A stretch of DNA of 64,000 nucleotides, taken from Roseomonas rosulenta (GTDB lineage Bacteria > Pseudomonadota > Alphaproteobacteria > Acetobacterales > Acetobacteraceae). Location: assembly GCF_016106005.1 (NCBI RefSeq), contig NZ_JACADR010000003.1:1-64000 (forward strand), given 5' to 3'. This document shows, in pieces, positions 1 through 64,000 of this stretch; the first letter of the stretch is position 1; each line of letters begins with the position of its first letter. The notes beneath the pieces are model-generated. The model searched no databases and was not told the DNA's origin. It was given only the letters and a program-made list of their open reading frames with translations. The position numbers were made by a program, and so were the translations under genes.

Positions 1-179
1 GGATCAGCCGGCGGCGATGCGCCGACACTGACCGCCGCGCTGCCGGCGGCGTGGCTGGCACGAAGGCTGCCCGCGGCGCTGCGCAGCGGGCTCATGGCAG
101 CCGAGCCGGCGGCCGTGACCACGCCCGAGGCGCCGCCGCTGCGGTAGGCCGTGCTCGTGGCGCCGAGCGCGTAGGCGGA
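1..179 (-). pseudogene. trbL: TrbL C-terminal fragment joined to trbD by deletion
   Basis: Read on the minus strand in the frame whose first codon is 179-177, this stretch stays open to the window edge. It begins SAYALGATS and contains SGGASGVV, AMSPLRSA and SLRASHAAG, the Gly/Ala/Ser-rich tail typical of TrbL, the polytopic inner-membrane mating-pair protein of P-type conjugation systems. The N-terminal membrane part is absent, and so are trbE, trbJ and trbK, which normally lie between trbD and trbL. The frame differs from that of trbD, so the tail cannot be translated as a fusion. The TrbL assignment is by family resemblance in a low-complexity region. Confidence 0.65.
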
Positions 180-414
180 GCACCACCTCGACGAACTGCG
201 CATCCCGTCGCGCTGCCCAGACCGCCGCGACGTGGCCGACCAGCCAGATCAGCACGCCCGCGACCCAGAGCCGCAGCCCGAGCCCGATTGCCGCGGCGAG
301 CGTGCCGTTGGCGATGGCAACCGCCCGCGGTGCGCCGGCGAGCAGAATCGGCTCGATCAGCGCGCGGTGCACGGGCGCCGAAAAGCCGGGCACGGGATCG
401 GCCGGGGCAGCCAT
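4..414 (-). pseudogene. trbD: TrbD/VirB3-like conjugal transfer protein with out-of-frame tail
   Basis: Residues 1 to about 81 are a normal TrbD: PVHRALIEPILLAG near the N-terminus, then two hydrophobic segments (around 28-45 and 50-65), then AARRDAQFVEVVLR. TrbD is the small inner-membrane VirB3-like subunit of the conjugation type IV secretion system and is usually about 90-100 residues. From about position 180 downward the reading frame turns into Arg-rich nonsense, because the DNA switches to trbL sequence in another frame. The true C-terminal end is therefore missing. The start ATG shares one base with the trbC stop, as in an intact trb operon. Confidence 0.8.
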
Positions 415-734
415 CAGATCAGCGCCCCGCCACCGAACTGGAAGAAGGACAGGAAGAAGCTCGACGCCGCGAAGGCGATCGAGATCCCGAAGACGATCTG
501 CACCAGCCGCCGGAAGCCGCCTGACGTGTCCCCGAAGGCGAGCGTCAGGCCGGTCACGATGATGATGATCACCGCGATGATCTTGGCGACCGGCCCCTCG
601 ATGGATTCCAGCACCTGCTGCAGCGGTTGCTCCCAGGGCATGTTGGAGCCGGCTGCGTGGGCGGGCGCGGCGAGGGCGAGGCAGAGCGTGAAGGCAGCCG
701 CGCCGGCGAGGCGCGTGCGCAGCGTGGGCATCAT
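414..734 (-). CDS. trbC: TrbC/VirB2-family conjugation pilin precursor
   Basis: This 106-residue protein has an N-terminal signal peptide (cleavage near AHAAG) and two long hydrophobic segments, KIIAVIIIIVTGLTLAFG and LVQIVFGISIAFAASSFF. That is the architecture of VirB2/TrbC pilins, which are processed (cyclised in RP4) and assembled into the conjugative pilus. The ATG overlaps the trbB stop (ATGA), giving translational coupling in a trbB-trbC-trbD order. The gene looks intact, but with trbE to trbL lost nearby it is unlikely to form a working pilus unless another copy of the system exists. Confidence 0.88.
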   Translation of the reverse strand: MMPTLRTRLAGAAAFTLCLALAAPAHAAGSNMPWEQPLQQVLESIEGPVAKIIAVIIIIVTGLTLAFGDTSGGFRRLVQIVFGISIAFAASSFFLSFFQFGGGALI

Positions 735-1699
735 GGGGTGTCTCCTGCTGGGGTGAGGTCGTAGTCGCCGGTCGGGGTCAGGCCGCGGACCTGGGCGAGT
801 TCGGCGACGCGGCGGTCGGTGCCGCGGCCGGTGAGCACGGCGATGACGTCGATCGTCTCGGCGATCAGGGCCCGCGGGACGGTGACGACGGCTTCCTGGA
901 TCAGCTGCTCGAGCCGGCGCAGCGCGCCGAGGGCGCTCCCTGCGTGGATGGTGCCGATGCCGCCGGGGTGGCCGGTGCCCCAGGCCTTGAGCAGGTCGAG
1001 TGCCTCGGCGCCGCGCACCTCACCGATGGGGATGCGGTCCGGGCGCAGGCGGAGCGCACGACGGACGAGTTCCGACAGCGAGACGACGCCGTCCTTGGTG
1101 CGCAGCGCGACCAGGTTCGGGGCGCGGCACTGGAGCTCGCGCGTGTCCTCGATCAGCACGACGCGGCCACCCTCGCGGGCCACCTCGGCGAGCAGGGCGT
1201 TGGTCAGCGTGGTCTTGCCGGTGGAGGTGCCGCCGGCGACGAGAATGTTGCGGCGATCCACAACTGCGGTCCGCAGCGTGGCGGCCTGGCCGGCCGTCAT
1301 GATGCCGGCGGCGACGTAGTCCTCGAGCGTGAAGACGGCGACGGCGGGCTTGCGGATCGCGAAGGCCGGGGCGGCGACGACGGGTGGGAGCAGGCCCTCG
1401 AAGCGTTCACCCGTTTCGGGCAGCTCGGCCGAGATGCAGGGGCGGTCCGCATGCACCTCGGCGCCAACATGATGCGCGACGAGGCGGATGATGCGCTCGC
1501 CATTGGCGAAGGAGAGGCAGCGGCCGGTGTCGGCGAGGCCCTCCGCAAGACGGTCGATCCACAGTCGCCCGTCAGGGTTCAGCATCACCTCGACGACGGC
1601 GGGGTCCTCGAGCCATGCAGCGATGCCGGGGCCGAACGCGGTGCGCAGCATCCGCGCGCCACGTGCGGTGGTCTCTGCCTTCAGCGGATGCAGCGACAT
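731..1699 (-). CDS. trbB: TrbB conjugal transfer ATPase
   Basis: This is a full-length 322-residue VirB11-type hexameric secretion ATPase that powers pilus assembly and DNA transfer from the cytoplasmic face of the inner membrane. Visible motifs are Walker [10 protein letters not shown] (residues 156-164), the Asp box IEDTREL (183-189), Walker B IPIGEVRG (about 223-230) and the His box [12 protein letters not shown] (about 243-254). It is the first gene of the surviving trbB-C-D block and overlaps trbC by 4 bases. The usual upstream partners (traG and a CopG-type regulator) are not present; instead a transporter fragment on the other strand follows. Confidence 0.93.
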
Positions 1700-1967
1700 G
1701 CGATCCCCGTGTCGGTGCCGCGGCGGAGGTACCGCAGCGGGCGGGGACGATTAGAGAGCGGCAGATTGGGGCAGGTTCAACAAGCCCGACGTGGTAGTAG
1801 TGTTCCAGCGTGCAGTGGCAGGCAAACGCAACGCTCAGCAACTCTTCGAGTCCCAGTGCACTGCCTGCCGGCACTGTAGGTTGGCGCCATCGTCGGTCGT
1901 GGCGCCGGATGACTGACCCTTCGACGGACTCTAGCTCAGGGCGGGGACATCCAAGGGGGCAGGGTCA
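1700..1967. other. Boundary segment without recognisable gene
   Basis: About 270 bases lie between the start of trbB and the first transporter-like codons. No frame on either strand reads as a recognisable protein, and no clear hairpin or terminal repeat was found. It marks the join between the conjugation remnant and the truncated transporter, so it probably contains a recombination scar. Confidence 0.4.
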
Positions 1968-2660
1968 GCCGCCCAGCGCCTGCCCGGCGGCGTCGCGGCC
2001 GTGGTCGGGGCGGTGCAGCCGCTGCTTGTGCTCCTGCTTGCGCAGCCGGTGCTGGGGACGGCGATTCGCCCCCTCGCAGTCCTGGCGGCGATCTTCGGAA
2101 TGGGCGGTGTCGCCCTGCTCGTCCTCTCGCCGGAAGCGGGTCTCGACCCCTGGGCTATTGCGGCCGGCCTCGCGGGAGCGGTCTCGATGGCGGCCGGCAC
2201 CGTCCTCAGCCGCCGCTGGCAACCCGCGGTACCGCCACTGACGATCACCGCCTGGCAGCTCGCGGCCGGCGGCCTCCTCCTCGTGCCGGTCACCCTCGTC
2301 TTTGCGCCCTTTCCCATGGCGGTGTCGGCCGCCAACCTGCTGGGCCTCGGGTGGCTGGGACTGGTGGGCGGCGCGCTGACCTACATCGTCTGGTTTTGCG
2401 GGATCGGTCGCGTCGGCCCCGCCGCTGCCACATCGCTTGGCCTGCTCAGCCCTGCCACCGCGGTTCTGCTTGGACTGGTCGTCCAGGGCGAGACGCTGTC
2501 GTTGATGCAGGCATTCGGGCTGCTTGCGCTCGTCGGCAGCATCGTGGTCAGCCAATGGACGCTGGCCGAGCCGGGATCATCCGCACTAGGCGTCCGCCAT
2601 CCCGCAGCCGTCGATGACAGCGCCGGGTCAGCCGGTGTGGCGATCCGAAAGACCACATGA
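1968..2660 (+). pseudogene. EamA/DMT-family transporter, N-terminal half missing
   Basis: The open frame runs from a stop at 1932-1934 to 2660. It becomes transporter-like at AAQRLPGGVAAVVGAVQPLLV (from about 1968; only the first part is needed for recognition). It carries six or so membrane segments and the C-terminal EamA repeat, ending in the hydrophobic AFGLLALVGSIVVSQW followed by a short tail. EamA proteins are about 300 residues with ten helices; here only the second half remains, and there is no plausible start with a ribosome site. A GTG at 2001 could start a shorter product but would begin inside a helix. It is a fragment of a drug/metabolite exporter. Confidence 0.7.
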
Positions 2661-2712
2661 GCGGCCAAATCAACGTCAGCTTGGATGATGTCGCCGGCCT
2701 CCCGGTCCAGCT

Positions 2713-2800
2713 TTAGAAGTAGGCACCGCGCCGCGCCGCCTCGTGCGCGTTGATGCCCGCCGCTGCAAGCGGGCCGAACCGTGGAGGCCCGCCAAGCCGG
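2713..2800 (-). pseudogene. Short remnant of the prephenate-dehydratase-like gene
   Basis: The minus strand ends in PPRFGPLAAAGINAHEAARR followed shortly by a stop. This matches the start of the intact gene at 5075-5719, which reads LRFGTLGPAGTNSHEAALRY. Only about 25 residues are recognisable, downstream of the acetyltransferase gene at 2957. It mirrors the acetyltransferase remnant at 4885-5082, which lies downstream of the intact prephenate-dehydratase-like gene. The assignment rests on this local similarity alone. Confidence 0.5.
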
Positions 2801-2956
2801 TGCGCATCGAGAAACTGCTTGTCCTCAACGCCGACCTCTCGCAGGCCGACGTCGCCATCCCGACCTCGTCGCTCGCGATGGAGGCAAGAGACTCGCGATC
2901 CAACGCCGGTCGGAGAGGGACTGTGCAGCAGCGTGACGGGCCGCGCATGGCGGCCA

Positions 2957-3673
2957 TCAGGGTGCGTCTCGCACATAGCCGCGCAGCGTCGCGACCTGCC
3001 GGAAGCCAAGGCGCTTCCAGACCGGCAGCCCGTCGGCGCTCGCCTGCAGCGTCGCGCTGCGCATCCCGCGGGCTCTCGCTGTCGCCATGGCGTCGCGTAC
3101 GAGGCGGCTCGCCAAGCCGCGGCGACGATGGGTGTCCTCTGTCGCGACGTAGTGGATGCTCAGGTCATCGCCCACATCCATTGTGAGCGCGACGCAGACG
3201 AAGGCGTCGCCCTCCCGCAAGCCGTAGGTGCGGACCCGCGCATCGCGCAGGGCGCCGACGATGGGTACGAACCAGCCCGCCTCGCCATACGCGCGCTCGT
3301 TCAACTCGCCCAGCACGGCAAGCGGCGGGGCCTCCGCCGGGTTAGGCGAGCCACCGAGCACCAGGGCTGGATCGTCGAGGGTGATGCCGAGGCAGGGCGT
3401 GGCGATTGCGGGATCCTCCACGCGCCCCGACACCGAAGAAGCGGGCGTCCACACGCAGCCCGGAAGTAGCGGGTCGTCCGCCGGCGGCGCAGTGCCGGGC
3501 GGCACCACGACGGCGTCGAACCAGGGGTTGCCAGCCACTGCGGGGATTCGGGCGCCGAGTGCGTCAGCTCGGCGCACGACCGCGTCTTCCCCGACACCCC
3601 AGCGCCCAAGCGCCGCAATCACTTCGCCGAAGCCCAGGATCGACCGTCGTGCCAACTCGTCGTCGTTCATCAA
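2957..3673 (-). CDS. GNAT-family N-acetyltransferase
   Basis: This 238-residue protein has a C-terminal GNAT fold. The beta strand FVCVALTMDV is followed by SIHYVATEDTHRRRGLASRL (about 171-191), whose R-R-G-x-A part is the acetyl-CoA pyrophosphate loop, and then by VWKRLGFRQVA, the usual last strand. The first 120 residues are less conserved and probably bind the acceptor, which cannot be named. The ATG is at 3673 in a run of Met codons with AGGAAAGG upstream on the minus strand. It stands alone on the minus strand, and a reduced second copy of its acetyl-CoA-binding region lies at 4885-5082. Confidence 0.85.
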   Translation of the reverse strand: MMNDDELARRSILGFGEVIAALGRWGVGEDAVVRRADALGARIPAVAGNPWFDAVVVPPGTAPPADDPLLPGCVWTPASSVSGRVEDPAIATPCLGITLDDPALVLGGSPNPAEAPPLAVLGELNERAYGEAGWFVPIVGALRDARVRTYGLREGDAFVCVALTMDVGDDLSIHYVATEDTHRRRGLASRLVRDAMATARARGMRSATLQASADGLPVWKRLGFRQVATLRGYVRDAP

Positions 3674-3964
3674 AATGTGTCCTTTCCTCAGTCTGCGAAT
3701 GAAACAGACGTTGCCGTCTTTCGTCTGAAGCGATCCAAAAGTGACGCTCCATGACCGTTACGAACTTGTGCCGCCCGCCTAGTCATTGCCAATCGACGCC
3801 CAGCTCGCCGTCCTCGCCTTGCTCAGAATGGCGGGAAGCGGCCACGCGATTCTGCCCGGCAAGCGAAGCACCGCGAGACGACGCAGCTGCCGCCGCTCGT
3901 TGAGTTGCATTCCACCAGAGAGAATCAGGCGCGAGGGGCGCTGACCCGGGTCAGTTGCCTCCCA
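3674..3964. other. Intergenic region with a small inverted repeat
   Basis: No gene is recognisable in these 291 bases. The arms CAGACG (3705-3710) and CGTCTG (3722-3727) form a 6-base inverted repeat about 30 bases upstream of the acetyltransferase start, and could be an operator or a small hairpin. The rest looks like unremarkable spacer after the transporter gene on the same strand. Confidence 0.3.
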
Positions 3965-4888
3965 TCAATCTGGCCTCTGCGGCGGAGGCCGTCGCACTGG
4001 TGCCTCGAAGAGCACGAGAGCCGCGACAACCACGCCGACGCCGGCCCACTGGGCAGGGCTGAACCGTTCGCCGAGGACGGCCACGGCGACAAGGATGCCG
4101 AGCAGTGGCTCAACGCTGCTGATCATCGTCGCGCGGACCGGGCCGATAAGGCGGAACGCGGCGAAGAAGGCGAGGAGGCCGACCGTCACGCCAACGCCGG
4201 CCACGGCCACACCGAGCCAGCCGAGCATGGCGGTGGGGAATTCCCAGGCGTTGGCTGTCGTGGTGACAGCAACGAAAACGACGACCGTCACCGCCGTCAT
4301 GTGGAGGTTCACCTGCGTGCTCGTCGCGTGCCGCTGGGCGCGGGCGCTGAACAGGATCATCGCGCAGACCGCGACGGAAGCGACGGCGGCGAGCCCGACG
4401 CCGATCGCGTCCAGCTCGCCAAGGGCGGGGCCGAGCGCGAGTGCCAGTCCAGTCAGCACCGCAAGCCCCAGCCCCAGTTTCCGGCTGGTGAGCGGCTCGA
4501 TTCCGCGGCGATGGGCGAAGACCGCGAGCAACAGCGGGTGCGTGAAATAGATAAGCACGGCGAGGCTGACAGGAATGTAGGCGACCGAGCCGAAGAAGCC
4601 GTAGGACATGAGCGCGTAGGCAAGCCCGGCCGCGATACAGGGTAGCAGCGCCGCCCGTGGAACGCTGAAGGACTGGCGCGAGAGGACGGTCACCGCCGCC
4701 ATGAGTGCAACGCCGATCACGCCGCGCAGCGTTACCACGGTCAGCGTGTTGCTCCCCGCCTCAAAGGCGAGCCGGGCCGCAGTTGGTACAACGGCGATGG
4801 CGGCGGCCGACAGCAGCACGAAGAGTGCGCCGGACAACTGGCGCGACGAGGCGTTCGCGTTCGGTTGCAAGGTCACAAGGGCCGTCAC
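3965..4888 (-). CDS. EamA/DMT-family transporter
   Basis: This complete 307-residue drug/metabolite-family membrane protein has ten predicted helices arranged as two EamA repeats. The first repeat begins GALFVLLSAAAIAVV and the second ends at the typical LGERFSPAQWAGVGVVV motif. Substrates of such exporters are amino acids, purines or small metabolites and cannot be deduced here. The start is GTG at 4888, overlapping the stop of the acetyltransferase remnant (GTGA), so the gene is translationally coupled to the leftward operon from 6729. A truncated transporter of the same superfamily lies at 1968-2660. Confidence 0.88.
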   Translation of the reverse strand: MTALVTLQPNANASSRQLSGALFVLLSAAAIAVVPTAARLAFEAGSNTLTVVTLRGVIGVALMAAVTVLSRQSFSVPRAALLPCIAAGLAYALMSYGFFGSVAYIPVSLAVLIYFTHPLLLAVFAHRRGIEPLTSRKLGLGLAVLTGLALALGPALGELDAIGVGLAAVASVAVCAMILFSARAQRHATSTQVNLHMTAVTVVVFVAVTTTANAWEFPTAMLGWLGVAVAGVGVTVGLLAFFAAFRLIGPVRATMISSVEPLLGILVAVAVLGERFSPAQWAGVGVVVAALVLFEAPVRRPPPQRPD

Positions 4889-5082
4889 AGCGCGCTTCGC
4901 AGGTCGTCGATCGGCGTCGCGCTCCGCATCCCGCGGGTGCTGGCTGTCGCCATCGCGTCGCGCCTGAGGCAGTCAGCCCAGCCGCCGGGGCGATGGATGT
5001 CCTCGGTCGCGACGTGGTGGATGCTCAGCCCGCCGCCCACATGTAGTGTGAGCGCGACGCGGACGAGCCCGTCCTCATTCAT
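4885..5082 (-). pseudogene. Truncated GNAT acetyltransferase copy
   Basis: A 65-codon frame (ATG at 5082) reads VRVALTLHVGGGLSIHHVAT, then EDIHRPGGWADCLRRDAMAT and RGMRSAT. This aligns with residues about 158-210 of the intact acetyltransferase at 2957-3673. The acetyl-CoA loop R-R-R-G-L-A has decayed to R-P-G-G-W-A, and both ends are lost, so it should not be catalytic. It overlaps the stop of the upstream gene and the start of the downstream transporter, and may survive because it keeps translation coupled through the operon. Confidence 0.7.
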
Positions 5083-5719
5083 CACGCTCTGCTCCGTCAT
5101 TTTCCGCCACCTTACTGCACGGCAGATTTTCCTGCCGCATCGCGCGGCCAAGAGGGCTGTCGCGCCACGCCGTGATGTCGCCCTGCCGAACGCGGTCGCG
5201 TCCGTAGACCAGCCAGACCACGTCGACCTCGCCGATGTGCCGTTCGAGCCGGAAGCGCCCAGGGTACGCGTCGATGAGATCGAGCGTGGTAAAGCCGGAA
5301 TCGTAGCGGCCCTCGACCAGGCCGCGCGCGACCTCGGCGTTTGAAATCTCCCGCACCTGCACCGCCCACTGCTCAGGGTCGAAGTAGCCCCGCGTGGCTG
5401 CCATGAAGCCGACAGAGCGCGGTGCGGCCACGTCCGCGCGCGAGACCACCCCCATGGGTTTGGTCGGCGAAATGAAGCTGTCGACGAGGAAGACCTCCTC
5501 GTAGTGGCGCTCGATGGTGTCTGCGACGTCCGGGTGCGCGCACACCTGCACAAGGTGGTCGAGCTCGCCCGCGCGCAGGCGGTCGAGCCCGTCGCGGTAG
5601 GAGCGCAACAGGACGATCTCGGCAGCGACGCCGTGGAACTCGACATAGCGCAGCGCCGCCTCATGCGAGTTGGTGCCCGCTGGTCCAAGCGTGCCGAAGC
5701 GGAGTGGCTTGTCTCGCAC
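5075..5719 (-). CDS. Prephenate-dehydratase-like (type 2 binding fold) protein
   Basis: This 214-residue protein opens with LRFGTLGPAGTNSHEAALRY, the signature of the N-terminal prephenate dehydratase fold, and continues with a two-lobed binding-protein-like domain. It has no ACT domain and no Thr-Arg-Phe catalytic motif, and no signal peptide, so it is probably a cytosolic ligand-binding or non-canonical lyase protein rather than a true PheA. The preferred start is the GTG at 5719, six bases after the stop of the Bug receptor; a longer frame extends into that gene but is unlikely. It probably forms an operon with the Bug gene and the transporter. Confidence 0.7.
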   Translation of the reverse strand: MRDKPLRFGTLGPAGTNSHEAALRYVEFHGVAAEIVLLRSYRDGLDRLRAGELDHLVQVCAHPDVADTIERHYEEVFLVDSFISPTKPMGVVSRADVAAPRSVGFMAATRGYFDPEQWAVQVREISNAEVARGLVEGRYDSGFTTLDLIDAYPGRFRLERHIGEVDVVWLVYGRDRVRQGDITAWRDSPLGRAMRQENLPCSKVAENDGAERDE

Positions 5720-5724
5720 GACGG

Positions 5725-6729
5725 TCAGTCGATCCGCGCATCGGCGGCACGCACCAATCCGCGCCAGCGGGCAATCTCGGCGGGCAGCGCGGCGTGCAGC
5801 TCGGCCGGCGCGCGGCGCCACATGACAAAGCCGGCTTCGTGCAACCGCGACACCGCCGCCGGGTCGTTGAGGGCGAGCGCGACGACCCCTGCCATGCCGT
5901 CTACGACGGGCGTCGGCAGCCCCGCGGGGCCGAACAGCGCATACCAGGCATCGAGATCGACGCCGGGCACGCCGAGTTCGGCGAGGGTCGGCAAATCGGG
6001 AAGCTGGGCGAGGCGGCTCGACGAGGCGGCGCCGAGCGCGCGGATCGCACCGGAGCGGATGTGTTGCATGACGCTCGCCAGCGTGGCGATGGCGTAGTCA
6101 AGCCGGCCGGCGAGCAGTTCGGTGACCATCGGCCCTGCGCCGCGGAAGGGCACGTGGATCGAGGAGACGCCAGCGACCCGCGCCAGCATCGCACCGCCGA
6201 GATGCCCGCCGGTGCCGTAGCCCGTCGATCCGTGGCTGTGCCGGTCGGGTGCAGTCCGCAACATGGCCAACAGACCCGCCAGGTTGCGCGCTGCCGAGGC
6301 CGCTGGAACCACGAGGACGTGCGGCAGCGCGACGAGGCCGGCGATGGATGTGAAGTCCTCGACTGGCCGGTAGGGCAGGTTCTCCATCATCGCCAGATTG
6401 ATGGCGTGCGTCTGGCTCGTCGCGAGCAAGAACATGCTGCCATCTGACGGCGCTGCGGCGACTGCGGCGGTGCCAATCGTCGCGTTTCCCCCGCCGCGGT
6501 TGTCGATCACGAGCGGCTGCCCGAGCCGCGGCTGGAACGCCTCGGCCAGCATGCGGCCGACGAAGTCGCTCGGCCCGCCGGGCGGATAGGGCACCACCAG
6601 GCGAACCGGGCGCACCGGCCAAGCCTGAGCCCAACTCTGCCCAGGGGACGCAGCGATGGCGACGACAGTGGCGAGCGCACTGCGGCGCGAGACCGAACCA
6701 GGCACGGCGCTTCCCCCAAGGGCATTCAT
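5725..6729 (-). CDS. Bug/TctC-family periplasmic solute receptor
   Basis: This 334-residue periplasmic binding protein has a twin-arginine-like signal peptide (SRRSALATVVAIAASPG, cleavage near WAQAW) and the family hallmarks RLVVPYPPGGPSD near residue 43 and HVPFRGAGP in the middle. Bug proteins bind carboxylates and usually feed TctAB permeases or sensors; no permease gene is present here, so it is an orphan receptor. The start is the ATG at 6729; the frame runs further upstream but overlaps the regulator on the other strand. It is the first gene of a leftward group with the dehydratase-like protein and the EamA transporter, and is divergent from a Crp/Fnr regulator. Confidence 0.88.
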   Translation of the reverse strand: MNALGGSAVPGSVSRRSALATVVAIAASPGQSWAQAWPVRPVRLVVPYPPGGPSDFVGRMLAEAFQPRLGQPLVIDNRGGGNATIGTAAVAAAPSDGSMFLLATSQTHAINLAMMENLPYRPVEDFTSIAGLVALPHVLVVPAASAARNLAGLLAMLRTAPDRHSHGSTGYGTGGHLGGAMLARVAGVSSIHVPFRGAGPMVTELLAGRLDYAIATLASVMQHIRSGAIRALGAASSSRLAQLPDLPTLAELGVPGVDLDAWYALFGPAGLPTPVVDGMAGVVALALNDPAAVSRLHEAGFVMWRRAPAELHAALPAEIARWRGLVRAADARID

Positions 6730-6813
6730 CCCAGAGAGTATCGCCCGCCGAGGCCCAAGCCGCTGTATCCCGCGATACGGCCACGGGCACATCGGCGGGG
6801 TGGAGGCGACAGA

Positions 6814-7443
6814 ATGGCAGGTGGCAGGGTCGGAATGGCGACGTGGGCGACCTCGGCCGCGCTGATTGATGGCTGGACTGAGCTGACGCACGGCCTCGGA
6901 ACGCCGCGATCCCTCGCGGCCGGCGAGGTGCTGTTCCAGCGCGACGATCCGAGCCACGGGCTCTACCTGCTGCGGGAGGGTCTGACGAAGGCCTATGGGG
7001 TGTCCGCGGCCGGCCAGGAGCGGCTGGTGGAGATCATGGGCGCAGGGAGTCTCTTCGGGGAGGGCACTGCGCTCGAAGGCGGTCCGCGCCTCGTCACCGT
7101 GGTCGCGCTCTCGGCGCTGCGCGTCGTGTTCTACCGGGCTGGCGATGTGCAGGACGCGCTGCGGCGCGACCCGCGGATTGGCCTCTGCCTCATCCAGATC
7201 ATGGCTGCGAAGCAGCGGTCGCTGGCGCACCGCCTCATTGAGGCGTCGTCTCTGCCGCCACGGGCGCGGCTACTGGACCTCCTTGAGCGCCTGAGGGACG
7301 CACGCGTACCGGCGGGACGCCGCGCCCTCGAACTGCCCCTCAAACACGAAGACTTGGCGGGCTATCTAGGCCTCTCCCGCGTGACCGTGACTCGCGCTGT
7401 CAACGGGCTCCGCCGCGAAGGACTTCTAGCGCCGGCCACCTGA
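6814..7443 (+). CDS. Crp/Fnr-family transcriptional regulator
   Basis: This 209-residue regulator has an N-terminal cyclic-nucleotide-binding-type beta barrel (GLYLLREGLTKAYGV and IMGAGSLFGEGTAL), a dimer helix around IQIMAAKQRSLAHRL, and a C-terminal winged helix whose recognition helix is LGLSRVTVTRAVNGLRREG. No Fnr-type N-terminal cysteine cluster is visible, so the effector is unknown. It is divergent from the Bug receptor at 6729 with 84 bases between them and probably controls it. A second possible start is the ATG at 6835. Confidence 0.88.
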   Translation: MAGGRVGMATWATSAALIDGWTELTHGLGTPRSLAAGEVLFQRDDPSHGLYLLREGLTKAYGVSAAGQERLVEIMGAGSLFGEGTALEGGPRLVTVVALSALRVVFYRAGDVQDALRRDPRIGLCLIQIMAAKQRSLAHRLIEASSLPPRARLLDLLERLRDARVPAGRRALELPLKHEDLAGYLGLSRVTVTRAVNGLRREGLLAPAT

Positions 7444-7520
7444 CACCGCAGCATGCGCGCAGCGCGGCGTGGTAGCATTCTGACTCGCCGGATATTGCCT
7501 GCGCTGAAATTGCCGACGAT

Positions 7521-7544
7521 GCCCTGGGCGTTCCCGCCCAGGGC
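7521..7544. terminator. Strong hairpin between convergent genes
   Basis: Perfect 10-base arms GCCCTGGGCG (7521-7530) and CGCCCAGGGC (7535-7544) enclose a TTCC loop. No U-tract follows on either strand. Its place between the ends of the Crp/Fnr gene and the YHS gene suggests a bidirectional terminator or stabilising 3' end. Confidence 0.5.
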
Positions 7545-7588
7545 ACCACACACTTACGACCACTCAGCGAGGGGCGGTCCGCCGCGGC

Positions 7589-8044
7589 TCAGAATGGGTG
7601 AATGCGCGGCCAGTTCGTGTTGCCCTTGGCGATATTGCCGGGCACGTCACGCAGCCACATCTGCTGCGCCTGCTCGTGGACCTTCAGGTACAGCTTGTTG
7701 TCCACGACACGCCAGATCTCCGGGTTGCCCGGCGCCTTGTAGGCCTGCGAAGCCGCCCAGGCGCAGTAGCCGTCGAACTGCGGCGCGTAGCGGGCGGGAT
7801 CGGCCCTGAACAAATCGCGCGTCGCCTCCGACTGGAAGAACCAGATCCCGCCGTTGTGGGTCGCGTTGAACCTCGCCACGCCGCGCTGCGCGGTGCCGCT
7901 CTGGTAGCTGGTCGCGTCATAGCCGCTGATCGCGACGGCCAGCTGGTTGCCCGCCACAGCTTCACGCGATGCGCCAATAAGACCGGCCGTGGCACCGAGC
8001 AGCGCGGTCGCTGTTAGACCACGACGCTTGAGGATAATCGACAT
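7589..8044 (-). CDS. Secreted YHS-domain protein
   Basis: This 151-residue protein has a signal peptide (MSIILKRRGL then a hydrophobic core, cleavage near AVAGN) and a YHS-type domain: AISGYDATSYQSGTAQRG, DLFRADPARYAPQFDGYCAW and VVDNKLYLKV. YHS domains are small folds often found near metal or thiol chemistry; the exported single-domain type has no known enzyme activity. A second protein of the same design is at 36622-37098 (shared YCAWA and DIPG or DVPG motifs). Both have a GTAACC-N16-CGAA promoter just upstream, here at 8077-8102, which puts them in the proposed SigF-type regulon. Confidence 0.85.
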   Translation of the reverse strand: MSIILKRRGLTATALLGATAGLIGASREAVAGNQLAVAISGYDATSYQSGTAQRGVARFNATHNGGIWFFQSEATRDLFRADPARYAPQFDGYCAWAASQAYKAPGNPEIWRVVDNKLYLKVHEQAQQMWLRDVPGNIAKGNTNWPRIHPF

Positions 8045-8076
8045 GGGGGACCTTTCCTGTTGCTCCCATGTCAGCC

Positions 8077-8102
8077 TTCGCAGCGCACCTCTGCTTGGTT
8101 AC
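8077..8102 (-). promoter_or_regulatory. Predicted SigF-type ECF promoter for the YHS gene
   Basis: On the minus strand GTAACC (8102-8097) is followed by exactly 16 bases and CGAA (8080-8077). The expected transcript would start near 8070 and leave a leader of about 25 bases with AGGAAAGG before the ATG at 8044. This is a full match to the motif also found at 23231, 28158, 29940, 34498 and 36562. Confidence 0.8.
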
Positions 8103-8209
8103 GCTGCAACGCTGCGGGATTGTGCCCGATGTCGTGGAGCCCTGCACAAACTTCGTGGTGCAACGGACGCTGAGCGTTGGACGGCTGACGCTTGCGCCGC
8201 AGGCGCACG

Positions 8210-9172
8210 TCACGGGTCTGCACCGTCTGCGGTAAGGGTGTCGCGCATAGTCGCGGCGACGGCCGGAACGGTCCCCCGGCCTTCAATGAGCGCACGGTCC
8301 GCCTGCAAGCCACGTGTCACCGTGTCGAAGAAGGCGCGGATGCGGGCGGTGTTCCGCAAGTCCCGGTGCGTCACGATCCACATCTCGCGCGAGAGCTCCG
8401 GGATCGGTTCGGGCAGCGCTCGCGCCAGGCCCGGCTCGGGGTCGCCGAGGTAGCAGGGCAACAGCGCAAGGCCGAGACCCGCGCGCGCCGCGACCATCTG
8501 ATTCACCAAGCTGCCAGTCCGGTAGACCACCGCTTCGGGCGGTGCGATCTCAGCAAGCCACCGCGCGGCGTTGACGCCCGTCGTCGCCTCCTCCCAGCCG
8601 ATCAGCGGGTGCGCGGCGAGGTCCCGCGGTCCGGCAAGCGGCGGTGCGGCAGCGAAGTGGCTGGCCGCGCCATACGCGGTCCAGGCGACGTCGGCGAGCT
8701 TGCGGCCCCAGAGGTCTCCCTCGCGCGGGCGGGCAACGCGCAGCGCAACATCGGCCTCGCGCCGCGAGAGGTTCAGCACGCGGCTATCCACGACGATCTC
8801 GACGGCGATGCCGGGGTGCTCGGCGCGAAAACGGCCCACCCACGGAGTCAGCAGCCGGAACGCGAGCGTCTCGGAGCAGGTGATGCGCAGACGACCGGCG
8901 AGGCGGCGGTCCTGGCCGGCCAGGTCGCGGGCAAGGCCGAGTGCCGCATCCTCCATCCGCTCGGCTGCGGCGGCGGCGTGGGCGCCCGCTTCGGTGGGCG
9001 TATAGGCGCCGCCCGCCACGCGCTCGAACAGTGGCAGTCCGAGCCGCGCTTCGAGCGCCGCGAGGCGCCGGAACACGGTGGAGTGGTCCACGCCGAGGGT
9101 TTTCGCCGCGGCTGTGAGGCTGCCGGCCCGTGTGACGGCGAGCACGAGGCGGTGGTCGTTCCAATCATCCAT
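8210..9172 (-). CDS. LysR-family transcriptional regulator
   Basis: This 320-residue LysR regulator has an N-terminal winged helix (LAVTRAGSLTAAAKTLGVDH, then RRLAALEARLGLPLFER) and a C-terminal co-inducer domain beginning RLRITCSETLAF. It is divergent from the DoxX gene at 9296 with about 120 bases between them, the standard arrangement in which the regulator controls its neighbour and itself. The effector is unknown. The C-terminal end lies near the promoter of the YHS gene on the same strand but is separated by about 110 bases. Confidence 0.9.
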   Translation of the reverse strand: MDDWNDHRLVLAVTRAGSLTAAAKTLGVDHSTVFRRLAALEARLGLPLFERVAGGAYTPTEAGAHAAAAAERMEDAALGLARDLAGQDRRLAGRLRITCSETLAFRLLTPWVGRFRAEHPGIAVEIVVDSRVLNLSRREADVALRVARPREGDLWGRKLADVAWTAYGAASHFAAAPPLAGPRDLAAHPLIGWEEATTGVNAARWLAEIAPPEAVVYRTGSLVNQMVAARAGLGLALLPCYLGDPEPGLARALPEPIPELSREMWIVTHRDLRNTARIRAFFDTVTRGLQADRALIEGRGTVPAVAATMRDTLTADGADP

Positions 9173-9295
9173 GAGGGCCAGGGTAACAGGTGGAATCGCT
9201 TGCAGGAATGCAAGCGGTAACTGCCGACACGCAATGTGCCTTGCGGCTGTGGCGGGCCTAGCCTTGCGGCATCACCCACCAATGAAGGATCCGAC

Positions 9296-9736
9296 GTGAC
9301 CGACCTCAAGAACGCTCCCCACGCTGCCCTCATCCTGCGCGTCGCGCTCGGCGTCATGTTCCTCGCCCACAGCCTGGTGCTGAAGCTGATGGTCTTCGGC
9401 CTTCCAGGGACGGCCGCCTACTTCGGCTCCATCGGCCTGCCGCCCTGGTTCGCCTACGTCATCTTCGCGGCGGAAGCGGTCGGCGGTGTCCTTCTGGTGC
9501 TTGGCGTGCAGACGCGCTGGGTTGCGCTAGCGTTGGCGCCGGTGCTGGCGGGCGCGACCTGGGCCCATGCGGGAAATGGCTGGATGTTCGGGTACCCGAA
9601 CGGCGGCTGGGAGTATCCGCTCTACCTCACCGTCCTCGCGCTCGTGCAGGCGTTGCTTGGTGACGGCGCCTATGCGCTCTCGCCCTCGCGCTCGCTCGCC
9701 TTCGGCGCGGCACGCCCGGCCGACAGGGCCGCCTGA
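9296..9736 (+). CDS. DoxX-family membrane protein
   Basis: This 146-residue protein has four predicted membrane helices (ALILRVALGVMFLAHSLV; WFAYVIFAAEAVGGVLLVLG; ALALAPVLAGATWAHAG; YLTVLALVQALLG) and the conserved early Arg of the DoxX family. DoxX proteins are small membrane subunits linked to oxidative and thiol stress. The chosen start is GTG at 9296, because AAGGA sits 7 bases upstream; an in-frame GTG at 9236 lacks such a site. It is divergent from the LysR gene and is followed by a hairpin and a GST gene. Confidence 0.85.
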   Translation: MTDLKNAPHAALILRVALGVMFLAHSLVLKLMVFGLPGTAAYFGSIGLPPWFAYVIFAAEAVGGVLLVLGVQTRWVALALAPVLAGATWAHAGNGWMFGYPNGGWEYPLYLTVLALVQALLGDGAYALSPSRSLAFGAARPADRAA

Positions 9737-9764
9737 AACCTTACAACCACACCGAACGAATGCT

Positions 9765-9787
9765 GGCCCCCGGCGCCGCCGGGGGCC
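9765..9787 (+). terminator. GC-rich hairpin between DoxX and GST genes
   Basis: Perfect arms GGCCCCCGG (9765-9773) and CCGGGGGCC (9779-9787) surround a CGCCG loop. There is no T-run after it, so it could be a weak terminator or an mRNA-processing hairpin within a DoxX-GST transcript. The GST ribosome site GGAG follows 12 bases later. Confidence 0.45.
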
Positions 9788-9810
9788 GCCCACGAACACG
9801 GAGCAGCGCC

Positions 9811-10497
9811 ATGTCCAGCCTTCGCCTCGTCAGCCACCATCTCTGCCCCTATGTGCAGCGCGCGGTCATCGCGCTCGCTGAGAAGGGCGTGCCGCATGAG
9901 CGGCAGCTCATCGACCTTGCTGCAAAGCCCGATTGGTTCCGCGCCGTCTCGCCGCTCGGCAAGGTGCCGCTGCTGGTGGTGGACGACGGCGCGGTGCTGT
10001 TCGAGAGCGCCGTCATCTGCGAGTACCTCGAGGAGACGCAGCCTGGGCCTCGCCTGCATCCTGGCGACCCGCTGGAGCGGGCCCGCCATCGCGCCTGGAT
10101 CGAGTTCGCCTCGGCGAGCCTGAACACCATCGCCGGGCTCTATGCGGCGCCCGACGCGGCAGGCTACGAGGCACGGGCCACCGAGCTCGCCGGGAAAATG
10201 GCGTGGCTGGAGGGCGCGCTCGGCGCAGGGCCGTACTTCGCTGGTGAGCGCTTCAGCCTGGTAGACGCCGCATTCGCGCCAGTCTTCCGCTACTTCGATA
10301 CCTTCGAGGCGGTGCTGCCTCCGCTCGGCGTGTTCGACGCGACACCGAGGCTGCGCGCCTGGAGGCAGACGCTAGCCGCGCGCCCGAGCGTCCGGACGGC
10401 GGTGACGGAGGACTACCCGGAGCGGCTCGCGGCCTTCCTGCGGGCGCGGGGGTCACACCTCTCCAGCCTGATGGCGCGGGAAGCCGCGGCAGCATGA
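9811..10497 (+). CDS. Glutathione S-transferase family protein
   Basis: This 228-residue protein has an N-terminal thioredoxin-like GST domain beginning RLVSHHLCPYVQRAVIAL. The CPY segment at about residues 11-13 is the omega/zeta-like active site. The cis-Pro loop is SPLGKVPLLVV and the glutathione-binding pair is FESAVICEYL. The helical C-terminal domain is complete (YFAGERFSLVDAAFAPVF). Such proteins carry out glutathione-dependent thiol exchange, reduction or dehalogenation. The ATG at 9811 has GGAG 7 bases upstream. It follows DoxX on the same strand and may share its LysR control. Confidence 0.88.
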   Translation: MSSLRLVSHHLCPYVQRAVIALAEKGVPHERQLIDLAAKPDWFRAVSPLGKVPLLVVDDGAVLFESAVICEYLEETQPGPRLHPGDPLERARHRAWIEFASASLNTIAGLYAAPDAAGYEARATELAGKMAWLEGALGAGPYFAGERFSLVDAAFAPVFRYFDTFEAVLPPLGVFDATPRLRAWRQTLAARPSVRTAVTEDYPERLAAFLRARGSHLSSLMAREAAAA

Positions 10498-10640
10498 CGG
10501 GCGCCGCCGGATGCTCCCGCTCGTGAGGGGGTGCGAGCAGCGGAGGTGAAGGCAACGAAGCCGGCAGGTTTAATCGAGTCGGCAATGCTCGGTGGCAGCA
10601 GCCGCATTACGGATCGAGGCTCGCGTGCAGGCGGCAGCCA

Positions 10641-10672
10641 TACGCGTTCGGACGGAATCAGCCGAACGCGTA
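10641..10672. terminator. Eleven-base perfect inverted repeat, bidirectional terminator
   Basis: Arms TACGCGTTCGG (10641-10651) and CCGAACGCGTA (10662-10672) pair perfectly around a 10-base loop. Flanking GCAGG and CCTGC bases can extend the stem. It sits between the convergent GST and NTF2-like genes, where a terminator for both would be expected; no T-run is present. Confidence 0.55.
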
Positions 10673-10694
10673 CCCTGCCTGCCGGCAACGGGTC

Positions 10695-11168
10695 CTAAAG
10701 TCCAAGCTCGGTGAGCCCCGGGTGCCCGTCGGGTCGTGGCCCGGGCACCTGCCAGTGGAAGAGCCGGTCCGCCAGGCCGATCGGCAGATCGTTGATACTG
10801 GCATGACGCTCGGCCATGTAGCCCAGCGCGTCGAAGCGCCAGTTTTCGTTGCCGTAGGAGCGGAACCACTGGCCGCTGTCGTCGTGCCACTCGTAGGCAA
10901 AGCGCACGGCGATGCGGTCCGCGGCGACCGCCCAGAGTTCCTTGATAAGCCGGTAGTCTCGCTCGCGCTGCCATTTCCGCGTCAGGAAGGCCTCGATAGC
11001 CGGGCGGCCGGAAAGGAACTCGGCACGGTTCCGCCAGCGGCTGTCCTCAGTGTAGGCCAGCGCCACGCGAGTGGGATCGCGGCTGTTCCAGGCGTCCTCG
11101 GCCATGCGGACCTTGCGCGTGGCGTCCGCGGCCGTGAAGGGCGGGAGGGGTGGACGCGGGCTGCTCAT
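10695..11168 (-). CDS. DUF1348/NTF2-like protein
   Basis: This 157-residue protein reads [20 protein letters not shown], then [38 protein letters not shown] and [20 protein letters not shown], the characteristic DUF1348 (SnoaL/NTF2 cone fold) sequence. No enzymatic function is established for the family. Its ATG overlaps the stop of the upstream flavin-type oxidase gene (ATGA), making it the last gene of an AhpD-PNPOx-DUF1348 operon that points away from a LysR regulator. Confidence 0.9.
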
Positions 11169-11791
11169 GCGGCGGGCTCCTGGGCCGGGTTGAGACCCTG
11201 TCGGAGGGTTCGGTTTTCCGCCTCCAACTCTTCGATCTGCCGGCGCAAGGGTGCCACGCCGGCCGTCACCTCGGCCTCAGTAAACCGGGGCGTGATATGC
11301 TGCGGGCAGTTCCAGTCGAATGCCTCGACCGTGACAACAAGGATGCGCTCGGCGCGCCTGGCGGCGGCAAATAGCGGCGCGAGCGAGGCATCCTCGGATG
11401 CGCCCACCTCCATGCGGCCGAGCAGCTTCAGGCGGCGGCGGTTCGCGTAGTCCATCAGGAACAATGCGACGCGGCTGTCAGCGGCAATGTTGCCGAGCGT
11501 CAGGTATTGCCGGTTGCCGCGCAGATCGGCGAAGGCGATGCGCCGGTCGTCGAGCGGCAGGAGGAAGCCCGGCGGACCGCCGCGATGCTGGATGTAGGGC
11601 CAGCCCGTCTCGGACACGCTGGCGATGTAGGCGCTGTCGCGCGCGGCGATGAAGCCCGCCTCGGCGGAGCCGAGCTGGTCATGCGTGTCAGGGCCGCCCT
11701 CGAAGCGCGCATAGGTGGCGGCACTGCCCTGCGCGGCGCGTGCGGCCCTGACGGACGGCGTGCCGGTGATCTCGAGAAAGCGGTGGCCCAT
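11165..11791 (-). CDS. Pyridoxamine 5'-phosphate oxidase-family flavoprotein
   Basis: This 208-residue protein has the split beta-barrel of FMN-binding PNPOx-like enzymes: [20 protein letters not shown], then [18 protein letters not shown], and [16 protein letters not shown]. The C-terminal part is a short coiled coil ([16 protein letters not shown]). This subgroup usually reduces or senses small oxidised compounds and is not a vitamin B6 enzyme. The ATG at 11791 is preceded by GAGGAGGA; a longer frame upstream lacks conservation. It forms an operon with the AhpD-like gene upstream and DUF1348 downstream. Confidence 0.87.
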
Positions 11792-11852
11792 GGCAGTATC
11801 CTCCTCGGGCGGCGGGTCCCGCGCAGCGCGAGACCCGCCGGCCTTGCCGTGC

Positions 11853-12398
11853 TCAGGCCGCTTCGGCGGCACGGACGACCGGGAAGTCGATCTCCGTCTC
11901 GGCGACGTTGTTCACGAAGTTGGTGAAGACGTTCAGCGCGACGAGGCCGACGATCTCGACGATCTGCGCCTCTGTGTAGCCTGCGAGCTTCACCGCCGCG
12001 ATGTCGGCGTCGCCCACTTGGCCGCGCTGCGATGCGACCTTCGCCGCAAAGACGACGGCCGCGTCGGCGCGCGGATCGCCGGAATGGCCGCGGCGGTTCA
12101 TGGCGATCTCGGCGGCGTCGAGCTTCGCGACGTTGAGGCCGAGGTAGCTGTGCGCCGAGAGGCAGTAGTCGCAACCGTTCACCTGCGCCACCGCGAGCGC
12201 GATCCGCTCGCGCGTGCGGGCATCCAGCGCCTTCGACAGCGCGCCATTCAGCCCCAGGAGTCCGCTCAGCGCGGCCGGGCTCTGGCTGACCAGCCGGAAC
12301 AGGTTCGGCACGACGCTGAGCGACTTCTCGACCGCGTCGAGCAGGGGTTGTGAGGGGGCGGGGGCAGCCTCGCGGGCCGGGATGGTCAGGCGGGACAT
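11853..12398 (-). CDS. AhpD-like carboxymuconolactone decarboxylase-family protein
   Basis: This 181-residue all-helical protein contains the redox motif CDYCLSAH (Cys76, Cys79 and His83), shared by AhpD peroxidase-related enzymes of the carboxymuconolactone decarboxylase family. These proteins use the Cys pair in peroxide or thiol chemistry. The ATG at 12398 is preceded by AGGAG at good spacing; an upstream in-frame ATG at 12443 is less likely. It is the first gene of a leftward operon (AhpD, PNPOx, DUF1348) and is divergent from the LysR gene at 12513, which probably regulates it. Confidence 0.88.
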   Translation of the reverse strand: MSRLTIPAREAAPAPSQPLLDAVEKSLSVVPNLFRLVSQSPAALSGLLGLNGALSKALDARTRERIALAVAQVNGCDYCLSAHSYLGLNVAKLDAAEIAMNRRGHSGDPRADAAVVFAAKVASQRGQVGDADIAAVKLAGYTEAQIVEIVGLVALNVFTNFVNNVAETEIDFPVVRAAEAA

Positions 12399-12488
12399 GG
12401 CGATTGCTCCTGTGATGCAACGGGTTGCTGCGGCCGCATCCATGGCCCATCTCGTGATCCGCGATAATCATACGTCTTGACACTTCAT

Positions 12489-12507
12489 TATTTCACACAG
12501 TGAAATA
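12489..12507. promoter_or_regulatory. Palindromic operator in the LysR/AhpD intergenic region
   Basis: TATTTCAC (12489-12496), spacer ACA, GTGAAATA (12500-12507) is a perfect 8-base inverted repeat ending 5 bases before the LysR ATG. It is markedly AT-richer than the surroundings. It fits a LysR-type autoregulatory site; one dimer half would cover the LysR start region and control the divergent AhpD operon. Confidence 0.6.
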
Positions 12508-12512
12508 GCGAG

Positions 12513-13442
12513 ATGGACAGACTCGACGCGCTCCGTTCCTTTCTGGCCGTCGCGGATCTGGCGAGCTTCGCCGCCGCCGCGCGCGCCCTGCGCTGCTCGC
12601 CCGCCGCGGCCACCCGCGCGGTCGCGATGATCGAAGCCGAGCTTGGCGTCGTACTGTTGCACCGGACCACGCGCGTCGTGCGGCTGACCGAGGCCGGCGC
12701 GCTGTATGCCGAGCATGGCCGCCGCATCCTGGCCGACATGGAAGCCGCCCGCAGCCTCGTGCGCGGCGAGCATGCCTCGCCCCGCGGCACGCTTTCCGTC
12801 ACAGCGCCGGTCGTCTTCGGGCGGCTGCATGTCCTGCCAATCGCCGAGGCACTCGCCGCGGCCCATCCCGCACTCGCCATCCGTCTCACCCTGGTTGATC
12901 GCGTGACGCACCTGGTGGAGGAGGGATTCGACATCGGGGTACGCATCGGGGCCTTGCCGGACAGCGCGCTAGTGGCGGTGCCGCTCACGCAGGTGCGCCG
13001 CGTCGTCGTTGCAAGCCCAGCCTACCTGGCCACGCATGGCGAGCCCAGAAGCCCCGACGAACTCCGGCACCATGCCATCATCGCCTTCGACGGGCTGGAG
13101 GCAACGGATGCCTGGCGTTTCGCTCCCCCGGGTCAAACTGCTGGCGCGTCGGTGCGTGTCGCCGTCTCGCCGCGCCTCATCGTCAACAGCGCGGATGCCG
13201 CCACAGCGGCCGCGCTGCACGGACGGGGCATCACGCGCGTCCTTTCGTATCAGGTCGAGGAGGCGGTGCGGGATGACCGATTGCGGCATCTGCTCCGCGC
13301 GCATGAGCCGCCTTCAGTGCCGGTCAGCCTCGTCTTTCAGGCCAGCCGCCGGAGCTCCGCCAACATCATTGCCTTCGTGAGGGAAGCACGGATGCAATTC
13401 CACAGCCCCACGTTCGAGCTCGCCCCGCGGGAACGAGCGTAG
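12513..13442 (+). CDS. LysR-family transcriptional regulator
   Basis: This 309-residue LysR protein has the DNA-binding domain MDRLDALRSFLAVADLASFA with helix-turn-helix around AAARALRCSPAAATRAVAMI, and a substrate-binding domain starting TLSVTAPVVFGRLHVLP. It belongs to the AaeR/DsdC-like subgroup that usually controls one adjacent oxidoreductase operon. The divergent AhpD-PNPOx-DUF1348 operon is the obvious target, and the palindrome at 12489-12507 is the likely binding site. It ends in front of a large bidirectional hairpin. Confidence 0.9.
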   Translation: MDRLDALRSFLAVADLASFAAAARALRCSPAAATRAVAMIEAELGVVLLHRTTRVVRLTEAGALYAEHGRRILADMEAARSLVRGEHASPRGTLSVTAPVVFGRLHVLPIAEALAAAHPALAIRLTLVDRVTHLVEEGFDIGVRIGALPDSALVAVPLTQVRRVVVASPAYLATHGEPRSPDELRHHAIIAFDGLEATDAWRFAPPGQTAGASVRVAVSPRLIVNSADAATAAALHGRGITRVLSYQVEEAVRDDRLRHLLRAHEPPSVPVSLVFQASRRSSANIIAFVREARMQFHSPTFELAPRERA

Positions 13443-13479
13443 CACACGATGAGACGCGTCTCACGAACGCCAGAGAAGG

Positions 13480-13525
13480 TTGGATTCCGGTTCCCACCGC
13501 TGCGGCGGTGGGAGCCGGAATCTAA
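13480..13525. terminator. Long near-perfect hairpin between convergent genes
   Basis: Arms at 13483-13500 and 13505-13522 pair over 18 bases with a single G-T wobble and a TGCG loop, and flanking TT/AA bases extend the stem. It lies between the LysR stop and the end of the DevA-like gene on the other strand and is best read as a bidirectional terminator. A perfect 12-base palindrome GAGACGCGTCTC lies just before it at 13451-13462. Confidence 0.65.
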
Positions 13526-13546
13526 CCGTTGCTGGGGCGCAGCTGC

Positions 13547-14227
13547 TCACCCGCCCTCCTTCACCCGCCCATCCTCCATCACGATGATCCGGTCGGCCAG
13601 GTCCAGGATGCGAGTGTCATGCGTCACCATGAGCGTCGTCGTGCCGCGCTGCTTGGCCAGGCGCCGCAGCAGCGCAACCACCTCGAAGCCGCTCTCCTTG
13701 TCGAGTGCTGCGGTCGGTTCATCGGCGAAGACGACCTCCGGATTGCCGACCAGCGCGCGCGCCACCGCGACGCGCTGCTTCTGCCCGCCTGAGAGCCGTC
13801 GGGGCTTGTAGTCCAGCCGTTCCCCGAGGCCGAGAAGCCGCAGCACATGGGCTGCGGCATCATCAGCTCCCGGCGCAGGCCCATGCACATCCAGCCCCAT
13901 GCGCACATTCTGTAGCGCGGTCAGGCTCTCGTGCAGGTTGTGCGCCTGGAAGATGAAGCCGAAGCGCCGCCGCAGCGCGACCATCACCTGTTCGGACGCA
14001 TCGTTCAGCTCTGTCCCCAGCACCCGCACGCTGCCCTGCTGCACCTCGCGCAGGCAGCCCAGCAGCGTCAGCAATGTCGTCTTGCCCGAGCCTGAGGCAC
14101 CCATCAGCACCACCAGCGCGCCGCGCGGGATCTCGAGCGCCACGTCGAACAGCACCTGTCGCTCGGCTTCGCCCACACCGAAGGCATGGTTCAGCCTGGT
14201 GACGGCAATGGCCGGCGGCGCGCTCAA
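13547..14227 (-). CDS. devA: DevA/LolD-type ABC exporter ATP-binding protein
   Basis: This 226-residue ATPase has Walker A GASGSGKT (residues 43-50), signature LSGGQKQR, Walker B VVFADEPT with AALD, and switch His MVTHD. This is the MacB/LolD/DevA class that powers tripartite exporters. The start is a TTG at 14227 overlapping the permease stop (TTGA); the frame extends upstream to 14290 but would overlap the permease by 60 bases. It is the last gene of a leftward DevB-DevC-DevA operon whose first gene has a TetR operator. Confidence 0.88.
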   Translation of the reverse strand: MSAPPAIAVTRLNHAFGVGEAERQVLFDVALEIPRGALVVLMGASGSGKTTLLTLLGCLREVQQGSVRVLGTELNDASEQVMVALRRRFGFIFQAHNLHESLTALQNVRMGLDVHGPAPGADDAAAHVLRLLGLGERLDYKPRRLSGGQKQRVAVARALVGNPEVVFADEPTAALDKESGFEVVALLRRLAKQRGTTTLMVTHDTRILDLADRIIVMEDGRVKEGG

Positions 14228-15411
14228 AACAGCTCCGCCGGATCGGCGCGCGCCAAGCGTCGCGTCGCAACTGTACCCGACAGCAGGCACAACAGAACCG
14301 TACCGACGAAGACGCTGGCAAGCCGCGGCGCCTCCAGCGCCAGCGGCAGCCCGGTGATTGCCGAAATGCCCGCATATAGGGCGGCGGCGGCAAGGGCGCC
14401 CGGCACGACGCCGGCCAGCGCCAGGATCATCGCCTCCTCCAGCACGATGGAGAGGAAGGTGCCGCGCCCGTAGCCCATGGCCTTGAAGGTCGCGTATTCG
14501 CGAATATGGTCGGCAACGTCGGTCGACAGCACCTGGTAGACGATGATGCCGCCGACGAGCACGCCGATGGCGACGCCGAAGCCGAAGATGATGCCGACGG
14601 GGCGGCGCGTGGTCTGGAAGGTGGTGTCGGCCGCGGCGGCCTCCATCACGCTGCGTACCATGACGTCGCCCGTCGGCAGGGCAGCATGGATGCGGCCGAC
14701 CAGCGCCGCGATGTCTTCGCCCGGTGTGGCGCGCAGCAGCACGAGGTTGGGTGCGCCTGGGCTGCGGTTGCGGAACAGCCGCAGGAAGGTCTGGTCCGAG
14801 ACCACAAGGTACCCATCAGCGCCGAAGCCGCCGCCGATCGAGAAGGTGCCGGTCACGGTCACGCCATGGCCGTTCGCCTCGAAGCGTTGCGTCCCCCCCG
14901 CCTCCAGCCGCGCGCGCAGCACCGGATCCAGACCGCGCGTCGTACGGTCGACCAGCGCGAAGCTACCTACTGCGAGCAGTGGGCGCGCCGCCTCAACCTC
15001 CGGCAGCCGCAAACTGGGCATGCCGGGATTGATGCCGAGCACGTCGAGGTTGACGTTGCTGCCATTGGGCTGGCGCCAATCGAGGCGACCGACATGCACC
15101 GTCGTCGCCGATGCGACGCCCGGCACAGCCAGCGCCTCCAGCATCCGTGCGCGCGGCAATGGGCTGCCATCCTGCAAGGTATTGGCGTCGGAGGATTGGA
15201 TCAGGATGTCCGCCTCCAGCGCGCGATAGGGCAGCGCGATGCTGCCGGTCAGCGCGCCGAGGAAGCCGAGCTGCATCAGCACCAGCAGATTGGCGAAGGC
15301 CACGCCGGCCACCGCGGCGGCGAAGCGGCCAGGCTTGTGGATCAGCTGCAGCCAGCCGATCGGCAGCCGTCCCAGCAGGTGCGCGAGGATTTGGGTTAGG
15401 GCGGCCGTCAT
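14224..15411 (-). CDS. devC: DevC-type ABC exporter permease (FtsX-like)
   Basis: This 395-residue permease has one N-terminal helix (FAAAVAGVAFANLLVLMQLG), a large periplasmic domain with ADILIQSSDANTLQDGSPLP, and three C-terminal FtsX-type helices ending in the ARADPAELF tail typical of DevC/MacB. DevC works with the ATPase DevA and the membrane-fusion protein DevB; the founding system exports glycolipids, but the substrate of proteobacterial versions is not known. It overlaps both neighbours by 4 bases, so the three genes are translated together. Confidence 0.9.
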   Translation of the reverse strand: MTAALTQILAHLLGRLPIGWLQLIHKPGRFAAAVAGVAFANLLVLMQLGFLGALTGSIALPYRALEADILIQSSDANTLQDGSPLPRARMLEALAVPGVASATTVHVGRLDWRQPNGSNVNLDVLGINPGMPSLRLPEVEAARPLLAVGSFALVDRTTRGLDPVLRARLEAGGTQRFEANGHGVTVTGTFSIGGGFGADGYLVVSDQTFLRLFRNRSPGAPNLVLLRATPGEDIAALVGRIHAALPTGDVMVRSVMEAAAADTTFQTTRRPVGIIFGFGVAIGVLVGGIIVYQVLSTDVADHIREYATFKAMGYGRGTFLSIVLEEAMILALAGVVPGALAAAALYAGISAITGLPLALEAPRLASVFVGTVLLCLLSGTVATRRLARADPAELF

Positions 15412-16493
15412 GGCGCCGCCGCGATGCGCGCGGTCACCTGCAGGTTCACGAGCCGCGCGGCCGCCGCGGTGGAGGCCGCGTCCAGCGCCACCACGGCGCG
15501 CAGCACGCGCGCATCCGTGGCGGCGGCGGGCGATGGGTCGGTCAGGGTCTGGCGCAGCACCTCCCGCCCCACCGTGGCAAGCCTGCCGCGCAGGGGCTCT
15601 GCCAAGGCGGGTGCGGTCAGCGTGACAGTGGCCCCCGGGCGGAGCCGGGCGGTCTGGTCCTCATGCACCTCGATCTCCGCGATCATGTCGTCGAGCGTAC
15701 CGAAGCTGAGGATGCCCTCGGCGCCAGGCCGCTCGCCCGGGCGGGCGTGGAGGGTCAGGACCGTTCCGGCCGCGGGGGCGCGTACGGTGGCGCGGTCAAG
15801 TTCCGCCGCCGCGCGGTCGCGCGCCGCCAGCGCGGAATCAAGGGTGCGCCGCGCCAGGCGGACATCCACCTGCTCGTCCGGATCGGGCGCGTCCTGGCGC
15901 TGTAACTGGGCGCTGGCACGTGCGGCCTCCTGCACCGCCTGATCGTAGGCGAGGCGGCGCTGCCCAAGCACCTGCGGCGTTGCGGCACCGCGGGCCTGGA
16001 GATCGATGGCGCGATCGAGGTCGCGGCGCAGGATCGGCAGTGCGGCTTCGGCGCGAGTCAGCGCGGCGCGCGCTTCCTGCCGAGCGGCGGCGACCGCTAC
16101 ACGGGTCTGGTCGAGGGCGGCCTGCCGCGCAGCGACCTCTGCTTCGGCCGCGGCCAGCGCGGCGCGCAGCACGGGTGCGCTGTCCAGCACGGCCAGCACC
16201 TCGCCTGCGGCGACGCGGCTGCCTTCCTGGACGGGCAGTTCGGCGATGCGGGCATCCCCGGCGCCGGCCGGTGGGGCGATGGCCAGGATGCGGCTGTGCG
16301 GCAGCAGTCGGCCGAGGGCCACGATGTCGGCCGGGCCGCTGACCGAGGGCGCCGGCGCTTGGCTGGGGGGACGTGATGCGGCCAGCCAGGTGCCCACCAC
16401 GAGCAGAGCGCCCAGGCCCGACGCCGCAGCCAGCCACGTGCGATGCTGGGTGACCGGCGGCCTCGGCGGCGCCCTATGGACCAGGAGTGGCAT
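15408..16493 (-). CDS. devB: DevB/HlyD-type membrane-fusion protein
   Basis: This 361-residue periplasmic adaptor has one N-terminal membrane anchor (WLAAASGLGALLVVGTWLAA), a lipoyl-like half motif (ELPVQEGSRVAAGEVLAVLD), a long coiled coil from about residues 115 to 225 (Ala/Arg/Glu-rich), the second half motif ATVRAPAAGTVLTLHARPGE, and a C-terminal beta barrel. It bridges the DevC permease to an outer-membrane channel, which is not encoded here. It is the first gene of the operon; a 22-base TetR operator lies about 75 bases upstream. Confidence 0.9.
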   Translation of the reverse strand: MPLLVHRAPPRPPVTQHRTWLAAASGLGALLVVGTWLAASRPPSQAPAPSVSGPADIVALGRLLPHSRILAIAPPAGAGDARIAELPVQEGSRVAAGEVLAVLDSAPVLRAALAAAEAEVAARQAALDQTRVAVAAARQEARAALTRAEAALPILRRDLDRAIDLQARGAATPQVLGQRRLAYDQAVQEAARASAQLQRQDAPDPDEQVDVRLARRTLDSALAARDRAAAELDRATVRAPAAGTVLTLHARPGERPGAEGILSFGTLDDMIAEIEVHEDQTARLRPGATVTLTAPALAEPLRGRLATVGREVLRQTLTDPSPAAATDARVLRAVVALDAASTAAAARLVNLQVTARIAAAP

Positions 16494-16566
16494 GTCCGGT
16501 GCCGGGGCGGTCTGTGGTCCGGCGCTCAGGGGAGCCTCCTCGGGTTGCCGGGGCGCTGCCTGGCCA

Positions 16567-16588
16567 TTAATGACTTATCGGTCAGTAA
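16567..16588. promoter_or_regulatory. TetR operator 1, exporter side
   Basis: TTAATGAC (16567-16574), 6-base spacer, GTCAGTAA (16581-16588) is an imperfect inverted repeat with 7 of 8 arm positions matching. The same 8-6-8 pattern recurs at 16613-16634. The site lies in the divergent region between the exporter operon and the TetR gene, on the exporter side. Confidence 0.7.
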
Positions 16589-16612
16589 CATCCCAGATGC
16601 CGTGAGGCAATA

Positions 16613-16634
16613 GTAATGACCGATGGGTCACTAA
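16613..16634. promoter_or_regulatory. TetR operator 2, overlapping the tetR start codon
   Basis: GTAATGAC (16613-16620), spacer CGATGG, GTCACTAA (16627-16634) repeats operator 1 with one or two changes. The ATG of the TetR gene (16616) lies inside the left arm. Binding here would block translation-initiation-region transcription of the repressor gene, fitting tight autoregulation, while site 1 would control the exporter operon. Confidence 0.7.
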
Positions 16635-17386
16635 AGGAGGAGTCCACCCCGCCCCGGCGCCGGCGCAAGGCGGCGCGGCCCGGCGAAATCATGGAGGCGG
16701 GCCTCGCCGAATTCGCCGCGCGCGGCTTCGAGGCCACGCGCATGGAGGACGTCGCGCGTCGTGCCGGCGTGGCGAAGGGTACGGTGTTCCTCTACTTCGC
16801 GACCAAGGAGGCGCTGTTCGAGGCTGCGTTGCGCTCCCGTCTGGCCCCTGTGCTGGAGGGAGTGGAGGCGGCGGTGGACGCCTATCCCGGCCCTACCATC
16901 GACCTGCTGCGGATGCTGGTGGGGCATGTGCACACCGGTCTCGTCGCTACTGACGCGGCCGCGGTGATGCGCATGATCCTCGCCGAAGGCCCTCGCTTCC
17001 CGGAGCTGCTGGAAACCTACCACCGGGAGTCCATCGCGCGCGCTACGTCCCTGCTGCGGCGGATCGTGGAGCGGGGCATCGTGCGCGGCGAGTTCAGGAC
17101 CGGTGCAGCGACGGACCTGCCCATGGTGCTGATGGCCCCGGCGCTGATGGCCGCACTATGGCGTCAGACCTTCGACCACCTGGCGCCGATCGAGCCCGGC
17201 CGCTTCCGCGCGGCGCATCTCGAGATGCTGGAGAGGGTACTCTGCGACGGCGGCAAGGAACGTGAGGTGGACGCTGTGCGCGCTGGATCATTGTCCGAAA
17301 GTCGCGCGCCAAAGAACACGGAGGGCGATAGCGAAAAGGCAGGCGGCAAAGACGCGGCGCAAGAGCGGTACCGGAAGCCGCGATGA
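16616..17386 (+). CDS. TetR-family repressor of the DevBCA-type exporter
   Basis: This 256-residue TetR regulator has the DNA-binding domain around residues 24-70 (GEIMEAGLAEFAARGFEATR, then MEDVARRAGVAKGTVFLYF) followed by a helical ligand domain. The last 35 or so residues are polar and unlike the family; they overlap the end of the convergent TauE gene by 99 bases. A shorter active protein starting further in is possible but lacks a ribosome site, while the ATG at 16616 has GAGG upstream. Two matching palindromes at 16567 and 16613 point to control of both itself and the divergent exporter. Confidence 0.88.
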   Translation: MTDGSLKEESTPPRRRRKAARPGEIMEAGLAEFAARGFEATRMEDVARRAGVAKGTVFLYFATKEALFEAALRSRLAPVLEGVEAAVDAYPGPTIDLLRMLVGHVHTGLVATDAAAVMRMILAEGPRFPELLETYHRESIARATSLLRRIVERGIVRGEFRTGAATDLPMVLMAPALMAALWRQTFDHLAPIEPGRFRAAHLEMLERVLCDGGKEREVDAVRAGSLSESRAPKNTEGDSEKAGGKDAAQERYRKPR

Positions 17387-18118
17387 GAGGCGCGCGGCAA
17401 ACGGCGCCACCACGATGGCCGGCAGCGCCAGCAGGATAGCCGCGCTCAGGCTGACGTAGCCGACCGAGTCGGGAGGCAGGCCGGGCTTGCCGTAGCCCAG
17501 GGCGGCAAAGCCGAGCGTCGCCGGCAGCGCGACCGCGATATTGAAAATGGCGCCGGCCCCGACGGCGCGATTGATCGGCGTGCTGAAGAGCCCGAGGACG
17601 GGGCCGCTCAACGTGCCTGCGCCGATCCCAAGGGCGGCGGACAACGCCCCGATGGCTGCCGGCGGCAACCAACCCAGCGGCGGGGCCGGCAGGCCGGAAG
17701 CCAGCACGCCGCGAGCACCCGCCATCATCTGAGTGCCGAGTAGAACGGCGACGGCAGCGAAGGCGCCGACCGACAGGGAGGCCGGGATCAGGGGTGCCAG
17801 TCCCAATCCAAGCAGCGTACCGGCCAGGATGGCGGGCAGCCAGGACCGCAGGACAGGTTGATCGATGGTCCCAGCGGCAGCGTGGGCCGCTGCCGCCGCC
17901 AGTGAGGACAGCAGGATCGCCGCCTGCGCGGTGCCGATGGCCAGCGCGGCGTGATCGGCGTCTGACATGCCGCCCAGTGCGAAGACCTCAAGCAGCACCG
18001 GCACGGCAATGACGCCGCCACCGATGCCGAGCAATCCTCCCAGCGTGCCGATCAACAGTCCCACTGTGGCAAGGACAAGAATCGAAATCACGCCGAGGTC
18101 GGCCAGAGCCGACGTCAT
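17288..18118 (-). CDS. TauE/SafE-family sulfite/sulfoacetate exporter-like protein
   Basis: This 276-residue membrane protein has eight predicted helices and the glycine-rich TauE motif GTLGGLLGIGGGVIAVPVL near the N-terminus, with its second-half repeat GALSAALGIGAGTLSGPVLG. TauE/SafE proteins move sulfite, sulfoacetate or related organosulfur anions across the inner membrane. It is the last gene of the leftward thiol/sulfur operon running from 23185. Its 3' end overlaps the TetR gene by 99 bases, which is unusual for two convergent genes. Confidence 0.88.
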   Translation of the reverse strand: MTSALADLGVISILVLATVGLLIGTLGGLLGIGGGVIAVPVLLEVFALGGMSDADHAALAIGTAQAAILLSSLAAAAAHAAAGTIDQPVLRSWLPAILAGTLLGLGLAPLIPASLSVGAFAAVAVLLGTQMMAGARGVLASGLPAPPLGWLPPAAIGALSAALGIGAGTLSGPVLGLFSTPINRAVGAGAIFNIAVALPATLGFAALGYGKPGLPPDSVGYVSLSAAILLALPAIVVAPFAARLSSRLPVPLLRRVFAACLFAIALRVLWRATFGQ

Positions 18119-18142
18119 GATCCCCGCGACCGCGCCTGTGCC

Positions 18143-19735
18143 CTACCGCGCCGCCTTGCGGATGTTCCACGGCACGATGATGCCTGGCATCGCCAGTACG
18201 CCCGAGATGCGCGGGCTGACGGCAGATGGCAGGTACCATTGCCCGTGCGGCACATAGGGCACCACCCGATAGGCGCTGACATGCAGCGCCTCGAGCAGCC
18301 GCTGGCGTTCGGCCGGCGTCGCCGCGTAGGGAAAGGCATCGATCAGCGCCTGGTGCTCGGCGTCGCAGGGCCAGCCCGGCCAGGCGCGCTCGCAGCTCGC
18401 CTGCATCGGCACGTTGCCCACCGGATCGGATGCGCCGAGGCCGTTCCAGAAGGTCAGCCCGATATGCCACCCGCCCTCGCTCGGCGGGCGGCGATTGGCG
18501 CGGCGACCGGCCATGGAGGCGAAATCCGTCGCTTGCACATCGGTCCGGAAGCCGACTGATTGCATCTGCTGCGCCAGGACGAGCGTGGCCGCATGCACAA
18601 ACGGGTTGTCGGTCGGGTCCATGATGACGATCGGGCTGCCATCATAGCCGCTCTCGCGCAGCAATTGCCGCGCACGCTCGCGCGCCGCCGGCGTGCCAAG
18701 GCCGGGTGGCACGCCCGCATTCGTCTCCTGCGGCGAGCCGCAGACGAAGAAGGCATGGCAGACCTGGTACAGCGCCGGGTCGGGGAACATCCCCTGGAGG
18801 ATTTCCTCCTGGTTCACCAGCAGCATCAGCGCCTGGCGCGCGCGCACATCGTTGAAGGGCGGGTGGATGTGGTTCATGCGGATCATGCCCGGCGCGCCGA
18901 GCGTGTTGGTGCGGATGATGCGCATCCCCCGCCTCTGCAGCATCGGCAGGAAATCCACGCCTGGACTCTCGATGTAGTCGAGCTCGCCCTGGATCAGCGC
19001 CAGCACCGCGGTCTGCGCATTGGCGATGTTCAGCCATTCCACGCGATCGACATGCACGACCTTGCCGCCGGCGGTGCCGGAAGCGGGCTCGGTGCGCGGC
19101 ACGTAGTTCGGGTTGCGACGATAAACCACGCGCGAGCCCGGCACCCATTCCTCCCGCACGAAGATGAAGGGGCCGGAGCCGTTGGTGCTCTGGATCGCGG
19201 TGAACGGATCGGTCGCGGCGACCGCGGCGGGCATGATCGCGGGCATGTTGCCGGAGGGCTTGGACAGCGCGTCGAGCATCAGTCCGTAGGGCCGGTTGAG
19301 CGTCCAGACAACCGTCTTGCCGTCGGATTCGGCCACAAGCCCGGTGGTGATCGCCATGATCTGGCGGCCATGCGGATCGCGCGCGCCCCAACGGCGCAGC
19401 GAAGCCACCACGTCGTTCGCCGTCACCGGGGCGCCGTCGTGAAAGGCCAGCCCGTCGCGCAGCGTGAAGCGCCAGACCAGCGCATCGGCGGAGACCGCAT
19501 GGGCGCCCACCATCTGCGGCTGCGGCCGCTGTTCGGCGTCGCGGCCGAACAACTGGTCGTAGATCATATGAGCATGGCTCTGCACGACGCCGGCCGTGGT
19601 GTTGATCGGGTCGAGCGTCTGCAGGTCGGCGTTCGGCACGATGCGCAGGATTCGCTCGGGCGGCACGGCCTGCGCCAGGGCCAGGCCGGGCAGTGCCACG
19701 AGGGCCAGCCAGAGGGCGAGATTACGCAACCACAT
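18143..19735 (-). CDS. Family-5 (peptide/glutathione-type) ABC substrate-binding protein
   Basis: This 530-residue periplasmic binding protein has a signal peptide (LALWLALVALPGLALAQA) and the family-5 signature LRIVPNADLQTLDPINTTAG, with RFTLRDGLAFHDGAPVTAND following. Family-5 proteins bind di- and oligopeptides, nickel or glutathione. No permease or ATPase gene accompanies it; instead it lies between a GST gene and a TauE exporter in a thiol-related operon, so glutathione or a glutathione conjugate is a reasonable guess. Cysteines at VCHAFFVCGSP and ASCERAWPGWPCD probably form disulfides in the periplasm. Confidence 0.87.
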   Translation of the reverse strand: MWLRNLALWLALVALPGLALAQAVPPERILRIVPNADLQTLDPINTTAGVVQSHAHMIYDQLFGRDAEQRPQPQMVGAHAVSADALVWRFTLRDGLAFHDGAPVTANDVVASLRRWGARDPHGRQIMAITTGLVAESDGKTVVWTLNRPYGLMLDALSKPSGNMPAIMPAAVAATDPFTAIQSTNGSGPFIFVREEWVPGSRVVYRRNPNYVPRTEPASGTAGGKVVHVDRVEWLNIANAQTAVLALIQGELDYIESPGVDFLPMLQRRGMRIIRTNTLGAPGMIRMNHIHPPFNDVRARQALMLLVNQEEILQGMFPDPALYQVCHAFFVCGSPQETNAGVPPGLGTPAARERARQLLRESGYDGSPIVIMDPTDNPFVHAATLVLAQQMQSVGFRTDVQATDFASMAGRRANRRPPSEGGWHIGLTFWNGLGASDPVGNVPMQASCERAWPGWPCDAEHQALIDAFPYAATPAERQRLLEALHVSAYRVVPYVPHGQWYLPSAVSPRISGVLAMPGIIVPWNIRKAAR

Positions 19736-19749
19736 GCTTCGGGTCTCCG

Positions 19750-20400
19750 TCAGGCGAGGATGGCGCCGCGCGGCACGGCCATGCCGCGCTGCACGGCCGG
19801 ACGCTGGGCGAGGCGCGCGTGCCAGCGCGCCACATGCGGGGTGAGCGCGAGATCGTGCTCGGCCCAGCCGTGGCGGGCTACCCAGGGGAAGGCAGCGATG
19901 TCGGCGATGCTGTAGGCGGTGCCTGCCAGATAGGTCTGCGCGGCCAGCCGGCCATCGAGCAGCCGATACACCCGATCGACCTGCCCCAGGGCATAGGCGC
20001 GTGCCGCCGCGGGCTTCTCAGGCGCCAGCTCGGTCCAATGATGTGCCTGACCGGTGGCGGGGCCGAGGCCGGTCAGCGCGACCATCAGCCACGCCAGTGT
20101 ATCCGAGCGCGCCCCGCCCGAGGTCGGCAGGAAGCGGCCATGCGCCTCGGCCAGATGCAGCAGGATGGCGCCGCTTTCGAACAGCACCAGCGGCTGCGCG
20201 CCGGCGGCTTCCTCGACCAGGATCGGCACCTTGCCGAAGGGGTTCAGCGCCAGGATCTCCGGCGCGAACTGCGCCCGCGCGCGGATGTTCACGCCGGTCA
20301 CCCGGTAATCGAGCCCAAGCTCCTCCAGCAGGATCGACACGCGATGGGTGTTCGGCGTCGCCCAGCCATAGAGATGGCGACTGACGACGGGATCATTCAT
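19750..20400 (-). CDS. Glutathione S-transferase (Ure2p/YfcG-like)
   Basis: This 216-residue GST starts HLYGWATPNTHRVSILLEEL, the N-terminal domain of the nu/Ure2p class in which Thr-Pro-Asn replaces the catalytic Cys or Ser. It continues with NPFGKVPILVEE and VLFESGAILLHLAE, and the C-terminal helical domain ends YLAGTAYSIADIAAFPW. These enzymes reduce disulfides with glutathione. The ATG at 20400 overlaps the stop of the YeeE/YedE gene; a long upstream open frame in that gene is spurious. It shares its class with the GST genes at 23936 and 24663, on the other side of the thioredoxin promoter region. Confidence 0.9.
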   Translation of the reverse strand: MNDPVVSRHLYGWATPNTHRVSILLEELGLDYRVTGVNIRARAQFAPEILALNPFGKVPILVEEAAGAQPLVLFESGAILLHLAEAHGRFLPTSGGARSDTLAWLMVALTGLGPATGQAHHWTELAPEKPAAARAYALGQVDRVYRLLDGRLAAQTYLAGTAYSIADIAAFPWVARHGWAEHDLALTPHVARWHARLAQRPAVQRGMAVPRGAILA

Positions 20401-21509
20401 TTGGTTCTCATTCCAAACATCGGCCGCATCCTGATCCCGATCCAGCAGCCTGGCATCGCGGCGGCGAGCCATACGAAGCCGTGCAGGCTGCCCGATGATG
20501 CGCCACCGAGGAAGGCGCCGACATTGCAGCCGAAGGACAGCCTGGCGCCCACCCCCATCAGCAGCCCGCCCAGCGCCGCCCCTGTGGCACCGCGCCAGCC
20601 GATCGGCGTGCCGTGCCGCAACCGGCCTTGCCCTGCCGCAGCGAGAAGGGCACCGAGCAGCAGCCCTACATCGGACAGCGAACCGTGCATCGCGAGCAGC
20701 GGACCGTCGAGCGTTTCCCGTGTCCAGCCGGACGACCAGAACTCGAAGCCAGAAAGGTCCCATCCCAGGGCTTGCAAGGCTTGTGCGCCCCAAAGCGTCA
20801 GGCCCATCGTGATGCCCCAGGGCGTGCCCGAGACGAGGAACAGCGCCGCGGCGCCGGCCCCAATCACCGCGCCTGCCAGCAAGCGCTCGCGCGACGGCCG
20901 CGCTCCACGCAGAACCACCATCGCGCCGAGGCCGAGCAGCACCTCGGTCACCACGAGCCCGCCCCAGGGGCCAAGCAGGGCAGGCAGATCGATCTCGCCA
21001 AGGCTAGGCAGCCGGAGTGCGGCGGGGAGCATCAGGCTGCCCAACACGCCGCCGAAGCAGAAAAATGGGAGTGCTACCCACATCCGGCGCGACCCCTGGC
21101 CGGCCGCGACCAGGGTGCCGGACCCGCAGCCGTTGGTGATCTGCATGCCAACGCCAAAGACCACTGCGCCGACCAACAGAGAAAGCCCGATCGGGGCGAC
21201 GAACCGCCCATAGCCCTCCACCAGCACGCCGACGGGCAGCACGATCAGCGCTGCTACCGCGGGCACGATGAAGGCTGCGCCGAGCGTGCGGCCATCACGC
21301 TCCACGAGCAGCGCGCGAAATCCGCCGGCGAAGCCGTAGTCGAGCCAGACAAACATGGCGCCAAGCAGGATCGCCACCGCCAGGACCGGCAGAAGCGCCG
21401 CATCGCCAATTCCGGAGATGCCCGCAATGGCCAGAACGGTGCCGGCCGCCCCGAGCAGGAGGCTCGCCACATGCACCCGCGGCTGCGCGGCCGAGAGCGC
21501 GCCCGCCAT
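20397..21509 (-). CDS. YeeE/YedE-family thiosulfate/sulfur transporter
   Basis: This 370-residue membrane protein has nine or more helices and the two paired motifs of the family, QITNGCGSGTLVAAGQGSRR in the first half and GARLSFGCNVGAFLGG in the second. The conserved Cys in each motif passes thiosulfate or related sulfane sulfur through the membrane in the characterised members. The start is ATG 21509, one base after the DUF302 stop, and the stop overlaps the GST start. This central position suggests that the operon deals with reduced sulfur compounds. Confidence 0.9.
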   Translation of the reverse strand: MAGALSAAQPRVHVASLLLGAAGTVLAIAGISGIGDAALLPVLAVAILLGAMFVWLDYGFAGGFRALLVERDGRTLGAAFIVPAVAALIVLPVGVLVEGYGRFVAPIGLSLLVGAVVFGVGMQITNGCGSGTLVAAGQGSRRMWVALPFFCFGGVLGSLMLPAALRLPSLGEIDLPALLGPWGGLVVTEVLLGLGAMVVLRGARPSRERLLAGAVIGAGAAALFLVSGTPWGITMGLTLWGAQALQALGWDLSGFEFWSSGWTRETLDGPLLAMHGSLSDVGLLLGALLAAAGQGRLRHGTPIGWRGATGAALGGLLMGVGARLSFGCNVGAFLGGASSGSLHGFVWLAAAMPGCWIGIRMRPMFGMRTK

Positions 21510-21510
21510 G

Positions 21511-21984
21511 CTATTCGGCGGCCTTGCGAACCAGGGTTTCGATGAAGGCCTCGGTGTTGCGCTGGCCCTCGGGCGGGACGGTGACGCCGTGACGGGCAAA
21601 GACCCGCTCTGCGATATCCGCCCCGGTGCTGCGGGTGATGAAGGTACGGCCCTGGTCGTCCTCCCACACCAGGACACGCATCGGCAGGTCGATGGCGAGC
21701 GTCGGGTTGGCGGCCATGCCCGGCGTACCGGCGCGCGGATTGCCGAACAGGACCACCGTGCGCGCCCGCAACGTCATGCCGACATCGCGTGCCGCGGAGG
21801 CGTGGTCCACCTCGGTGAAGACGATCCAGCCGGCCTCGCGAACCGCGGCCGTGAAGCGATCGAGCGTTGCGCGCGTCCCATGCGCACTTGGTCTGGTCAC
21901 GAGACCCGCCTGCTGCGCATTGGCAGGAAGGCTGGCCGCAAAGATCGTGAGCGCCGCGCCGAGGAAGATTGTGCGGCGCCTCAT
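21511..21984 (-). CDS. Secreted DUF302 protein
   Basis: This 157-residue protein has a signal peptide (MRRRTIFLGAALTIFAASLP, cleavage near ANAQQ) and one DUF302 domain: FTAAVREAGWIVFTEVDHA, VVLFGNPRAGTPGMAANPTL and DLPMRVLVWED. DUF302 proteins are small soluble folds often located beside sulfur transporters and thiosulfate-oxidation genes; no activity is proven. ATG 21984 is preferred over an upstream ATG because the signal peptide begins there. Two-Cys chemistry is absent. It lies directly upstream of the YeeE/YedE gene in the same operon. Confidence 0.88.
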   Translation of the reverse strand: MRRRTIFLGAALTIFAASLPANAQQAGLVTRPSAHGTRATLDRFTAAVREAGWIVFTEVDHASAARDVGMTLRARTVVLFGNPRAGTPGMAANPTLAIDLPMRVLVWEDDQGRTFITRSTGADIAERVFARHGVTVPPEGQRNTEAFIETLVRKAAE

Positions 21985-22054
21985 CGGATGTTCGCGAGGT
22001 TCATCGTCGAAAACTCCTCCTTGTTCTTGTTGCATTGCCGATTCTTGACGCCGC

Positions 22055-22773
22055 TCAGAACCGGGTGATCAGATCCACCCAGCCATCCGGCAACGCCGCC
22101 GTCAGCACCGCCTCCACCCGTCGGTCCAGGCCGCTCAGCATGGCCACGCCAACCAGCGCCACAACACGCCGCCCAGTGCCGGCCGGCCCCAACCCCCCGC
22201 CTTGGCCATATGGCGACGCAACGCCGGCATGGCACCTCGTGCCACCGTGCCGAGCGCCAAGAGCGGCAAGGCCGCACCCAGGGCGAACGCCGCCATCACC
22301 ATTGTGGCCTGCGCGGCTGTCCCGGCCTGGGCGGCCAGGCCCAAGGCCGCGCCGAGCGCAGGCCCGGTGCAGGGCGCCCAGGCCACGCCCAGCACGACGC
22401 CGAGCCCGAACTGACCGCCAAGCCCCTGCGCCGGCATCTGCTGCGCCAGGGCGGAGATCGGCGCCATCATCGCCTCACCCGCCATGGTCAGGCGTGTGGC
22501 CAAGCCCGCGACCACCAACGCGAGGCCCGCCAGCAGCAGCATCACCGCGGACCCGATCCGCAGCACCTCGGGGTCGAAGCCGATCGAGGTCGCCAGCAGG
22601 CCAAGCACGACGCCCAGCCCGGCAAAGCCGATGACCAGGCCACCCGCCAAAGCCAACGGTGCCAAGCGATGCTCGGCGGTCGCGGCACCGAGCACGATCG
22701 GCAGCAAGGGCAGCACACAGGGCGAAAGGCTGGCGAGGATCCCCGCCAGCCCGGCCGGCAACAATGTTCCCAT
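22055..22773 (-). pseudogene. ccdA: CcdA/DsbD-type transmembrane electron carrier, frameshifted
   Basis: The start MGTLLPAGLAGILASLSPCV carries the first catalytic Cys, and GVAWAPCTGPALGAALGL the second. CcdA moves reducing equivalents from cytosolic thioredoxin to the periplasm and would feed the exported thioredoxin encoded just upstream. The original frame ends early at 22135 with an out-of-place WRWLAWPC tail. Near 22162 a one-base deletion (relative to the expected codons) throws the frame off; the other frame continues VALVGVAMLSGLDRRVEAVL to a natural stop at 22055. It is either a real recent mutation, in which case the final helix is lost, or a sequencing error. Confidence 0.82.
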
Positions 22774-22783
22774 GGCCGCGGCG

Positions 22784-23185
22784 TCAGACGGCGCGGCGGA
22801 TCAGGTCGCGGATCTGCGTCGCGTCGGTCACGCCGATGATGCGGCCGCGCTCCTGCGCGCCGTTGAAGGCGATGATCGTGGATTGCTGCCGAACGCCGAG
22901 GCGGCGCAGCGCATCGTTCTGCGTGTCGAAGTCGACGGTGAGCAGCAGCGCTGATGCCAGCGCCGGCTCCGCCAGGGTAGCGGCCACATGCGGCGCCTGG
23001 GCGCGGCAGGTCGGGCACCAGGGTGCCGTGACCTCGATGATCAACGGCCGACCGGCGGCCTGCGCCGCGGCGAAGGCTGCGTCGGACCAGGGCGCGCGCT
23101 CGGCGGCGCGGGCGGTCGAGGCAGCGGCGGCGACCCAGCTGAAGGCGAGTGCGGCGAGCAGCGGGCGGCGGGGCAGGTGCGGCAT
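22784..23185 (-). CDS. Exported thioredoxin-fold protein
   Basis: This 133-residue protein has a signal peptide (RRPLLAALAFSWVAAAAS, cleavage near ARAAE) and a thioredoxin fold with the active site APWCPTCRAQ (Cys57 and Cys60). Ile, rather than Pro, stands before the usual cis-Pro region (RQQSTIIAFNG), so this is a DsbD-gamma-like or thiol-oxidoreductase variant in the periplasm. It receives electrons from the CcdA gene 10 bases downstream. The ATG at 23185 has GAGGAGAA upstream. A perfect GTAACC-N16-CGAA promoter lies at 23231-23256, making it the first gene of a leftward seven-gene operon. Confidence 0.88.
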   Translation of the reverse strand: MPHLPRRPLLAALAFSWVAAAASTARAAERAPWSDAAFAAAQAAGRPLIIEVTAPWCPTCRAQAPHVAATLAEPALASALLLTVDFDTQNDALRRLGVRQQSTIIAFNGAQERGRIIGVTDATQIRDLIRRAV

Positions 23186-23230
23186 GGTGGTTCTTCTCCT
23201 CGATGGCACGGGCAAGCCCAGTGAGGCGCC

Positions 23231-23256
23231 TTCGCTCGGCTTCGATGGAAGGTTAC
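23231..23256 (-). promoter_or_regulatory. Predicted SigF-type promoter of the thioredoxin operon
   Basis: On the minus strand GTAACC (23256-23251) and CGAA (23234-23231) are separated by 16 bases. Transcription would start near 23224, about 40 bases before the thioredoxin ATG. It is a full match to the motif upstream of the sigma factor gene at 29940-29965. Confidence 0.82.
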
Positions 23257-23300
23257 GCGAGCCGGGCAGAAATTTAGGACCTTGCCAGCGCTCACAGATG

Positions 23301-23322
23301 TTCTAGAACGAACGCTCTAGAA
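23301..23322. promoter_or_regulatory. TetR operator upstream of the tetR-GST operon
   Basis: TTCTAGAACG (23301-23310), AA, CGCTCTAGAA (23313-23322) is an inverted repeat with 10-base arms and one mismatch, 17 bases upstream of the TetR ATG. The CTAGAACG half-site is like those of other YcdC/AcuR-type TetR regulators. It probably controls the rightward TetR-GST-GST-peroxiredoxin operon. Confidence 0.65.
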
Positions 23323-23339
23323 TAGGAACGCCGCTGCCC

Positions 23340-23939
23340 ATGGCACGCGCCCGTGAGTTCGACGACACCGCTGTCCTTGACGCCGCCACCGACCGCTTCT
23401 GGCGGCAGGGGTACGCCGCGACCTCGGTGCGCGACCTCGGTGAGGCGATGGGGCTTGTGCCGGCGAGCCTCTACAACGCGTTTGGCAGCAAGCACGCGCT
23501 GTTCGCGCTCTGCCTTGACCGCTACCTCGACCGCAACATGCGGGAACGGATCGAGCGCCTGGAAGCGCAGCAGGCGCCACGTGCTGCCATCGAGGCCTTC
23601 CTGAACGAGATCGTATCGCGTTCTCTTGCCGATCCGCGTGGGTGCCTGCTGGTCAATTCAGCGCTGGAAGTCGCGCCGCATGATGCGGAGATCGGGGCTG
23701 TCATCGCCGCGCGGCTTGGTGAGTTGGAGGCATTCTTCCACCGTTGTGTTCTCGCTGGGCAGCGCGATGGGAGCATCGCCGCGGCGCCGTGCGCGCGCGA
23801 CCTCGCGCGGCTGCTGCTGACCACCGTGATGGGCTTGCGCGTGCTGGCGCGCAGCAAGCCGGAACCGGCCCTGCTGCGGGGCGCCGCGCGCCAGGCGTTG
23901 GCCCTGCTCGATCCTCCTCCCACGGACCAAGCGACATGA
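23340..23939 (+). CDS. TetR-family regulator of a GST/peroxiredoxin operon
   Basis: This 199-residue TetR regulator has the helix-turn-helix FWRQGYAATSVRDLGEAMGL, then VPASLYNAFGSKHALF, and a C-terminal domain of the AcuR/YxaF class beginning IEAFLNEIVSRSLADP with the shared sequence RGCLLVNSALE. It overlaps the following GST gene by 4 bases (ATGA), so it is the first gene of the operon it regulates. The near-perfect palindrome at 23301 is the likely binding site. A related regulator at 31145 controls an SMR pump. Confidence 0.9.
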   Translation: MARAREFDDTAVLDAATDRFWRQGYAATSVRDLGEAMGLVPASLYNAFGSKHALFALCLDRYLDRNMRERIERLEAQQAPRAAIEAFLNEIVSRSLADPRGCLLVNSALEVAPHDAEIGAVIAARLGELEAFFHRCVLAGQRDGSIAAAPCARDLARLLLTTVMGLRVLARSKPEPALLRGAARQALALLDPPPTDQAT

Positions 23940-24646
23940 TCGACCTGCACTACTGGACCACGCCGAACGGCCACAAGATCACGATGTTCCTGGAGGAGGC
24001 GGGCCTGCCCTACCGCATCGTCCCGGTGAACATTTCCGCCGGCGACCAGTTCAAGCCGGACTTTCTGGCGATCGCGCCGAACAACCGGATTCCCGCCATC
24101 GTCGACCATGCGCCCGCCGATGGTGGCGCGCCGGTGTCACTGTTCGAAAGCGGTGCCATCCTGCTCTATCTCGCCGACAAGATCGGCCGCTTCGTGCCGC
24201 CCGCCAGCCATATCCACAGCCGGGCCGAGGTGCTGCAATGGCTGTTCTGGCAGATGGGCGGACTCGGCCCGATGGCTGGCCAGAACCACCATTTCAGCCA
24301 GTACGCGCCGGAGAAAATCCCCTACGCGATCACTCGCTATGGCAACGAGACCGGGCGGCTCTATGGCGTGCTGAACAAGCGGCTGGCAGATCGTGAATTC
24401 ATGGCCGGCGCCGACTACTCCATCGCCGATATGGCGAGCTACCCCTGGATCGTGCCGCATGCGCGTCAGGGCCAGAACCTCGATGATTTCCCTCACCTTG
24501 CGCGCTGGTTCGCCGCCATCAAGGCGCGGCCTGCGACCGAGCGTGCCTATGCCCGCGCGGCCGAGGTGAACACGGCACCCACGGTCAGCGCCACCTCGGC
24601 CGCGCTGCTGTTTGGCCAGACCGCCGCGACCATCGCCAAGACCTGA
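23936..24646 (+). CDS. Glutathione S-transferase (Ure2p/YfcG-like)
   Basis: This 236-residue GST begins DLHYWTTPNGHKITMFLEEA with the Thr-Pro-Asn active-site segment of the nu class, followed by IAPNNRIPAIVDH and SLFESGAILLYLADKIGRF. The C-terminal domain has GLGPMAGQNHHF and ADYSIADMASYPWIVPHA. Enzymes of this kind use glutathione to reduce disulfides and organic peroxides. Its ATG overlaps the TetR stop, and 16 bases separate its stop from the next GST gene. A longer upstream frame overlapping TetR is spurious. Confidence 0.92.
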   Translation: MIDLHYWTTPNGHKITMFLEEAGLPYRIVPVNISAGDQFKPDFLAIAPNNRIPAIVDHAPADGGAPVSLFESGAILLYLADKIGRFVPPASHIHSRAEVLQWLFWQMGGLGPMAGQNHHFSQYAPEKIPYAITRYGNETGRLYGVLNKRLADREFMAGADYSIADMASYPWIVPHARQGQNLDDFPHLARWFAAIKARPATERAYARAAEVNTAPTVSATSAALLFGQTAATIAKT

Positions 24647-24662
24647 CACCGGAGACGCACCC

Positions 24663-25364
24663 ATGATCCGCTTCTATTTCCACCCAACGCCGAACCCCGC
24701 GAAGATCGCGCTGTTCCTGGAAGAAGCCGGCCTCGCCTACGAGACCGTGCCTGTGGACACGATGAAGGGGGAGCAGCACGAGCCGGCGTTTCGCACCATC
24801 AACCCCAATGGCAAGGTGCCCGCGATCGTCGATACCGAGGGCCCGGGCGGCGCCGAGGCGCGCGTCTTCGACAGCAGCGCCATCCTGCTCTACCTCGGCG
24901 ACAAGACCGGGCAATTCCTGGGTACGCCCGCGGACCGGCCGGAGCTGCTCTCCTGGCTGTTCTTCATCGCCTCGGGACTCGGCCCTTTCTCCGGCCAGGC
25001 CGTGCATTTCCAGTGGGCCGCTCCCGAGGGGCTCGACTATGCGCGCAACCGCTACCGGCGCGAAGCGGAGCGGCACTACCAGGTGCTGGAAGACCACCTC
25101 GCCGGACGCGAATTCGTCGTCGGCGACGGCTACACAATCGCCGACATGTCGGCTTGGGGCTGGATCGACCGCGCATCGCGCGTGATGAAGGGCGAGACCG
25201 ATCCGCTGGCCGGCTTCCCGAACATCAAGCGTTGGTTCCAGGGCATCGATGCACGCCCAGCGGTGGCGCGCGCGCGTGCCGTGGGCAAGGACCATGCCTT
25301 CAAGAAGGATGCGGATGAACAGACCCGCCGCGCGATGTTCCCCTCCAACTATCCGCGCGCCTGA
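24663..25364 (+). CDS. Glutathione S-transferase
   Basis: This 233-residue GST (MIRFYFHPTPNPAKIALFLE) is paralogous to its upstream neighbour, with NPNGKVPAIVDTE and VFDSSAILLYLGDKTGQFL; the C-terminal domain carries GLGPFSGQAVHF and DGYTIADMSAWGWIDRA. The Thr-Pro-Asn segment at residues 9-11 marks the same nu/Ure2p class. The ATG 24663 has GGAG 10 bases upstream. Two adjacent paralogues suggest duplication within the operon and possibly different partners for peroxides and disulfides. Confidence 0.92.
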   Translation: MIRFYFHPTPNPAKIALFLEEAGLAYETVPVDTMKGEQHEPAFRTINPNGKVPAIVDTEGPGGAEARVFDSSAILLYLGDKTGQFLGTPADRPELLSWLFFIASGLGPFSGQAVHFQWAAPEGLDYARNRYRREAERHYQVLEDHLAGREFVVGDGYTIADMSAWGWIDRASRVMKGETDPLAGFPNIKRWFQGIDARPAVARARAVGKDHAFKKDADEQTRRAMFPSNYPRA

Positions 25365-25390
25365 CGCAAACCCCCATCTCGGAGATTTCA

Positions 25391-25915
25391 ATGATGACCC
25401 AGACCATGAAACTTGCCGCCGGCGCGGCCTTTCCCGCCATCACCGTGCCGCGCCTCGGCGGCGGTGAGATCGCTCCCGCCGCGATGGAAGGCTGGCGCCT
25501 GCTGGTCGTCTATCGCGGCAAGCACTGCCCGCTGTGCAAGCCCTATCTGGGTACGCTCGACAAGCTGCTGGAGGAGTTCGAGGCGGCTGGGGTGGCGGTG
25601 GTGGCGGTATCCGCCGACCCGGAGGAAAAGGCCGCGGCCGACCTTGCCGAGTTCGGCTGGCGCTTCCCGCTCGGTTTCGGGCTGACCCTCCCGCAGATGC
25701 AGGTATTGGGGCTGTATGTCTCGAACCCGCGCTCGCCGCAGGAGACCGACCGGCCATTTTCGGAGCCCGGCCTGTTCCTGATCAACCCTGCGGGGCAGGT
25801 GCAGCTGATCGAAATCTCCAACGCGCCATTTGCACGACCCGACCTGGCCGGTATCGCCCGTGGCGCGAAGCGCATCCAGGAGATGAACTACCCGATCCGC
25901 GGCACGCTGGCCTGA
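25391..25915 (+). CDS. Peroxiredoxin-like AhpC/TSA-family protein
   Basis: This 174-residue thioredoxin-fold protein has the catalytic segment VVYRGKHCPLCKPYLGTLDK with Cys46 and Cys49 (C-x-x-C) and no resolving C-terminal cysteine, then VAVSADPEEKAAADLAEFG. This AhpC/TSA subgroup is distinct from classical 2-Cys peroxiredoxins and is often found with GST genes. It could reduce peroxides with glutathione supplied by the two upstream transferases. It has no signal peptide, so it is cytosolic. GGAG lies 6 bases before the ATG. Confidence 0.9.
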   Translation: MMTQTMKLAAGAAFPAITVPRLGGGEIAPAAMEGWRLLVVYRGKHCPLCKPYLGTLDKLLEEFEAAGVAVVAVSADPEEKAAADLAEFGWRFPLGFGLTLPQMQVLGLYVSNPRSPQETDRPFSEPGLFLINPAGQVQLIEISNAPFARPDLAGIARGAKRIQEMNYPIRGTLA

Positions 25916-25922
25916 TCCCGCC

Positions 25923-26615
25923 ATGCTGACCGGCATCCGCGCCTGCGTCTTCGATGCCTATGGCACGCTGTTCGACTTCGCTTCGGCGGCCGCCGGCTGC
26001 GCCGACGTGCTGGGTGACAAGGCCGGTCCACTGACCACCCTTTGGCGGGACAAGCAGCTCCAGTATTCCTGGCTGCGCGGGCTGCAGGGCCGCTACGTGC
26101 CGTTCTGGCAGGTCACGGGCGACGCCCTGGACTTCGCGTTGGAGACACTTGACCTGCCGGCGGACGGGCCGCTGCGCGAGCGTCTGATGGACCTGTACCG
26201 CACGCTCGGCACTTTTCCCGAAGTGCCCGGCGTGCTCCGCGCACTCCGCGAGGCGGGCTTTGCCACCGCTATCCTGTCGAACGGCTCGCCGGACATGCTA
26301 GCGAGCGCGGTGGAGGGCGCCGGGCTCGGCGGGGCCTTCGATGCGGTGATCTCGGTGGACGAGGTCGGCAACTTCAAGCCGGACCCTCGCGTATATCAAC
26401 GCGCGGTCGACCGGCTCGGTGTGCCTGCCGAGGCGATTGCCTTCCAATCCTCCAATGCCTGGGATGCGCATGCCGCCTCAGCCTTCGGTATGCGTGTCGT
26501 GTGGTGCAATCGCTATGGCCAGCGGCGCGAACGGCTGCCCGGGACACCGGCCCACGAGATCCATAGCTTGGCGGAGCTGCCCTCCCTGCTCGCACCCCTG
26601 GCGGTGCGGCCTTGA
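25923..26615 (+). CDS. L-2-haloacid dehalogenase (HAD type II)
   Basis: This 230-residue HAD-superfamily protein has the motifs of haloacid dehalogenase type II: nucleophile loop CVFDAYGTLFDFAS (Asp11), motif II LSNGSPDMLASAV, the lysine loop NFKPDPRVYQ and the substrate-pocket sequence FQSSNAWDAHAASAFG. It hydrolyses short-chain L-2-haloacids to hydroxyacids. It starts 8 bases after the peroxiredoxin gene. A degraded DehI-type haloacid gene follows with overlap, and a second copy of this gene's last 20 codons is at 30220. Confidence 0.92.
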   Translation: MLTGIRACVFDAYGTLFDFASAAAGCADVLGDKAGPLTTLWRDKQLQYSWLRGLQGRYVPFWQVTGDALDFALETLDLPADGPLRERLMDLYRTLGTFPEVPGVLRALREAGFATAILSNGSPDMLASAVEGAGLGGAFDAVISVDEVGNFKPDPRVYQRAVDRLGVPAEAIAFQSSNAWDAHAASAFGMRVVWCNRYGQRRERLPGTPAHEIHSLAELPSLLAPLAVRP

Positions 26616-27128
26616 CCGGCTTCGCCGAGATCCGCGAGGCTGATGCGTCCCCGCGATCGCGGTCATCTCCGCCGAGATTAGGCATGCGTCGGGCCTGCCC
26701 CTGGTGAACCTGATCTGGCGCCATTTCGCCGCGCTGCCCGGGGTGCTGCCCTGGGCCTGGGCGGCCGTCGCGTCGATCATCCGCTCCACCGCGATGGAGG
26801 CGGCGCGCGGCCGGGTCACGGCAGGCATCGCGCTGCCCCCGTCAGGCCCTTTCGATTCGCGCGAAGCTGGGCTCTAAGCCGGAGAAATCGCACGGATCAC
26901 CGCGGTTCTCGACGATTATACTCGCGGCAACCTCACCAACCTGCTGGCGCTCACCGCGCTGCGGCTGCGTCTCGAGCGCCCGCAACTGCGGTCATGCGCG
27001 CCGTTGCCCGCCAGCGACCCACGGCCGCACCAGAGCTTGATCCGCCGCCGAGCCTGGCCAGCCTGTCGCCGGAGCGGGCGCCGCACGCTCCTGGCGCGAT
27101 GGCGCGTCCTCGGGCAGGCTGGTCATGA
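26612..27128 (+). pseudogene. DehI-family halocarboxylic acid dehydrogenase, decayed
   Basis: The plus strand reads FAEIREADAS, then after a lost base near 26655 AIAVISAEIRHASGLPLVNL and WRHFAALPGVLPWAWAAVAS. After a TAA at about 26875 in the same frame comes EIARITAVLDDYTRGNLTNL and LALTAL, then another frame shift near 26990. This sequence order matches DehI, a non-HAD dehalogenase of about 250 residues acting on both 2-haloacid enantiomers. At least two frameshifts and a stop make it dead. It would be the last gene of the dehalogenase operon, overlapping the HAD stop (TTGA). Confidence 0.72.
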
Positions 27129-28118
27129 TTCGGCGCGAATTTCGGCCTCCCGCACCAGGCGGCCCCAGCGCTCGGTCTCGGCGGCGACGAAAGCCACGCT
27201 GCGCGGCTCTTCCCAGCCGAGCACATCGAAGCCGGCCTCGGCCGCGCGGCCGGCGGTCTCGGGATCTGCCATGGCGGCCGCGGCTGCTTCGGCGATGCGG
27301 CTGCGTAGCGCCGCAGGTACCGCGGTGGCGGCGACCAGTGCGGTCCAGCTACCGATCTCGATCGCCGGAAAGCCGGCCTCCGAAACCGCAGGTATCGAGG
27401 GCAGCAGCCGGTGCCGCGCCGGGCCGGTCACCGCCAGTGCGCGCAATCGCCCACCCTGCACCTGAGCCAGCGCGTCGGGGAGGTTCGCGAACATGAAGTC
27501 AATCCGCGCGCCGAGCAGATCGGTGATGGCCGGCGCGCCGCCGCGATAGGGCACGTGCTGCAGGCCGACCGCGCCCGGCACTTCGCGCCGGAACAGCTCC
27601 AGCGCCAGATGCGCCGGCGTGCCGCTCCCCGATGAGCCGCCATTCAGCGGCCGCTGCTGCGCAAGCTGTGCCAGATCGGCCAGCGTGACCGCCGGCGAGC
27701 CGGCCGGCACCACCGCGACCAACGGCAGCGCGCCGAGCAGCGTCAGCGTCGCTGCATCGGCGCGGAAATCATACGGCGCGTCGGCTACGAGCGTGGCGTT
27801 GATGGCGTGGGTCGAGGTGATGGTGAGCAGGGTGTGGCCATCGGGCGGGGCGCGCAGGGCGGCTTCGGCTCCAAGCAGGCCGTTGGCGCCGGCGCGGTTC
27901 TCCACGACCACCGCCACGCCCCATACGATGCCGAGCCGACGCGCCAGCAGACGGGCGGCGATATCGGTCTGCCCACCGGGCGGGAAGGGCACCACCAGGC
28001 GGACCGGCCGGGTGGGGAAGCGGTCCGTGTCGGCGCTGGCGACTGGCGCACCCAGGACGGCCGCTCCGCCCAGGCCCAACATAGCGCGCCGCGTGGCGCG
28101 AGCGCGCGATACGGCCAT
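27123..28118 (-). CDS. Bug/TctC-family solute receptor with SigF-type promoter
   Basis: This 331-residue periplasmic binding protein has a Tat-like signal peptide (RARATRRAMLGLGGAAVLG, cleavage near VASAD), PTRPVRLVVPFPPGGQTD and the mid-protein signature HVPYRGGAPAITDLL. No TctAB permease is nearby. The ATG is at 28118 with GGAGAG upstream; the frame extends 95 codons further but that part is not conserved. Unlike the other two Bug genes in the window it has a perfect GTAACC-N16-CGAA promoter at 28158-28183. Its 3' end overlaps the tail of the dead DehI gene by a few bases. Confidence 0.9.
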   Translation of the reverse strand: MAVSRARATRRAMLGLGGAAVLGAPVASADTDRFPTRPVRLVVPFPPGGQTDIAARLLARRLGIVWGVAVVVENRAGANGLLGAEAALRAPPDGHTLLTITSTHAINATLVADAPYDFRADAATLTLLGALPLVAVVPAGSPAVTLADLAQLAQQRPLNGGSSGSGTPAHLALELFRREVPGAVGLQHVPYRGGAPAITDLLGARIDFMFANLPDALAQVQGGRLRALAVTGPARHRLLPSIPAVSEAGFPAIEIGSWTALVAATAVPAALRSRIAEAAAAAMADPETAGRAAEAGFDVLGWEEPRSVAFVAAETERWGRLVREAEIRAES

Positions 28119-28157
28119 CCGTGTCTCTCCTTCGTCAGGGTTGCTCCGGTGCCTCAC

Positions 28158-28183
28158 TTCGCTACTGCGCCCGTCGAGGTTAC
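28158..28183 (-). promoter_or_regulatory. Predicted SigF-type promoter of the Bug gene
   Basis: GTAACC (28183-28178) and CGAA (28161-28158) on the minus strand are 16 bases apart; the start codon at 28118 follows 40 bases downstream of the second element. It is an exact match to the motif. Confidence 0.8.
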
Positions 28184-28283
28184 ACCTAAGGATGCCTTTC
28201 TCTCCCACTCTCGCTGCGTCCTGAAACCAGATCTCGATTAGCGGGCCATCCCCTTCGCCCGGCGCCTGGGCGATGGCGCCTAG

Positions 28284-28550
28284 ATCAATGCGGGCGCCAC
28301 CGGCATGCTGGCCGATGACGGCACGGCGCGGGTCTGGTTCGCGGTGCTGACGCCCCTGACCAGCAACCTCCGGATCGAGATCCTGCCGCTCGACTACGAC
28401 CATGCCGCGGCGGCCGGGGCGATGCGCGTGGCACAGTTGCCGCAGGGCTACGCCGCCGCACCCGGCAGCGGCATCTGGCTAAGCTGCGACGAGCTGCCCG
28501 AGGCCGAGCGTGCCCGGCGTGGCGTGCAACTCGCCCCCGTGAAACTCGGC
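28284..28550 (+). pseudogene. C-terminal remnant of a metallophosphoesterase
   Basis: From 28284 the plus strand reads INAGATGMLADDGTARVWFA, then RIEILPLDYDHAAAAGAMR and LPQGYAAAPGSGIWLSCDEL. This resembles the end of small calcineurin-like phosphoesterases, where a Gly-rich NPGATGMP turn is followed by the last strand. The N-terminal metal-binding domain is missing and no start is visible. A stop lies directly upstream. It sits between the Bug promoter and the anti-sigma gene, and its end runs into antisense of the latter. Confidence 0.45.
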
Positions 28551-28568
28551 TGGTCGCGCAGCGATTGG

Positions 28569-29222
28569 TCAGCCCACCGGGTGGCCGCTGCGCATGAGTC
28601 GCGGCCCGAGCACCCCGGCCAGCACTGTGACGACCAGCACGGACAGGCCATGCCACGCCAGCACCATCGCGGCTGCATCCAGGTAGTGAATGAAGCTGAG
28701 CCCGACACTGGCGAGCGCGGCTGCGGACAGTCCGCCCAGCGCCGCCACGGGGCTTGCACGCAGCCATGTGGCGTGGCGGGCGAGCCAGAGCATCGCAACG
28801 GTGAGCGGCACGCCGAGGCCGGCGATGAACACCAGGCAAGGCACGCTCATGCCGATCTGCAGCGCCTCCGGCCCCAGACGCGCCATATCCTGCAGGCAAC
28901 CCCACCCCATCGTCGCGAACCAGGCGGCAGCGGCGGGAAGCGGCAGCAAGGCCCAGTTCCGGCTTCGCTCGGGCAGGGCGATTTGGAAGGCCGCGAAAGC
29001 AGCCAGCACCCCGGTGGCCAGGGCCGCGATAATTTGCGGCAGGTCGAAGCCCCCGGCGAGGCGCTCCGCAAGGTCATCCCGCAGGCCGAAAACCAGCACC
29101 GCTACGCCGATAACAGCCGCCACGATGCCGAGCCAGACTGCGGTGGCCCGTGCGGGGTGCGGCGCCGGCCGGACCGGGCGCAGGTCGGCGGCGAGGCGGT
29201 GGATCAGGTCTTCGCTGTGCAT
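28569..29222 (-). CDS. nrsF: NrsF-type (DUF1109) membrane anti-sigma factor
   Basis: This 217-residue DUF1109 protein has six predicted membrane helices (starting AVWLGIVAAVIGVAVLVFG) and a short cytosolic N-terminus, MHSEDLIHRLAADLRPVRPA. NrsF proteins hold the cognate ECF sigma factor at the membrane; in Caulobacter cysteines take part in sensing chromate and cadmium. Two cysteines are present here, Cys109 (MGWGCLQD) and Cys129 (SVPCLVF). It starts 8 bases after the sigma gene stop and is co-transcribed with it. Confidence 0.88.
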   Translation of the reverse strand: MHSEDLIHRLAADLRPVRPAPHPARATAVWLGIVAAVIGVAVLVFGLRDDLAERLAGGFDLPQIIAALATGVLAAFAAFQIALPERSRNWALLPLPAAAAWFATMGWGCLQDMARLGPEALQIGMSVPCLVFIAGLGVPLTVAMLWLARHATWLRASPVAALGGLSAAALASVGLSFIHYLDAAAMVLAWHGLSVLVVTVLAGVLGPRLMRSGHPVG

Positions 29223-29229
29223 GGGCGTG

Positions 29230-29874
29230 TCACTCTTCCGTGCCGAAGCGTCGCCGTAAAGCATGCAGCGCGCGATGGGTGGCAACCTTGAGCGCGCCCA
29301 CGCTCATGCCCGAACGCTGGCTCGCATCCGCCAGGGTCAGGTCCTGGATCTTCGTCAGCCGGAGCGCGGTGCGCTGCGCTGGCGGCAGGTCCTCGATGGC
29401 CTGTCGCAGGTTTGCCGCGGCACGCCGCGCGTCCAGCTCGACCTCCGCGGCAGGCTCGCCCGAAGCGATCTCCCCCGCTGCGTCCACCGGAAGCTGGCGC
29501 CGGACCCTGCGACCGCGTGAGCGAACACGGTCTAGCGCACGCCGCTCAGCGATGGCGACGAGCCAGGGACGGAAGGGACGTGCGGCGTTGTAGCTGTCCC
29601 GCGCCCGGTGAATCGTGAGCAGCGTGTCCTGCACGGCGTCTTCCGCCTCGGTCGCGTCACGCAGGCGCGCGCGGCATATGGCCCGCAGAAGCGGCAGGCA
29701 CTCGCGGAGCAGCGCTTCATAGGCGCGCGCATCGCCGGCCTGCGCGGCCGCCATCATTCGCGACCAGCGCAGATCGCGCGCATCCCGCTCGGTGGCCGTG
29801 GCCGCCTTGCTGACTTCGCCCAGGGTCACGTTGAACGAACCCACTCGGCATGCTGGCACGCTGGCATGGGACAT
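29230..29874 (-). CDS. ECF RNA polymerase sigma factor (SigF-like)
   Basis: This 214-residue sigma-70-family factor has region 2 (AYEALLRECLPLLRAICRAR, EAEDAVQDTLLTIHRARDSY, RPFRPWLVAIAERRALD) and region 4 (IEDLPPAQRTALRLTKIQDL, then LADASQRSGMSVGALKVATH). The ATG at 29874 has AAGGG upstream; ATG 29910 and GTG 29829 are alternatives. It is followed by a NrsF-type anti-sigma factor. The motif GTAACC-N16-CGAA upstream at 29940-29965 also occurs before seven other loci in this window, so it probably reads its own promoter and those genes in response to metal or thiol stress. Confidence 0.88.
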   Translation of the reverse strand: MSHASVPACRVGSFNVTLGEVSKAATATERDARDLRWSRMMAAAQAGDARAYEALLRECLPLLRAICRARLRDATEAEDAVQDTLLTIHRARDSYNAARPFRPWLVAIAERRALDRVRSRGRRVRRQLPVDAAGEIASGEPAAEVELDARRAAANLRQAIEDLPPAQRTALRLTKIQDLTLADASQRSGMSVGALKVATHRALHALRRRFGTEE

Positions 29875-29939
29875 CCGGATGGAACCCTTCGAAGAATGGC
29901 CGGCGAGCATTCAGGCAGGGCGCGTCGCACAGCCCTCCA

Positions 29940-29965
29940 TTCGCCTGAGCGGCCTTGGAGGTTAC
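29940..29965 (-). promoter_or_regulatory. Autoregulatory SigF-type promoter
   Basis: GTAACC (29965-29960) and CGAA (29943-29940) on the minus strand are separated by 16 bases. Transcription would begin near 29933, giving a leader of about 58 bases to the ATG at 29874. The exact match in front of the sigma gene itself links the motif to this sigma factor. Confidence 0.85.
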
Positions 29966-30126
29966 GCGGGGTTCACCCCTCGGCACCCGGCTCGAAACGC
30001 TGCGGCTTCTGGACCACTCTCCATTCCGCATCGCCGGACTAAAGTGCACTCGGGGGGCGATATGAATTCCGTATTCTCCGCACGTAATGGGCCGCCCCCC
30101 GGCGCGGCGGCGCAATCGGCCGTGGA

Positions 30127-30216
30127 TCAGGAGCGGTTCTTGAACCGCCAGCTGTCGTTGCCGGTCTCGATGATGGCGCAGGGATGCGTCAGGCGATCCA
30201 GCAGCGCGGTCGCTAT
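30127..30216 (-). mobile_element. IS21-family istB 3' end remnant
   Basis: The minus strand encodes [20 protein letters not shown] followed by WRFKNRS and a stop. This is the conserved C-terminal end of IstB, the ATP-binding helper of IS21-type transposases. Only 29 codons remain; istA and the rest of istB are missing, and the break falls at about 30218, directly against a duplicated dehalogenase 3' end. The flanking sequence down to 30050 may also belong to the element but has no clear terminal repeat. Confidence 0.7.
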
Positions 30217-30219
30217 CTT

Positions 30220-30289
30220 GCCCGGCGCGCCGGGCCATGAGATCCGCAGCCTGGCGGAGCTACCGGCATTGCTTGCGCCGCCCGGCTAA
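30220..30289 (+). pseudogene. Duplicated 3' end of the haloacid dehalogenase gene
   Basis: The plus strand reads [20 protein letters not shown] and a stop. The end of the intact HAD gene (26540-26615) reads PGTPAHEIHSLAELPSLLAP. Only these last 20 or so codons are present, abutting the IS21 remnant. The stop codon TAA forms part of a CTAACC element that could act as the promoter of DUF1223. Confidence 0.6.
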
Positions 30290-30311
30290 CCGACGAGGCA
30301 CCTGCAACGAA
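30286..30311 (+). promoter_or_regulatory. Near-match SigF-type promoter of DUF1223
   Basis: CTAACC (30286-30291) is followed by exactly 16 bases and CGAA (30308-30311). One base differs from GTAACC. The DUF1223 ATG is 42 bases beyond. Position and spacing fit the other motif copies, but the mismatch makes it less certain. Confidence 0.55.
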
Positions 30312-30352
30312 GACCTGGTTGCGCCCGTCGCGCCGCCAGGGAGACCCAGCCG

Positions 30353-31036
30353 ATGCTTCGTCGCAACCTGCTCCTCGCCGCCCCCGCCGTGGCGAGCCAC
30401 GCGCCACGCCGCGCCGCGGCGGCGCAGGTGCAACCTGTCCTGGTCGAGCTTTTCACCTCGCAATCCTGTTCCTCCTGCCCGCCAGCGGATGTCCTGCTGG
30501 GCGAGTTGGCCGGCCGGCCGGATGTGCTCGCGCTGTCCTATCACGTGACCTACTGGAACCGCCTCGGCTGGCGGGACCGCTTCTCCCTGCCGGAGGCGAC
30601 CGAGCGGCAGCGCCGGTATGCCGCAACCCTTGGCCACAACCAGATCTACACGCCGCAGACGGTGATCCAGGGCCAGCGGGATGCGGTCGGCTCGAACCGC
30701 GCCGCGATCGCCGCCGCCATCCGCGCCGCGACACCCGGCCAGGTTCGCCTCTCGCTGCGGGAGGCAGGACCGGCCGTGTCGGTTGATGCCGGCGCCGGCG
30801 AGGGCAGCGCGACCTTCTGGCTGATCGGCTATGACCGCCAGCATGTCACCCCTGTTGCAGGCGGGGAGAACCGTGGCCGCACGCTGACGCACAGCCATGT
30901 CGTGCGCAGCCTGAGCCCGCTCGGCGAATGGCGTGGCCAGGCCATGGGCCTCACCGGCACGAGGCCTGCTGGCGAGCGCGTGGCGGTGCTGCTGCAGGCG
31001 CATTCCGGCGCCATCCTAGGCGTGACGACGCTGTGA
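30353..31036 (+). CDS. Exported DUF1223 thiol-oxidoreductase-like protein
   Basis: This 227-residue protein has a signal peptide (MLRRNLLLAAPAVASHAPRR, cleavage near AAAAQ) and the DUF1223 domain: PVLVELFTSQSCSSCPPADV (Cys39 and Cys42), SYHVTYWNRLGWRDRFSLPE and GHNQIYTPQTVIQGQ. DUF1223 has a thioredoxin-like fold with a C-x-x-C site and is found in the periplasm of many alphaproteobacteria. The end of the gene is duplicated at 32157-32247. It has a near-match SigF-type promoter at 30286, in keeping with the thioredoxin-like proteins of the proposed regulon. Confidence 0.88.
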   Translation: MLRRNLLLAAPAVASHAPRRAAAAQVQPVLVELFTSQSCSSCPPADVLLGELAGRPDVLALSYHVTYWNRLGWRDRFSLPEATERQRRYAATLGHNQIYTPQTVIQGQRDAVGSNRAAIAAAIRAATPGQVRLSLREAGPAVSVDAGAGEGSATFWLIGYDRQHVTPVAGGENRGRTLTHSHVVRSLSPLGEWRGQAMGLTGTRPAGERVAVLLQAHSGAILGVTTL

Positions 31037-31144
31037 CCTGGGCACCGGCGGGAGGGCGCACTCCGTGGCGGAGCGCGACGGGCACGGCTGAAGCCGCATG
31101 TCGTGCTGCATTGCATTCATGCACGGCGAGTCATAAAAGGCGAC

Positions 31145-31777
31145 ATGGCAATTCTCGAACGCACAGGGCAAGGCGGCGGACCTGGTCGCCCGCGCAGCTT
31201 TGACGAGACCCAGGCGCTCGATCGCGTCATGCACGTCTTCTGGGCGAAGGGCTACGAGCACACGAGCTATCCCGAGCTGGAGGCGGCCACTGGCCTGCAC
31301 CGGCAAAGCCTGCGCTACGCATTCGGCGACAAGGCCGAACTCTTCCGGCGCGCAGTCGAGCACTATGCGCGCAGCCGGCTCGACACGGTGGAGGCCCTGT
31401 TGCACCGGCCTGGCTCGGCGGCCGCAAACATCCGGGCTGTGTTCGATTTCTGGGCTCGCGATGCTCGTGCGAGCGGTCGCGGCTGCCTGATGGTCAATAG
31501 TCTCGCCGAGTTTGCCGACGCTCTCAGCGCGGTGGCGCCGGTGCTCGTGGCCGCGAACCGGCGCCTGCTAACTGCCTTCGCAGATGCCTTCCGCACCGCG
31601 CAGGCCGAGGGCGCGATACGTCCCGAACTCGACCCGGACATCCTCGCGGCGCAGGGGGTCGCATTGGGCGACGGCCTGATGCTGCACGCACGCAATGGCG
31701 GGCTGCACGCCGAGCCAGGCGCCGTTCTTGAAGCCTTCCTGTCCATGGCCCGCGCTCCGCCAGGGCGTCGTCGCTAG
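31145..31777 (+). CDS. TetR-family regulator of an SMR pump
   Basis: This 210-residue TetR regulator has a Gly/Pro-rich N-terminus (GQGGGPGRPRSFDETQALDR), helix-turn-helix YEHTSYPELEAATGLHRQSL, and a C-terminal domain with GRGCLMVNSLAEFA, as in the related protein at 23340. The ATG 31145 has AAAAGG upstream. It precedes a single SMR transporter gene by 54 bases on the same strand, so drug-induced control of that pump is likely. The TetR-SMR pair is flanked by two copies of the DUF1223 3' end, suggesting that it was inserted there. Confidence 0.88.
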   Translation: MAILERTGQGGGPGRPRSFDETQALDRVMHVFWAKGYEHTSYPELEAATGLHRQSLRYAFGDKAELFRRAVEHYARSRLDTVEALLHRPGSAAANIRAVFDFWARDARASGRGCLMVNSLAEFADALSAVAPVLVAANRRLLTAFADAFRTAQAEGAIRPELDPDILAAQGVALGDGLMLHARNGGLHAEPGAVLEAFLSMARAPPGRRR

Positions 31778-31831
31778 GCCGTAAGTGCGCTCAATTGATG
31801 ACCGTTCATACACAATATAGGAGATCGCAAT

Positions 31832-32152
31832 TTGTCCGCCTGGTTCTACCTGACAGTCGCCGCCCTGTTTGAAGTGACCTTCGCGATGAGCATGAAATAC
31901 GCCGAAGGCTTCACACGGCTGGTCCCGACGCTCGTGACCGTCATTGCGGTCATCGGTGGCATCGGCTTCCTCACCCTCGCGATGCGTACGCTGCCCGTCT
32001 CGATCGCCTATCCGATCTGGACGGCGGTCGGCACGCTGGGAACGGTGGCCCTGGGCTACCTGTTTCTCGGCGAGGCGCTGACACCGCTGAAGATCGTCTC
32101 GGCGATCCTCATCGTCATCGGCGTCGCCGGGCTCAAGATCTCCGCCGGCTGA
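31832..32152 (+). CDS. Small multidrug resistance (SMR) transporter
   Basis: This 106-residue protein has four membrane helices and the SMR signature AWFYLTVAALFEVTFAMSMK, with the essential Glu near residue 14 in the first helix, and YPIWTAVGTLGTVALGYLFLG later. The SugE/QacE-type family exports quaternary ammonium compounds or guanidinium by proton exchange. The start is TTG 31832 with AGGAGA upstream at normal spacing. It is paired with the TetR regulator. SugE-type members respond to guanidine through riboswitches, but no riboswitch fold was recognised in the 54-base leader. Confidence 0.88.
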   Translation: MSAWFYLTVAALFEVTFAMSMKYAEGFTRLVPTLVTVIAVIGGIGFLTLAMRTLPVSIAYPIWTAVGTLGTVALGYLFLGEALTPLKIVSAILIVIGVAGLKISAG

Positions 32153-32156
32153 ACCT

Positions 32157-32247
32157 CCGCGTCATCGGCACGAGGCCCGCCCGGGAGCGCGCGGCGGTGC
32201 GCCTGCAGGCGCGTTCCGGCGTCATCCTCGGCGGGGCGACGCTGTGA
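32157..32247 (+). repeat. Duplicate of the DUF1223 3' end
   Basis: The plus strand encodes VIGTRPARERAAVRLQARSG and then a short tail with stop and TGACCTGGG, closely matching the DUF1223 end at 30950-31043, LTGTRPAGERVAVLLQAHSG. About 90 bases are shared with roughly 85% identity by eye. The two copies flank the TetR-SMR gene pair in direct orientation, which looks like the footprint of an insertion or tandem duplication. Confidence 0.7.
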
Positions 32248-32272
32248 CCTGGGTGAAGTTCCGATGCGGATT

Positions 32273-32974
32273 TCACAGTGGCAGGAAACGCGGCGCCTGA
32301 ACCTCCGCCATCGCGACGCCGCCCAGGTCGTCGGTATCGGCCGACAGCGCCAGGTGCGTGGGGAGCGGTGCCAACTCGCCAAACGCTGCACGGTAGTCGG
32401 CAGCCGGATCGACCCTTTCGTCGTGCCAGCGGCCGAAGGGCGCCTCCGGCCCGCGCAGCACGATCAGCACGCCGTCCGGCGCGATGTGCGGGTTGGCGGT
32501 GACGGTGCCCGGCGGCGCTCGTCCGCCCCACACATAGGTGAGCACGCGCCCCGAGAAGGCGCCGCCTAGCAGCCCCGCGCGCAGCCCCCGACGGAGCACG
32601 GCGCCAAACCCGCCACCGCGCCCGGCACCGGCGAACAACAGATGCACGCTGGCCGGCCGGTCATCGGCGCCGATCGTCGCTGCATCGCTGGGCGCCGGCG
32701 CCGCGAGCACACGCCAGCGCCAGGCCAGGCGGTAGCCGCCGCCCGGGACCTCGTCCTGCCTGGTCGAGCGCAAGAGAAAGCCGACCGCGCTTTCGGCGGT
32801 CATGACGACCATCCCGTGCGGCCGCCCGATGAACCGCGCCGCGGCACGTCCTGGCACATCGAGGCAGCGCCAGCCCTCGGCCATCAGCGACGCGTCGGCA
32901 CCTGCAGCCGGCCGGGCCGCCAGAGAGGGCAGGACCGTCAGGATCAGCGGCAGCGCGCGACGCGGCGTCGTCAT
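32273..32974 (-). CDS. DUF3047 exported protein
   Basis: This 233-residue protein has a signal peptide (RRALPLILTVLPSLAARPAA, cleavage near AGADA) and the DUF3047 domain: GWRCLDVPGRAAARFIGRPH, RLAWRWRVLAAPAPSD and VHLLFAGAGRGG, ending in PTHLALSADTDDLGGVAMAE. DUF3047 folds as a beta-sandwich of unknown function and is often found with glycosyltransferases. It starts at ATG 32974, overlapping the stop of the glycosyltransferase. It is the last gene of a leftward cluster. Confidence 0.87.
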   Translation of the reverse strand: MTTPRRALPLILTVLPSLAARPAAGADASLMAEGWRCLDVPGRAAARFIGRPHGMVVMTAESAVGFLLRSTRQDEVPGGGYRLAWRWRVLAAPAPSDAATIGADDRPASVHLLFAGAGRGGGFGAVLRRGLRAGLLGGAFSGRVLTYVWGGRAPPGTVTANPHIAPDGVLIVLRGPEAPFGRWHDERVDPAADYRAAFGELAPLPTHLALSADTDDLGGVAMAEVQAPRFLPL

Positions 32975-33663
32975 CGCGCGCGGTTCCGTGCGGAATCGTA
33001 AAGTTCGGCCAGGCGTTCCGGCGCGACACCCAGCGCATACAGCAGGTGCACACGCAGCCAGCCCGCGATGATCGCAACCCGCCCCCGCCCGGCAAACCGT
33101 CGCGACGAGGTGACCAGCGCCGGCGTCTCGATGCGCAAGGTGGGGCCCGCGCGTTCCATCCGACGGACCAGATCGAAATCCTCCATCAGCGCGATCGGGC
33201 GGATGCCGCCGATCGCATCGAGGGCCGTGCGGCGGACGAAGATGCCGCTGTCGCCGTAATAGATGCCGTGCCGTCGCAAGCGGGCATAGAAGCCCTCGAG
33301 CCAGCGGGAGAATCCCTCCGCCCCGTCGAACAGCAGGCTGAAATTGCCGCCCGGCGCTTCTGCCCGCCGAGCCAGCGCAGCCTCGATCGCCACCAGCCCG
33401 CCAGGTGGGAAGGTGGTGTCGGCATGCAGCATCAGCAGCACGCTGCCCCGCGATGCCGCAATGCCGCGGGCCAATTGCCCGCCGCGCCCGGGCGGGCCGC
33501 AAACCCATCGCGCGCCAGCCGCGTCGGCTGCCGACCGGGTGCCATCCGTGCTGCCGCCGTCGCTGACGATGATCTCGCCAAGCGAGACCTCGGCGCGCAG
33601 CTGCGCCAGCAGCGTCGGCAGGCATTGCGCCTCGTTCAGTGTCGGGATGATGACGGAAATCAC
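32971..33663 (-). CDS. TIGR04283-family glycosyltransferase
   Basis: This 230-residue GT-A fold glycosyltransferase begins MISVIIPTLNEAQCLPTLLA, with the nucleotide-sugar motif VSDGGSTDGT and the metal-site stretch LMLHADTTFPPGGL (H-A-D). Later YYGDSGIFVRRTALDAIGG and MEDFDLVRRM (acidic acceptor motif) match the TIGR04283 family of small bacterial glycosyltransferases. Substrate and acceptor are unknown. ATG 33663 overlaps the stop of the ferritin-like frame by 4 bases. Confidence 0.9.
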   Translation of the reverse strand: MISVIIPTLNEAQCLPTLLAQLRAEVSLGEIIVSDGGSTDGTRSAADAAGARWVCGPPGRGGQLARGIAASRGSVLLMLHADTTFPPGGLVAIEAALARRAEAPGGNFSLLFDGAEGFSRWLEGFYARLRRHGIYYGDSGIFVRRTALDAIGGIRPIALMEDFDLVRRMERAGPTLRIETPALVTSSRRFAGRGRVAIIAGWLRVHLLYALGVAPERLAELYDSARNRAR

Positions 33664-34612
33664 GCGCTAGCCTCGGCGAAGAGGCTGTCTTCCCCCGCTC
33701 CGATCAGACCCACCCGACGAAATCTGGCCTGAAGGCGGCGCCAACCCGTCTCAAGACGGGCCTCGGGAGCCGCACGAGCGAAGGCAAGGCCGTGATCCGC
33801 CGCGGCGGCGGCCGCACAATCGCGCCAAAGGCACCGCAATCGGCGATGGAGCTCAAGCCGCACCTCGATCTGCTGGGCCTGCAGGGCCGCCGCGTGCAGC
33901 AGCACGCGGCCGAGCGCGAGGTGCCGCCCTTCGTCGCGCGCCGATAATCGCGAAATCTGCTGCATGACCGGGCACGGGAAGTCGCGTGCCAATTCCTGCT
34001 GGATGGCCAGCGCCTCGCTTTCCAGCACCACATGCGTCGCCAGCACCAGACCCACGGCCGAACCCCGCCAATCCTGGATATGGCCCAAGGCCTGGACCAG
34101 CAGGGGGCGCGGTGGTGCGATGTCGCCTATGCGGGCGAGATAGCGCGCATAGGCTTCGACGTGCCGCGCCTCATCCGCGATCTGCGTCGCCATGGCCTGG
34201 CGAAACGGGCCTTCCGGCAGCAGCGGCAGCAGCGTCTCGCAGGCCGACTTGGCGACCTGTTCGCCGTGCAGGAACTGGCTGGTCAGGATCACATGGTTGC
34301 GGCGCGGCAGCCACCAGGGGCGTTGCGGTGGCACCTACCAATCAACGTCCCGCGTGGCCGACCACGCCTGTTCGGCCGCCTTGTCCACCAGCACGCCGCA
34401 ATATCTCGTCGCCTGACCGGAGCCAGCGAAGCCCTCCCCGGGCGGAGCTGCGGATTTGCATGGCTGCATGGTTGCGCTCCCAAGCCAATGGAACGCCTTC
34501 GGCATGGTAGCGCCCGAGGTTACGGCGCATCGCTCGGCGGTCCGCAGGAGCGCCGGCTTCAAGAGCGCCGGCGATGAGCTGCGGCGGTGGGGCCGCGTAA
34601 CCTTCGTCGCCC
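33660..34612 (-). pseudogene. Ferritin-like diiron protein split by a stop codon
   Basis: From GTG 34334 the frame reads WWLPRRNHVILTSQFLHGEQ, QIADEARHVEAYARYL, VLESEALAIQQEL and LSARDEGRHLALGR. The glutamates and histidines (E-x-x-H twice) are the diiron ligands of a ferritin-like four-helix bundle. Directly before GTG stands a TAG, and before it in the same frame ARDVDW, which is the expected upstream sequence. Further up, the sequence continues in another frame (PPPQLIAGALEAGAPADRRA). The intact gene would therefore begin near 34610 and has suffered one frameshift and one nonsense change. A short protein from GTG 34334 may still be made. Confidence 0.65.
34498..34523 (-). promoter_or_regulatory. 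Possible SigF-type promoter of the ferritin-like locus
   Basis: GTAACC (34523-34518) and CGAA (34501-34498) on the minus strand are separated by 16 bases, a full motif match. It lies inside the presumed original N-terminal coding region of the ferritin-like gene, so it may be a promoter for the shorter frame or a coincidental match. A plus-strand motif lies 74 bases away at 34597. Confidence 0.55.
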
Positions 34613-34622
34613 GTCAAGCGAT
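34597..34622 (+). promoter_or_regulatory. SigF-type promoter of the DoxX/reductase pair
   Basis: GTAACC (34597-34602), 16 bases, CGAT (34619-34622); the last base differs from CGAA. The transcript would start near 34628 with a leader of about 20 bases before the DoxX ATG at 34649. Confidence 0.7.
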
Positions 34623-34648
34623 AGCAGAGTGACAGACCGGAGAGAGAC

Positions 34649-35071
34649 ATGACCCCGCCTGCCGATCGCCTGGCGCTGTCGCTGCTGTTGCTGCGTCTCT
34701 CCCTTGGAATTTTCTTCCTGCAGTGGGGCGTAGAGAAGTTCGTCGTACCCGGCACCACCACGGCGATCTTCCGCAACTTCTACGGTTTGGCGGTCGATGG
34801 CGTGCTGCCCTCGGTGCTCGGCGGCGCGCAGATCGCGCTGGCGTTGGCGTTCGTCGCCGGGGTGGTGCCGCGCGTCAGCTACGGCCTCGTGACGCTGCTG
34901 CACTTCGTGACCGTCATCGTCACCATCCCGCGGCTGATCTCGCCGTGGAATCCGGTGAGCAACCACTTCTTCATCGCCGGCGTGCCGGTACTGGCCGCCT
35001 TCGTCACGCTCTACCTGCTGCGCGACAGCGATCGCTGGACCTTGCCGCGAATGTTGCGGCAGCAGGCCTGA
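34649..35071 (+). CDS. DoxX-like membrane protein
   Basis: This 140-residue protein has four predicted helices: ALSLLLLRLSLGIFFLQWG, then VLPSVLGGAQIALALAFVAG, YGLVTLLHFVTVIVTI and FFIAGVPVLAAFVTLYLL. The N-terminal Arg and the W-x-x-x-K of the first helix (LQWGVEKFV) match the DoxX family. It forms an operon with the flavoprotein reductase 4 bases downstream and has a SigF-type promoter. DoxX subunits pair with thiol and redox enzymes in other bacteria. It is a different gene from the DoxX at 9296. Confidence 0.87.
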   Translation: MTPPADRLALSLLLLRLSLGIFFLQWGVEKFVVPGTTTAIFRNFYGLAVDGVLPSVLGGAQIALALAFVAGVVPRVSYGLVTLLHFVTVIVTIPRLISPWNPVSNHFFIAGVPVLAAFVTLYLLRDSDRWTLPRMLRQQA

Positions 35072-35074
35072 GCC

Positions 35075-36553
35075 ATGACGGGACCGACGGACATGGGGTC
35101 GACGCCGCACCACCCCGCGCGGCGGCCGGTGCTGCGCGAGGGTGTCCTGCACGCCGATCTCTGCATCATCGGTGCGGGCTCGGGTGGCCTGTCGGTCGCG
35201 GCCGGCGCGGCGCAGATGGGTGCCGCCGTGGTGCTGGTCGAAAAGCACCGCATGGGCGGCGATTGCCTGAACACCGGCTGTGTGCCCTCCAAGGCGCTGC
35301 TGGCCGCGGCGCATGCCGCGCAGGCCGTGCGCGATGGCGACGTGTTCGGCGTGGTGGCGCCGGTGTCCGTGATCGACTTCGCTCGCGTCCATGCGCATGT
35401 GCAGGGCGTGATCGGCGCCATCGCGCCGCATGATTCCGTCGAACGCTTCGAGGGTCTCGGCGCCACCGTCATCCAGGCCGCCGCGCGGTTCACCGGACCC
35501 GCCGAGGTCGAGGCCGGCGGGCAGCGCATCCGTGCGCGGCGCTTCGTCGTCGCGACCGGCTCACGCGCCGCCCTGCCGCCCGTGTCGGGCCTCACCGACA
35601 CCCCTTACCTGACCAACGAGACGGTCTTCGACCTCACCACCCGCCCCGAGCACCTTATCGTGTTGGGCGGTGGGCCGATCGGGATCGAGATGGCGCAGGC
35701 CTTCCGCCGCCTCGGCGCCGCGGTGACGCTGCTGGAACGTGCCGCCATCCTGCCGAAGGATGAGCCAGAGGCCGTCGCTGTGGTGCGCGGCGCCCTGCTT
35801 CGGGCGGGGATCGACCTGCGCGAACAGGCGGCCGTCGGCGCGGTGCGACCGGTGGCGGACGGTGTCGAGGTCGAACTCGGCGATGGCGCCCGCATCGAGG
35901 GCACGCATCTGCTGGTGGCGGCCGGCCGCGCGCCGAACATCGCGGATCTCGGGCTTGCCGAAGCGGGCATCGCCACGACGCCGCGCGGCATCACGGTGGA
36001 TGCCGGGTTGCGCACGACGAACCGCAGCGTCTACGCCATCGGCGATGTCGCGGGGGGGCCGCAATTCACCCACATTGCCGGCTATCACGCCGGCATTGTG
36101 ATCCGCAACGCGCTGTTCGGCCTGCCCGCCAAGGTCGACTACGCGGCGTTGCCCTGGGTGACCTATGCCGATCCCGAGCTCGCCCATGCCGGGCTGACCG
36201 AGGCCGAGGCACTCAAGGCCGGGCATGTCGTCTCGACCCTGACGCAACCGCTTTCGGGAAATGACCGTGCCCAGGCCGAGCGGGCGACCGAGGGGCTGAT
36301 CAAGGTCGTGCTCGGACGCGGCGGACGCATTCTCGGCGCCACGATCGTCGCGCCGCACGCCGGGGAGATGATCGGCATGTGGGGGCTCGCCATCCATCAG
36401 CGCCTGAAGATCGGCGCCGTCGCGGCCTCGATCGCGCCCTATCCCACGATTTCGGAGATTTCCAAGCGCGCCGCCGGCGGCTTCTACACGCCGAGGCTGT
36501 TCGGGGCGCGCACGCGGCGGTTCGTCGGGCTGATCCAACGCTTCCTGCCGTAA
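35075..36553 (+). CDS. Pyridine nucleotide-disulfide oxidoreductase (MerA-like)
   Basis: This 492-residue FAD enzyme has the dinucleotide fold ADLCIIGAGSGGLSVAAG (about 28-45), redox-active CLNTGCVPSK (Cys64 and Cys69), the NAD(P) fold IVLGGGPIGIEMAQ, the second FAD motif YAIGDVAGGPQF and the interface domain. In place of the His-Pro-Thr-x-x-Glu dyad it has YPTISEI, as in flavoproteins associated with TVP38 proteins. The C-terminal Cys pair of true mercuric reductase is absent and no merTP genes are present. It is a probable thiol-disulfide or quinone reductase, 4 bases after the DoxX gene. The TVP38 gene follows shortly. Confidence 0.88.
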   Translation: MTGPTDMGSTPHHPARRPVLREGVLHADLCIIGAGSGGLSVAAGAAQMGAAVVLVEKHRMGGDCLNTGCVPSKALLAAAHAAQAVRDGDVFGVVAPVSVIDFARVHAHVQGVIGAIAPHDSVERFEGLGATVIQAAARFTGPAEVEAGGQRIRARRFVVATGSRAALPPVSGLTDTPYLTNETVFDLTTRPEHLIVLGGGPIGIEMAQAFRRLGAAVTLLERAAILPKDEPEAVAVVRGALLRAGIDLREQAAVGAVRPVADGVEVELGDGARIEGTHLLVAAGRAPNIADLGLAEAGIATTPRGITVDAGLRTTNRSVYAIGDVAGGPQFTHIAGYHAGIVIRNALFGLPAKVDYAALPWVTYADPELAHAGLTEAEALKAGHVVSTLTQPLSGNDRAQAERATEGLIKVVLGRGGRILGATIVAPHAGEMIGMWGLAIHQRLKIGAVAASIAPYPTISEISKRAAGGFYTPRLFGARTRRFVGLIQRFLP

Positions 36554-36561
36554 CGCCGCGC

Positions 36562-36587
36562 GTAACCCTCGGCGCATCTGCAGCGAA
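36562..36587 (+). promoter_or_regulatory. SigF-type promoter of the YHS-TVP38-DUF547 operon
   Basis: GTAACC (36562-36567), 16 bases, CGAA (36584-36587). Start would be near 36594; the YHS ATG is at 36622, 28 bases on, with GAGGAG upstream. It begins 9 bases after the reductase stop. Confidence 0.82.
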
Positions 36588-36621
36588 AAGCGCGTCGAGA
36601 CCCAACGAGGAGAGCATCACC

Positions 36622-37098
36622 ATGCCGACCCCCGCCATTCGGCTCGATCGCCGGAGCCTTGCGGCGCTGTTCGCAGGCCTCGCCATCATCGCCGACAGCC
36701 CGGCACAGGCTGCCTCGCCCGCCATCTTCACGCCGCGCTCGGGCCTGGCGCTCGACGGCTACGACACGGTGGCCCTCTTCACGCAGGGCCAGCCGGTGCA
36801 GGGCGATGCACGCTTCGAGACGGTCTGGCAGGGGGCGCGCTGGCGCTTCGTGAGCCAGGATCACCTGGACCGGTTCCTTGCCGACCCGGCGCGGTTCGCC
36901 CCGCAATATGGCGGCTATTGCGCCTGGGCGGTCGGCGCACGGAACGCGCTGGCCCCGGGCGATGCCCGCTACTGGCGGATCGTGGATGGCAAGCTCTACG
37001 TGAACTACGACTCGGGTGTGCAGCGCCAATGGGTGCGCGACATTCCGGGCTTCATCCTCGCCGCGGACCGCAATTGGCCGGCGATCCTGACACGCTGA
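36622..37098 (+). CDS. Exported YHS-domain protein
   Basis: This 158-residue protein has a signal peptide (RRSLAALFAGLAIIADSPAQ, cleavage near AQAAS) and the YHS-type sequence ALDGYDTVALFTQGQPVQGD, FLADPARFAPQYGGYCAWAV, RIVDGKLYVNYDSGVQRQW and VRDIPGFILAAD. The family is the same as at 7589-8044. GTAACC-N16-CGAA lies upstream. It is the first gene of a rightward operon with TVP38 and DUF547 genes. YHS proteins of this exported type recur with metal or thiol stress operons, but a catalytic role is not known. Confidence 0.87.
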   Translation: MPTPAIRLDRRSLAALFAGLAIIADSPAQAASPAIFTPRSGLALDGYDTVALFTQGQPVQGDARFETVWQGARWRFVSQDHLDRFLADPARFAPQYGGYCAWAVGARNALAPGDARYWRIVDGKLYVNYDSGVQRQWVRDIPGFILAADRNWPAILTR

Positions 37099-37122
37099 AC
37101 CGCATTTAGACGAGCGAGCGAC

Positions 37123-37833
37123 ATGAGCCGTGTCCTGCACGACAGGCGCGTCTGGTTTGCCCTGGCGGTGGTCGCTCTGATGGTCGGGTTGCGCGCGAGC
37201 GGCGCCGCCGACGCGCTGTCGCTCGACACGCTCGCACGGCATCGTGCGGTGCTGGTCGGCCTCGTGGCGGACAATGTCGTTCTGGCGGCACTGGCCTATG
37301 CGGGGCTCTATGTCGCCGCGGTCGCCTTCTCGCTGCCCGGCGCGGTGTTCCTCACCCTGGCCGGCGGCTTCCTGTTCGGGGCCGTGGGCGGCACACTGCT
37401 GACCGCCTTCAGCGCTACGCTGGGCGCCACCCTGGTCTTCCTTTTCGCTCGCCGGATCTTCGGGGCGGATGCGCTGGATCGCCTGGGCCCCACCGCGGCG
37501 CGGCTGGCCGATGGCATTCGGCGCAACGCGGCCTCCTACCTGCTCGTGTTGCGCCTCGTGCCGTTGTTCCCCTTCTTCCTCGTCAATCTGGTGCCGGCCT
37601 TCGTGGGCGTCCGGCTCGGGACATATCTGTGGACCACCCTGCTCGGCATCCTGCCGGGGACCGCGGTGTTCAGCCTGGCCGGCGCGGGGCTCGGCAGCGT
37701 GCTCGACGCCGGCGGCACGGTGGACCTGCGTACGGTTCTCACACCCGAGATCATCGCGGCACTGTTTGGCCTGGCCGCCTTGTCGCTGGCGGCTATTCCG
37801 CTCAAGGCGCGGCTGGCGCGGGCGCCGACATGA
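37123..37833 (+). CDS. TVP38/TMEM64-family (VTT domain) membrane protein
   Basis: This 236-residue polytopic protein carries the VTT domain: AVAFSLPGAVFLTLAGGFLF, then FGAVGGTLLTAFSATLGATL, RRNAASYLLVLRLVPLFPFF and GILPGTAVFSLAGAGLGS. VTT-domain proteins act as scramblases or small-molecule transporters in the inner membrane and often accompany FAD-disulfide reductases of the kind found at 35075. The gene starts 24 bases after the YHS gene and overlaps the DUF547 start. Confidence 0.9.
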   Translation: MSRVLHDRRVWFALAVVALMVGLRASGAADALSLDTLARHRAVLVGLVADNVVLAALAYAGLYVAAVAFSLPGAVFLTLAGGFLFGAVGGTLLTAFSATLGATLVFLFARRIFGADALDRLGPTAARLADGIRRNAASYLLVLRLVPLFPFFLVNLVPAFVGVRLGTYLWTTLLGILPGTAVFSLAGAGLGSVLDAGGTVDLRTVLTPEIIAALFGLAALSLAAIPLKARLARAPT

Positions 37834-38621
37834 GGCGCCGCGCGATGCTCGGGCTTGCCGCCACCGCGGCCATCGCGCCACCGGCGCGGGCCGAGGCCAC
37901 GCTCGATGCCCTGCTCGGCCGCTATGTTGGCGCCTATGTCGATGGCGTGAATCGCGTTCGCTACGCGGCCTGGAAGAACGCCGCTGCCGATCTCGCGGCC
38001 CTGGATGCCTGGATCGCCGAGGCAGCGGCGCGGCGCCCCTCGGGCATGGCGCGGGCCGAGGCGTTCGCCTATTGGGCCAACCTCTACAACGCACTGACCC
38101 TGATGGTGGTGCTGCAACGCTACCCGGTGCGCTCAATCCGCGACATCCGCTCGACCGGCGTGCCCTTCGACCCACGCCAGTTCATCGGCCCCTGGCGCAC
38201 GCGCCTGGTCACGGTGGAGGGGCGGCGCCTGTCGCTCGATGACATCGAGCACGAGACCATGCGCCCGACCTTCCGCGATCCGCGCGTGCACTACGCCGTG
38301 AACTGCGCCTCGATCGGTTGCCCGAACCTGCGACCCCGGACCTGGCGCGCGGCGACGCTGGAACAGGATCTCGACGCGGCCGCCGCCGATTTCGTCAACC
38401 ATGCGCGCGGCGTGACGGTGCTGCCGGATGGCAGGCTGCGCGTCTCCTCCATCTACCGATGGTTCCGCGAGGATTTCGGCGGCGATGATGCGGGCGTGGT
38501 CGCGCATCTCCGTCGCCATGCGGCGCCCGCGCTCGTGGCCCGGCTTTCCGCGGGCACGGTGATTGCCGAGGATATCTACGACTGGACGTTGAACGATGCG
38601 GGCGAGCCGCCGCGCGGCTGA
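37830..38621 (+). CDS. DUF547-family exported protein
   Basis: This 263-residue protein has a signal peptide (RRAMLGLAATAAIAPPARA) and the DUF547 core: AFAYWANLYNALTLMVVLQR, then YPVRSIRDI, FRDPRVHYAVNCASIGCPNL (two Cys) and FREDFGGDD. DUF547 resembles papain-like folds with a catalytic Cys-His, and members in this context are often co-located with TVP38 and reductase genes. The ATG at 37830 overlaps the TVP38 stop (ATGA). A longer upstream frame is a shadow of TVP38. Confidence 0.87.
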   Translation: MRRRAMLGLAATAAIAPPARAEATLDALLGRYVGAYVDGVNRVRYAAWKNAAADLAALDAWIAEAAARRPSGMARAEAFAYWANLYNALTLMVVLQRYPVRSIRDIRSTGVPFDPRQFIGPWRTRLVTVEGRRLSLDDIEHETMRPTFRDPRVHYAVNCASIGCPNLRPRTWRAATLEQDLDAAAADFVNHARGVTVLPDGRLRVSSIYRWFREDFGGDDAGVVAHLRRHAAPALVARLSAGTVIAEDIYDWTLNDAGEPPRG

Positions 38622-38679
38622 GTCCGGTGCCCTTGGCCTGGGGCGCCGCGCTGCCATGTTGCCGTGAAGAGGAGAAACC

Positions 38680-39762
38680 GTGGAGTCGATCTATTACGTG
38701 ATGGCATGGGCCTGTCATCGGAAGTGCAAGCATTGCTATGAGGACCGCTTCCGCCCGTATGTGCGTGGCGCACTGGAAGCCGTGGTGGCGGAGGCCGAGG
38801 CGAATTATCCGCGCATCATCGCCAACCTGCCCGAGCGCCTGACCTATTTCGACCGCGACGATCCCAATCCAGACGGCACGCTGCCGCTCAAGCCGGGGCG
38901 CATCATCCTGTCGGGCGGTGAGGCGCTGCTCGATGCGGTGCGGGAGCGCGTGACCTACAGGGTCATCGACGCGCTGCAGGAGAAGTATCGCGGCCAGGGC
39001 GTGAAGATCGTGGTGCAGACCACGGGCGACATCCTGACCGAGGCCATCGTCGCCGAGCTCATGGCGCGCGGCGTCTGGATGATCTCCGTCGCCTCGATCG
39101 ATGACTTCCATGTCGGGCTGGAGGGTGCGGCGAAGCAGCAGGCCTTCATGGACGGGCTCTCGGCGATGTTCGCGCGGCACGGCATGCACCGCTCCGGCGT
39201 CTCCTCCACGCATCGCAAATGGTTCGAGGAGGAAGGCCCGCTCTACTCCTTCTTCGGGGCGCAGCCCGACAGCTGGATCGGCAAGCTCTGGCCGCGCGGC
39301 CGGGCCTGGCAGAACGGTCTCTCCGGCGCGACGCTGGACGACAATTTCTGCGCGCGCTGGTCGGGCGGCCTGAACTTCCTCGACCATCGCCACAGCGGTT
39401 CGGAGGTCTCGATCGAGCCGGATGGCGCGGTCTATCCGTGCTGCATCAAGACCAAGCTGCCGATCGGCAATCTGACCGAAGAGAAGCTGCTCGACATTCT
39501 CGACAGCCTCGCGGGCGACCCGATCTATGAGGCGATCAACGCCGGCCAGCCGCAGCGGATGGGCCTGTCGCAAGGCTGGTCGGTTGAGACGTTCGTCGAA
39601 CGCTCCCACACCACCGACCCGAAGGGCCGGCCCTACGCCAATCTTTGCATCGGCTGCGACCGCTTCCATGAGGAGGTGCTCGCGCCGCGCATCGCCGCCG
39701 CCCGCGAAAGGCGGATGCGCGCCCGGGACAAAGCGCCGCAGGCCGTGGAGTTCCTGACATGA
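38680..39762 (+). CDS. Radical SAM/SPASM protein
   Basis: This 360-residue radical SAM protein has the cluster motif CHRKCKHC (Cys12, Cys16 and Cys19; C-x3-C-x2-C) near the N-terminus, the glycine motif LSGGEALLDAV for SAM, and a C-terminal Cys-rich part (VYPCCIKTKL and ANLCIGCDRFHEE) like SPASM auxiliary cluster sites. The gene starts at GTG 38680 with GAGGAG upstream and ends overlapping the binding protein of a YnjBCD-type importer. No obvious peptide precursor is near. Function unknown; coupling with the importer suggests modification or use of an imported substrate. Confidence 0.82.
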   Translation: MESIYYVMAWACHRKCKHCYEDRFRPYVRGALEAVVAEAEANYPRIIANLPERLTYFDRDDPNPDGTLPLKPGRIILSGGEALLDAVRERVTYRVIDALQEKYRGQGVKIVVQTTGDILTEAIVAELMARGVWMISVASIDDFHVGLEGAAKQQAFMDGLSAMFARHGMHRSGVSSTHRKWFEEEGPLYSFFGAQPDSWIGKLWPRGRAWQNGLSGATLDDNFCARWSGGLNFLDHRHSGSEVSIEPDGAVYPCCIKTKLPIGNLTEEKLLDILDSLAGDPIYEAINAGQPQRMGLSQGWSVETFVERSHTTDPKGRPYANLCIGCDRFHEEVLAPRIAAARERRMRARDKAPQAVEFLT

Positions 39763-40979
39763 TCCGCCGCCGTCACCTGCTGGGCGGCGCGGCACCGCTC
39801 GCCGCGACGCGGGCCAGGGCGCAAACCCCGGCCGATCCGCTGCTTGCCCTGCCCTGGGCCGAAATCGTGAACCGCGCGCGCGGCCAGCGCATGTTCTTCA
39901 ACGCCTGGGCCGGCGATGACCGCACCAACGCCTTCATCGCCTGGGCCGGCGAACAGGCACGCGCGCGCCATGGCATCACCGTGACCCATGTGCGGCTGCG
40001 CGATACGGCCGAGGCCGTCGCGCGCGTCATCGCCGAGAAATCCGCCGGCCGCGACGAGGGTGGCAGCGTCGATCTGGTCTGGATCAACGGGCCGAATTTC
40101 CTCGCAATGAAGGAGCAGCGCCTGCTGTTCGGGCCGGTGCTGGACCGTCTGCCGAACGCGCACTTCGTCGACCGCGCGGGCAAGCCTTCCACCGTCATCG
40201 ACTTCACCGTGCCGGTCGAGGGCCTTGCGGTGCCGTGGCGCATGGCGCAGGTGGTGTTCATCCATGACAGCGCACGCCTGCCCGCGCCGCCGCGCTCGAT
40301 GCAGGCGGTGCTGGACTGGGCGCGCGCGAATCCCGGGCGCCTCACGCATCCCAATGCGCGCAACTTCATGGGCGTGACCTTCCTGAAGCAGGCGTTGCTC
40401 GAACTGGCACCCGACGCCGCGCTGCTGCAAAGCCCGGTGACGGAGGGGGCGCAGCGCCCCGCGCTGGCGGCGCTGTGGGATTGGTATGACGCGCTGCGCC
40501 CGAATCTCTGGCGCCGCGGTACGCAATTTCCCGAGAACGGCCCGGCCCAGCGCCCGCTGATGATGGATGGCGAGATCGACCTGTTCATCAGCTTCAACCC
40601 GTCGGAAGCGGCGACGGCCATCGCCAATGGCCAGTTGCCCGACACCGCGCGCAGCTACGTGCTCGAGCGCGGCACCATCGGCAACACCAGCTTCGTGGCG
40701 ATCCCCTACAATGCCGCGAACAAGCTCGCCGCGATGGTGCTGGCCGACCTGCTGCTCAGCCCCGAGGCCCAGGCCCACGCGCAGGATCCGCGCGTGCTGG
40801 GCAATTTCACCGTGCTCGACCTCGCCGCGCTGGCGCCAGCCGACCGTGCGCGCTTCGAGGCCCTGCCGCGGCCCGCGGCGACGCCGAGCAACACCGAACT
40901 CGGCCGCCCCCTGCTGGAACCGCACCCCTCCTGGATGACGCGCATCACGACGGAGTGGGAGCGTCGCTACGTGCGCTGA
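39759..40979 (+). CDS. ynjB: YnjB-type ABC substrate-binding protein
   Basis: This 406-residue binding protein has a Tat-type signal (MIRRRHLLGGAAPLAATRAR, cleavage near ARAQT) and the YnjB-type sequence RMFFNAWAGDDRTNAFIAWA, then VDLVWINGPNFLAMKEQRLL and MMDGEIDLFISFNPSEA. YnjB belongs to the thiamine- and spermidine-related binding-protein cluster. The start overlaps the radical SAM gene by 4 bases. The substrate is unassigned in Escherichia coli also. The C-terminal part contains YNAANKLAAMVLADLLLSPE. Confidence 0.88.
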   Translation: MIRRRHLLGGAAPLAATRARAQTPADPLLALPWAEIVNRARGQRMFFNAWAGDDRTNAFIAWAGEQARARHGITVTHVRLRDTAEAVARVIAEKSAGRDEGGSVDLVWINGPNFLAMKEQRLLFGPVLDRLPNAHFVDRAGKPSTVIDFTVPVEGLAVPWRMAQVVFIHDSARLPAPPRSMQAVLDWARANPGRLTHPNARNFMGVTFLKQALLELAPDAALLQSPVTEGAQRPALAALWDWYDALRPNLWRRGTQFPENGPAQRPLMMDGEIDLFISFNPSEAATAIANGQLPDTARSYVLERGTIGNTSFVAIPYNAANKLAAMVLADLLLSPEAQAHAQDPRVLGNFTVLDLAALAPADRARFEALPRPAATPSNTELGRPLLEPHPSWMTRITTEWERRYVR

Positions 40980-40986
40980 GCAGGGC

Positions 40987-42669
40987 ATGACGCTGCGCGC
41001 CGTGCCGGCTCTGACCATAGCCCTGCTTCTGCTGCCGATCGGCGCCGGGCTGCTGGGCACGCTGCTGCCGGCCTTCGGCCTGCTGCCGGCGATTGGGGGG
41101 CAGGCGCTGTCGCTCGAGCCCTGGCGGAGCCTGTTCGAGGCACCGGGTCTCGGCACAGCGATCCGGCTCTCGGTCAGCACGGGTCTGGCCGCGACGCTGC
41201 TTTCGCTAGCGCTCGTGCTCGGCTTCTGCGCGGCGGCACACGACACGCGCAGCTTCGGGCGGATGCAGGCGGCGCTGGCGCCGATCCTGGCCACGCCGCA
41301 TGCCGCCCTCGCCATCGGCTTCGCCTTCCTCATCGCCCCCTCGGGGTGGATCCTGCGCCTGTTGTCGCCCTGGGCCACGGGATGGGACCGCCCGCCGGAC
41401 CTGGTCACGGTGCAGGACCCGCTCGGCATCGCGCTGGTGCTGGGGCTTTGTCTGAAGGAGGTCCCCTACCTGTTACTGATGACGCTCGCTGCCCTGGCGC
41501 AGGTGCGTGCCGCGCCGGCCCTCGCGGTGGCGCGCACGCTCGGCTACGGGCCGGTGTTGGCCTGGCTGAAGGTGGTGGCGCCGCAGCTCTGGCCACAGCT
41601 GCGCCTGCCGGTCTACGCAGTGCTGGCCTTCTCGCTATCGGTGGTCGATGTCGCGCTGGTGCTCGGTCCGTCGAACCCGCCGACGCTGGCGGTGATGGTG
41701 GTGCGCTGGTTTGCCGATCGCGACGTCGCGCTGTGGTTCCCGGCGGCGGCCGGGGCCTTGCTCCAGGCGGGCATCGTGGCCGGTGCCATCGCGCTGGTCT
41801 TCGGGATCGAGCGTTTAGCGCGGCCAATCGGCCGGAGCTGGATCTTCGCCGGCCGCCGTGGCGGCGAAGGCGCGTGGCTGGCGCGTGGCGCCTCGGTGCT
41901 GCTGGCGCTGATCCTGGCGGCGAGCCTGCTGGCCATCCTGGCACTCGCCGTGTGGTCCTTCTCCGGCATCTGGCGCTTTCCGGACGCTCTGCCGCAAGCC
42001 TGGAGCCTCGCCACCTGGCGGGCGCAGGGGCAGGCGCTGGCGGCGCCCATCGCGGCGACATTGGGGCTGGCGAGCGCCTCCACCCTACTGGCGCTGGTCC
42101 TGGTGCTGCTGTGCCTCGAAGCCGAAAGCCGTTTCGCGCTACCGCCGGGCCGAGGGGCAACCCTGATCCTGTACCTGCCCCTGCTGCTGCCGCAGATCGC
42201 CTTCCTGTTCGGCCTGCAGGTGGTGCTGGTGCGGCTGCGGCTGGACGGTATGGCGGTGGCAGTGGTCTGGGCGCATCTGCTGTTCGTGCTGCCCTATGTC
42301 TACCTCTCCCTGGCCGATCCGTGGCGCGCGCTCGACCCGCGCATGCTGCGCGCGGCGGTGGCGCTGGGTGCGGGGCCCTGGCGATGCTTCCTGGCGGTGA
42401 AGCTGCCGCTGCTGTTGCGCCCGATGCTGGCGGCCGCCGCCGTCGGCTTCGCGGTGAGTGTGAGCCTCTATCTGCCGACGCTCTTCGCTGGCGCTGGCAG
42501 GATCGCCACGCTGACCACCGAGGCGATCACGCTCGCGGCCGGCAGCGATCGGCGCGTCCTCGGCGCCTATGCGCTGGTGCAGGCGGTGCTGCCGCTGCTG
42601 GTCTACGGCACGGCGATCGCGCTGCCGGCCTGGCACCACCGCAACCGCGCGGGGATGAGCGTGCGATGA
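40987..42669 (+). CDS. ynjC: YnjC-type ABC permease (two fused halves)
   Basis: This 560-residue membrane protein has about twelve helices in two halves, each with an EAA-type loop: ALAVARTLGYGPVLAWLKVV in the first, MLRAAVALGAGPWRCFLAVK in the second. Fused permeases of this size are typical of YnjC and of iron or thiamine importers of the same group. It begins 7 bases after the ynjB stop and overlaps the ynjD start. The middle contains a cytosolic linker around 265-300. Confidence 0.9.
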   Translation: MTLRAVPALTIALLLLPIGAGLLGTLLPAFGLLPAIGGQALSLEPWRSLFEAPGLGTAIRLSVSTGLAATLLSLALVLGFCAAAHDTRSFGRMQAALAPILATPHAALAIGFAFLIAPSGWILRLLSPWATGWDRPPDLVTVQDPLGIALVLGLCLKEVPYLLLMTLAALAQVRAAPALAVARTLGYGPVLAWLKVVAPQLWPQLRLPVYAVLAFSLSVVDVALVLGPSNPPTLAVMVVRWFADRDVALWFPAAAGALLQAGIVAGAIALVFGIERLARPIGRSWIFAGRRGGEGAWLARGASVLLALILAASLLAILALAVWSFSGIWRFPDALPQAWSLATWRAQGQALAAPIAATLGLASASTLLALVLVLLCLEAESRFALPPGRGATLILYLPLLLPQIAFLFGLQVVLVRLRLDGMAVAVVWAHLLFVLPYVYLSLADPWRALDPRMLRAAVALGAGPWRCFLAVKLPLLLRPMLAAAAVGFAVSVSLYLPTLFAGAGRIATLTTEAITLAAGSDRRVLGAYALVQAVLPLLVYGTAIALPAWHHRNRAGMSVR

Positions 42670-43349
42670 GCGGGGCGGCACTCACCCTGTCGGGCATCCG
42701 CCTCTCGCTGGGCGGGGCGATGCTGCTGGCGCTGCCTCCGGTCAGCGTGGCGCCGGGCGAGATCATGACGGTGATGGGCCCCTCAGGCTGCGGCAAATCC
42801 AGCCTGCTGGCCTTCCTCTGCGGCACGCTGGCACCCGCCTTCCGCGCCGAGGGCAGGGTGTTGCTCGGCGGTGAGGATGTGACGCATCTGGCGCCGCAGC
42901 GCCGGCGCATCGGCATCCTGTTCCAGGACGACCTGCTGTTCCCGCATCTGTCGGTCGCGGAGAACTTGGCCTTTGGCCTGCCGCCGGGCGTGCGTGGGCG
43001 TGCCGCCCGCGAGGCGCGCATTACAGCAGCGCTCGATGATGCGGAACTGCCCTGCTTCGGCTCGCGGGACCCGGCGACCCTGTCGGGCGGCCAGCGTGCG
43101 CGCGTGTCCCTGATGCGCGCGCTGCTGGCCGAGCCGCGGGCGCTGCTGCTGGATGAGGCCTTCGCGCGGCTCGACGCCGCGTTGCGCGAGCGGATGCGAC
43201 GCTTTGTCTTCGATCACGCCGCCCGGCTCTCGTTGCCAGTTCTCCAGGTCACGCATGACCTGGAGGATGCGGTGTCGGCTGCAGGATCACTGATGCGGCT
43301 TCCAGGGCCGGGGTGCGCCGCAACACTGGAGCGCGGGCCGGGAAGCTGA
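42666..43349 (+). CDS. ynjD: YnjD-type ABC ATPase
   Basis: This 227-residue ATPase has Walker A GPSGCGKS (38-45), Q-loop ILFQDDLLFPHLSVAEN, signature LSGGQRARVSLMRALL and Walker B ALLLDEAFARLD with switch His VTHDLED. It is shorter than most importer ATPases because there is no regulatory domain, as in YnjD. The ATG overlaps the ynjC stop (ATGA). Upstream open frame within the permease is antisense of frame and not real. Last gene of the SAM-ynjBCD operon. Confidence 0.9.
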   Translation: MSGAALTLSGIRLSLGGAMLLALPPVSVAPGEIMTVMGPSGCGKSSLLAFLCGTLAPAFRAEGRVLLGGEDVTHLAPQRRRIGILFQDDLLFPHLSVAENLAFGLPPGVRGRAAREARITAALDDAELPCFGSRDPATLSGGQRARVSLMRALLAEPRALLLDEAFARLDAALRERMRRFVFDHAARLSLPVLQVTHDLEDAVSAAGSLMRLPGPGCAATLERGPGS

Positions 43350-43532
43350 ATCGGGCCAGGTCGCCTGCTGCCGATGTTCGCCCCGATGGGCCTCGAATAT
43401 GGCCACCAGTGGGGCGGGGCCAAAGTCGGTCCAGTGACGCTGCGGGAAAGGACGCGCGGCGGAAATCATCGAAGGCATGATGGTCGAGCTACCGGTCGGG
43501 GGCCTGGCGAATGGTGGCGTGGCTCAGATGCT

Positions 43533-43820
43533 TCACTTCGCCAGAGCGTAGATGGTGACGGAGCCCTTCGCGCCCGTCTTGTTAGGGCCGAACATTCGCT
43601 CGCACGACTTCACCTCGACCGTGTTGCCCTTCTTCTTCAGGCTCGCAAAAAGCCTGCGGAGCGCGTGCTGTGGCTATCCCGCCGCATCGGCGATCTGCGC
43701 CACCGTCGCCCCCTCGGGCCGGCGCAGCATGCCCAGGAACTGTTCCTGCTTGGTGCCCTCGCGCAGCTTGCGCGGCGCGCCCGGTTCTCGGGCGATGCGG
43801 GCGGGCTGGAGGCGACGGAA
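43533..43820 (-). pseudogene. DUF3489-domain protein split by TAG
   Basis: The minus strand reads APRKLREGTKQEQFLGMLRR, then PEGATVAQIADAAG followed by TAG where the family has Trp. The same frame continues PQHALRRLFASLKKKGNTVE and FGPNKTGAKGSVTIYAL to the stop at 43533. This is the DUF3489 winged-helix domain, a small DNA-binding-like protein common on phages and integrated elements. The TGG to TAG change truncates it. Upstream the frame is open to 44081, but without recognisable sequence. Confidence 0.65.
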
Positions 43821-44343
43821 CGAAACCGCAGCGGACCTGCCGCACGACCCCGGCCTCCGCGCCGCCCTGCCGGATCTGGAAGCGGCGCCGGCCTGGGCGC
43901 GGGAGAGCGACACATCCGGGCCTATGCTGATCCAGGGAAGCAGGTATTCGGCGGCGCTGGTGCTTTTGTTGACCGCGGCATCGGGCCGGGCAGAGCTAGC
44001 GCTTCTGGGCTTCTCATGGCGGGGACGGCGGAGCATCGACGTGCGGCGCGAAGTGCTCCATCGCATGCCCATGCCTGCCAAGGAGAGCTATATCCAAAGC
44101 GGAGGGATTTGGGGGCGCAGGTCAGGGAGCACGTCATCTGGGATGGCTGCGAGCAATGTTGCGCGGCTGATCAGGGGATGCGGCGCCCATCGCGCTGTGC
44201 GCGGTGATCCAGCCCGTTGTCGAGGTCATGGTCGGCTGGGGCGAGATCCAGGTTGCCTCAGCAAAGAACCGGCTGGCACTGCGGACTCTTCCGTCAGATC
44301 TTCACCGCGAGTAAGCGGCAGCGCTGACCTCGTCGATTTGAGC
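43821..44343. other. Accessory segment without recognisable gene
   Basis: These 520 or so bases contain open frames on both strands, one of which starts MLIQGSRYSAALVLLLTAAS on the plus strand like a signal peptide but goes on as low-complexity Arg/Ser-rich sequence. Nothing matches a known family by eye. Lying between a broken DUF3489 gene and a frameshifted secreted-protein gene, it looks like degenerate element DNA. Confidence 0.4.
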
Positions 44344-44648
44344 TCAGTCTCGCGCGCTCGGGCCCTCACCTGGAACCTCGTCAGCCAGTAAGCGTCCCTG
44401 GGTAAGCCGGCGTCCGAGTGCCTCGACGAATGCCTCGTATCGTTCGCGCCCCTTGGCTTGCGCCGCCGCCTGCATGGCGTCTGGCGTTGGCGGAGTCGCT
44501 GAGAGGCTCTGCAGCAGGGTGCGCCGGGCGATGTCCTCGGCCAGCTCCTCGACGGCGATGCCGGCCTTGATGCGGCGGACAGACGGATCGCCTGGGCGGC
44601 GGTTCCAAGGGCGACGAGGGCTGCGGCGAGGAACAATGTCTTGTGCAT
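44344..44648 (-). pseudogene. Frameshifted small exported protein
   Basis: ATG 44648 starts a signal peptide MHKTLFLAAALVALGTAAQA. Near 44588 the frame derails into Ser/Arg-rich sequence, while another frame reads GDPSVRRIKAGIAVEELAED, RRTLLQSLSATPPTPDAMQA and RYEAFVEALGRRLTQGRLLA to the stop at 44344. Restoring a single lost base gives one continuous exported helical protein of about 100 residues. The family is not recognised. GGGACCC precedes the ATG without a clear ribosome site. Confidence 0.5.
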
Positions 44649-45038
44649 GGTGTAGGGTCCCTTCTCGGTCCTGGCGGAGCAGTCCCGCCGTTCTGGTGAG
44701 GCAAACCTACCTGCCGTCTGTCGCGTCCCGATCTCGCGCAGGGCGATCTGTTGTCGCGTCCGTCGCGCGCGGCGCCCTGGCGTGGTGCCGACCGGCCCGG
44801 CGCAGGCTGCGGCGCTCTCGACCAGACGTTGCCTTATGTGGCCGGGCGTCACGCCGACCGGTGCTTGCGCCACCGCCCGGGCGCGCAGCATGGAGCGGCG
44901 TGAGCCGACGTGCATCGGCGGCGCTCCAGCGCCAGCGCGCCCGGCGCGACCATCGCCTTCCGCCCGCCACGCGGCTTCACCGGGAGAGGAAGCGGTCGAC
45001 TCCGACAGCGCGTTCGCAACCAGCGGGGCCGCGCCGCG
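44649..45038. other. Spacer without recognisable gene
   Basis: About 390 bases lie between the frameshifted exported protein and the end of the LysR gene, both transcribed leftward. Open frames here are Arg-rich shadows of GC bias. No hairpin longer than about 6 bases or repeat stands out by eye. Confidence 0.35.
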
Positions 45039-45923
45039 TCAGCCCACCACCTCCCGCAGACAGCGCCGGAATTCCAGCGCCAGGCGCGAGATGGGGCGGT
45101 GGCCGGGCTCGACGAGATAGGCGCTGTTGCGCACTGGCAGGTCGAGCGGCCGGATCTCAAGATCCGCCCCGCCGGCGGCGAGCAAGCCGAAGCCGTCCAG
45201 CACCGCCACCCCTGCCCCACGCCGCACCAGCGCCCCGGCGACCGAGGCCAGAGCGCTTTCGATCGCAATGCGGAAAGGCAGGTGGGCCTGCTCAAAGGCC
45301 AGGCTGAGCTGCGCGCCGGTTTGGTACTGCAGTCCCGGGCAGATGAGGCTCTCGCGCGCGAGGTCGGCGAGCGAGACTGTCCCCTGTGCGCAGAGCCGGT
45401 GGCCGCGCGGCAGCAGGCAGCCGAGGCCGCGCGATCCCAGTTCGATCGTGCGGACACTGGCATCGCCGGTTGCGCCGATGATGGCGCCGAGATCGACCTG
45501 ATGATCGGCCACCAGGTTCACCACCTCCTGCGCCGGCACGACATGCAGCGCCACCGCGACTTCCGGCCGGTCGGCGTGGAATCGCTGGACTGCATCGGCC
45601 ACCGCGCCGCTGGCCAGCGCCGCCACGGTCGCGACCTTCAGCGTGCCAGCCCGGCCCTCGCGCAGGACCTGGGCCAGGCGGTTCACGGCGTCGAGCGCGG
45701 TGAAGGCATTCGCCGTCTGGGCAAAGAGGGCGCGCGCCTCCGGCGTGGGCAGCAGGCGCTTACGCACGCGGGTGAACAGCGGAAAGCCGATCCGCGCCTC
45801 GGTCTGGCGCAGCATGCGGCTGACCGCAGGCTGGGAGATCCGCAGCCGAACCGCCGCCGCCGTGACGCCGCCCGCCTCCATGACGTGCCGGAACACTTCG
45901 AGCTCGCGGAAGGAGAGGTTCAT
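45039..45923 (-). CDS. LysR-family transcriptional regulator
   Basis: This 294-residue LysR protein starts MNLSFRELEVFRHVMEAGGV with helix-turn-helix AAAVRLRISQPAVSRMLRQT, and has a substrate-binding domain from TLKVATVAALASGAVADAV to IRPLDLPVRNSAYLVE. The sequence resembles regulators of carboxylate and aromatic catabolism that stand divergent from Bug genes. It is divergent from the HD-domain gene at 46013 with 89 bases between, and probably controls the HD-Bug pair. Confidence 0.9.
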   Translation of the reverse strand: MNLSFRELEVFRHVMEAGGVTAAAVRLRISQPAVSRMLRQTEARIGFPLFTRVRKRLLPTPEARALFAQTANAFTALDAVNRLAQVLREGRAGTLKVATVAALASGAVADAVQRFHADRPEVAVALHVVPAQEVVNLVADHQVDLGAIIGATGDASVRTIELGSRGLGCLLPRGHRLCAQGTVSLADLARESLICPGLQYQTGAQLSLAFEQAHLPFRIAIESALASVAGALVRRGAGVAVLDGFGLLAAGGADLEIRPLDLPVRNSAYLVEPGHRPISRLALEFRRCLREVVG

Positions 45924-46012
45924 AACGTCAGGTTATCATATGGGGGTGTGCTTTGCATTGGCGGCCGCCGCTTGCCGCGCGGCACCATCGCGCATCCCAG
46001 CCTTGAGGACCC

Positions 46013-46684
46013 GTGACAGCGATGAACTTCCTCGACCGCCGCGAACGACGCCCGATCACCGACGCGCTGCGCGCCAGCGTGCTGGAGGACCTGCCGGAGC
46101 TGGCTGACGTCCAGGACGAGGAGCTGCGCCGGAAGGCCGTCGAGGCCTGGGCCTATGCCCTTGCCGAGAGCAGCTTCGCCCGGATCCGCGACATTCCCGG
46201 CGAGGCTAACCCGGGCATGTTCCGCCTCAAACGCGGCGATCAGGCGACGCACCTGCGCGGCGTTGCCCGGATAGCGCTGGCCATCGCCGACGACTTCCTC
46301 AGCACCTTCCCCGAGGCGGTGATCCATCGCGACATCATCCTCGCCGGCGGACTGGTGCACGATGTCGGCAAGGCGTTCGAGTTCGATCCGGCGAACCGCG
46401 CCCGCTGGGCTGCGGACGGCTCGCAGACCGGCATGCCCTCGCTGCGGCACCCGGTCTACGGCGTGCACGTCTGCATCGCCGTCGGCCTGCCCGAGGAGAT
46501 CGTGCACATCGTCATGGGTCATTCCTTCGAGGGCGAACTGGTCAATCGCAGCCTGGAATGCCTGATCGTGCACAAGGCGGATCATCTCTGGTGGTCCACC
46601 GCCGGCGCCTGCGGTCTGCTGGAGCCGGAGACGGCAAAGGCGCTGGAAGCCCGGAAGATCACGCCGCGCGCGCCGCGCGGCTGA
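46013..46684 (+). CDS. HD-domain phosphohydrolase-like protein
   Basis: This 223-residue protein has an HD domain: HLRGVARIALAIADDFLSTF, then DIILAGGLVHDVGKAFEFDP with the His-Asp metal pair, and VYGVHVCIAVGLPEEIVHIV and MGHSFEGELVNRSLECLIVH. Such proteins hydrolyse nucleotides or phospho-esters, but this small group is uncharacterised and usually sits beside Bug receptors. GTG 46013 has GAGGA 5 bases upstream; ATG 46022 is an alternative. It precedes the Bug gene by 37 bases. Confidence 0.83.
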   Translation: MTAMNFLDRRERRPITDALRASVLEDLPELADVQDEELRRKAVEAWAYALAESSFARIRDIPGEANPGMFRLKRGDQATHLRGVARIALAIADDFLSTFPEAVIHRDIILAGGLVHDVGKAFEFDPANRARWAADGSQTGMPSLRHPVYGVHVCIAVGLPEEIVHIVMGHSFEGELVNRSLECLIVHKADHLWWSTAGACGLLEPETAKALEARKITPRAPRG

Positions 46685-46721
46685 TCACGACCCGACCCTC
46701 GACCACAGACGGAGAAGCCCG

Positions 46722-47702
46722 ATGACCCACTTCCCGCGCCGTGAGCTGCTCGGCCTGCTGGCCGCCGGTGGCCTCGCCAGACCCTTCACGGTGCGGGCGG
46801 CGGATTATCCGACCCGTGCGGTCAGCATCGTCGTCCCCTATGCCGCCGGCGGCAGCAGCGACGTGGTGGCGCGCTTCACCGCGGAAATGCTGCGCCCGCG
46901 CATGGACGGCCAGCCGGTGGTGGTGGAGAACCGCCCGAGCGCCAATGCGGTGATCGGCATGCAGCATGTGGCGCGCGCCGCTCCGGATGGGTACACGCTG
47001 CTGCTCGGCGGCGCCTCGACAAATGCGGTCAACCCACATCTCTATCGCCGCAAGCCCTATGACGGCATTGCGGATTACACGGCCCTCGGCCTGGTGGGCA
47101 CGGGGCCGCTGGTGGTCTCGGTGCATCCGGGACTGCCGATTCACAACCTCCAGGAGCTGATCGCCTATGCCAAGGCGAACCCGGGCAAACTCGCCTTCGG
47201 ATCCAGCATCGGCGTCACGCTGCATCTGGCTGGCGAACTGCTGAAGACCCTGGCCGGCATCGACATGCTGCACGTGCCCTACAACAGCAACACCCAGGCG
47301 TTGACGGATGTCGTCGCCGGGCGGCTGCAGGTGATGTTCGATCCCGTGAGCAATTCCGCGCCCTTCATCGCCGATGGGCGGCTGCGGCCGATCGTGGTGC
47401 CGGCGCCTCGCCGCGCTGCCGCGCTGCCAGACGTGCCAACCTCGGCTGAGGCCGGGCTGCCGGCTTTCGAGGTGCTGACGTGGTTCGGCCTGTACGGCCC
47501 GGCCGGCATGCCGGCGGAGCTCGTTGCGACGCTCAACCGGCGGCTCAATGCCGGGCTCGCGGAGCGGACATCCGTGGAGCGGCTGGCCCGGCTCGGGCTG
47601 GATCCGGCGCCGACCGATCCGGCGGGCGCGGCGGCCTATCTCAGGGCGGATTCCGAGAAATGGGCCGAGGTGATCCGGCGCATCGGGCTGGTGGTTGATT
47701 GA
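46722..47702 (+). CDS. Bug/TctC-family solute receptor
   Basis: This 326-residue periplasmic binding protein has a Tat-type signal peptide (PRRELLGLLAAGGLARPFTV, cleavage near VRAAD), AVSIVVPYAAGGSSDVVARF and the mid-protein HVPYNSNTQALTDVVAG. It is in an operon with the HD gene and lacks TctAB neighbours, like the other two Bug genes in this window. The substrate is probably a carboxylate. Downstream lies a broken methyltransferase gene. Confidence 0.92.
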   Translation: MTHFPRRELLGLLAAGGLARPFTVRAADYPTRAVSIVVPYAAGGSSDVVARFTAEMLRPRMDGQPVVVENRPSANAVIGMQHVARAAPDGYTLLLGGASTNAVNPHLYRRKPYDGIADYTALGLVGTGPLVVSVHPGLPIHNLQELIAYAKANPGKLAFGSSIGVTLHLAGELLKTLAGIDMLHVPYNSNTQALTDVVAGRLQVMFDPVSNSAPFIADGRLRPIVVPAPRRAAALPDVPTSAEAGLPAFEVLTWFGLYGPAGMPAELVATLNRRLNAGLAERTSVERLARLGLDPAPTDPAGAAAYLRADSEKWAEVIRRIGLVVD

Positions 47703-47779
47703 GGCAGGGCCCTGGCGCCGGTCAGGGGGCCTCGGGCGCCTGCGCGGCAAGGTCACGGACGAGGCTGCCGAGCCCGTCG

Positions 47780-48316
47780 AGCCGCGTACGGGAGGCCGGC
47801 TTCACCAACCCGGTGCTGACGGACGGCGACAACGGCATCATCGCTGGCCATGGGCGGGTGCTGTCGGCGCGGAAGTTGGGCCTGGCCGTGGTGCCGGTGA
47901 TCGAACGCGCCCACCTCACGCCGGTGCACCGCCGCGCCTAGGTGCTGGCGGACAGGAAGCTGGCGTTGAATGCCGGGTGGGACGAAGACCGGCTGCGCCT
48001 CGAACGCGCTGACCTGCCGGTGCCGGGCATCGACCTCGGGCTCACGGGCTTCGACCCCGACGAGATCGCCGCGTTCCTCGCCGAGGCGACCAGCGGCCTC
48101 ACGGATCGGGACGGCCTTCCCGCGCGGCCCGAGACGCCCGTCACACAGCTGGGCGACGCCTGGCGCCTCGGTCGCCACCGCCTCGCCCGCGGAACCTGCA
48201 TCGACCCAGCCGTGGTGGTGGCGGTGCTGGGCGGCGTACAAACCTTCCTCATGGTCAACGATCCACCCTGCGGCGTCGCGTACGACCCCGGGTGGCGGAA
48301 CCGGGCACGCACGTAG
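47780..48316 (+). pseudogene. ParB-type/DNA methyltransferase gene, broken
   Basis: The plus strand reads REAGFTNPVLTDGDNGIIAG and HGRVLSARKLGLAVVPVIER, then RRA followed by TAG (47939-47941) where the family has Tyr, and in the same frame VLADRKLALNAGWDEDRLRL. Later come LGRHRLARGTCIDPAVV and VNDPPCGVAYDPGWRNRA. This is the N-terminal half of phage-type proteins with a ParB-like nuclease domain fused to an N6-adenine methyltransferase. The catalytic DPPY has become DPPC, and the C-terminal half is missing. It was probably carried by a prophage or other element. Confidence 0.78.
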
Positions 48317-48333
48317 GGAGGGATCTGATCGGG

Positions 48334-49086
48334 ATGGCTTACACGGCTGCCGGGCAGATCGTGGTCTGGCAGGGTGGCAGTCTCTGGACTGGCCGTGCCG
48401 CGATGACGACGGACGTCCACGCGCACCATGCCATCCAGATCACGCTCGGCTTCGATGGCGGATTCCGGCTCCGCAGTCCCGAGGCGGGGTTCGGCGCCGA
48501 GACCGTCGCGGCGGTCGTGGCCGCCGACAGGCCGCATGCCTTCTCGGTCGATGCCACGGTCGCGCTCATCTTCATCGAGCCAGAATCCCTGCAGGGTCGC
48601 GCTATCGGCCGCCTCTGCGGGGATGCGGGGATTGTCGCCATCGATCCAGAGTTGCTCGGCCACACACCCGCCGCTTTGCTGGAGGCGATCAAGGGCCGCA
48701 GCGGTGCCGACATGGAGGCTGCTGCGCGGGCCGTGGTTGCCAGGCTCGGTGGCCCCGGCTCGCCGCGCGACCGGCCGGATGCGCGCGTGGCGCGCGTGAT
48801 CGAAGTTCTCGGCGGACGTCTCGATGATCCGCCCAGGCTCGAGGAGGCTGCCCACCTGGCCAGCCTCTCTCCCGACAGGTTCCGCCATCTGTTTGTCGAG
48901 GAGACGGGACTGCAGTACCGCAGCTACCTGCTCTGGCTTCGCCTCGGCCGCGCGGTGGCCGCCTTTGCCAAGGGCCACTCGCTGACCGAGGCAGCCCACG
49001 CCGCGGGCTTCTCGGATTCGGCCCATCTCAGCCGAACCTTCCGCCGCACCTTCGGCCTCATGCCGTCCTCGCTCCGCATGGAGTAG
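48334..49086 (+). CDS. AraC-family transcriptional regulator
   Basis: This 250-residue AraC protein has an N-terminal cupin-like effector domain (MAYTAAGQIVVWQGGSLWTG, VHAHHAIQITLGFDGGFRL) and a C-terminal double helix-turn-helix: LEEAAHLASLSPDRFRHLFV and HSLTEAAHAAGFSDSAHLSR, then TFRRTFGLMPSSLRM. The effector is unknown. It lies 71 bases upstream of the metallothionein-like gene on the same strand and may respond to metals or stress to activate it. The GGGAGGG site lies 11 bases before ATG 48334. Confidence 0.88.
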   Translation: MAYTAAGQIVVWQGGSLWTGRAAMTTDVHAHHAIQITLGFDGGFRLRSPEAGFGAETVAAVVAADRPHAFSVDATVALIFIEPESLQGRAIGRLCGDAGIVAIDPELLGHTPAALLEAIKGRSGADMEAAARAVVARLGGPGSPRDRPDARVARVIEVLGGRLDDPPRLEEAAHLASLSPDRFRHLFVEETGLQYRSYLLWLRLGRAVAAFAKGHSLTEAAHAAGFSDSAHLSRTFRRTFGLMPSSLRME

Positions 49087-49157
49087 CCGCTACGTTCAAG
49101 TCGCCTCCGCCGCCGCTGGGTAGGTTCCGCCTGCCTACCAACCACGGAGAGGATCCG

Positions 49158-49367
49158 ATGAACGCCAACTGCTCCTGCGGCCCGAACTGCAACTGTGGCC
49201 CCGGCTGCGCCTGCCAGGGCGCCGCCACCGCGACCTGCGGCTGCGGCCCCGCCTGCACCTGCGGCGCCAATTGCCGCTGCACCCCCGAAAGCCGGTGCAA
49301 CACGGCGTGCCGCTGCGGCCAGCCGGCGAACCGGCTGGTATCGGCCTCGCTCGCCAGCGCGTCTTGA
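49158..49367 (+). CDS. Metallothionein-like Cys-rich peptide
   Basis: This 69-residue peptide has 15 cysteines in its first 53 residues, mostly C-x-C pairs: CSC, CNC, CAC (5-19), then CGC, CTC, CRC (27-41), and CRC at 51-53. The rest is Gly, Asn, Pro and Ala, with no aromatic residues or His in the Cys-rich part. That is metallothionein-type composition with C-G-P spacing, and suggests binding of several soft metal ions through thiolate clusters. It differs from the SmtA/BmtA type, which contains His. GGAGAGGA precedes the ATG, so translation should be strong. The last 14 residues are an uncharged tail. Confidence 0.78.
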   Translation: MNANCSCGPNCNCGPGCACQGAATATCGCGPACTCGANCRCTPESRCNTACRCGQPANRLVSASLASAS

Positions 49368-49504
49368 GCGGTGTCCCGGTGCCGCCGTTCGCGCTCGGCG
49401 AACGGCGGTCGCCGCGGGCGGGGGGCGTGCGCTGCCGACGCGAGCCTGGGTCTTCGCTTCTACAAGCGGATGCAGCAGTCCGCGCGCGGCCATGCATCCG
49501 CCCC

Positions 49505-50302
49505 ATGGGGCGCCGCATCGCGCTCTCCGCAGCCGCGACGCTGCTGCTCTCCGCCTGCGCCACGGGTCCGGGCTCCCGGATCGGCCCGCACGGCATCGAA
49601 TTCATCGCGACATCGGGCAGGCGACCGACGGTCGTGTTCGAGAACGGGCTGGGCGCCGAACTGGCTGGGTGGGCGGAGGTGCTTGCCGGCTTGCCGCCGG
49701 ACGCCGCCCACTTCGCCTACAACCGCGCAGGCAATGGCCGCTCCGCGGCCGCCGCGGCGCCGCGCGACGGCGCGACGATCGTGGCCGAGCTTCGCGCCGT
49801 CCTCGCCGCGGAAGGCTTCCGCCCACCCTACGTCCTGGTCGGCCATTCCCTGGGCGGCCTCTACATGCAGCTCTTCGCCCGGGCACATCCGGAGGAGGTC
49901 GAGGCGCTGATCCTCGTCGACTCCACCCACCCGCGGCAGTTCGAGGGCGACAGCGCGCTCGAACGCCAGTCCTGGTGGCTGCGGACGGTCCGTGCGCTGC
50001 TCGTGCGGGGCGCGGCGGCGGAGGAGCTGGCCATGGCCCCGGAAACCGGCCGGCAGGTCCTGGCCATGCCAGCGCCCGCCGGCGTGAGGGTCATCATCCT
50101 GAGCGCACGAAAGCCGACGCAGCACGCATCGTCGGATGCCGAGCGCCGGCTGAATGCCATGCGCGTCGACCTGGCGCGGCTCTACCCGGGCGCGCAGCAG
50201 ATCTGGGTCGACAGCGGCCATGCCATGCCCACCGAGGAACCGGCCGCCATCCGAGACGCAATCCTGGCCGTGCTGGGCCGATCCTGCCTCGTGGCAACGT
50301 AG
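49505..50302 (+). CDS. Alpha/beta hydrolase lipoprotein
   Basis: This 265-residue protein has a lipoprotein signal with the lipobox LLSAC (Cys at about residue 18) and an alpha/beta hydrolase fold: VVFENGLGAELAGWAEVLAG, nucleophile elbow VGHSLGGLYMQL (Ser), acid ILVDSTHP and catalytic His region QIWVDSGHAMP. It is a probable membrane-anchored esterase or lipase in the periplasm. ATG 49505 is preferred because the lipobox begins there; the frame extends upstream into the metallothionein tail. It starts 138 bases after the metallothionein gene. Confidence 0.87.
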   Translation: MGRRIALSAAATLLLSACATGPGSRIGPHGIEFIATSGRRPTVVFENGLGAELAGWAEVLAGLPPDAAHFAYNRAGNGRSAAAAAPRDGATIVAELRAVLAAEGFRPPYVLVGHSLGGLYMQLFARAHPEEVEALILVDSTHPRQFEGDSALERQSWWLRTVRALLVRGAAAEELAMAPETGRQVLAMPAPAGVRVIILSARKPTQHASSDAERRLNAMRVDLARLYPGAQQIWVDSGHAMPTEEPAAIRDAILAVLGRSCLVAT

Positions 50303-50472
50303 TGTCAGTCCCGCAGCCAGGCCGCCGGCGCGGCCTTCGCGACCCGCTGCGGCGCAGCCGGGCGCTTATCCTCATTGTGTCCCACTGCTCATCGCGGTGG
50401 CCGGGCGTCATGCCACGCCATGCTTGCACGACACCCGTCGGCGATGCCCTGCGCAGCCTGCGACGCGGATGG

Positions 50473-51450
50473 TCACCGCGGATCGACGAGGCTGATCACC
50501 GTGCTGCCGCGCTTGCCGCCCCCGTCCACCTCGCGATGCGCCTCCACGATGTCGTCGAGCCAGCAGCGGCGCCCGATCACGGGCCGGATCGCGCCCGCCT
50601 CGAGCATCGCCGCGATACGGGCCAGCTCGACAGGGTCGTTGCCCGAGAAGCCGCATCGCACCCGCGGCCCCGGCCGCAGCGCCGTCACGACCATCTGCGC
50701 CAGTTCCCGGGCGCCGAAGGACAGGAACACGTGGCGCCCGCGCGGCGCCAGGTGCGGACGCCACTCCGCGAAGCGCGTCGCGCCGATGGTGTCGAGGATG
50801 ACGTCGTAGGGCTGCGCCGCCACGCCGCGCGGCCCCACGTTCCGGTCGATCACGGCATCGGCCCCGAGGCTCCGCACCAGGTCGCCATTGGCCTCGCTGC
50901 ACAGCCCGGTCACATGCGCGCCGAGATGCTTCGCGATCTGCACCGCGAAGGCCCCGACGTTCCCCGCCGCGCCGACCACCAGCACCCGCTCCCCGCGCTC
51001 CAGCCGCGCCACGTCGCGCAGGAAGGCGAGCGCGGCGAGCCCGCCGAAGGGCACGGCAGCGGCCTCGGCGAAGCTCAGCTCTGCCGGGATGGTATGGATC
51101 GCCGCATCCTCGCGGATCGTCAGGTATTCTGCATTGGCGCCGCGCAGCACGATGCCGAAGACCGCCTGGCCCGGGCGGAAGCGCGTGACCTCGCCGCCGA
51201 CCGCCTCGACCTCCCCGGCGAACTCCATGCCGGGAATGGGCTGGCGGGGGCCGCGTAGGCCGAAGGCAAGCCGGATCGGCAGCCGGAAGATCGCCGAGGC
51301 GCGCAGCCCGCGCAGCCGCGCATCGCCCGAGGTGACGGTGCTGGCATGCACCCGCACGCGGATGTCCCGCGGGCCGATGGGCGGCAGCGGGACCTCCTCG
51401 ATCCGTAGCACCTCGGGCGGCCCGTAGCGGCGGTGGATGGCGGCTTTCAT
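50473..51450 (-). CDS. Zinc-type quinone oxidoreductase (MDR family)
   Basis: This 325-residue medium-chain dehydrogenase starts MKAAIHRRYGPPEVLRIEEV, with GROES-like fold motif PIPGMEFAGEVEAVGGEVTR and the NADPH fold LVVGAAGNVGAFAVQIAKHL; no Cys ligands of structural zinc are visible, so it is a zinc-free quinone reductase of the QOR/Zta type that acts on quinones or activated alkenes with NADPH. It is divergent from the LysR gene at 51541, which probably controls it. The gene ends without a downstream neighbour. Confidence 0.9.
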   Translation of the reverse strand: MKAAIHRRYGPPEVLRIEEVPLPPIGPRDIRVRVHASTVTSGDARLRGLRASAIFRLPIRLAFGLRGPRQPIPGMEFAGEVEAVGGEVTRFRPGQAVFGIVLRGANAEYLTIREDAAIHTIPAELSFAEAAAVPFGGLAALAFLRDVARLERGERVLVVGAAGNVGAFAVQIAKHLGAHVTGLCSEANGDLVRSLGADAVIDRNVGPRGVAAQPYDVILDTIGATRFAEWRPHLAPRGRHVFLSFGARELAQMVVTALRPGPRVRCGFSGNDPVELARIAAMLEAGAIRPVIGRRCWLDDIVEAHREVDGGGKRGSTVISLVDPR

Positions 51451-51540
51451 GGCGTGCTCCGGTGGTGGCGGGGCTCGTCATAACCATGCATCTTCAACGG
51501 GGATATTGCCGATACCTGTAGAGGATCCATACAATCCTGC

Positions 51541-52437
51541 ATGGGTGAACGGTGGCCATCCTTCGACTGGACGCTGGCCCGCGCCTTTCTGGCCACGGCG
51601 GAGGCCGGCTCGCTTTCCGCCGCCGCGCGTCTGACCGGCCAGACCCAGCCCACTCTCGGCCGCCAGGTCGCCGCGCTGGAACGGGCGCTGGGGATCGCGC
51701 TGTTCGAACGTGTCGGTCGCGGCCTTGCCCTGACGCCCAGCGGGCGCGAGGTGCTGGAGCATGTCCGCGCCATGGGCGAGGCCGCGGGGCGGGTCGCCCT
51801 CGTGGCCTCCGGGCGTTCGCAATCCGTCGCGGGGCCGATCCGCATCACCGCGAGCGAGGTCTATGCGGCGCATCTGCTGCCGCCGATCCTCGCCAGGCTG
51901 CGCGCGGAGCATCCCGGGATCACGGTCGAGCTCGTGGCCACCAGCCGCCCGAGCGACCTGCTGCGGCGCGAGGCCGACATCGCCGTCCGCAACTTCGAAT
52001 CGCGCGACGCCGAGCTGATCGTCCGCAAGGTCGCGGAGGACCGTGCACGGCCCTACGCCACGCCGGAATGCCTGCAGCGCCTGGGCCGTCCCCGCCGTTG
52101 GGCGGATCTCGCCGAGGCCGACTTCGTGGGCCTCGACCGGACGGAGCTGCTGATCGAAGGGCTGCGCGCCTTCGGCCTGCATCTCACGGCGCGAAACTTC
52201 CCCGTCCAGGCCGACAGCCACCTGGTCCACTGGGCCTTCGTGCGTCAGGGTCTGGGCATCGGCCTGATCACCGAGGCTGTAGGCGATGCCGATAGCGCAG
52301 TTCGTCGCGTGCTGCCGGAGGAGCCGCCCGTCACCTTCCCGATCTGGCTCGCCACGCATCGCGAACTGCACACGAGCCGCAGGGTGCGGCTGGTGTTCGA
52401 TCTTCTGGCAGACGCGCTGTCGCCGTCCGGGCGGTGA
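51541..52437 (+). CDS. LysR-family transcriptional regulator
   Basis: This 298-residue LysR protein has DNA-binding sequence WTLARAFLATAEAGSLSAAA with helix-turn-helix RLTGQTQPTLGRQVAALERA, and a binding domain from IRITASEVYAAHLLPPILAR onwards. It is divergent from the quinone reductase; the 90-base spacer contains AT-rich sequence (GATATTGCCGATACC) where a LysR site would fit. No additional gene is linked. Confidence 0.9.
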   Translation: MGERWPSFDWTLARAFLATAEAGSLSAAARLTGQTQPTLGRQVAALERALGIALFERVGRGLALTPSGREVLEHVRAMGEAAGRVALVASGRSQSVAGPIRITASEVYAAHLLPPILARLRAEHPGITVELVATSRPSDLLRREADIAVRNFESRDAELIVRKVAEDRARPYATPECLQRLGRPRRWADLAEADFVGLDRTELLIEGLRAFGLHLTARNFPVQADSHLVHWAFVRQGLGIGLITEAVGDADSAVRRVLPEEPPVTFPIWLATHRELHTSRRVRLVFDLLADALSPSGR

Positions 52438-52622
52438 TTCGGTTGCGCCGCGACGGTTCCAGTCCAGATGCACTCCCTCCAGCAATTGCCAGGACTGAAC
52501 AATCCTAGCCCAGCCAGCCCTGGGGGGACCCGGCAAGCAGCGACAGCCTGAGTTGCGATGGGTCCCGCGCGGGGAACCACGGCACTTCCCGCCGCGGCGT
52601 CATCGCGATAGTCGTCTGGTCC

Positions 52623-53264
52623 ATGCAGGCAGATCTCTTCGTCACGCCGGACGCGGTGCGGCGTGCGGACGGCGCAACCCTCCATCCCATGACGTTGCGT
52701 TGGGAAGCGTGCGACGCGCTGCTTGGCGAGGCGCGGCGCGTCCCGCCGGCCGAGGCCGCGCAATGGCTCCTGACATCGGGCCGAGGCCGGCGCCTCCCCG
52801 TCGCGATCATCGGTCCGCGCGATCCGACGCCGCGGTCCCTCGCTGATGCCGAGGATGTCGCGCATGCGCTCGCGAAGATCGGCTTCCCGCTGATCTGCGG
52901 CGGACGCGGCGGCGCGATGGAGGCGGCCTCGCGCGGTTGCGCCAGCGCTGGCGGGCTGATGATCGGGATCCTGCCGTCGGATGATTGGCGGGAGGCCAAC
53001 GACCATGTCGCGGTCCCGATCGCGACCGGGATCGGCGAGGCGCGCAATGCCGTCATCGCCACCGCAGCCTTCGCGCTGGTCTCGGTCGGCGGGCGGGAGG
53101 CGCCGGTGAGCTACGGCACGATCAGCGAGATGGCCTTCGGCCTGCGCCACGGCCGCCTGGTGATCGGCATGCCGGAGGCGCCCGACCTGCCCGGCGTGGT
53201 GCGCTGCGCGACAGCCGGGGACGCTGTCGCGCGCGTCGCGCGGCGCTATCTCGCGCTCGACTGA
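52623..53264 (+). CDS. TIGR00725/LOG-family protein
   Basis: This 213-residue protein has the Rossmann-like LOG fold of the TIGR00725 family: VAIIGPRDPTPRSLADAEDV, then AHALAKIGFPLICGGRGGAME, IGILPSDDWREANDHV and GIGEARNAVIATAAFALVSV. The Gly-rich loop GGRGGAME resembles the nucleotide/phosphoribosyl site of LOG cytokinin-activating enzymes, though this subfamily has no proven activity. It is transcribed alone toward the sugar importer cluster on the other strand and ends at its last gene. The first 45 residues are less conserved. Confidence 0.85.
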   Translation: MQADLFVTPDAVRRADGATLHPMTLRWEACDALLGEARRVPPAEAAQWLLTSGRGRRLPVAIIGPRDPTPRSLADAEDVAHALAKIGFPLICGGRGGAMEAASRGCASAGGLMIGILPSDDWREANDHVAVPIATGIGEARNAVIATAAFALVSVGGREAPVSYGTISEMAFGLRHGRLVIGMPEAPDLPGVVRCATAGDAVARVARRYLALD

Positions 53265-54545
53265 TCAGCCGCGCATGAGCGCGCCGGTCTGCGCGACCAT
53301 GCGCTCCAGCCCCGCCTCGGGCGGCGTGTCGCCGCGCATGACCGCGGTCAGCAGTTCCTGTTGCATGCGGTGGATGCGCGGCCCGTTGGCGCCGTAGTCT
53401 TCCCACGGCAGGGATTTGTCGGCCTGGCGTGCGGCGGACTGGGCGTTCGGGTTGTCGCGATACCAGGCACCGAGGAACTGCTCGGCCGTGGCGTGGCGGT
53501 TGGTGGGCAGGTAGCCCGTCATCCTGACGGCGATGCTCTGCGCCTCCGGCCCGGCGGAGAACTTCACGTAGCGCCAGGCCGCGGCGCGCTTCGCAGCATC
53601 GCGCGCAGTGATGACGGCCGCGTTGCCGCCGGTCGGCACGCCGCCGCGCGCCTGGTCGGTGATCGGGAAGGACGCCGTGCGAAGCGGAAAGCGACCGCCG
53701 ACGAGGCCGGTGATGACGTTCAGCCGCGCCGGGCTGTCGAAGATGACGCCGGTGCCGCCTGTGGCGAATTGCTGGCGGTTCTGGTCGTCCCCGATAAGTT
53801 GCATGCCCGAATCCGTGACGAAGCGGCGAGCGAGCGTGATGGCCGCGCGCCCCGCTGCGTCGCCGAAGGCCGGCGCATCGCCGGCGGCGTTGAGCATGCG
53901 CCCGCCGCCCTGCTGCACCAGTGCCTGCCACAGCCAGTCGCTGTCGAAGGAATTGATGTAGTAGGACACGCCCATCGCCTGCGGCGCCGCGGCCTTGATC
54001 CGCCCGCCAAGCGCCACCACCGCGTCCCAGCTGGTCGGAAACGCGTCGGGGTCGCCGCCGCCGCGCGTCACCAGTTCCGGGTTGTAGTAGGCGATCGGCG
54101 AGGACGCATTGAACGCCATGCCGTACTGCCTGCCGTCCACCTGCCCCAGCGCAAGCATGCGGTCGGCGAAGTTCTCCGCCTTCCAGGCCGCGCCTTCCTC
54201 GGCGATGAGCGGCCCGAGATCCAGGATCTGCCCGCGCGGCGCCAGCGTGCGCGCGAGTTCGGGCAGGCGGTTGAAGCCGGGGAAGGCCACGTCCGGCAAC
54301 TGATTGGTGAGGGCGCCGCGCAGAAGCGCCTGGTGCTGTTCGTCGTAGTTCGGTGCCGGCTGGCGGAAGGCGATGCGCACATCGGGGTTGGCGCGCTGGA
54401 AGGCCTCCGCGATCGGGGTGAAGAATCGCGCGAAGGATGGGTTAGCGAAGAGCACGTCGAGCGTGACGGCCGCCTGGGCGCGCGGCGCAGCCGGTGCGGC
54501 GAGCACGCCGGCGCCTGCCAGAAGAGTTGATCGGCGGGTGAGCAT
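53265..54545 (-). CDS. Ugp-type ABC sugar-binding protein
   Basis: This 426-residue binding protein has a Tat-type signal (MLTRRSTLLAGAGVLAAPAA) and the UgpB-like sequence NPSFARFFTPIAEAFQRANP and VAFPGFNRLPELARTLAPRG. It binds glycerol-3-phosphate, sn-glycerol diesters or a sugar. It is the last gene of the leftward UgpC-UgpA-UgpE-UgpB set, separated by about 23 bases from the permease. The chosen ATG 54545 is at the signal peptide, while the frame extends upstream into the permease. Confidence 0.88.
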   Translation of the reverse strand: MLTRRSTLLAGAGVLAAPAAPRAQAAVTLDVLFANPSFARFFTPIAEAFQRANPDVRIAFRQPAPNYDEQHQALLRGALTNQLPDVAFPGFNRLPELARTLAPRGQILDLGPLIAEEGAAWKAENFADRMLALGQVDGRQYGMAFNASSPIAYYNPELVTRGGGDPDAFPTSWDAVVALGGRIKAAAPQAMGVSYYINSFDSDWLWQALVQQGGGRMLNAAGDAPAFGDAAGRAAITLARRFVTDSGMQLIGDDQNRQQFATGGTGVIFDSPARLNVITGLVGGRFPLRTASFPITDQARGGVPTGGNAAVITARDAAKRAAAWRYVKFSAGPEAQSIAVRMTGYLPTNRHATAEQFLGAWYRDNPNAQSAARQADKSLPWEDYGANGPRIHRMQQELLTAVMRGDTPPEAGLERMVAQTGALMRG

Positions 54546-54568
54546 GGGAGGTCTCCTGTGGCTTGGGT

Positions 54569-55396
54569 TCAGCGCAGGCCGGTCATGGTGATCCCGCGCA
54601 GGAAGGCGCGCCGTGCGAACAGGAAGGCGAGCACGAGCGGCGCGGTCACGAGGGCGGCAGCGGCCATCAGCGCGCCGTAGTTCCCGCCCGATTCCGTGTC
54701 CCGGAAGGCCAGGATGCCGAGCGGCGGCACAGCGAGTTCGCGCGAGGTGACGACGATCAGGGGCCAGTAGAGATCGTTCCAATGCGCCACCACCGAGAAG
54801 ACCGAGAAGGCCGCGATCGCGGGCAGGGCCGCCGGCGTGGCGAGGCGCCAGACGATCTCGAACTCCCCCATGCCATCGAGCCGCGCGGCATCCAGCACCT
54901 CGTCCGGAAAGCCGCGGAAGAACTGGCGGAACAGGAACATGCCGAAGACCGTGAGGGAGAACGGCGCCATCAGCGCGAAGAAACTGTCGAGCAGCCCGGC
55001 CTGTGCGAGGCCGAGATAGAGCGGCAGCGCCGGCACCTGGATCGGCACGCACAACCCGAAAAGCACCAGGCCGAACAGCACGCCGCGGCCGCGGAAGCGC
55101 AGCTTGGCCAGCGCGTAGGCGGCCGGAATGGCGAACAGGAGCTGTACCGCGAGGATGCCGAGGCAGACGATCGTACCATTGAGCATGGCCCGCGGCAGGT
55201 TGCCCTCCGTCAGGGCGCGCGCGTAGTTCTCCGACGCGGCGAAGCGGCCCGGGATCGGGTTGAAGACAGCGCCGAACACCTCCTCGGCCGGGCGGATGGA
55301 TGTCAGCAGCATCCACGCAAAGGGTGCCAGCATCACCAACGCGCCGGTCAGCAGCACGGCGTGCGCGAGCAAGCGGGGGAACAGCCGGCGCCTCAT
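54569..55396 (-). CDS. ABC sugar permease (MalG/UgpE type)
   Basis: This 275-residue permease has six helices (HAVLLTGALVMLAPFAWMLL to ALVTAPLVLAFLFARRAF) and an EAA loop EVLDAARLDGMGEFEIVWRL near residue 170, typical of the second membrane subunit of carbohydrate importers. The ATG overlaps the stop of the MalF-type permease (ATGA). It forms with its neighbours a four-subunit importer. Confidence 0.9.
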   Translation of the reverse strand: MRRRLFPRLLAHAVLLTGALVMLAPFAWMLLTSIRPAEEVFGAVFNPIPGRFAASENYARALTEGNLPRAMLNGTIVCLGILAVQLLFAIPAAYALAKLRFRGRGVLFGLVLFGLCVPIQVPALPLYLGLAQAGLLDSFFALMAPFSLTVFGMFLFRQFFRGFPDEVLDAARLDGMGEFEIVWRLATPAALPAIAAFSVFSVVAHWNDLYWPLIVVTSRELAVPPLGILAFRDTESGGNYGALMAAAALVTAPLVLAFLFARRAFLRGITMTGLR

Positions 55397-56276
55397 GCGT
55401 AATGCACCTTCCGGTCGATGACCCGCGCCTGCAGGATCGACAGCAGCACCAGGAAGGCCAGCAGCACCACCGTCATCGCCGCGGCGTAGCCGGTGCGGAA
55501 ATACTGGAAGCCTTCGAGATACAGGACGTAAAGCAGCGTCTCGGTCGAACCCAGCGGCCCGCCGCGCGTCAGCACCACCACCGTGTCGAAGACCTTGAAG
55601 GCCGTGATGGTGCTGGTGATGGTGACGAACATCGTGGTCGGCCCCAGCATCGGCCAGGTCACGCGCAGGAAGCGGTCCGGCGCGGTGCGCGCGCCATCGA
55701 GCGCCGCGGCCTCATAGAGGTCGCGCGGAATCGCCGAGAGCCCCGCGAGGAACAGCACCATGTTGAAGCCGATCACCTGCCACAGGCCGATCAGCGCAAG
55801 CGTGCCGAGTGCCAGGGACGGATCGTTCAACAGGTCCACTTCGCCGAAACCGAGCCAGCGCAGCAGGGCGCTGACCGGCCCGAGTGACGGATGGAGCATG
55901 AACTGCCAGACCGTCGCCATGGCAACGAGCGTCGCGGTCACGGGCAGGAAATACGCGACCTCGTAGAAGCCGCGGCTGCGCGACCTCGCATGGATGAGCA
56001 GCGCCACGCCGAGCCCGCCAAAGACCGCGCCTGGCAGCACGAAGGCGACATACAGGAAGGTGTTGCGCAGCGAGCGCCGGAACACCTCGTCGGAGAACAG
56101 CGCGGCGTAGTGGTCGAGCCCGACGACCTGCACCGCCAGGGCACCAAGGCGGTAGTCCGTGACCGACAGCGCCAGCAGTGCGGCGAGCGGCGCCAGCAGC
56201 AGCGCGAGGATCAGCGCGAAGGCCGGCAGCGCGAAGGCCAGGCCGGCGCGCGCCTCGGCGCCTTGGCGGGGGCTCG

Positions 56277-56280
<4 letters not shown>
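55393..56280 (-). CDS. ABC sugar permease (MalF/UgpA type)
   Basis: This 295-residue permease begins at ATG 56280 (MTSPRQGAEARAGLAFALPA) and has six or more helices; the EAA loop is RDLYEAAALDGARTAPDRFL. The upstream frame to 56466 runs in the ATPase gene and is spurious. Start and stop overlap the neighbouring ATPase and permease genes by 4 bases each. Confidence 0.9.
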
Positions 56281-57452
<1,172 letters not shown>

Positions 57453-57627
57453 GGGGACACCCTATTCGTTTTCTCACAATCAAACAGCAAATGATCGTTT
57501 GGTGACATAGTATGCAGAGCGGCGCTTGGCGCCCGCGCCCGCATCATTGGCCGAAATCCTTATCCTTGCCGCGGGCCGCGCCGATGCCGGCTTGGCATGC
57601 GTCATCGCGGAATGTACGTTTTCTTCC
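57453..57627. promoter_or_regulatory. Divergent regulatory region of importer and DeoR gene
   Basis: The AT-rich stretch 57467-57510 contains CAAAC and GTTTG arms separated by 11 bases (about 57482-57502), a possible DeoR-type operator overlapping the importer promoter. The ATG of the regulator is at 57628 after a conserved-looking upstream frame that is not needed for the protein. Site limits are uncertain. Confidence 0.4.
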
Positions 57628-58422
57628 ATGACTCGGCGTTCGGCCCAACCGCCCGATCTCGCCCCGCGCCAGGCAGCCCTGCTGCGGCTGGTCGGCGACC
57701 GTGGCTTCGGCACCGTGGAGAACCTCGCTGGTCATTTCGGCGTCTCGTCGCAGACCATCCGGCGCGACATCATCGCGCTCACCGAAAGGGGCCTGCTGCA
57801 GCGCTTCCACGGCGGTGCGGGACCGGCGGGCGCCGTGCGCCTCGGCCATGCCGAGAAGCTTGGCCGACAGCCCGACGCAAAGGCACGGATCGGCGCCATG
57901 GTGGTGCACGAAATCCCGCAGGGCGCCTCGATCTTCCTCGATGTTGGGACAACGATCGAGGCAATCGCCGCGGCGCTGGCCGGCCGGCGCGACCTGCGTG
58001 TCTTCACCAACAACATGATCGCCGCGCTGCGGCTTGCCGGCGCCGACGGCCCGCAGGTTCGCATCCTCGGTGGCGTGCTGCGCGGCTCGGACGGCTCGCT
58101 CGTAGGCGGCGAGACGGTACGGGAGCTCGGCGGCATCGCGCCGGACTTCGCGCTCATCGCCTGTTCCGGCTTCGATGCACGCGGCGCGCCGACGGACTTC
58201 GACGGCGAGAAGATCGCCGTCAAGCGTGCAGCGATCGCCGCCGCAAGGCGCAGCCTCCTCGTCGCCGACTCGAGTAAGTTCAGCCGCAACGCGCTCGAGC
58301 GTATCGCGCCGATTGATGCCTTTGCCGCGCTTCTGACGGATACGCCGCCGGACGGCACCCTGCTCGCACGCTGGCGGCAGTTCGATGTCCGCGTCGTCGC
58401 TGGAACCGCGACCGCCGCGTAG
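57628..58422 (+). CDS. DeoR/GlpR-family regulator
   Basis: This 264-residue DeoR-type repressor starts MTRRSAQPPDLAPRQAALLR with helix-turn-helix ENLAGHFGVSSQTIRRDIIA and LTERGLLQRFHGGAG, then a sugar-phosphate sensor domain of the ribose isomerase fold: IFLDVGTTIEAIAAALAGRR, VFTNNMIAALRL and GGVLRGSDGSLVGGE. It is the expected regulator of the divergent sugar-phosphate/glycerol importer; GlpR-type members respond to glycerol-3-phosphate. ATG 57628 is preferred over an upstream in-frame ATG because the domain starts there. Confidence 0.9.
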   Translation: MTRRSAQPPDLAPRQAALLRLVGDRGFGTVENLAGHFGVSSQTIRRDIIALTERGLLQRFHGGAGPAGAVRLGHAEKLGRQPDAKARIGAMVVHEIPQGASIFLDVGTTIEAIAAALAGRRDLRVFTNNMIAALRLAGADGPQVRILGGVLRGSDGSLVGGETVRELGGIAPDFALIACSGFDARGAPTDFDGEKIAVKRAAIAAARRSLLVADSSKFSRNALERIAPIDAFAALLTDTPPDGTLLARWRQFDVRVVAGTATAA

Positions 58423-58721
58423 ATGCGCTCGGATAGCCGAACTGTGACAGTCAGCGCCGATTCGTTTCCGTCATCCTCTCTGGTCGGCGGTTCCCCTCGG
58501 TTTCTGGCGCCGACGCGTTTGTCACGGAAAGCTCGAGCGAAGCCGATGGAGGTCTCGCCGGGGCATAACCGCAATTCGTCGCGCGACGTCGCTGCGTGTG
58601 ACGCCGGGCACCTGCTGACCAAGCCCGGTGGCGGGACCTCGCGGACGCGACGCTCATTGTCACGTCCCGAGGCCCGGGACCGGAGGCGCGCTCCGCACCA
58701 TCAAATGCCAGGATGAAACAC
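58423..58721. other. Spacer without recognisable gene
   Basis: Three hundred bases follow the DeoR gene before the convergent dehydrogenase. No reading frame resembles a protein family. A few short inverted repeats occur but none has an obvious terminator structure. Confidence 0.35.
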
Positions 58722-59642
58722 CTAGCGCGCTTCGGACACGATGCGCCGGCAATGCGCGAGCGAGGCCTCGATCAGGTTGTCGGTCGCCTCCGGCGTCCGG
58801 AAGGCCGAGTGCGAGGTCAGCACCACATTCGGCAGACCCGCCAGAGGATGGCCGGCAGGTAACGGTTCCTCGACGAAGACATCGAGCCCGGCGGCGCCGA
58901 TCCGTCCCTCCCGCAGCGCGGCCGTCAGCGCGGCCTCGTCCACGATCGCGCCGCGCGCGGTGTTGATGAACAGCGCACCGGGCCGCATCCGCGCCAGGCG
59001 CGCCGCGCTCAGGAAGCCGCGCGTCTCGTCGTTCAGCAGCAGGTGCAGGGAGACGACGTGGCCTTCCGCCAGCAGCGTGTCGATATCCGTAAAGGTCACG
59101 CCAGGATGGGATTTCGGCGTGCGGTTCCAGGCCAGCACCTTCATGCCGGCCCCGCCGCACAGCCGCGCCATCTCGGCCCCGATGCCCCCGAAGCCGATGA
59201 TGCCGACGGTCTTCCCCGTCAGTTGCATTCCATCCGTGCGCGGCCAGCCGCCGCCCACGATGCTGTGGTGCATCGCGCCGATGCCGCGTGCCGCCGCCCA
59301 CATAAGTGCGAAAGCCATCTCGGCCACCGCGGTGTCGCCATAGCCCTTGATGATGTGGACCTTGACGCCGCATTCGGCCTCCAGCGCCTCGGGGTCCATG
59401 TAGGACCGCGCGCCGGTGCCCAGGAAGACGATGTGCTTCAGGTCCGGGCAGCGCTTCACGACATCGACCGGGAAATGCGTGTGGTCGTCGATGGCGATCT
59501 GCACGCCCGCCAGCAGGCCGGGCAGGGCCTCGGGCGTGATGTCGGGGTCCTCGTGGATCGTGACCGGCAGGTCGTCCGGCCGGTGCAGCCGGCGCATCAC
59601 CTCGGCCAGCGAGGCATTGGCATCGACGAAGGCGGCGCGCAT
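58722..59642 (-). CDS. D-isomer-specific 2-hydroxyacid dehydrogenase
   Basis: This 306-residue NAD-dependent dehydrogenase has the nucleotide fold VGIIGFGGIGAEMARLCGGA, the substrate Arg region NTARGAIVDEAALTA, the acid/base region VFVEEPLPAGHPLAGLPNVV with catalytic His in VLTSHSAFR. It converts a D-2-hydroxyacid to a 2-oxoacid or the reverse. ATG 59642 lies 14 bases after the enolase-superfamily stop and matches the family start MRAAFVDANASLAEV. It may act on the product of the neighbouring enzyme. Confidence 0.9.
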   Translation of the reverse strand: MRAAFVDANASLAEVMRRLHRPDDLPVTIHEDPDITPEALPGLLAGVQIAIDDHTHFPVDVVKRCPDLKHIVFLGTGARSYMDPEALEAECGVKVHIIKGYGDTAVAEMAFALMWAAARGIGAMHHSIVGGGWPRTDGMQLTGKTVGIIGFGGIGAEMARLCGGAGMKVLAWNRTPKSHPGVTFTDIDTLLAEGHVVSLHLLLNDETRGFLSAARLARMRPGALFINTARGAIVDEAALTAALREGRIGAAGLDVFVEEPLPAGHPLAGLPNVVLTSHSAFRTPEATDNLIEASLAHCRRIVSEAR

Positions 59643-59655
59643 CCCGGTCTCTCCT

Positions 59656-60744
59656 TCACACATCCGCGGCGTGCTTCGCGAGCGCCGCTTCGTCCCACAC
59701 AAGACCCATCCCTGGCCGGTCCGGCACCAGCGCCATGCCGTCCCGCACCACGAGCGGCTCCGTCAATAGCGGCCCCGCGATGTCGAGGTGCTCCAGCAAA
59801 TGCGCCGTCGGCGTCGCGTTCAGCAGATGCACGCTGGCCTCGACGAAGATGTGCGAGGACATCGGCACGCGATGCGCCGCCGCCATCGCCGCGGCGCGCT
59901 GCCAGCCGGTCACGCCGCCGATCTTCATCGCATCCGGCATGCACAGGTCGACCGCGCCGGCCGTCAGCGCGCGGTGCATCCCGGCCGGGCCCCACCAGTT
60001 CTCGCCCCCCTGCACCGGGATGGCGAGGCGCCGCGCGAGTTCCGCCAGCCCGGCATCGTCCTGCACCGGCAGAGGTTCCTCGAGCCAGCGCACGTCCAGC
60101 GCCTCCAGCGCGCGGCCGCGGCGCTCGGCCTCGGGCAGCGTCAGCGCCTGGTTGTAGTCCACCAGGATCTGCACATCGGCGCCGACTGCCGCGCGCACGG
60201 CGCGCACCGTATCGAGGTCGTCCTCCAGCCGCGCCTGGCCCAGCTTGAACTTGACGGCGCGCGCGCCGAGCGTGGCCACGGCCTGCCCGGCCTCCTCGGC
60301 CAGCATCGCCGCCCCCCAGCCGCGCAGCGAGGCATAGATCGGCACAGGCCGCGCCTCGCCGCCCAACAGCGCACATAGCGGCAGGCCGGCGCGCACCGCG
60401 AGCGCATCCCACAGCGCCATGTCGAGCGCCGAGAGCGCGATCTGCACCAGCCCCTCGGTGCCGAGGATGCGCCCGGCATCGTGCATCTCCCGCCACAGCG
60501 TGGCCGGTGCCAGCGGCCGCCCCACCAGCCCTTCGCCCAGGCTGCGTGCCAGCGCCGCGGTCGGCCCGAGTGCGGCCGGCGTATAGGGAAATACATAGGC
60601 GCTGCCCGCCGCGCCGCAGCCGGTACGGACATCGGCCACCACCAGCGGCGCACGCGGGATCACGTTCAGGCTGTTGCGCAGCGGCGGGTCAATCGGCGCA
60701 TCCACCGCGCGCACGCGCACCTCGCCGATCAGCGGCATCGTCAT
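59656..60744 (-). CDS. Enolase-superfamily enzyme (mandelate racemase/muconate lactonizing)
   Basis: This 362-residue enzyme has the N-terminal lid and barrel of the enolase superfamily: lysine pair KFK at 165-167, metal ligands in DYNQA (Asp196), WLEEP (Glu222/223) and GGENWWG (Glu248), and the second base region MKIGGVTGW. That set fits the muconate-lactonizing/dipeptide-epimerase type. The substrate is unknown; with the 2-hydroxyacid dehydrogenase it could dehydrate or epimerise a sugar acid. ATG 60744 has GGAGG 9 bases upstream. Confidence 0.87.
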   Translation of the reverse strand: MTMPLIGEVRVRAVDAPIDPPLRNSLNVIPRAPLVVADVRTGCGAAGSAYVFPYTPAALGPTAALARSLGEGLVGRPLAPATLWREMHDAGRILGTEGLVQIALSALDMALWDALAVRAGLPLCALLGGEARPVPIYASLRGWGAAMLAEEAGQAVATLGARAVKFKLGQARLEDDLDTVRAVRAAVGADVQILVDYNQALTLPEAERRGRALEALDVRWLEEPLPVQDDAGLAELARRLAIPVQGGENWWGPAGMHRALTAGAVDLCMPDAMKIGGVTGWQRAAAMAAAHRVPMSSHIFVEASVHLLNATPTAHLLEHLDIAGPLLTEPLVVRDGMALVPDRPGMGLVWDEAALAKHAADV

Positions 60745-60779
60745 GGGCGGCATCCTCCGGGGATGATCCTGCCCGCGCC

Positions 60780-61652
60780 TCACTCGCGCGTCGAGGTGCG
60801 CGCCTCCATCAGCGAGACGTTCAGCTCCGCCCCCAGCAGCACGACATAGACACTGACCCAGAACCACATCATCAGCGCGATGGCGGCGCCGAGCGGCCCG
60901 TACATCAGGTCGTAGGTCGCGACATGCGAGACGTAGAGCGTGAACCCCGCCGAGGCCGCCGCCCAGATCAGCGTCGCCACCACCGCGCCGGGCAGCGTCC
61001 ACAGCAGCCCGGGATGCGGCCCCGAAGGCCCCAGCCGGTACACCACGATCAGCCCCAGGAAGATCAGCATCAGCAGCATGCCCATCGAGGTCCCGCGCAG
61101 CGTCCAGGCCTGCGGCGCCGGCAGGCCGAACAGCGCAGCGAGGCCCGGAAGCGCGACCAGCGAGGCGATCGCCAGCGCCACCGCCACCGTGATCGACAGC
61201 GTGATGCCGATGGCCAGCAGGTTGTAGTGCAGGAAGCCGCGTGATTCGGGGACCTTGTGCGCCATGTTCAGCGCCCCGATCATCGCCCGCGTGCCGGACG
61301 AGGCCGACCAGATCGCCACTCCGCCCGAGACGATCGCACCCCATTCGAGGCGCGGCCGCGGCAACTCGATCAGGTCGTGCACCCGCCCCGCGATCAGGTC
61401 GAAGGTCTCTTCCGGCACCAGTTCGCGCAGCACCTCGAGCTGGGGTTCCACCGTCTCGCGGTCGAAGGCCAGGCCATAGACCAGCACCAGCAGGAAGATC
61501 GCCGGGAACAGCGCCACCATGGCGTAGAAGGCGCAGCCGGCGGCGGTGAGGGAGATACGGTCCGACGCCGCCTCGCGCCACATCCGCCGCGCGACCGCGA
61601 AGGCGCTGTCGCGGCGTCGCGGACGGTCGCTCACGGGCGGCATGACATCCAT
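60780..61652 (-). CDS. YihY/BrkB-family membrane protein
   Basis: This 290-residue protein has six helices and the YihY signature: DRISLTAAGCAFYAMVALFP, then IWSASSGTRAMIGALNMAHK and GPLGAAIALMMWFWVSVYVV. The family is called BrkB from a serum-resistance annotation but is a general inner-membrane protein of uncertain function. It is transcribed leftward and lies upstream of the enolase-superfamily gene by 35 bases but probably is not part of that pathway. Confidence 0.88.
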   Translation of the reverse strand: MDVMPPVSDRPRRRDSAFAVARRMWREAASDRISLTAAGCAFYAMVALFPAIFLLVLVYGLAFDRETVEPQLEVLRELVPEETFDLIAGRVHDLIELPRPRLEWGAIVSGGVAIWSASSGTRAMIGALNMAHKVPESRGFLHYNLLAIGITLSITVAVALAIASLVALPGLAALFGLPAPQAWTLRGTSMGMLLMLIFLGLIVVYRLGPSGPHPGLLWTLPGAVVATLIWAAASAGFTLYVSHVATYDLMYGPLGAAIALMMWFWVSVYVVLLGAELNVSLMEARTSTRE

Positions 61653-61880
61653 ACCGCAACAGGTAGGACGGAACGGGCGCGGCGGGAACGCCGAGCCTGC
61701 GGAAACGTGATGAGTGCACGAAGGCCCGACCCGCGGCCCGAGGGGCCGAGGCGGCGAATGCGGCCCGCCGGGAGTCCGGCGAAGCCAAGGCGGCCGGATG
61801 GCCGCCGCGTCACGCCGGAGGCATGCCTTCGGGACGACGCCTGTGAGGGGCGCCGAGGTGAAACCCTCTTGCGTTCCGTA

Positions 61881-62177
61881 TCAGCCGGCCGGGGTGGTGC
61901 GCGCGGCGTCCGGCGGGCGCTGCCGGTCGGTCGCGGCGCGCAGCTCCAGCGGCGTGATCCGGCCATCCTGGTCGGTGTCCAGCCGCTGGAGCAGGGCTGC
62001 GAGCGTATTGCCCGTGGGTGTTCCCGGCCCCGCGATTCTCGTGGGGCCTGGCCGCAATCCTTGCAGCGTCGCGGCGAAATCCTGTCCGCCGCCGGCGGCC
62101 TGAAGCCGAGCCGCATCCTGCTGGCTCTGCATGCGGAAGGCCCGGATCGCCTGGGGGGCGGTGGGGGCTGTCTGCAT
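61881..62177 (-). CDS. Small EF-hand protein
   Basis: This 98-residue protein ends with a single EF-hand loop DTDQDGRITPLE (67-78), a proper calcium-binding loop with Asp at 1, 3 and 5, Gly at 6 and Glu at 12. The first part is Ala/Gln-rich and has no signal peptide. ATG 62177 (MQTAPTAPQAIRAFRM) is the likely start; a longer frame to 62291 is less conserved. The function of such small bacterial EF-hand proteins is unknown. The C-terminal tail (after residue 80) is short and polar. Confidence 0.68.
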   Translation of the reverse strand: MQTAPTAPQAIRAFRMQSQQDAARLQAAGGGQDFAATLQGLRPGPTRIAGPGTPTGNTLAALLQRLDTDQDGRITPLELRAATDRQRPPDAARTTPAG

Positions 62178-62287
62178 GGCCGCGTACTCCGTCGTGGTGG
62201 CGCCCGGCGTTTCCGGGCGGCGCCGTACTGGCGCGCGACCAACATTGCAGGCCGCGTGCCAACGCAGCGCGCAGGGACGGTGCCGGC

Positions 62288-63202
62288 TCATCCAGGGTCG
62301 AGCCGCGCAAAGGTCAGCTCGTGCTTGTTGTGGAAGCCGTGGAACAGCTGCGCGCCGGGAATCGCCGCGAAGGCTGCCGCGGCATCATGGTCCGTCTCGC
62401 CCTGGAACTTCAGCGTGCAGACGATGTTGCGCGCCGCGCCCCCCTCCATCCAGCGCCGAACCAGACCCAGCAGCCGGGCCGGGTAGCAGATGATGTCCGA
62501 GAACAGCCAATCGACCGGCAGCTCCTGCCGGGGGTCCAGGCCGAAGGCGCTCTCCTGCCGGCAGGAAACGCCGGGCATGGCGGCGATGGCGGCATCGAGC
62601 GGCGCCTTGTCCACCGCTGTGACCTGCGCTCCCAGCCTTGCGATCACCCAGGTCCAGCCGCCGGGCGCTGCGCCGAGGTCGAGGCAGGTCTCGCCCGGCC
62701 CGGGGTGCCGGCCGATCCGCGTCAGCGCCTCCCACAGCTTGAGGTAGGCGCGCGATGGCGGGCCCTCGCGGTCCTCGGCGAAGCGGATCTCGCCATTCAC
62801 GAAGGGGCTGGTCTTGGTCGGGCTGGCCAGCATCCGGTCGGGCGCCAGCAACGTCCAGGCACCCAGATGTGCCGTGGGCGCGGCTTCGGGAAAGACCAGC
62901 GGGTGGGCCCTCACCGGCGGCAGCCGCTCGGCCAGCAGGGCGGAGCGGCGGTGGTGCAGCAGCGGATAGTGCGACCAGTTGCGCTGGATGGCGCGCAGCG
63001 CGTCCGCGCCAGCCTTGACCGAGGGCACCGCGACCTCGCGCGGGTCGGTCCAGGTGTCGAGCGACCAGGCGGCGGCGACCGGGGCATCGGGGCTGAGTGC
63101 GAGCCGGCCGTGCCAGGCGGCGATGGATGCGCCGGCGCGGCGCAGCTCCTCCGCGAGGTCCGCCTCGAATCCCTCGGCCGCCAGGTAGGCGCTTCGGATC
63201 AC
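62288..63202 (-). CDS. RlmM-like 2'-O-ribose methyltransferase
   Basis: This 304-residue protein has a THUMP-like N-terminal part and a FtsJ/RlmM-type Rossmann methyltransferase with SAM motif I CLDLGAAPGGWTWVIA and the catalytic region LFSDIICYPARLLGLVRRWM, with VCTLKFQGETDHDAA following. It is related to 23S rRNA C2498 ribose methyltransferase RlmM. The start is GTG 63202, overlapping the stop of DUF423 (GTGA); a longer frame overlaps that gene. Confidence 0.85.
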   Translation of the reverse strand: MIRSAYLAAEGFEADLAEELRRAGASIAAWHGRLALSPDAPVAAAWSLDTWTDPREVAVPSVKAGADALRAIQRNWSHYPLLHHRRSALLAERLPPVRAHPLVFPEAAPTAHLGAWTLLAPDRMLASPTKTSPFVNGEIRFAEDREGPPSRAYLKLWEALTRIGRHPGPGETCLDLGAAPGGWTWVIARLGAQVTAVDKAPLDAAIAAMPGVSCRQESAFGLDPRQELPVDWLFSDIICYPARLLGLVRRWMEGGAARNIVCTLKFQGETDHDAAAAFAAIPGAQLFHGFHNKHELTFARLDPG

Positions 63203-63561
63203 CGCTTCAGCGCGGCCAGCGCCAGCAGCGCCCAGCCGGCCATCAGCAGCATGCCGCCGGTGGGCGCGACGGGGCCGAGCGAGGCGCCGCCCATCGCCCC
63301 CCACCACACCGCGCCGCAGAAGGCCGCGGTGCCGAGCGCGAAGGCAAGGCCGGCCAGGTGCGCGATGCGGCGCCCGCCTTCCGCCATCAGCCCGGCCACC
63401 AGCAGCGCCGCAGCGTGCCAGCCCTGGATCATCAGCGCATTGTCCACGGCGCGGCGCTGCATGCCCTCGAACCCTGCCGGGGTACCATGCGCGGCCCAGG
63501 CCGCGAGGCCGACGGCGACCAGCCCCGCGAGGGCACCAAGGACGAGCCAGATGCGATGCAT
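63199..63561 (-). CDS. DUF423-family membrane protein
   Basis: This 120-residue protein has four helices: IWLVLGALAGLVAVGLAAWA, MIQGWHAAALLVAGLMAEG, LAGLAFALGTAAFCGAVWWG and PTGGMLLMAGWALLALAAL. The sequence AAHG after the first helix and GPVAPTGGMLLMAGW near the end are hallmarks of DUF423. The biochemical function is unknown. It is translationally coupled to the RlmM-like gene, as often seen in alphaproteobacteria. Confidence 0.9.
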   Translation of the reverse strand: MHRIWLVLGALAGLVAVGLAAWAAHGTPAGFEGMQRRAVDNALMIQGWHAAALLVAGLMAEGGRRIAHLAGLAFALGTAAFCGAVWWGAMGGASLGPVAPTGGMLLMAGWALLALAALKR

Positions 63562-63580
63562 GGCGGCGGGCTTACGCCCG

Positions 63581-63862
63581 TCACGCCCGGCTGAACAGCC
63601 GGCGAATGCGCTCGGCCGCGCCGGCCATGCGCCGGCCGAGCGAGGCTTCCAGTTCCTCGACCTTTGCGACGTGCTGCGGCCAGCGCCCGGCCACCCAACC
63701 CCAGCGCTGCGCCGCCCAGATGTGCTGGTCGCGCAGGATGAAGACGCCGAGTGCGAGGAACAGGAAGCCCTGGAGGAAGGGCAGCACCAGGCCGAGTACG
63801 CCGAGCACGAGAAGCGTCCAACCCGCAGCCTTGCGGGAGAGAGAGGGGCGTAGGATGACCAT
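63581..63862 (-). CDS. Small membrane protein (PGPGW/YbaN-like)
   Basis: This 93-residue protein starts at ATG 63862 and has two helices around GWTLLVLGVLGLVLPFLQGF and LFLALGVFILRDQHIWA, then an amphipathic tail (HVAKVEELEASLGRRMAGAA). The two-helix arrangement with a conserved Pro-x-x-Q-G-F turn is like PGPGW and YbaN small membrane proteins. The function is unknown. It is leftward and precedes DUF423 by 19 bases. Confidence 0.75.
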   Translation of the reverse strand: MVILRPSLSRKAAGWTLLVLGVLGLVLPFLQGFLFLALGVFILRDQHIWAAQRWGWVAGRWPQHVAKVEELEASLGRRMAGAAERIRRLFSRA

Positions 63863-64000
63863 GGCCGCGCAGATGGTCTGGTGGTGGGGCCGCTGCAAGC
63901 GCCGGGCGATCACGTCTCCGCCGGGACCGCGCCGGCGGAGGGCGCCGAAGCCGGCCTCCCCGGAAGGTGGCGCAGCGCGGTGGATCGCGCAGGAGACCGC

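Follow-up and report, generated by a model that had tools for sequence, protein, structure and literature searches.

Gene organization of the locus

We analyzed a 64-kb stretch of DNA (hereafter, the window) from a 5.3-Mb genome assembled in 671 contigs, and the gene junctions given below therefore rest on the assembly. Seven genes encoding a thioredoxin-fold protein (Trx), CcdA, DUF302, YeeE/YedE, a glutathione transferase (GST), a family 5 solute-binding protein (SBP5), and TauE were all found on the minus strand between positions 17288 and 23256. Each exceeded its curated Pfam cut-off, which confirms the one-directional set of a preliminary description of this DNA. The features are listed below from upstream to downstream.

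23340–23939, plus strand, divergent tetR (PF00440), heading a gst-gst-peroxiredoxin-HAD series
23303–23320, no strand assigned, palindrome CTAGAACGAACGCTCTAG resembling an operator, located between tetR and the SigF promoter, largely conserved in L015
23231–23256, minus strand, SigF (ECF16) promoter of the operon, exact GTAACC-N16-CGAA, in the same place in L013–L015
22784–23185, minus strand, trx, thioredoxin-fold protein with an N-terminal signal-like sequence and a WCPTC active site (PF00085, 43 bits)
22135–22773, minus strand, ccdA (DsbD_TM, PF02683), truncated by a 2-bp insertion; original stop at 22055–22057
21511–21984, minus strand, duf302, secreted-type DUF302 protein with no cysteine (PF03625, 60.8 bits)
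20397–21509, minus strand, yeeE/yedE, Sulf_transp membrane protein (PF04143, 131 bits)
19750–20400, minus strand, gst, YfcG-like (Nu-class) glutathione transferase with no signal peptide (PF02798/PF00043)
18143–19735, minus strand, sbp5, secreted orphan family 5 solute-binding protein (PF00496, 202 bits)
17288–18118, minus strand, tauE, TauE/SafE membrane protein (PF01925, 118 bits)

The claim that all junctions are overlaps or gaps of less than about 75 bases held for five of them: trx/ccdA (10 bp), DUF302/YeeE (1 bp), YeeE/GST (a 4-bp ATGA overlap, the gst start lying on the yeeE stop), GST/SBP (14 bp), and SBP/TauE (24 bp). At ccdA/DUF302 the gap from the present ccdA stop is about 150 bp because ccdA is frameshifted by two extra bases; with an intact ccdA (stop at 22057–22055, DUF302 start at 21984) it would be about 70 bp. 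A scan for sigma-70-like promoters inside the operon found none, and terminator-like sites were not above chance (3 versus 3.0 in shuffles). Downstream, tauE faces a convergent tetR (16616–17386), with which it overlaps by 99 bp.

SigF-type promoters and the SigF-NrsF pair

The SigF-type promoter proposed earlier at position 23231 was borne out as the single promoter of this type for the set, an exact match that stops 45 bp upstream of the trx start codon (ATG). The exact motif GTAACC-N16-CGAA occurred 6 times in the 64-kb window versus 0.02 expected from shuffles, and when spacers of 10–23 were scanned it occurred with the 16-base spacer only. Half of the 12 exact sites in the whole 5.3-Mb genome lie inside the window. 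The sigF-nrsF pair, which the preliminary description did not mention, is located 6 kb from the operon.

29940–29965, minus strand, exact SigF site before sigF-nrsF (autoregulation)
29230–29910, minus strand, sigF, ECF sigma factor (Sigma70_r2/r4)
28569–29219, minus strand, nrsF, anti-sigma factor (DUF1109/NrsF; PF06532, 103 bits, cut-off 26.8)
28158–28183, minus strand, exact SigF site in front of the gene for an orphan TctC/Bug receptor (27123–28118)
34498–34523, minus strand, exact SigF site before genes for an AurF/ferritin-like protein and a TIGR04283 glycosyltransferase
34597–34622, plus strand, near-match GTAACC-N16-CGAT before genes for DoxX and a dihydrolipoamide-dehydrogenase/MerA-like protein
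36562–36587, plus strand, exact SigF site before genes for a YHS protein, TVP38, and DUF547
8077–8102, minus strand, exact SigF site before a YHS protein gene (7589–8044)

An exact site also precedes merA in L090, L113–L115, and L126. The window is a SigF island, in which SigF and NrsF are encoded and the predicted regulon genes are clustered.

SigF-NrsF resembles the pair of the same name in Caulobacter crescentus in combining an ECF sigma factor with a DUF1109/NrsF anti-sigma factor, in the GTAACC-N16-CGAA promoter, in autoregulation, and in envelope targets (PMC3511200). However, the listed Caulobacter targets (YedY, DUF692, DUF2063, DUF2282, and DoxX) include no duf302, yeeE, trx, ccdA, tauE, gst, or sbp5. 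EcfF-OsrA of Bradyrhizobium and BcrS-AbcS of Brucella share the sigma/anti-sigma family, the promoter class, and redox-responsive cysteines, and methionine-sulfoxide reductase is reported as their common target class; a search of passages from these reports found no DUF302-YeeE module (PMC3420878, PMC8315932). The sulfite-responsive RpoE1/RpoE4 of Sinorhizobium were dropped as a precedent, as they belong to ECF26 and not to ECF16.

Redox control of NrsF through its cysteines has been described (PMC3511200, PMC3420878). In an alignment built without the Caulobacter sequence, one position of the cysteine pair (C131/C181 equivalents) was kept in the NrsF of the window; the counterpart of Caulobacter Cys181 is absent, the second position being His/Tyr, and an earlier cysteine is present instead, which leaves C108 and C128 as the shifted pair. 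The same alignment shows this shifted layout to be common to other alphaproteobacteria.

DUF302-YeeE core and its conservation

The DUF302 protein matched the solved DUF302 domain 7tj1 with an E value of 2e-20. YeeE shares the Sulf_transp fold with the thiosulfate importer TsuA/YeeE (6leo) and SoxT, and counterparts of TsuA Cys91 and Cys293 were present in both the 6leo alignment and the family alignment. Unlike these transporters, it has Gly at the position of Cys22 when aligned to 6leo, and no TusA-like partner (TsuB/YeeD) was found among the genes neighbouring yeeE, where the partner is DUF302 instead. With one of the three cysteines of TsuA missing from YeeE and none present in DUF302, it is unlikely that DUF302 relays sulfur covalently.

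The nearest solved structure to Trx was 5zpv. A CcdA-type membrane reductase beside a secreted thioredoxin-fold protein with CPTC is also the arrangement of DsbD/CcdA-thioredoxin systems, from which the locus differs in having YeeE and DUF302 as linked genes behind a SigF promoter and in the frameshift of ccdA. The 2-bp insertion, which was absent from the preliminary description, removes the last helix; the DsbD_TM domain is present with less than its full helix set. In L118 and in L013–L015 ccdA is intact, reading through to a DLITRF/ELITRF stop in the latter. Owing to the frameshift, electron delivery may fail in this strain, unless the insertion is an assembly error.

The three closest relatives (L013–L015, i.e., Falsiroseomonas tokyonensis and two MAGs; 91% nucleotide identity) carry trx-ccdA-duf302-yeeE-tauE without GST and SBP, and all seven genes together were seen in no other genome. 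Therefore, the seven-gene neighbourhood put forward as one system is not conserved in relatives; what is conserved is the five-gene core and its link to SigF. In L118, which belongs to another genus, the contiguous order is SigF site, sigF, nrsF, SigF site, trx, ccdA, duf302, yeeE. An exact or spacer-relaxed SigF site was located upstream of 15 of the 16 duf302-yeeE loci and of two yeeE-only loci, counts that overstate the number of events, as related genomes do not contribute independent loci. None of the distant YeeE loci (<60% identical) had a SigF site, and these also lack duf302. The conserved unit is a SigF site followed by duf302-yeeE, with trx-ccdA between the site and duf302 and tauE after yeeE as variable members. 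Searches of open-access literature found no description of a DUF302 module with YeeE, CcdA, TauE, or sigma factors, consistent with the view that the combination is not a standard operon.

GST-SBP5 pair

The best solved matches of GST were of the Nu class (6tah/YfcG), with which it shares the ATPN N-terminal motif, but it scored 163 bits against the YfcG model PRK13972 (GSH-dependent disulfide oxidoreductase), below the cut-off of 332. For SBP5 we collected 19 orthologues (74–100% identical), in 7 of which a GST gene is adjacent. The statement that the binding protein has no ABC permease was upheld, in that the 4–10 kb flanks of 17 of the 18 other orthologues lacked an Opp/Dpp-type permease signature. 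A SigF site lies within 1 kb of SBP5 in 8 of these 18, and L020 and L021 have a sigF-nrsF-gst arrangement. The structure predicted for SBP5 with 14 close orthologues as input was of low quality (mean pLDDT 44.5). The first approximately 30 residues of TauE differ from those of L013–L015, which marks a breakpoint, and its reading frame is intact.

By these comparisons, GST-SBP5 is a separate conserved module that appears to have been inserted between yeeE and tauE in this lineage and that is nonetheless SigF-linked. Alternatively, GST and SBP5 could be passengers of a chance recombination, functionally unconnected to the sulfur genes. Their lack in the operon of the three closest relatives fits this, as does F. 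tokyonensis, where the SBP5 gene lies elsewhere in the genome. The SigF linkage that both show independently in other genomes, the tight packing, the ATGA overlap, and the uninterrupted tauE argue against it, and we regard mere passengers as possible but rather doubtful.

Proposed function

We propose that the seven genes are probably transcribed together as part of the SigF-NrsF (ECF16) regulon; their likely role is envelope-thiol repair and sulfur import, induced by oxidants or metals. The thiol/sulfur theme seen earlier is supported, the functions themselves being inferred. By analogy with Caulobacter and Bradyrhizobium, oxidants or thiol-reactive metals would oxidize NrsF and release SigF, which would transcribe the operon from 23231–23256. 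The duf302-yeeE core would take up a sulfur compound through the inner membrane. CcdA would pass electrons from cytoplasmic thioredoxin to periplasmic Trx, which may reduce oxidized envelope thiols or feed reduced sulfur to YeeE, and TauE may export an anion, e.g., sulfite. GST and SBP5 would be a second, separately conserved SigF-linked pair recombined in between yeeE and tauE; GST would act in the cytoplasm to reduce glutathione disulfides, and SBP5 may bind a periplasmic ligand, either for sequestration or for delivery to a shared permease.

An accessory operon of dissimilatory sulfur oxidation, in which YeeE would import in the manner of SoxT and Trx-CcdA would supply reductant to the Sox system like SoxS/SoxV, is unlikely. 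The genome has two SoxY genes elsewhere, and the YeeE-like SoxT of Hyphomicrobium works alongside periplasmic thioredoxins (PMC11582611). However, the window contains no sox gene, the promoter is SigF-type and not a SoxR operator, and the three cysteines conserved in SoxT and TsuA (PMC11582611) include the first position, which is Gly in the YeeE family of this locus.

Salvage of glutathione, GSSG, or S-conjugates, in which SBP5 would bind the glutathione species, GST process them, and TauE release the sulfur products, is improbable: among NCBIfam models GsiB fits SBP5 best, and it ranks second among the solved proteins, GsiB and SBP5 both belong to the Pfam family SBP_bac_5, and the GST-SBP5 adjacency is conserved in 7 of the 19 orthologues, but SBP5 scored 71.3 bits against the GsiB equivalog (cut-off 594), the top-ranking solved protein, 8vdx, is far closer (E values of 5e-113 versus 4e-19), the Gsi permease is absent, 18 of the 19 orthologue loci showing no permease signature near SBP5, and 12 of the 19 orthologues have no adjacent GST. 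The glutathione link suggested earlier for the receptor thus found no positive evidence. A literature search on 8vdx returned nothing relevant.

More broadly, and tentatively, DUF302-YeeE of Acetobacteraceae may be the core of an undescribed ECF16-controlled system for sulfur import and envelope-thiol repair. Individual lineages would extend this core in different combinations with Trx-CcdA, TauE, a disulfide-reducing GST, and a dedicated orphan SBP; the SBP, which lacks its own permease, would supply the system with a periplasmic thiol or sulfur ligand.

To our knowledge, DUF302 proteins are widespread and have no assigned function, and we know of no substrates for YedE-type transporters besides TsuA/SoxT. 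That one DUF302-YeeE clade is tied, by a clean promoter rule, to a sigma factor that responds to redox state points to testable conditions (chromate, cadmium, copper, HOCl, and singlet oxygen) and to Trx-CcdA and TauE as candidate partners. The ECF16 regulon is best known for methionine-sulfoxide repair and metal buffering; the link, if true, would extend it to sulfur transport and thiol reduction.

Organization of the seven-gene operon and its SigF promoter

The motif scanned for was GTAACC-N16-CGAA, which has been published as the consensus for ECF16 (PMC3420878, citing Staron et al.; PMC8315932). The 64-kb window contains six exact SigF sites against 0.02 in shuffles, each with an ORF downstream. 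No GTAACC/CGAA pair with any other spacer of 10 to 23 occurs in the window, and only seven GTAACC hexamers are present: the six exact sites and a near-match at 34597, immediately upstream of DoxX, that ends in CGAT. Across the 5.28-Mb genome we counted 12 exact sites (the reversed pattern, used as the control, occurs once), half of them in the 1.2% of the genome represented by the window. The operon promoter is thus real in the statistical sense.

SigF sites and the sigF-nrsF pair in the window
8077, SigF site before a YHS protein
23231, SigF site before the seven-gene operon
28158, SigF site before a TctC/Bug receptor
29940, SigF site before sigF
34498, SigF site before an AurF/ferritin-like protein
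36562, SigF site before a second YHS protein, then TVP38 and DUF547
29230-29910, sigF
28569-29219, nrsF (NrsF, 103 bits; cut-off 26.8)

The clustered sites and the presence of sigF and nrsF indicate that the operon is one unit of a SigF island. The TctC/Bug receptor (27123-28118) is another orphan receptor directly behind a SigF site, and the segment 32971-39762 groups a TIGR04283 arsenosugar-type glycosyltransferase with DUF547, TVP38 and a radical-SAM protein in the vicinity of SigF sites. Elsewhere in the genome, a second sigF-nrsF pair (L103, G000:C89) follows a SigF site and a membrane protein resembling an acyltransferase, and further sites (L101, L102, L104 and L106) are found ahead of catalase-like, radical-SAM, DoxX-like and lipase-like genes; the lipase-like gene also has a SigF site before it in L082/L083.

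As the preliminary description stated, all seven genes lie on the minus strand, from 23185 to 17288; each scored above its Pfam cut-off. The junctions, read from the sequence, are 1 to 24 bp except for ccdA/duf302, and yeeE/gst is a 4-bp ATGA overlap. Sigma-70 promoter and terminator scans inside the set gave nothing above chance. Alignment against three relatives revealed two extra bases in ccdA, GTGTTG[TG]GCGCTGG, at 22157-22165; the intact frame of the relatives runs on to ...GGVLALVGVAMLSGLDRRVEAVLTAALPDGWVELITRF, and the insertion, which may be a mutation or an assembly error, costs the window ccdA its last helix. The 3' ends of tauE and a convergent tetR overlap by 99 bp (17288-17386). 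An operator-like palindrome at 23303-23320, between a second, divergent tetR and the SigF promoter, is largely conserved in L015, one of the three relatives; this divergent tetR may also affect the operon.

Conservation of the duf302-yeeE core

Conservation was examined by a YeeE scan of named genomes, family and genus searches, and 40-odd fetched neighbourhoods, with consistent results. An exact SigF site heads trx-ccdA-duf302-yeeE-tauE in F. tokyonensis and in two MAGs (L013-L015), with no gst or sbp5 in that operon; there the proposed seven-gene set is conserved as these five genes only. L118, a 4.4-kb contig from another genus, reads site-sigF-nrsF-site-trx-ccdA-duf302-yeeE. A same-direction upstream SigF site was found at 15 of the 16 distinct duf302-yeeE loci, the sole exception being L016/L089, and at two loci with yeeE alone (L019 and L098) a site lies 13-27 bp upstream of that gene. 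More distant YeeE loci (<60% identity) had neither a SigF site nor duf302, and both were likewise missing at a 64%-identical locus (L023/L128). One YeeE clade is thus marked by the SigF site together with the duf302 pairing.

The gst-sbp5 module

Nucleotide identity between the window and L013-L015 is 91% as far as the final codons of yeeE and resumes at about residue 30 of TauE. The stretch between these breakpoints measures 2361 bp in the window, where it holds gst, sbp5 and a TauE start that differs from theirs, against about 165 bp in the relatives. The TauE N-terminus of L013-L015 resembles that of two other loci, L020 and L021, a likeness that points to the window form as derived.

SBP5 has a different location in the F. 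tokyonensis genome. Among 19 SBP5 orthologues (74-100% identity), GST is directly upstream in 7, and a SigF site lies within 1 kb in 8 of the 18 other than the window's, against a chance expectation that we estimate at roughly 0.1 (from some 8 sites in a 5.2-Mb genome and 3.6 kb searched for each gene). SBP5 is divergent from SigF site-duf547 or SigF site-merA-tvp38-duf547, directly upstream of SigF site-lipase, or upstream of SigF site-merA; species within one kind are not independent, and the existence of at least three kinds indicates that the linkages are not one inherited accident. In L020 and L021, the GST orthologue comes third, after sigF and nrsF (sigF-nrsF-gst). The insertion therefore brought into a SigF operon genes that were already linked to SigF elsewhere, and GST and SBP5 form a second module, separate from the duf302-yeeE core. 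The description of the binding protein as lacking a permease held across the fetched flanks of all orthologue loci except possibly L094, in which SBP5 has an Opp-type permease signature at a distance of about 5.5 kb.

Protein features

Trx carries a CPTC site, and its N-terminus resembles a signal sequence. The window YeeE retains the counterparts of TsuA Cys91 and Cys293, which have been called indispensable (PMC11582611), whereas the Cys22 position is Gly and no TsuB/YeeD neighbour is present. The DUF302 protein contains no cysteine and is thus unlikely to be a covalent sulfur carrier. The window GST is nearest to YfcG-type disulfide-reducing enzymes, with a score below the model cut-off. 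The nearest solved protein to SBP5 is 8vdx (E 5e-113), a binding protein for which we found no ligand; SBP5 is far from GsiB, and the glutathione link suggested for the receptor is unsupported.

A pair of NrsF/OsrA cysteines governs the response in Caulobacter (131/181) and in Bradyrhizobium (129/179) (PMC3511200, PMC3420878). Our alphaproteobacterial NrsF alignment (18 rows; L136 and L143 are out of frame and were given no weight) showed two layouts. The first, whose cysteine pair occupies columns 203 and 254 in an HC motif, is probably the Caulobacter type, as assigned by spacing in an alignment from which the Caulobacter sequence is absent. The second, including the window NrsF, places its cysteines at columns 159 and 203 with His at 254, and the window has Tyr at the flanking position. 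This shifted pair occurs in several alphaproteobacterial families.

Proposed role of the operon

An open-access literature search gave no previous description of a DUF302-YeeE unit controlled by ECF16. The gene content, the promoter, the conservation and the insertion are observed in the sequences; the activities of all operon products given below are inferred. Most likely, envelope oxidation would inactivate NrsF, which would free SigF. The operon would then supply reducing power from CcdA to Trx, YeeE with DUF302 would import sulfur, and TauE would export anions, with GST and SBP5 as putative added parts.
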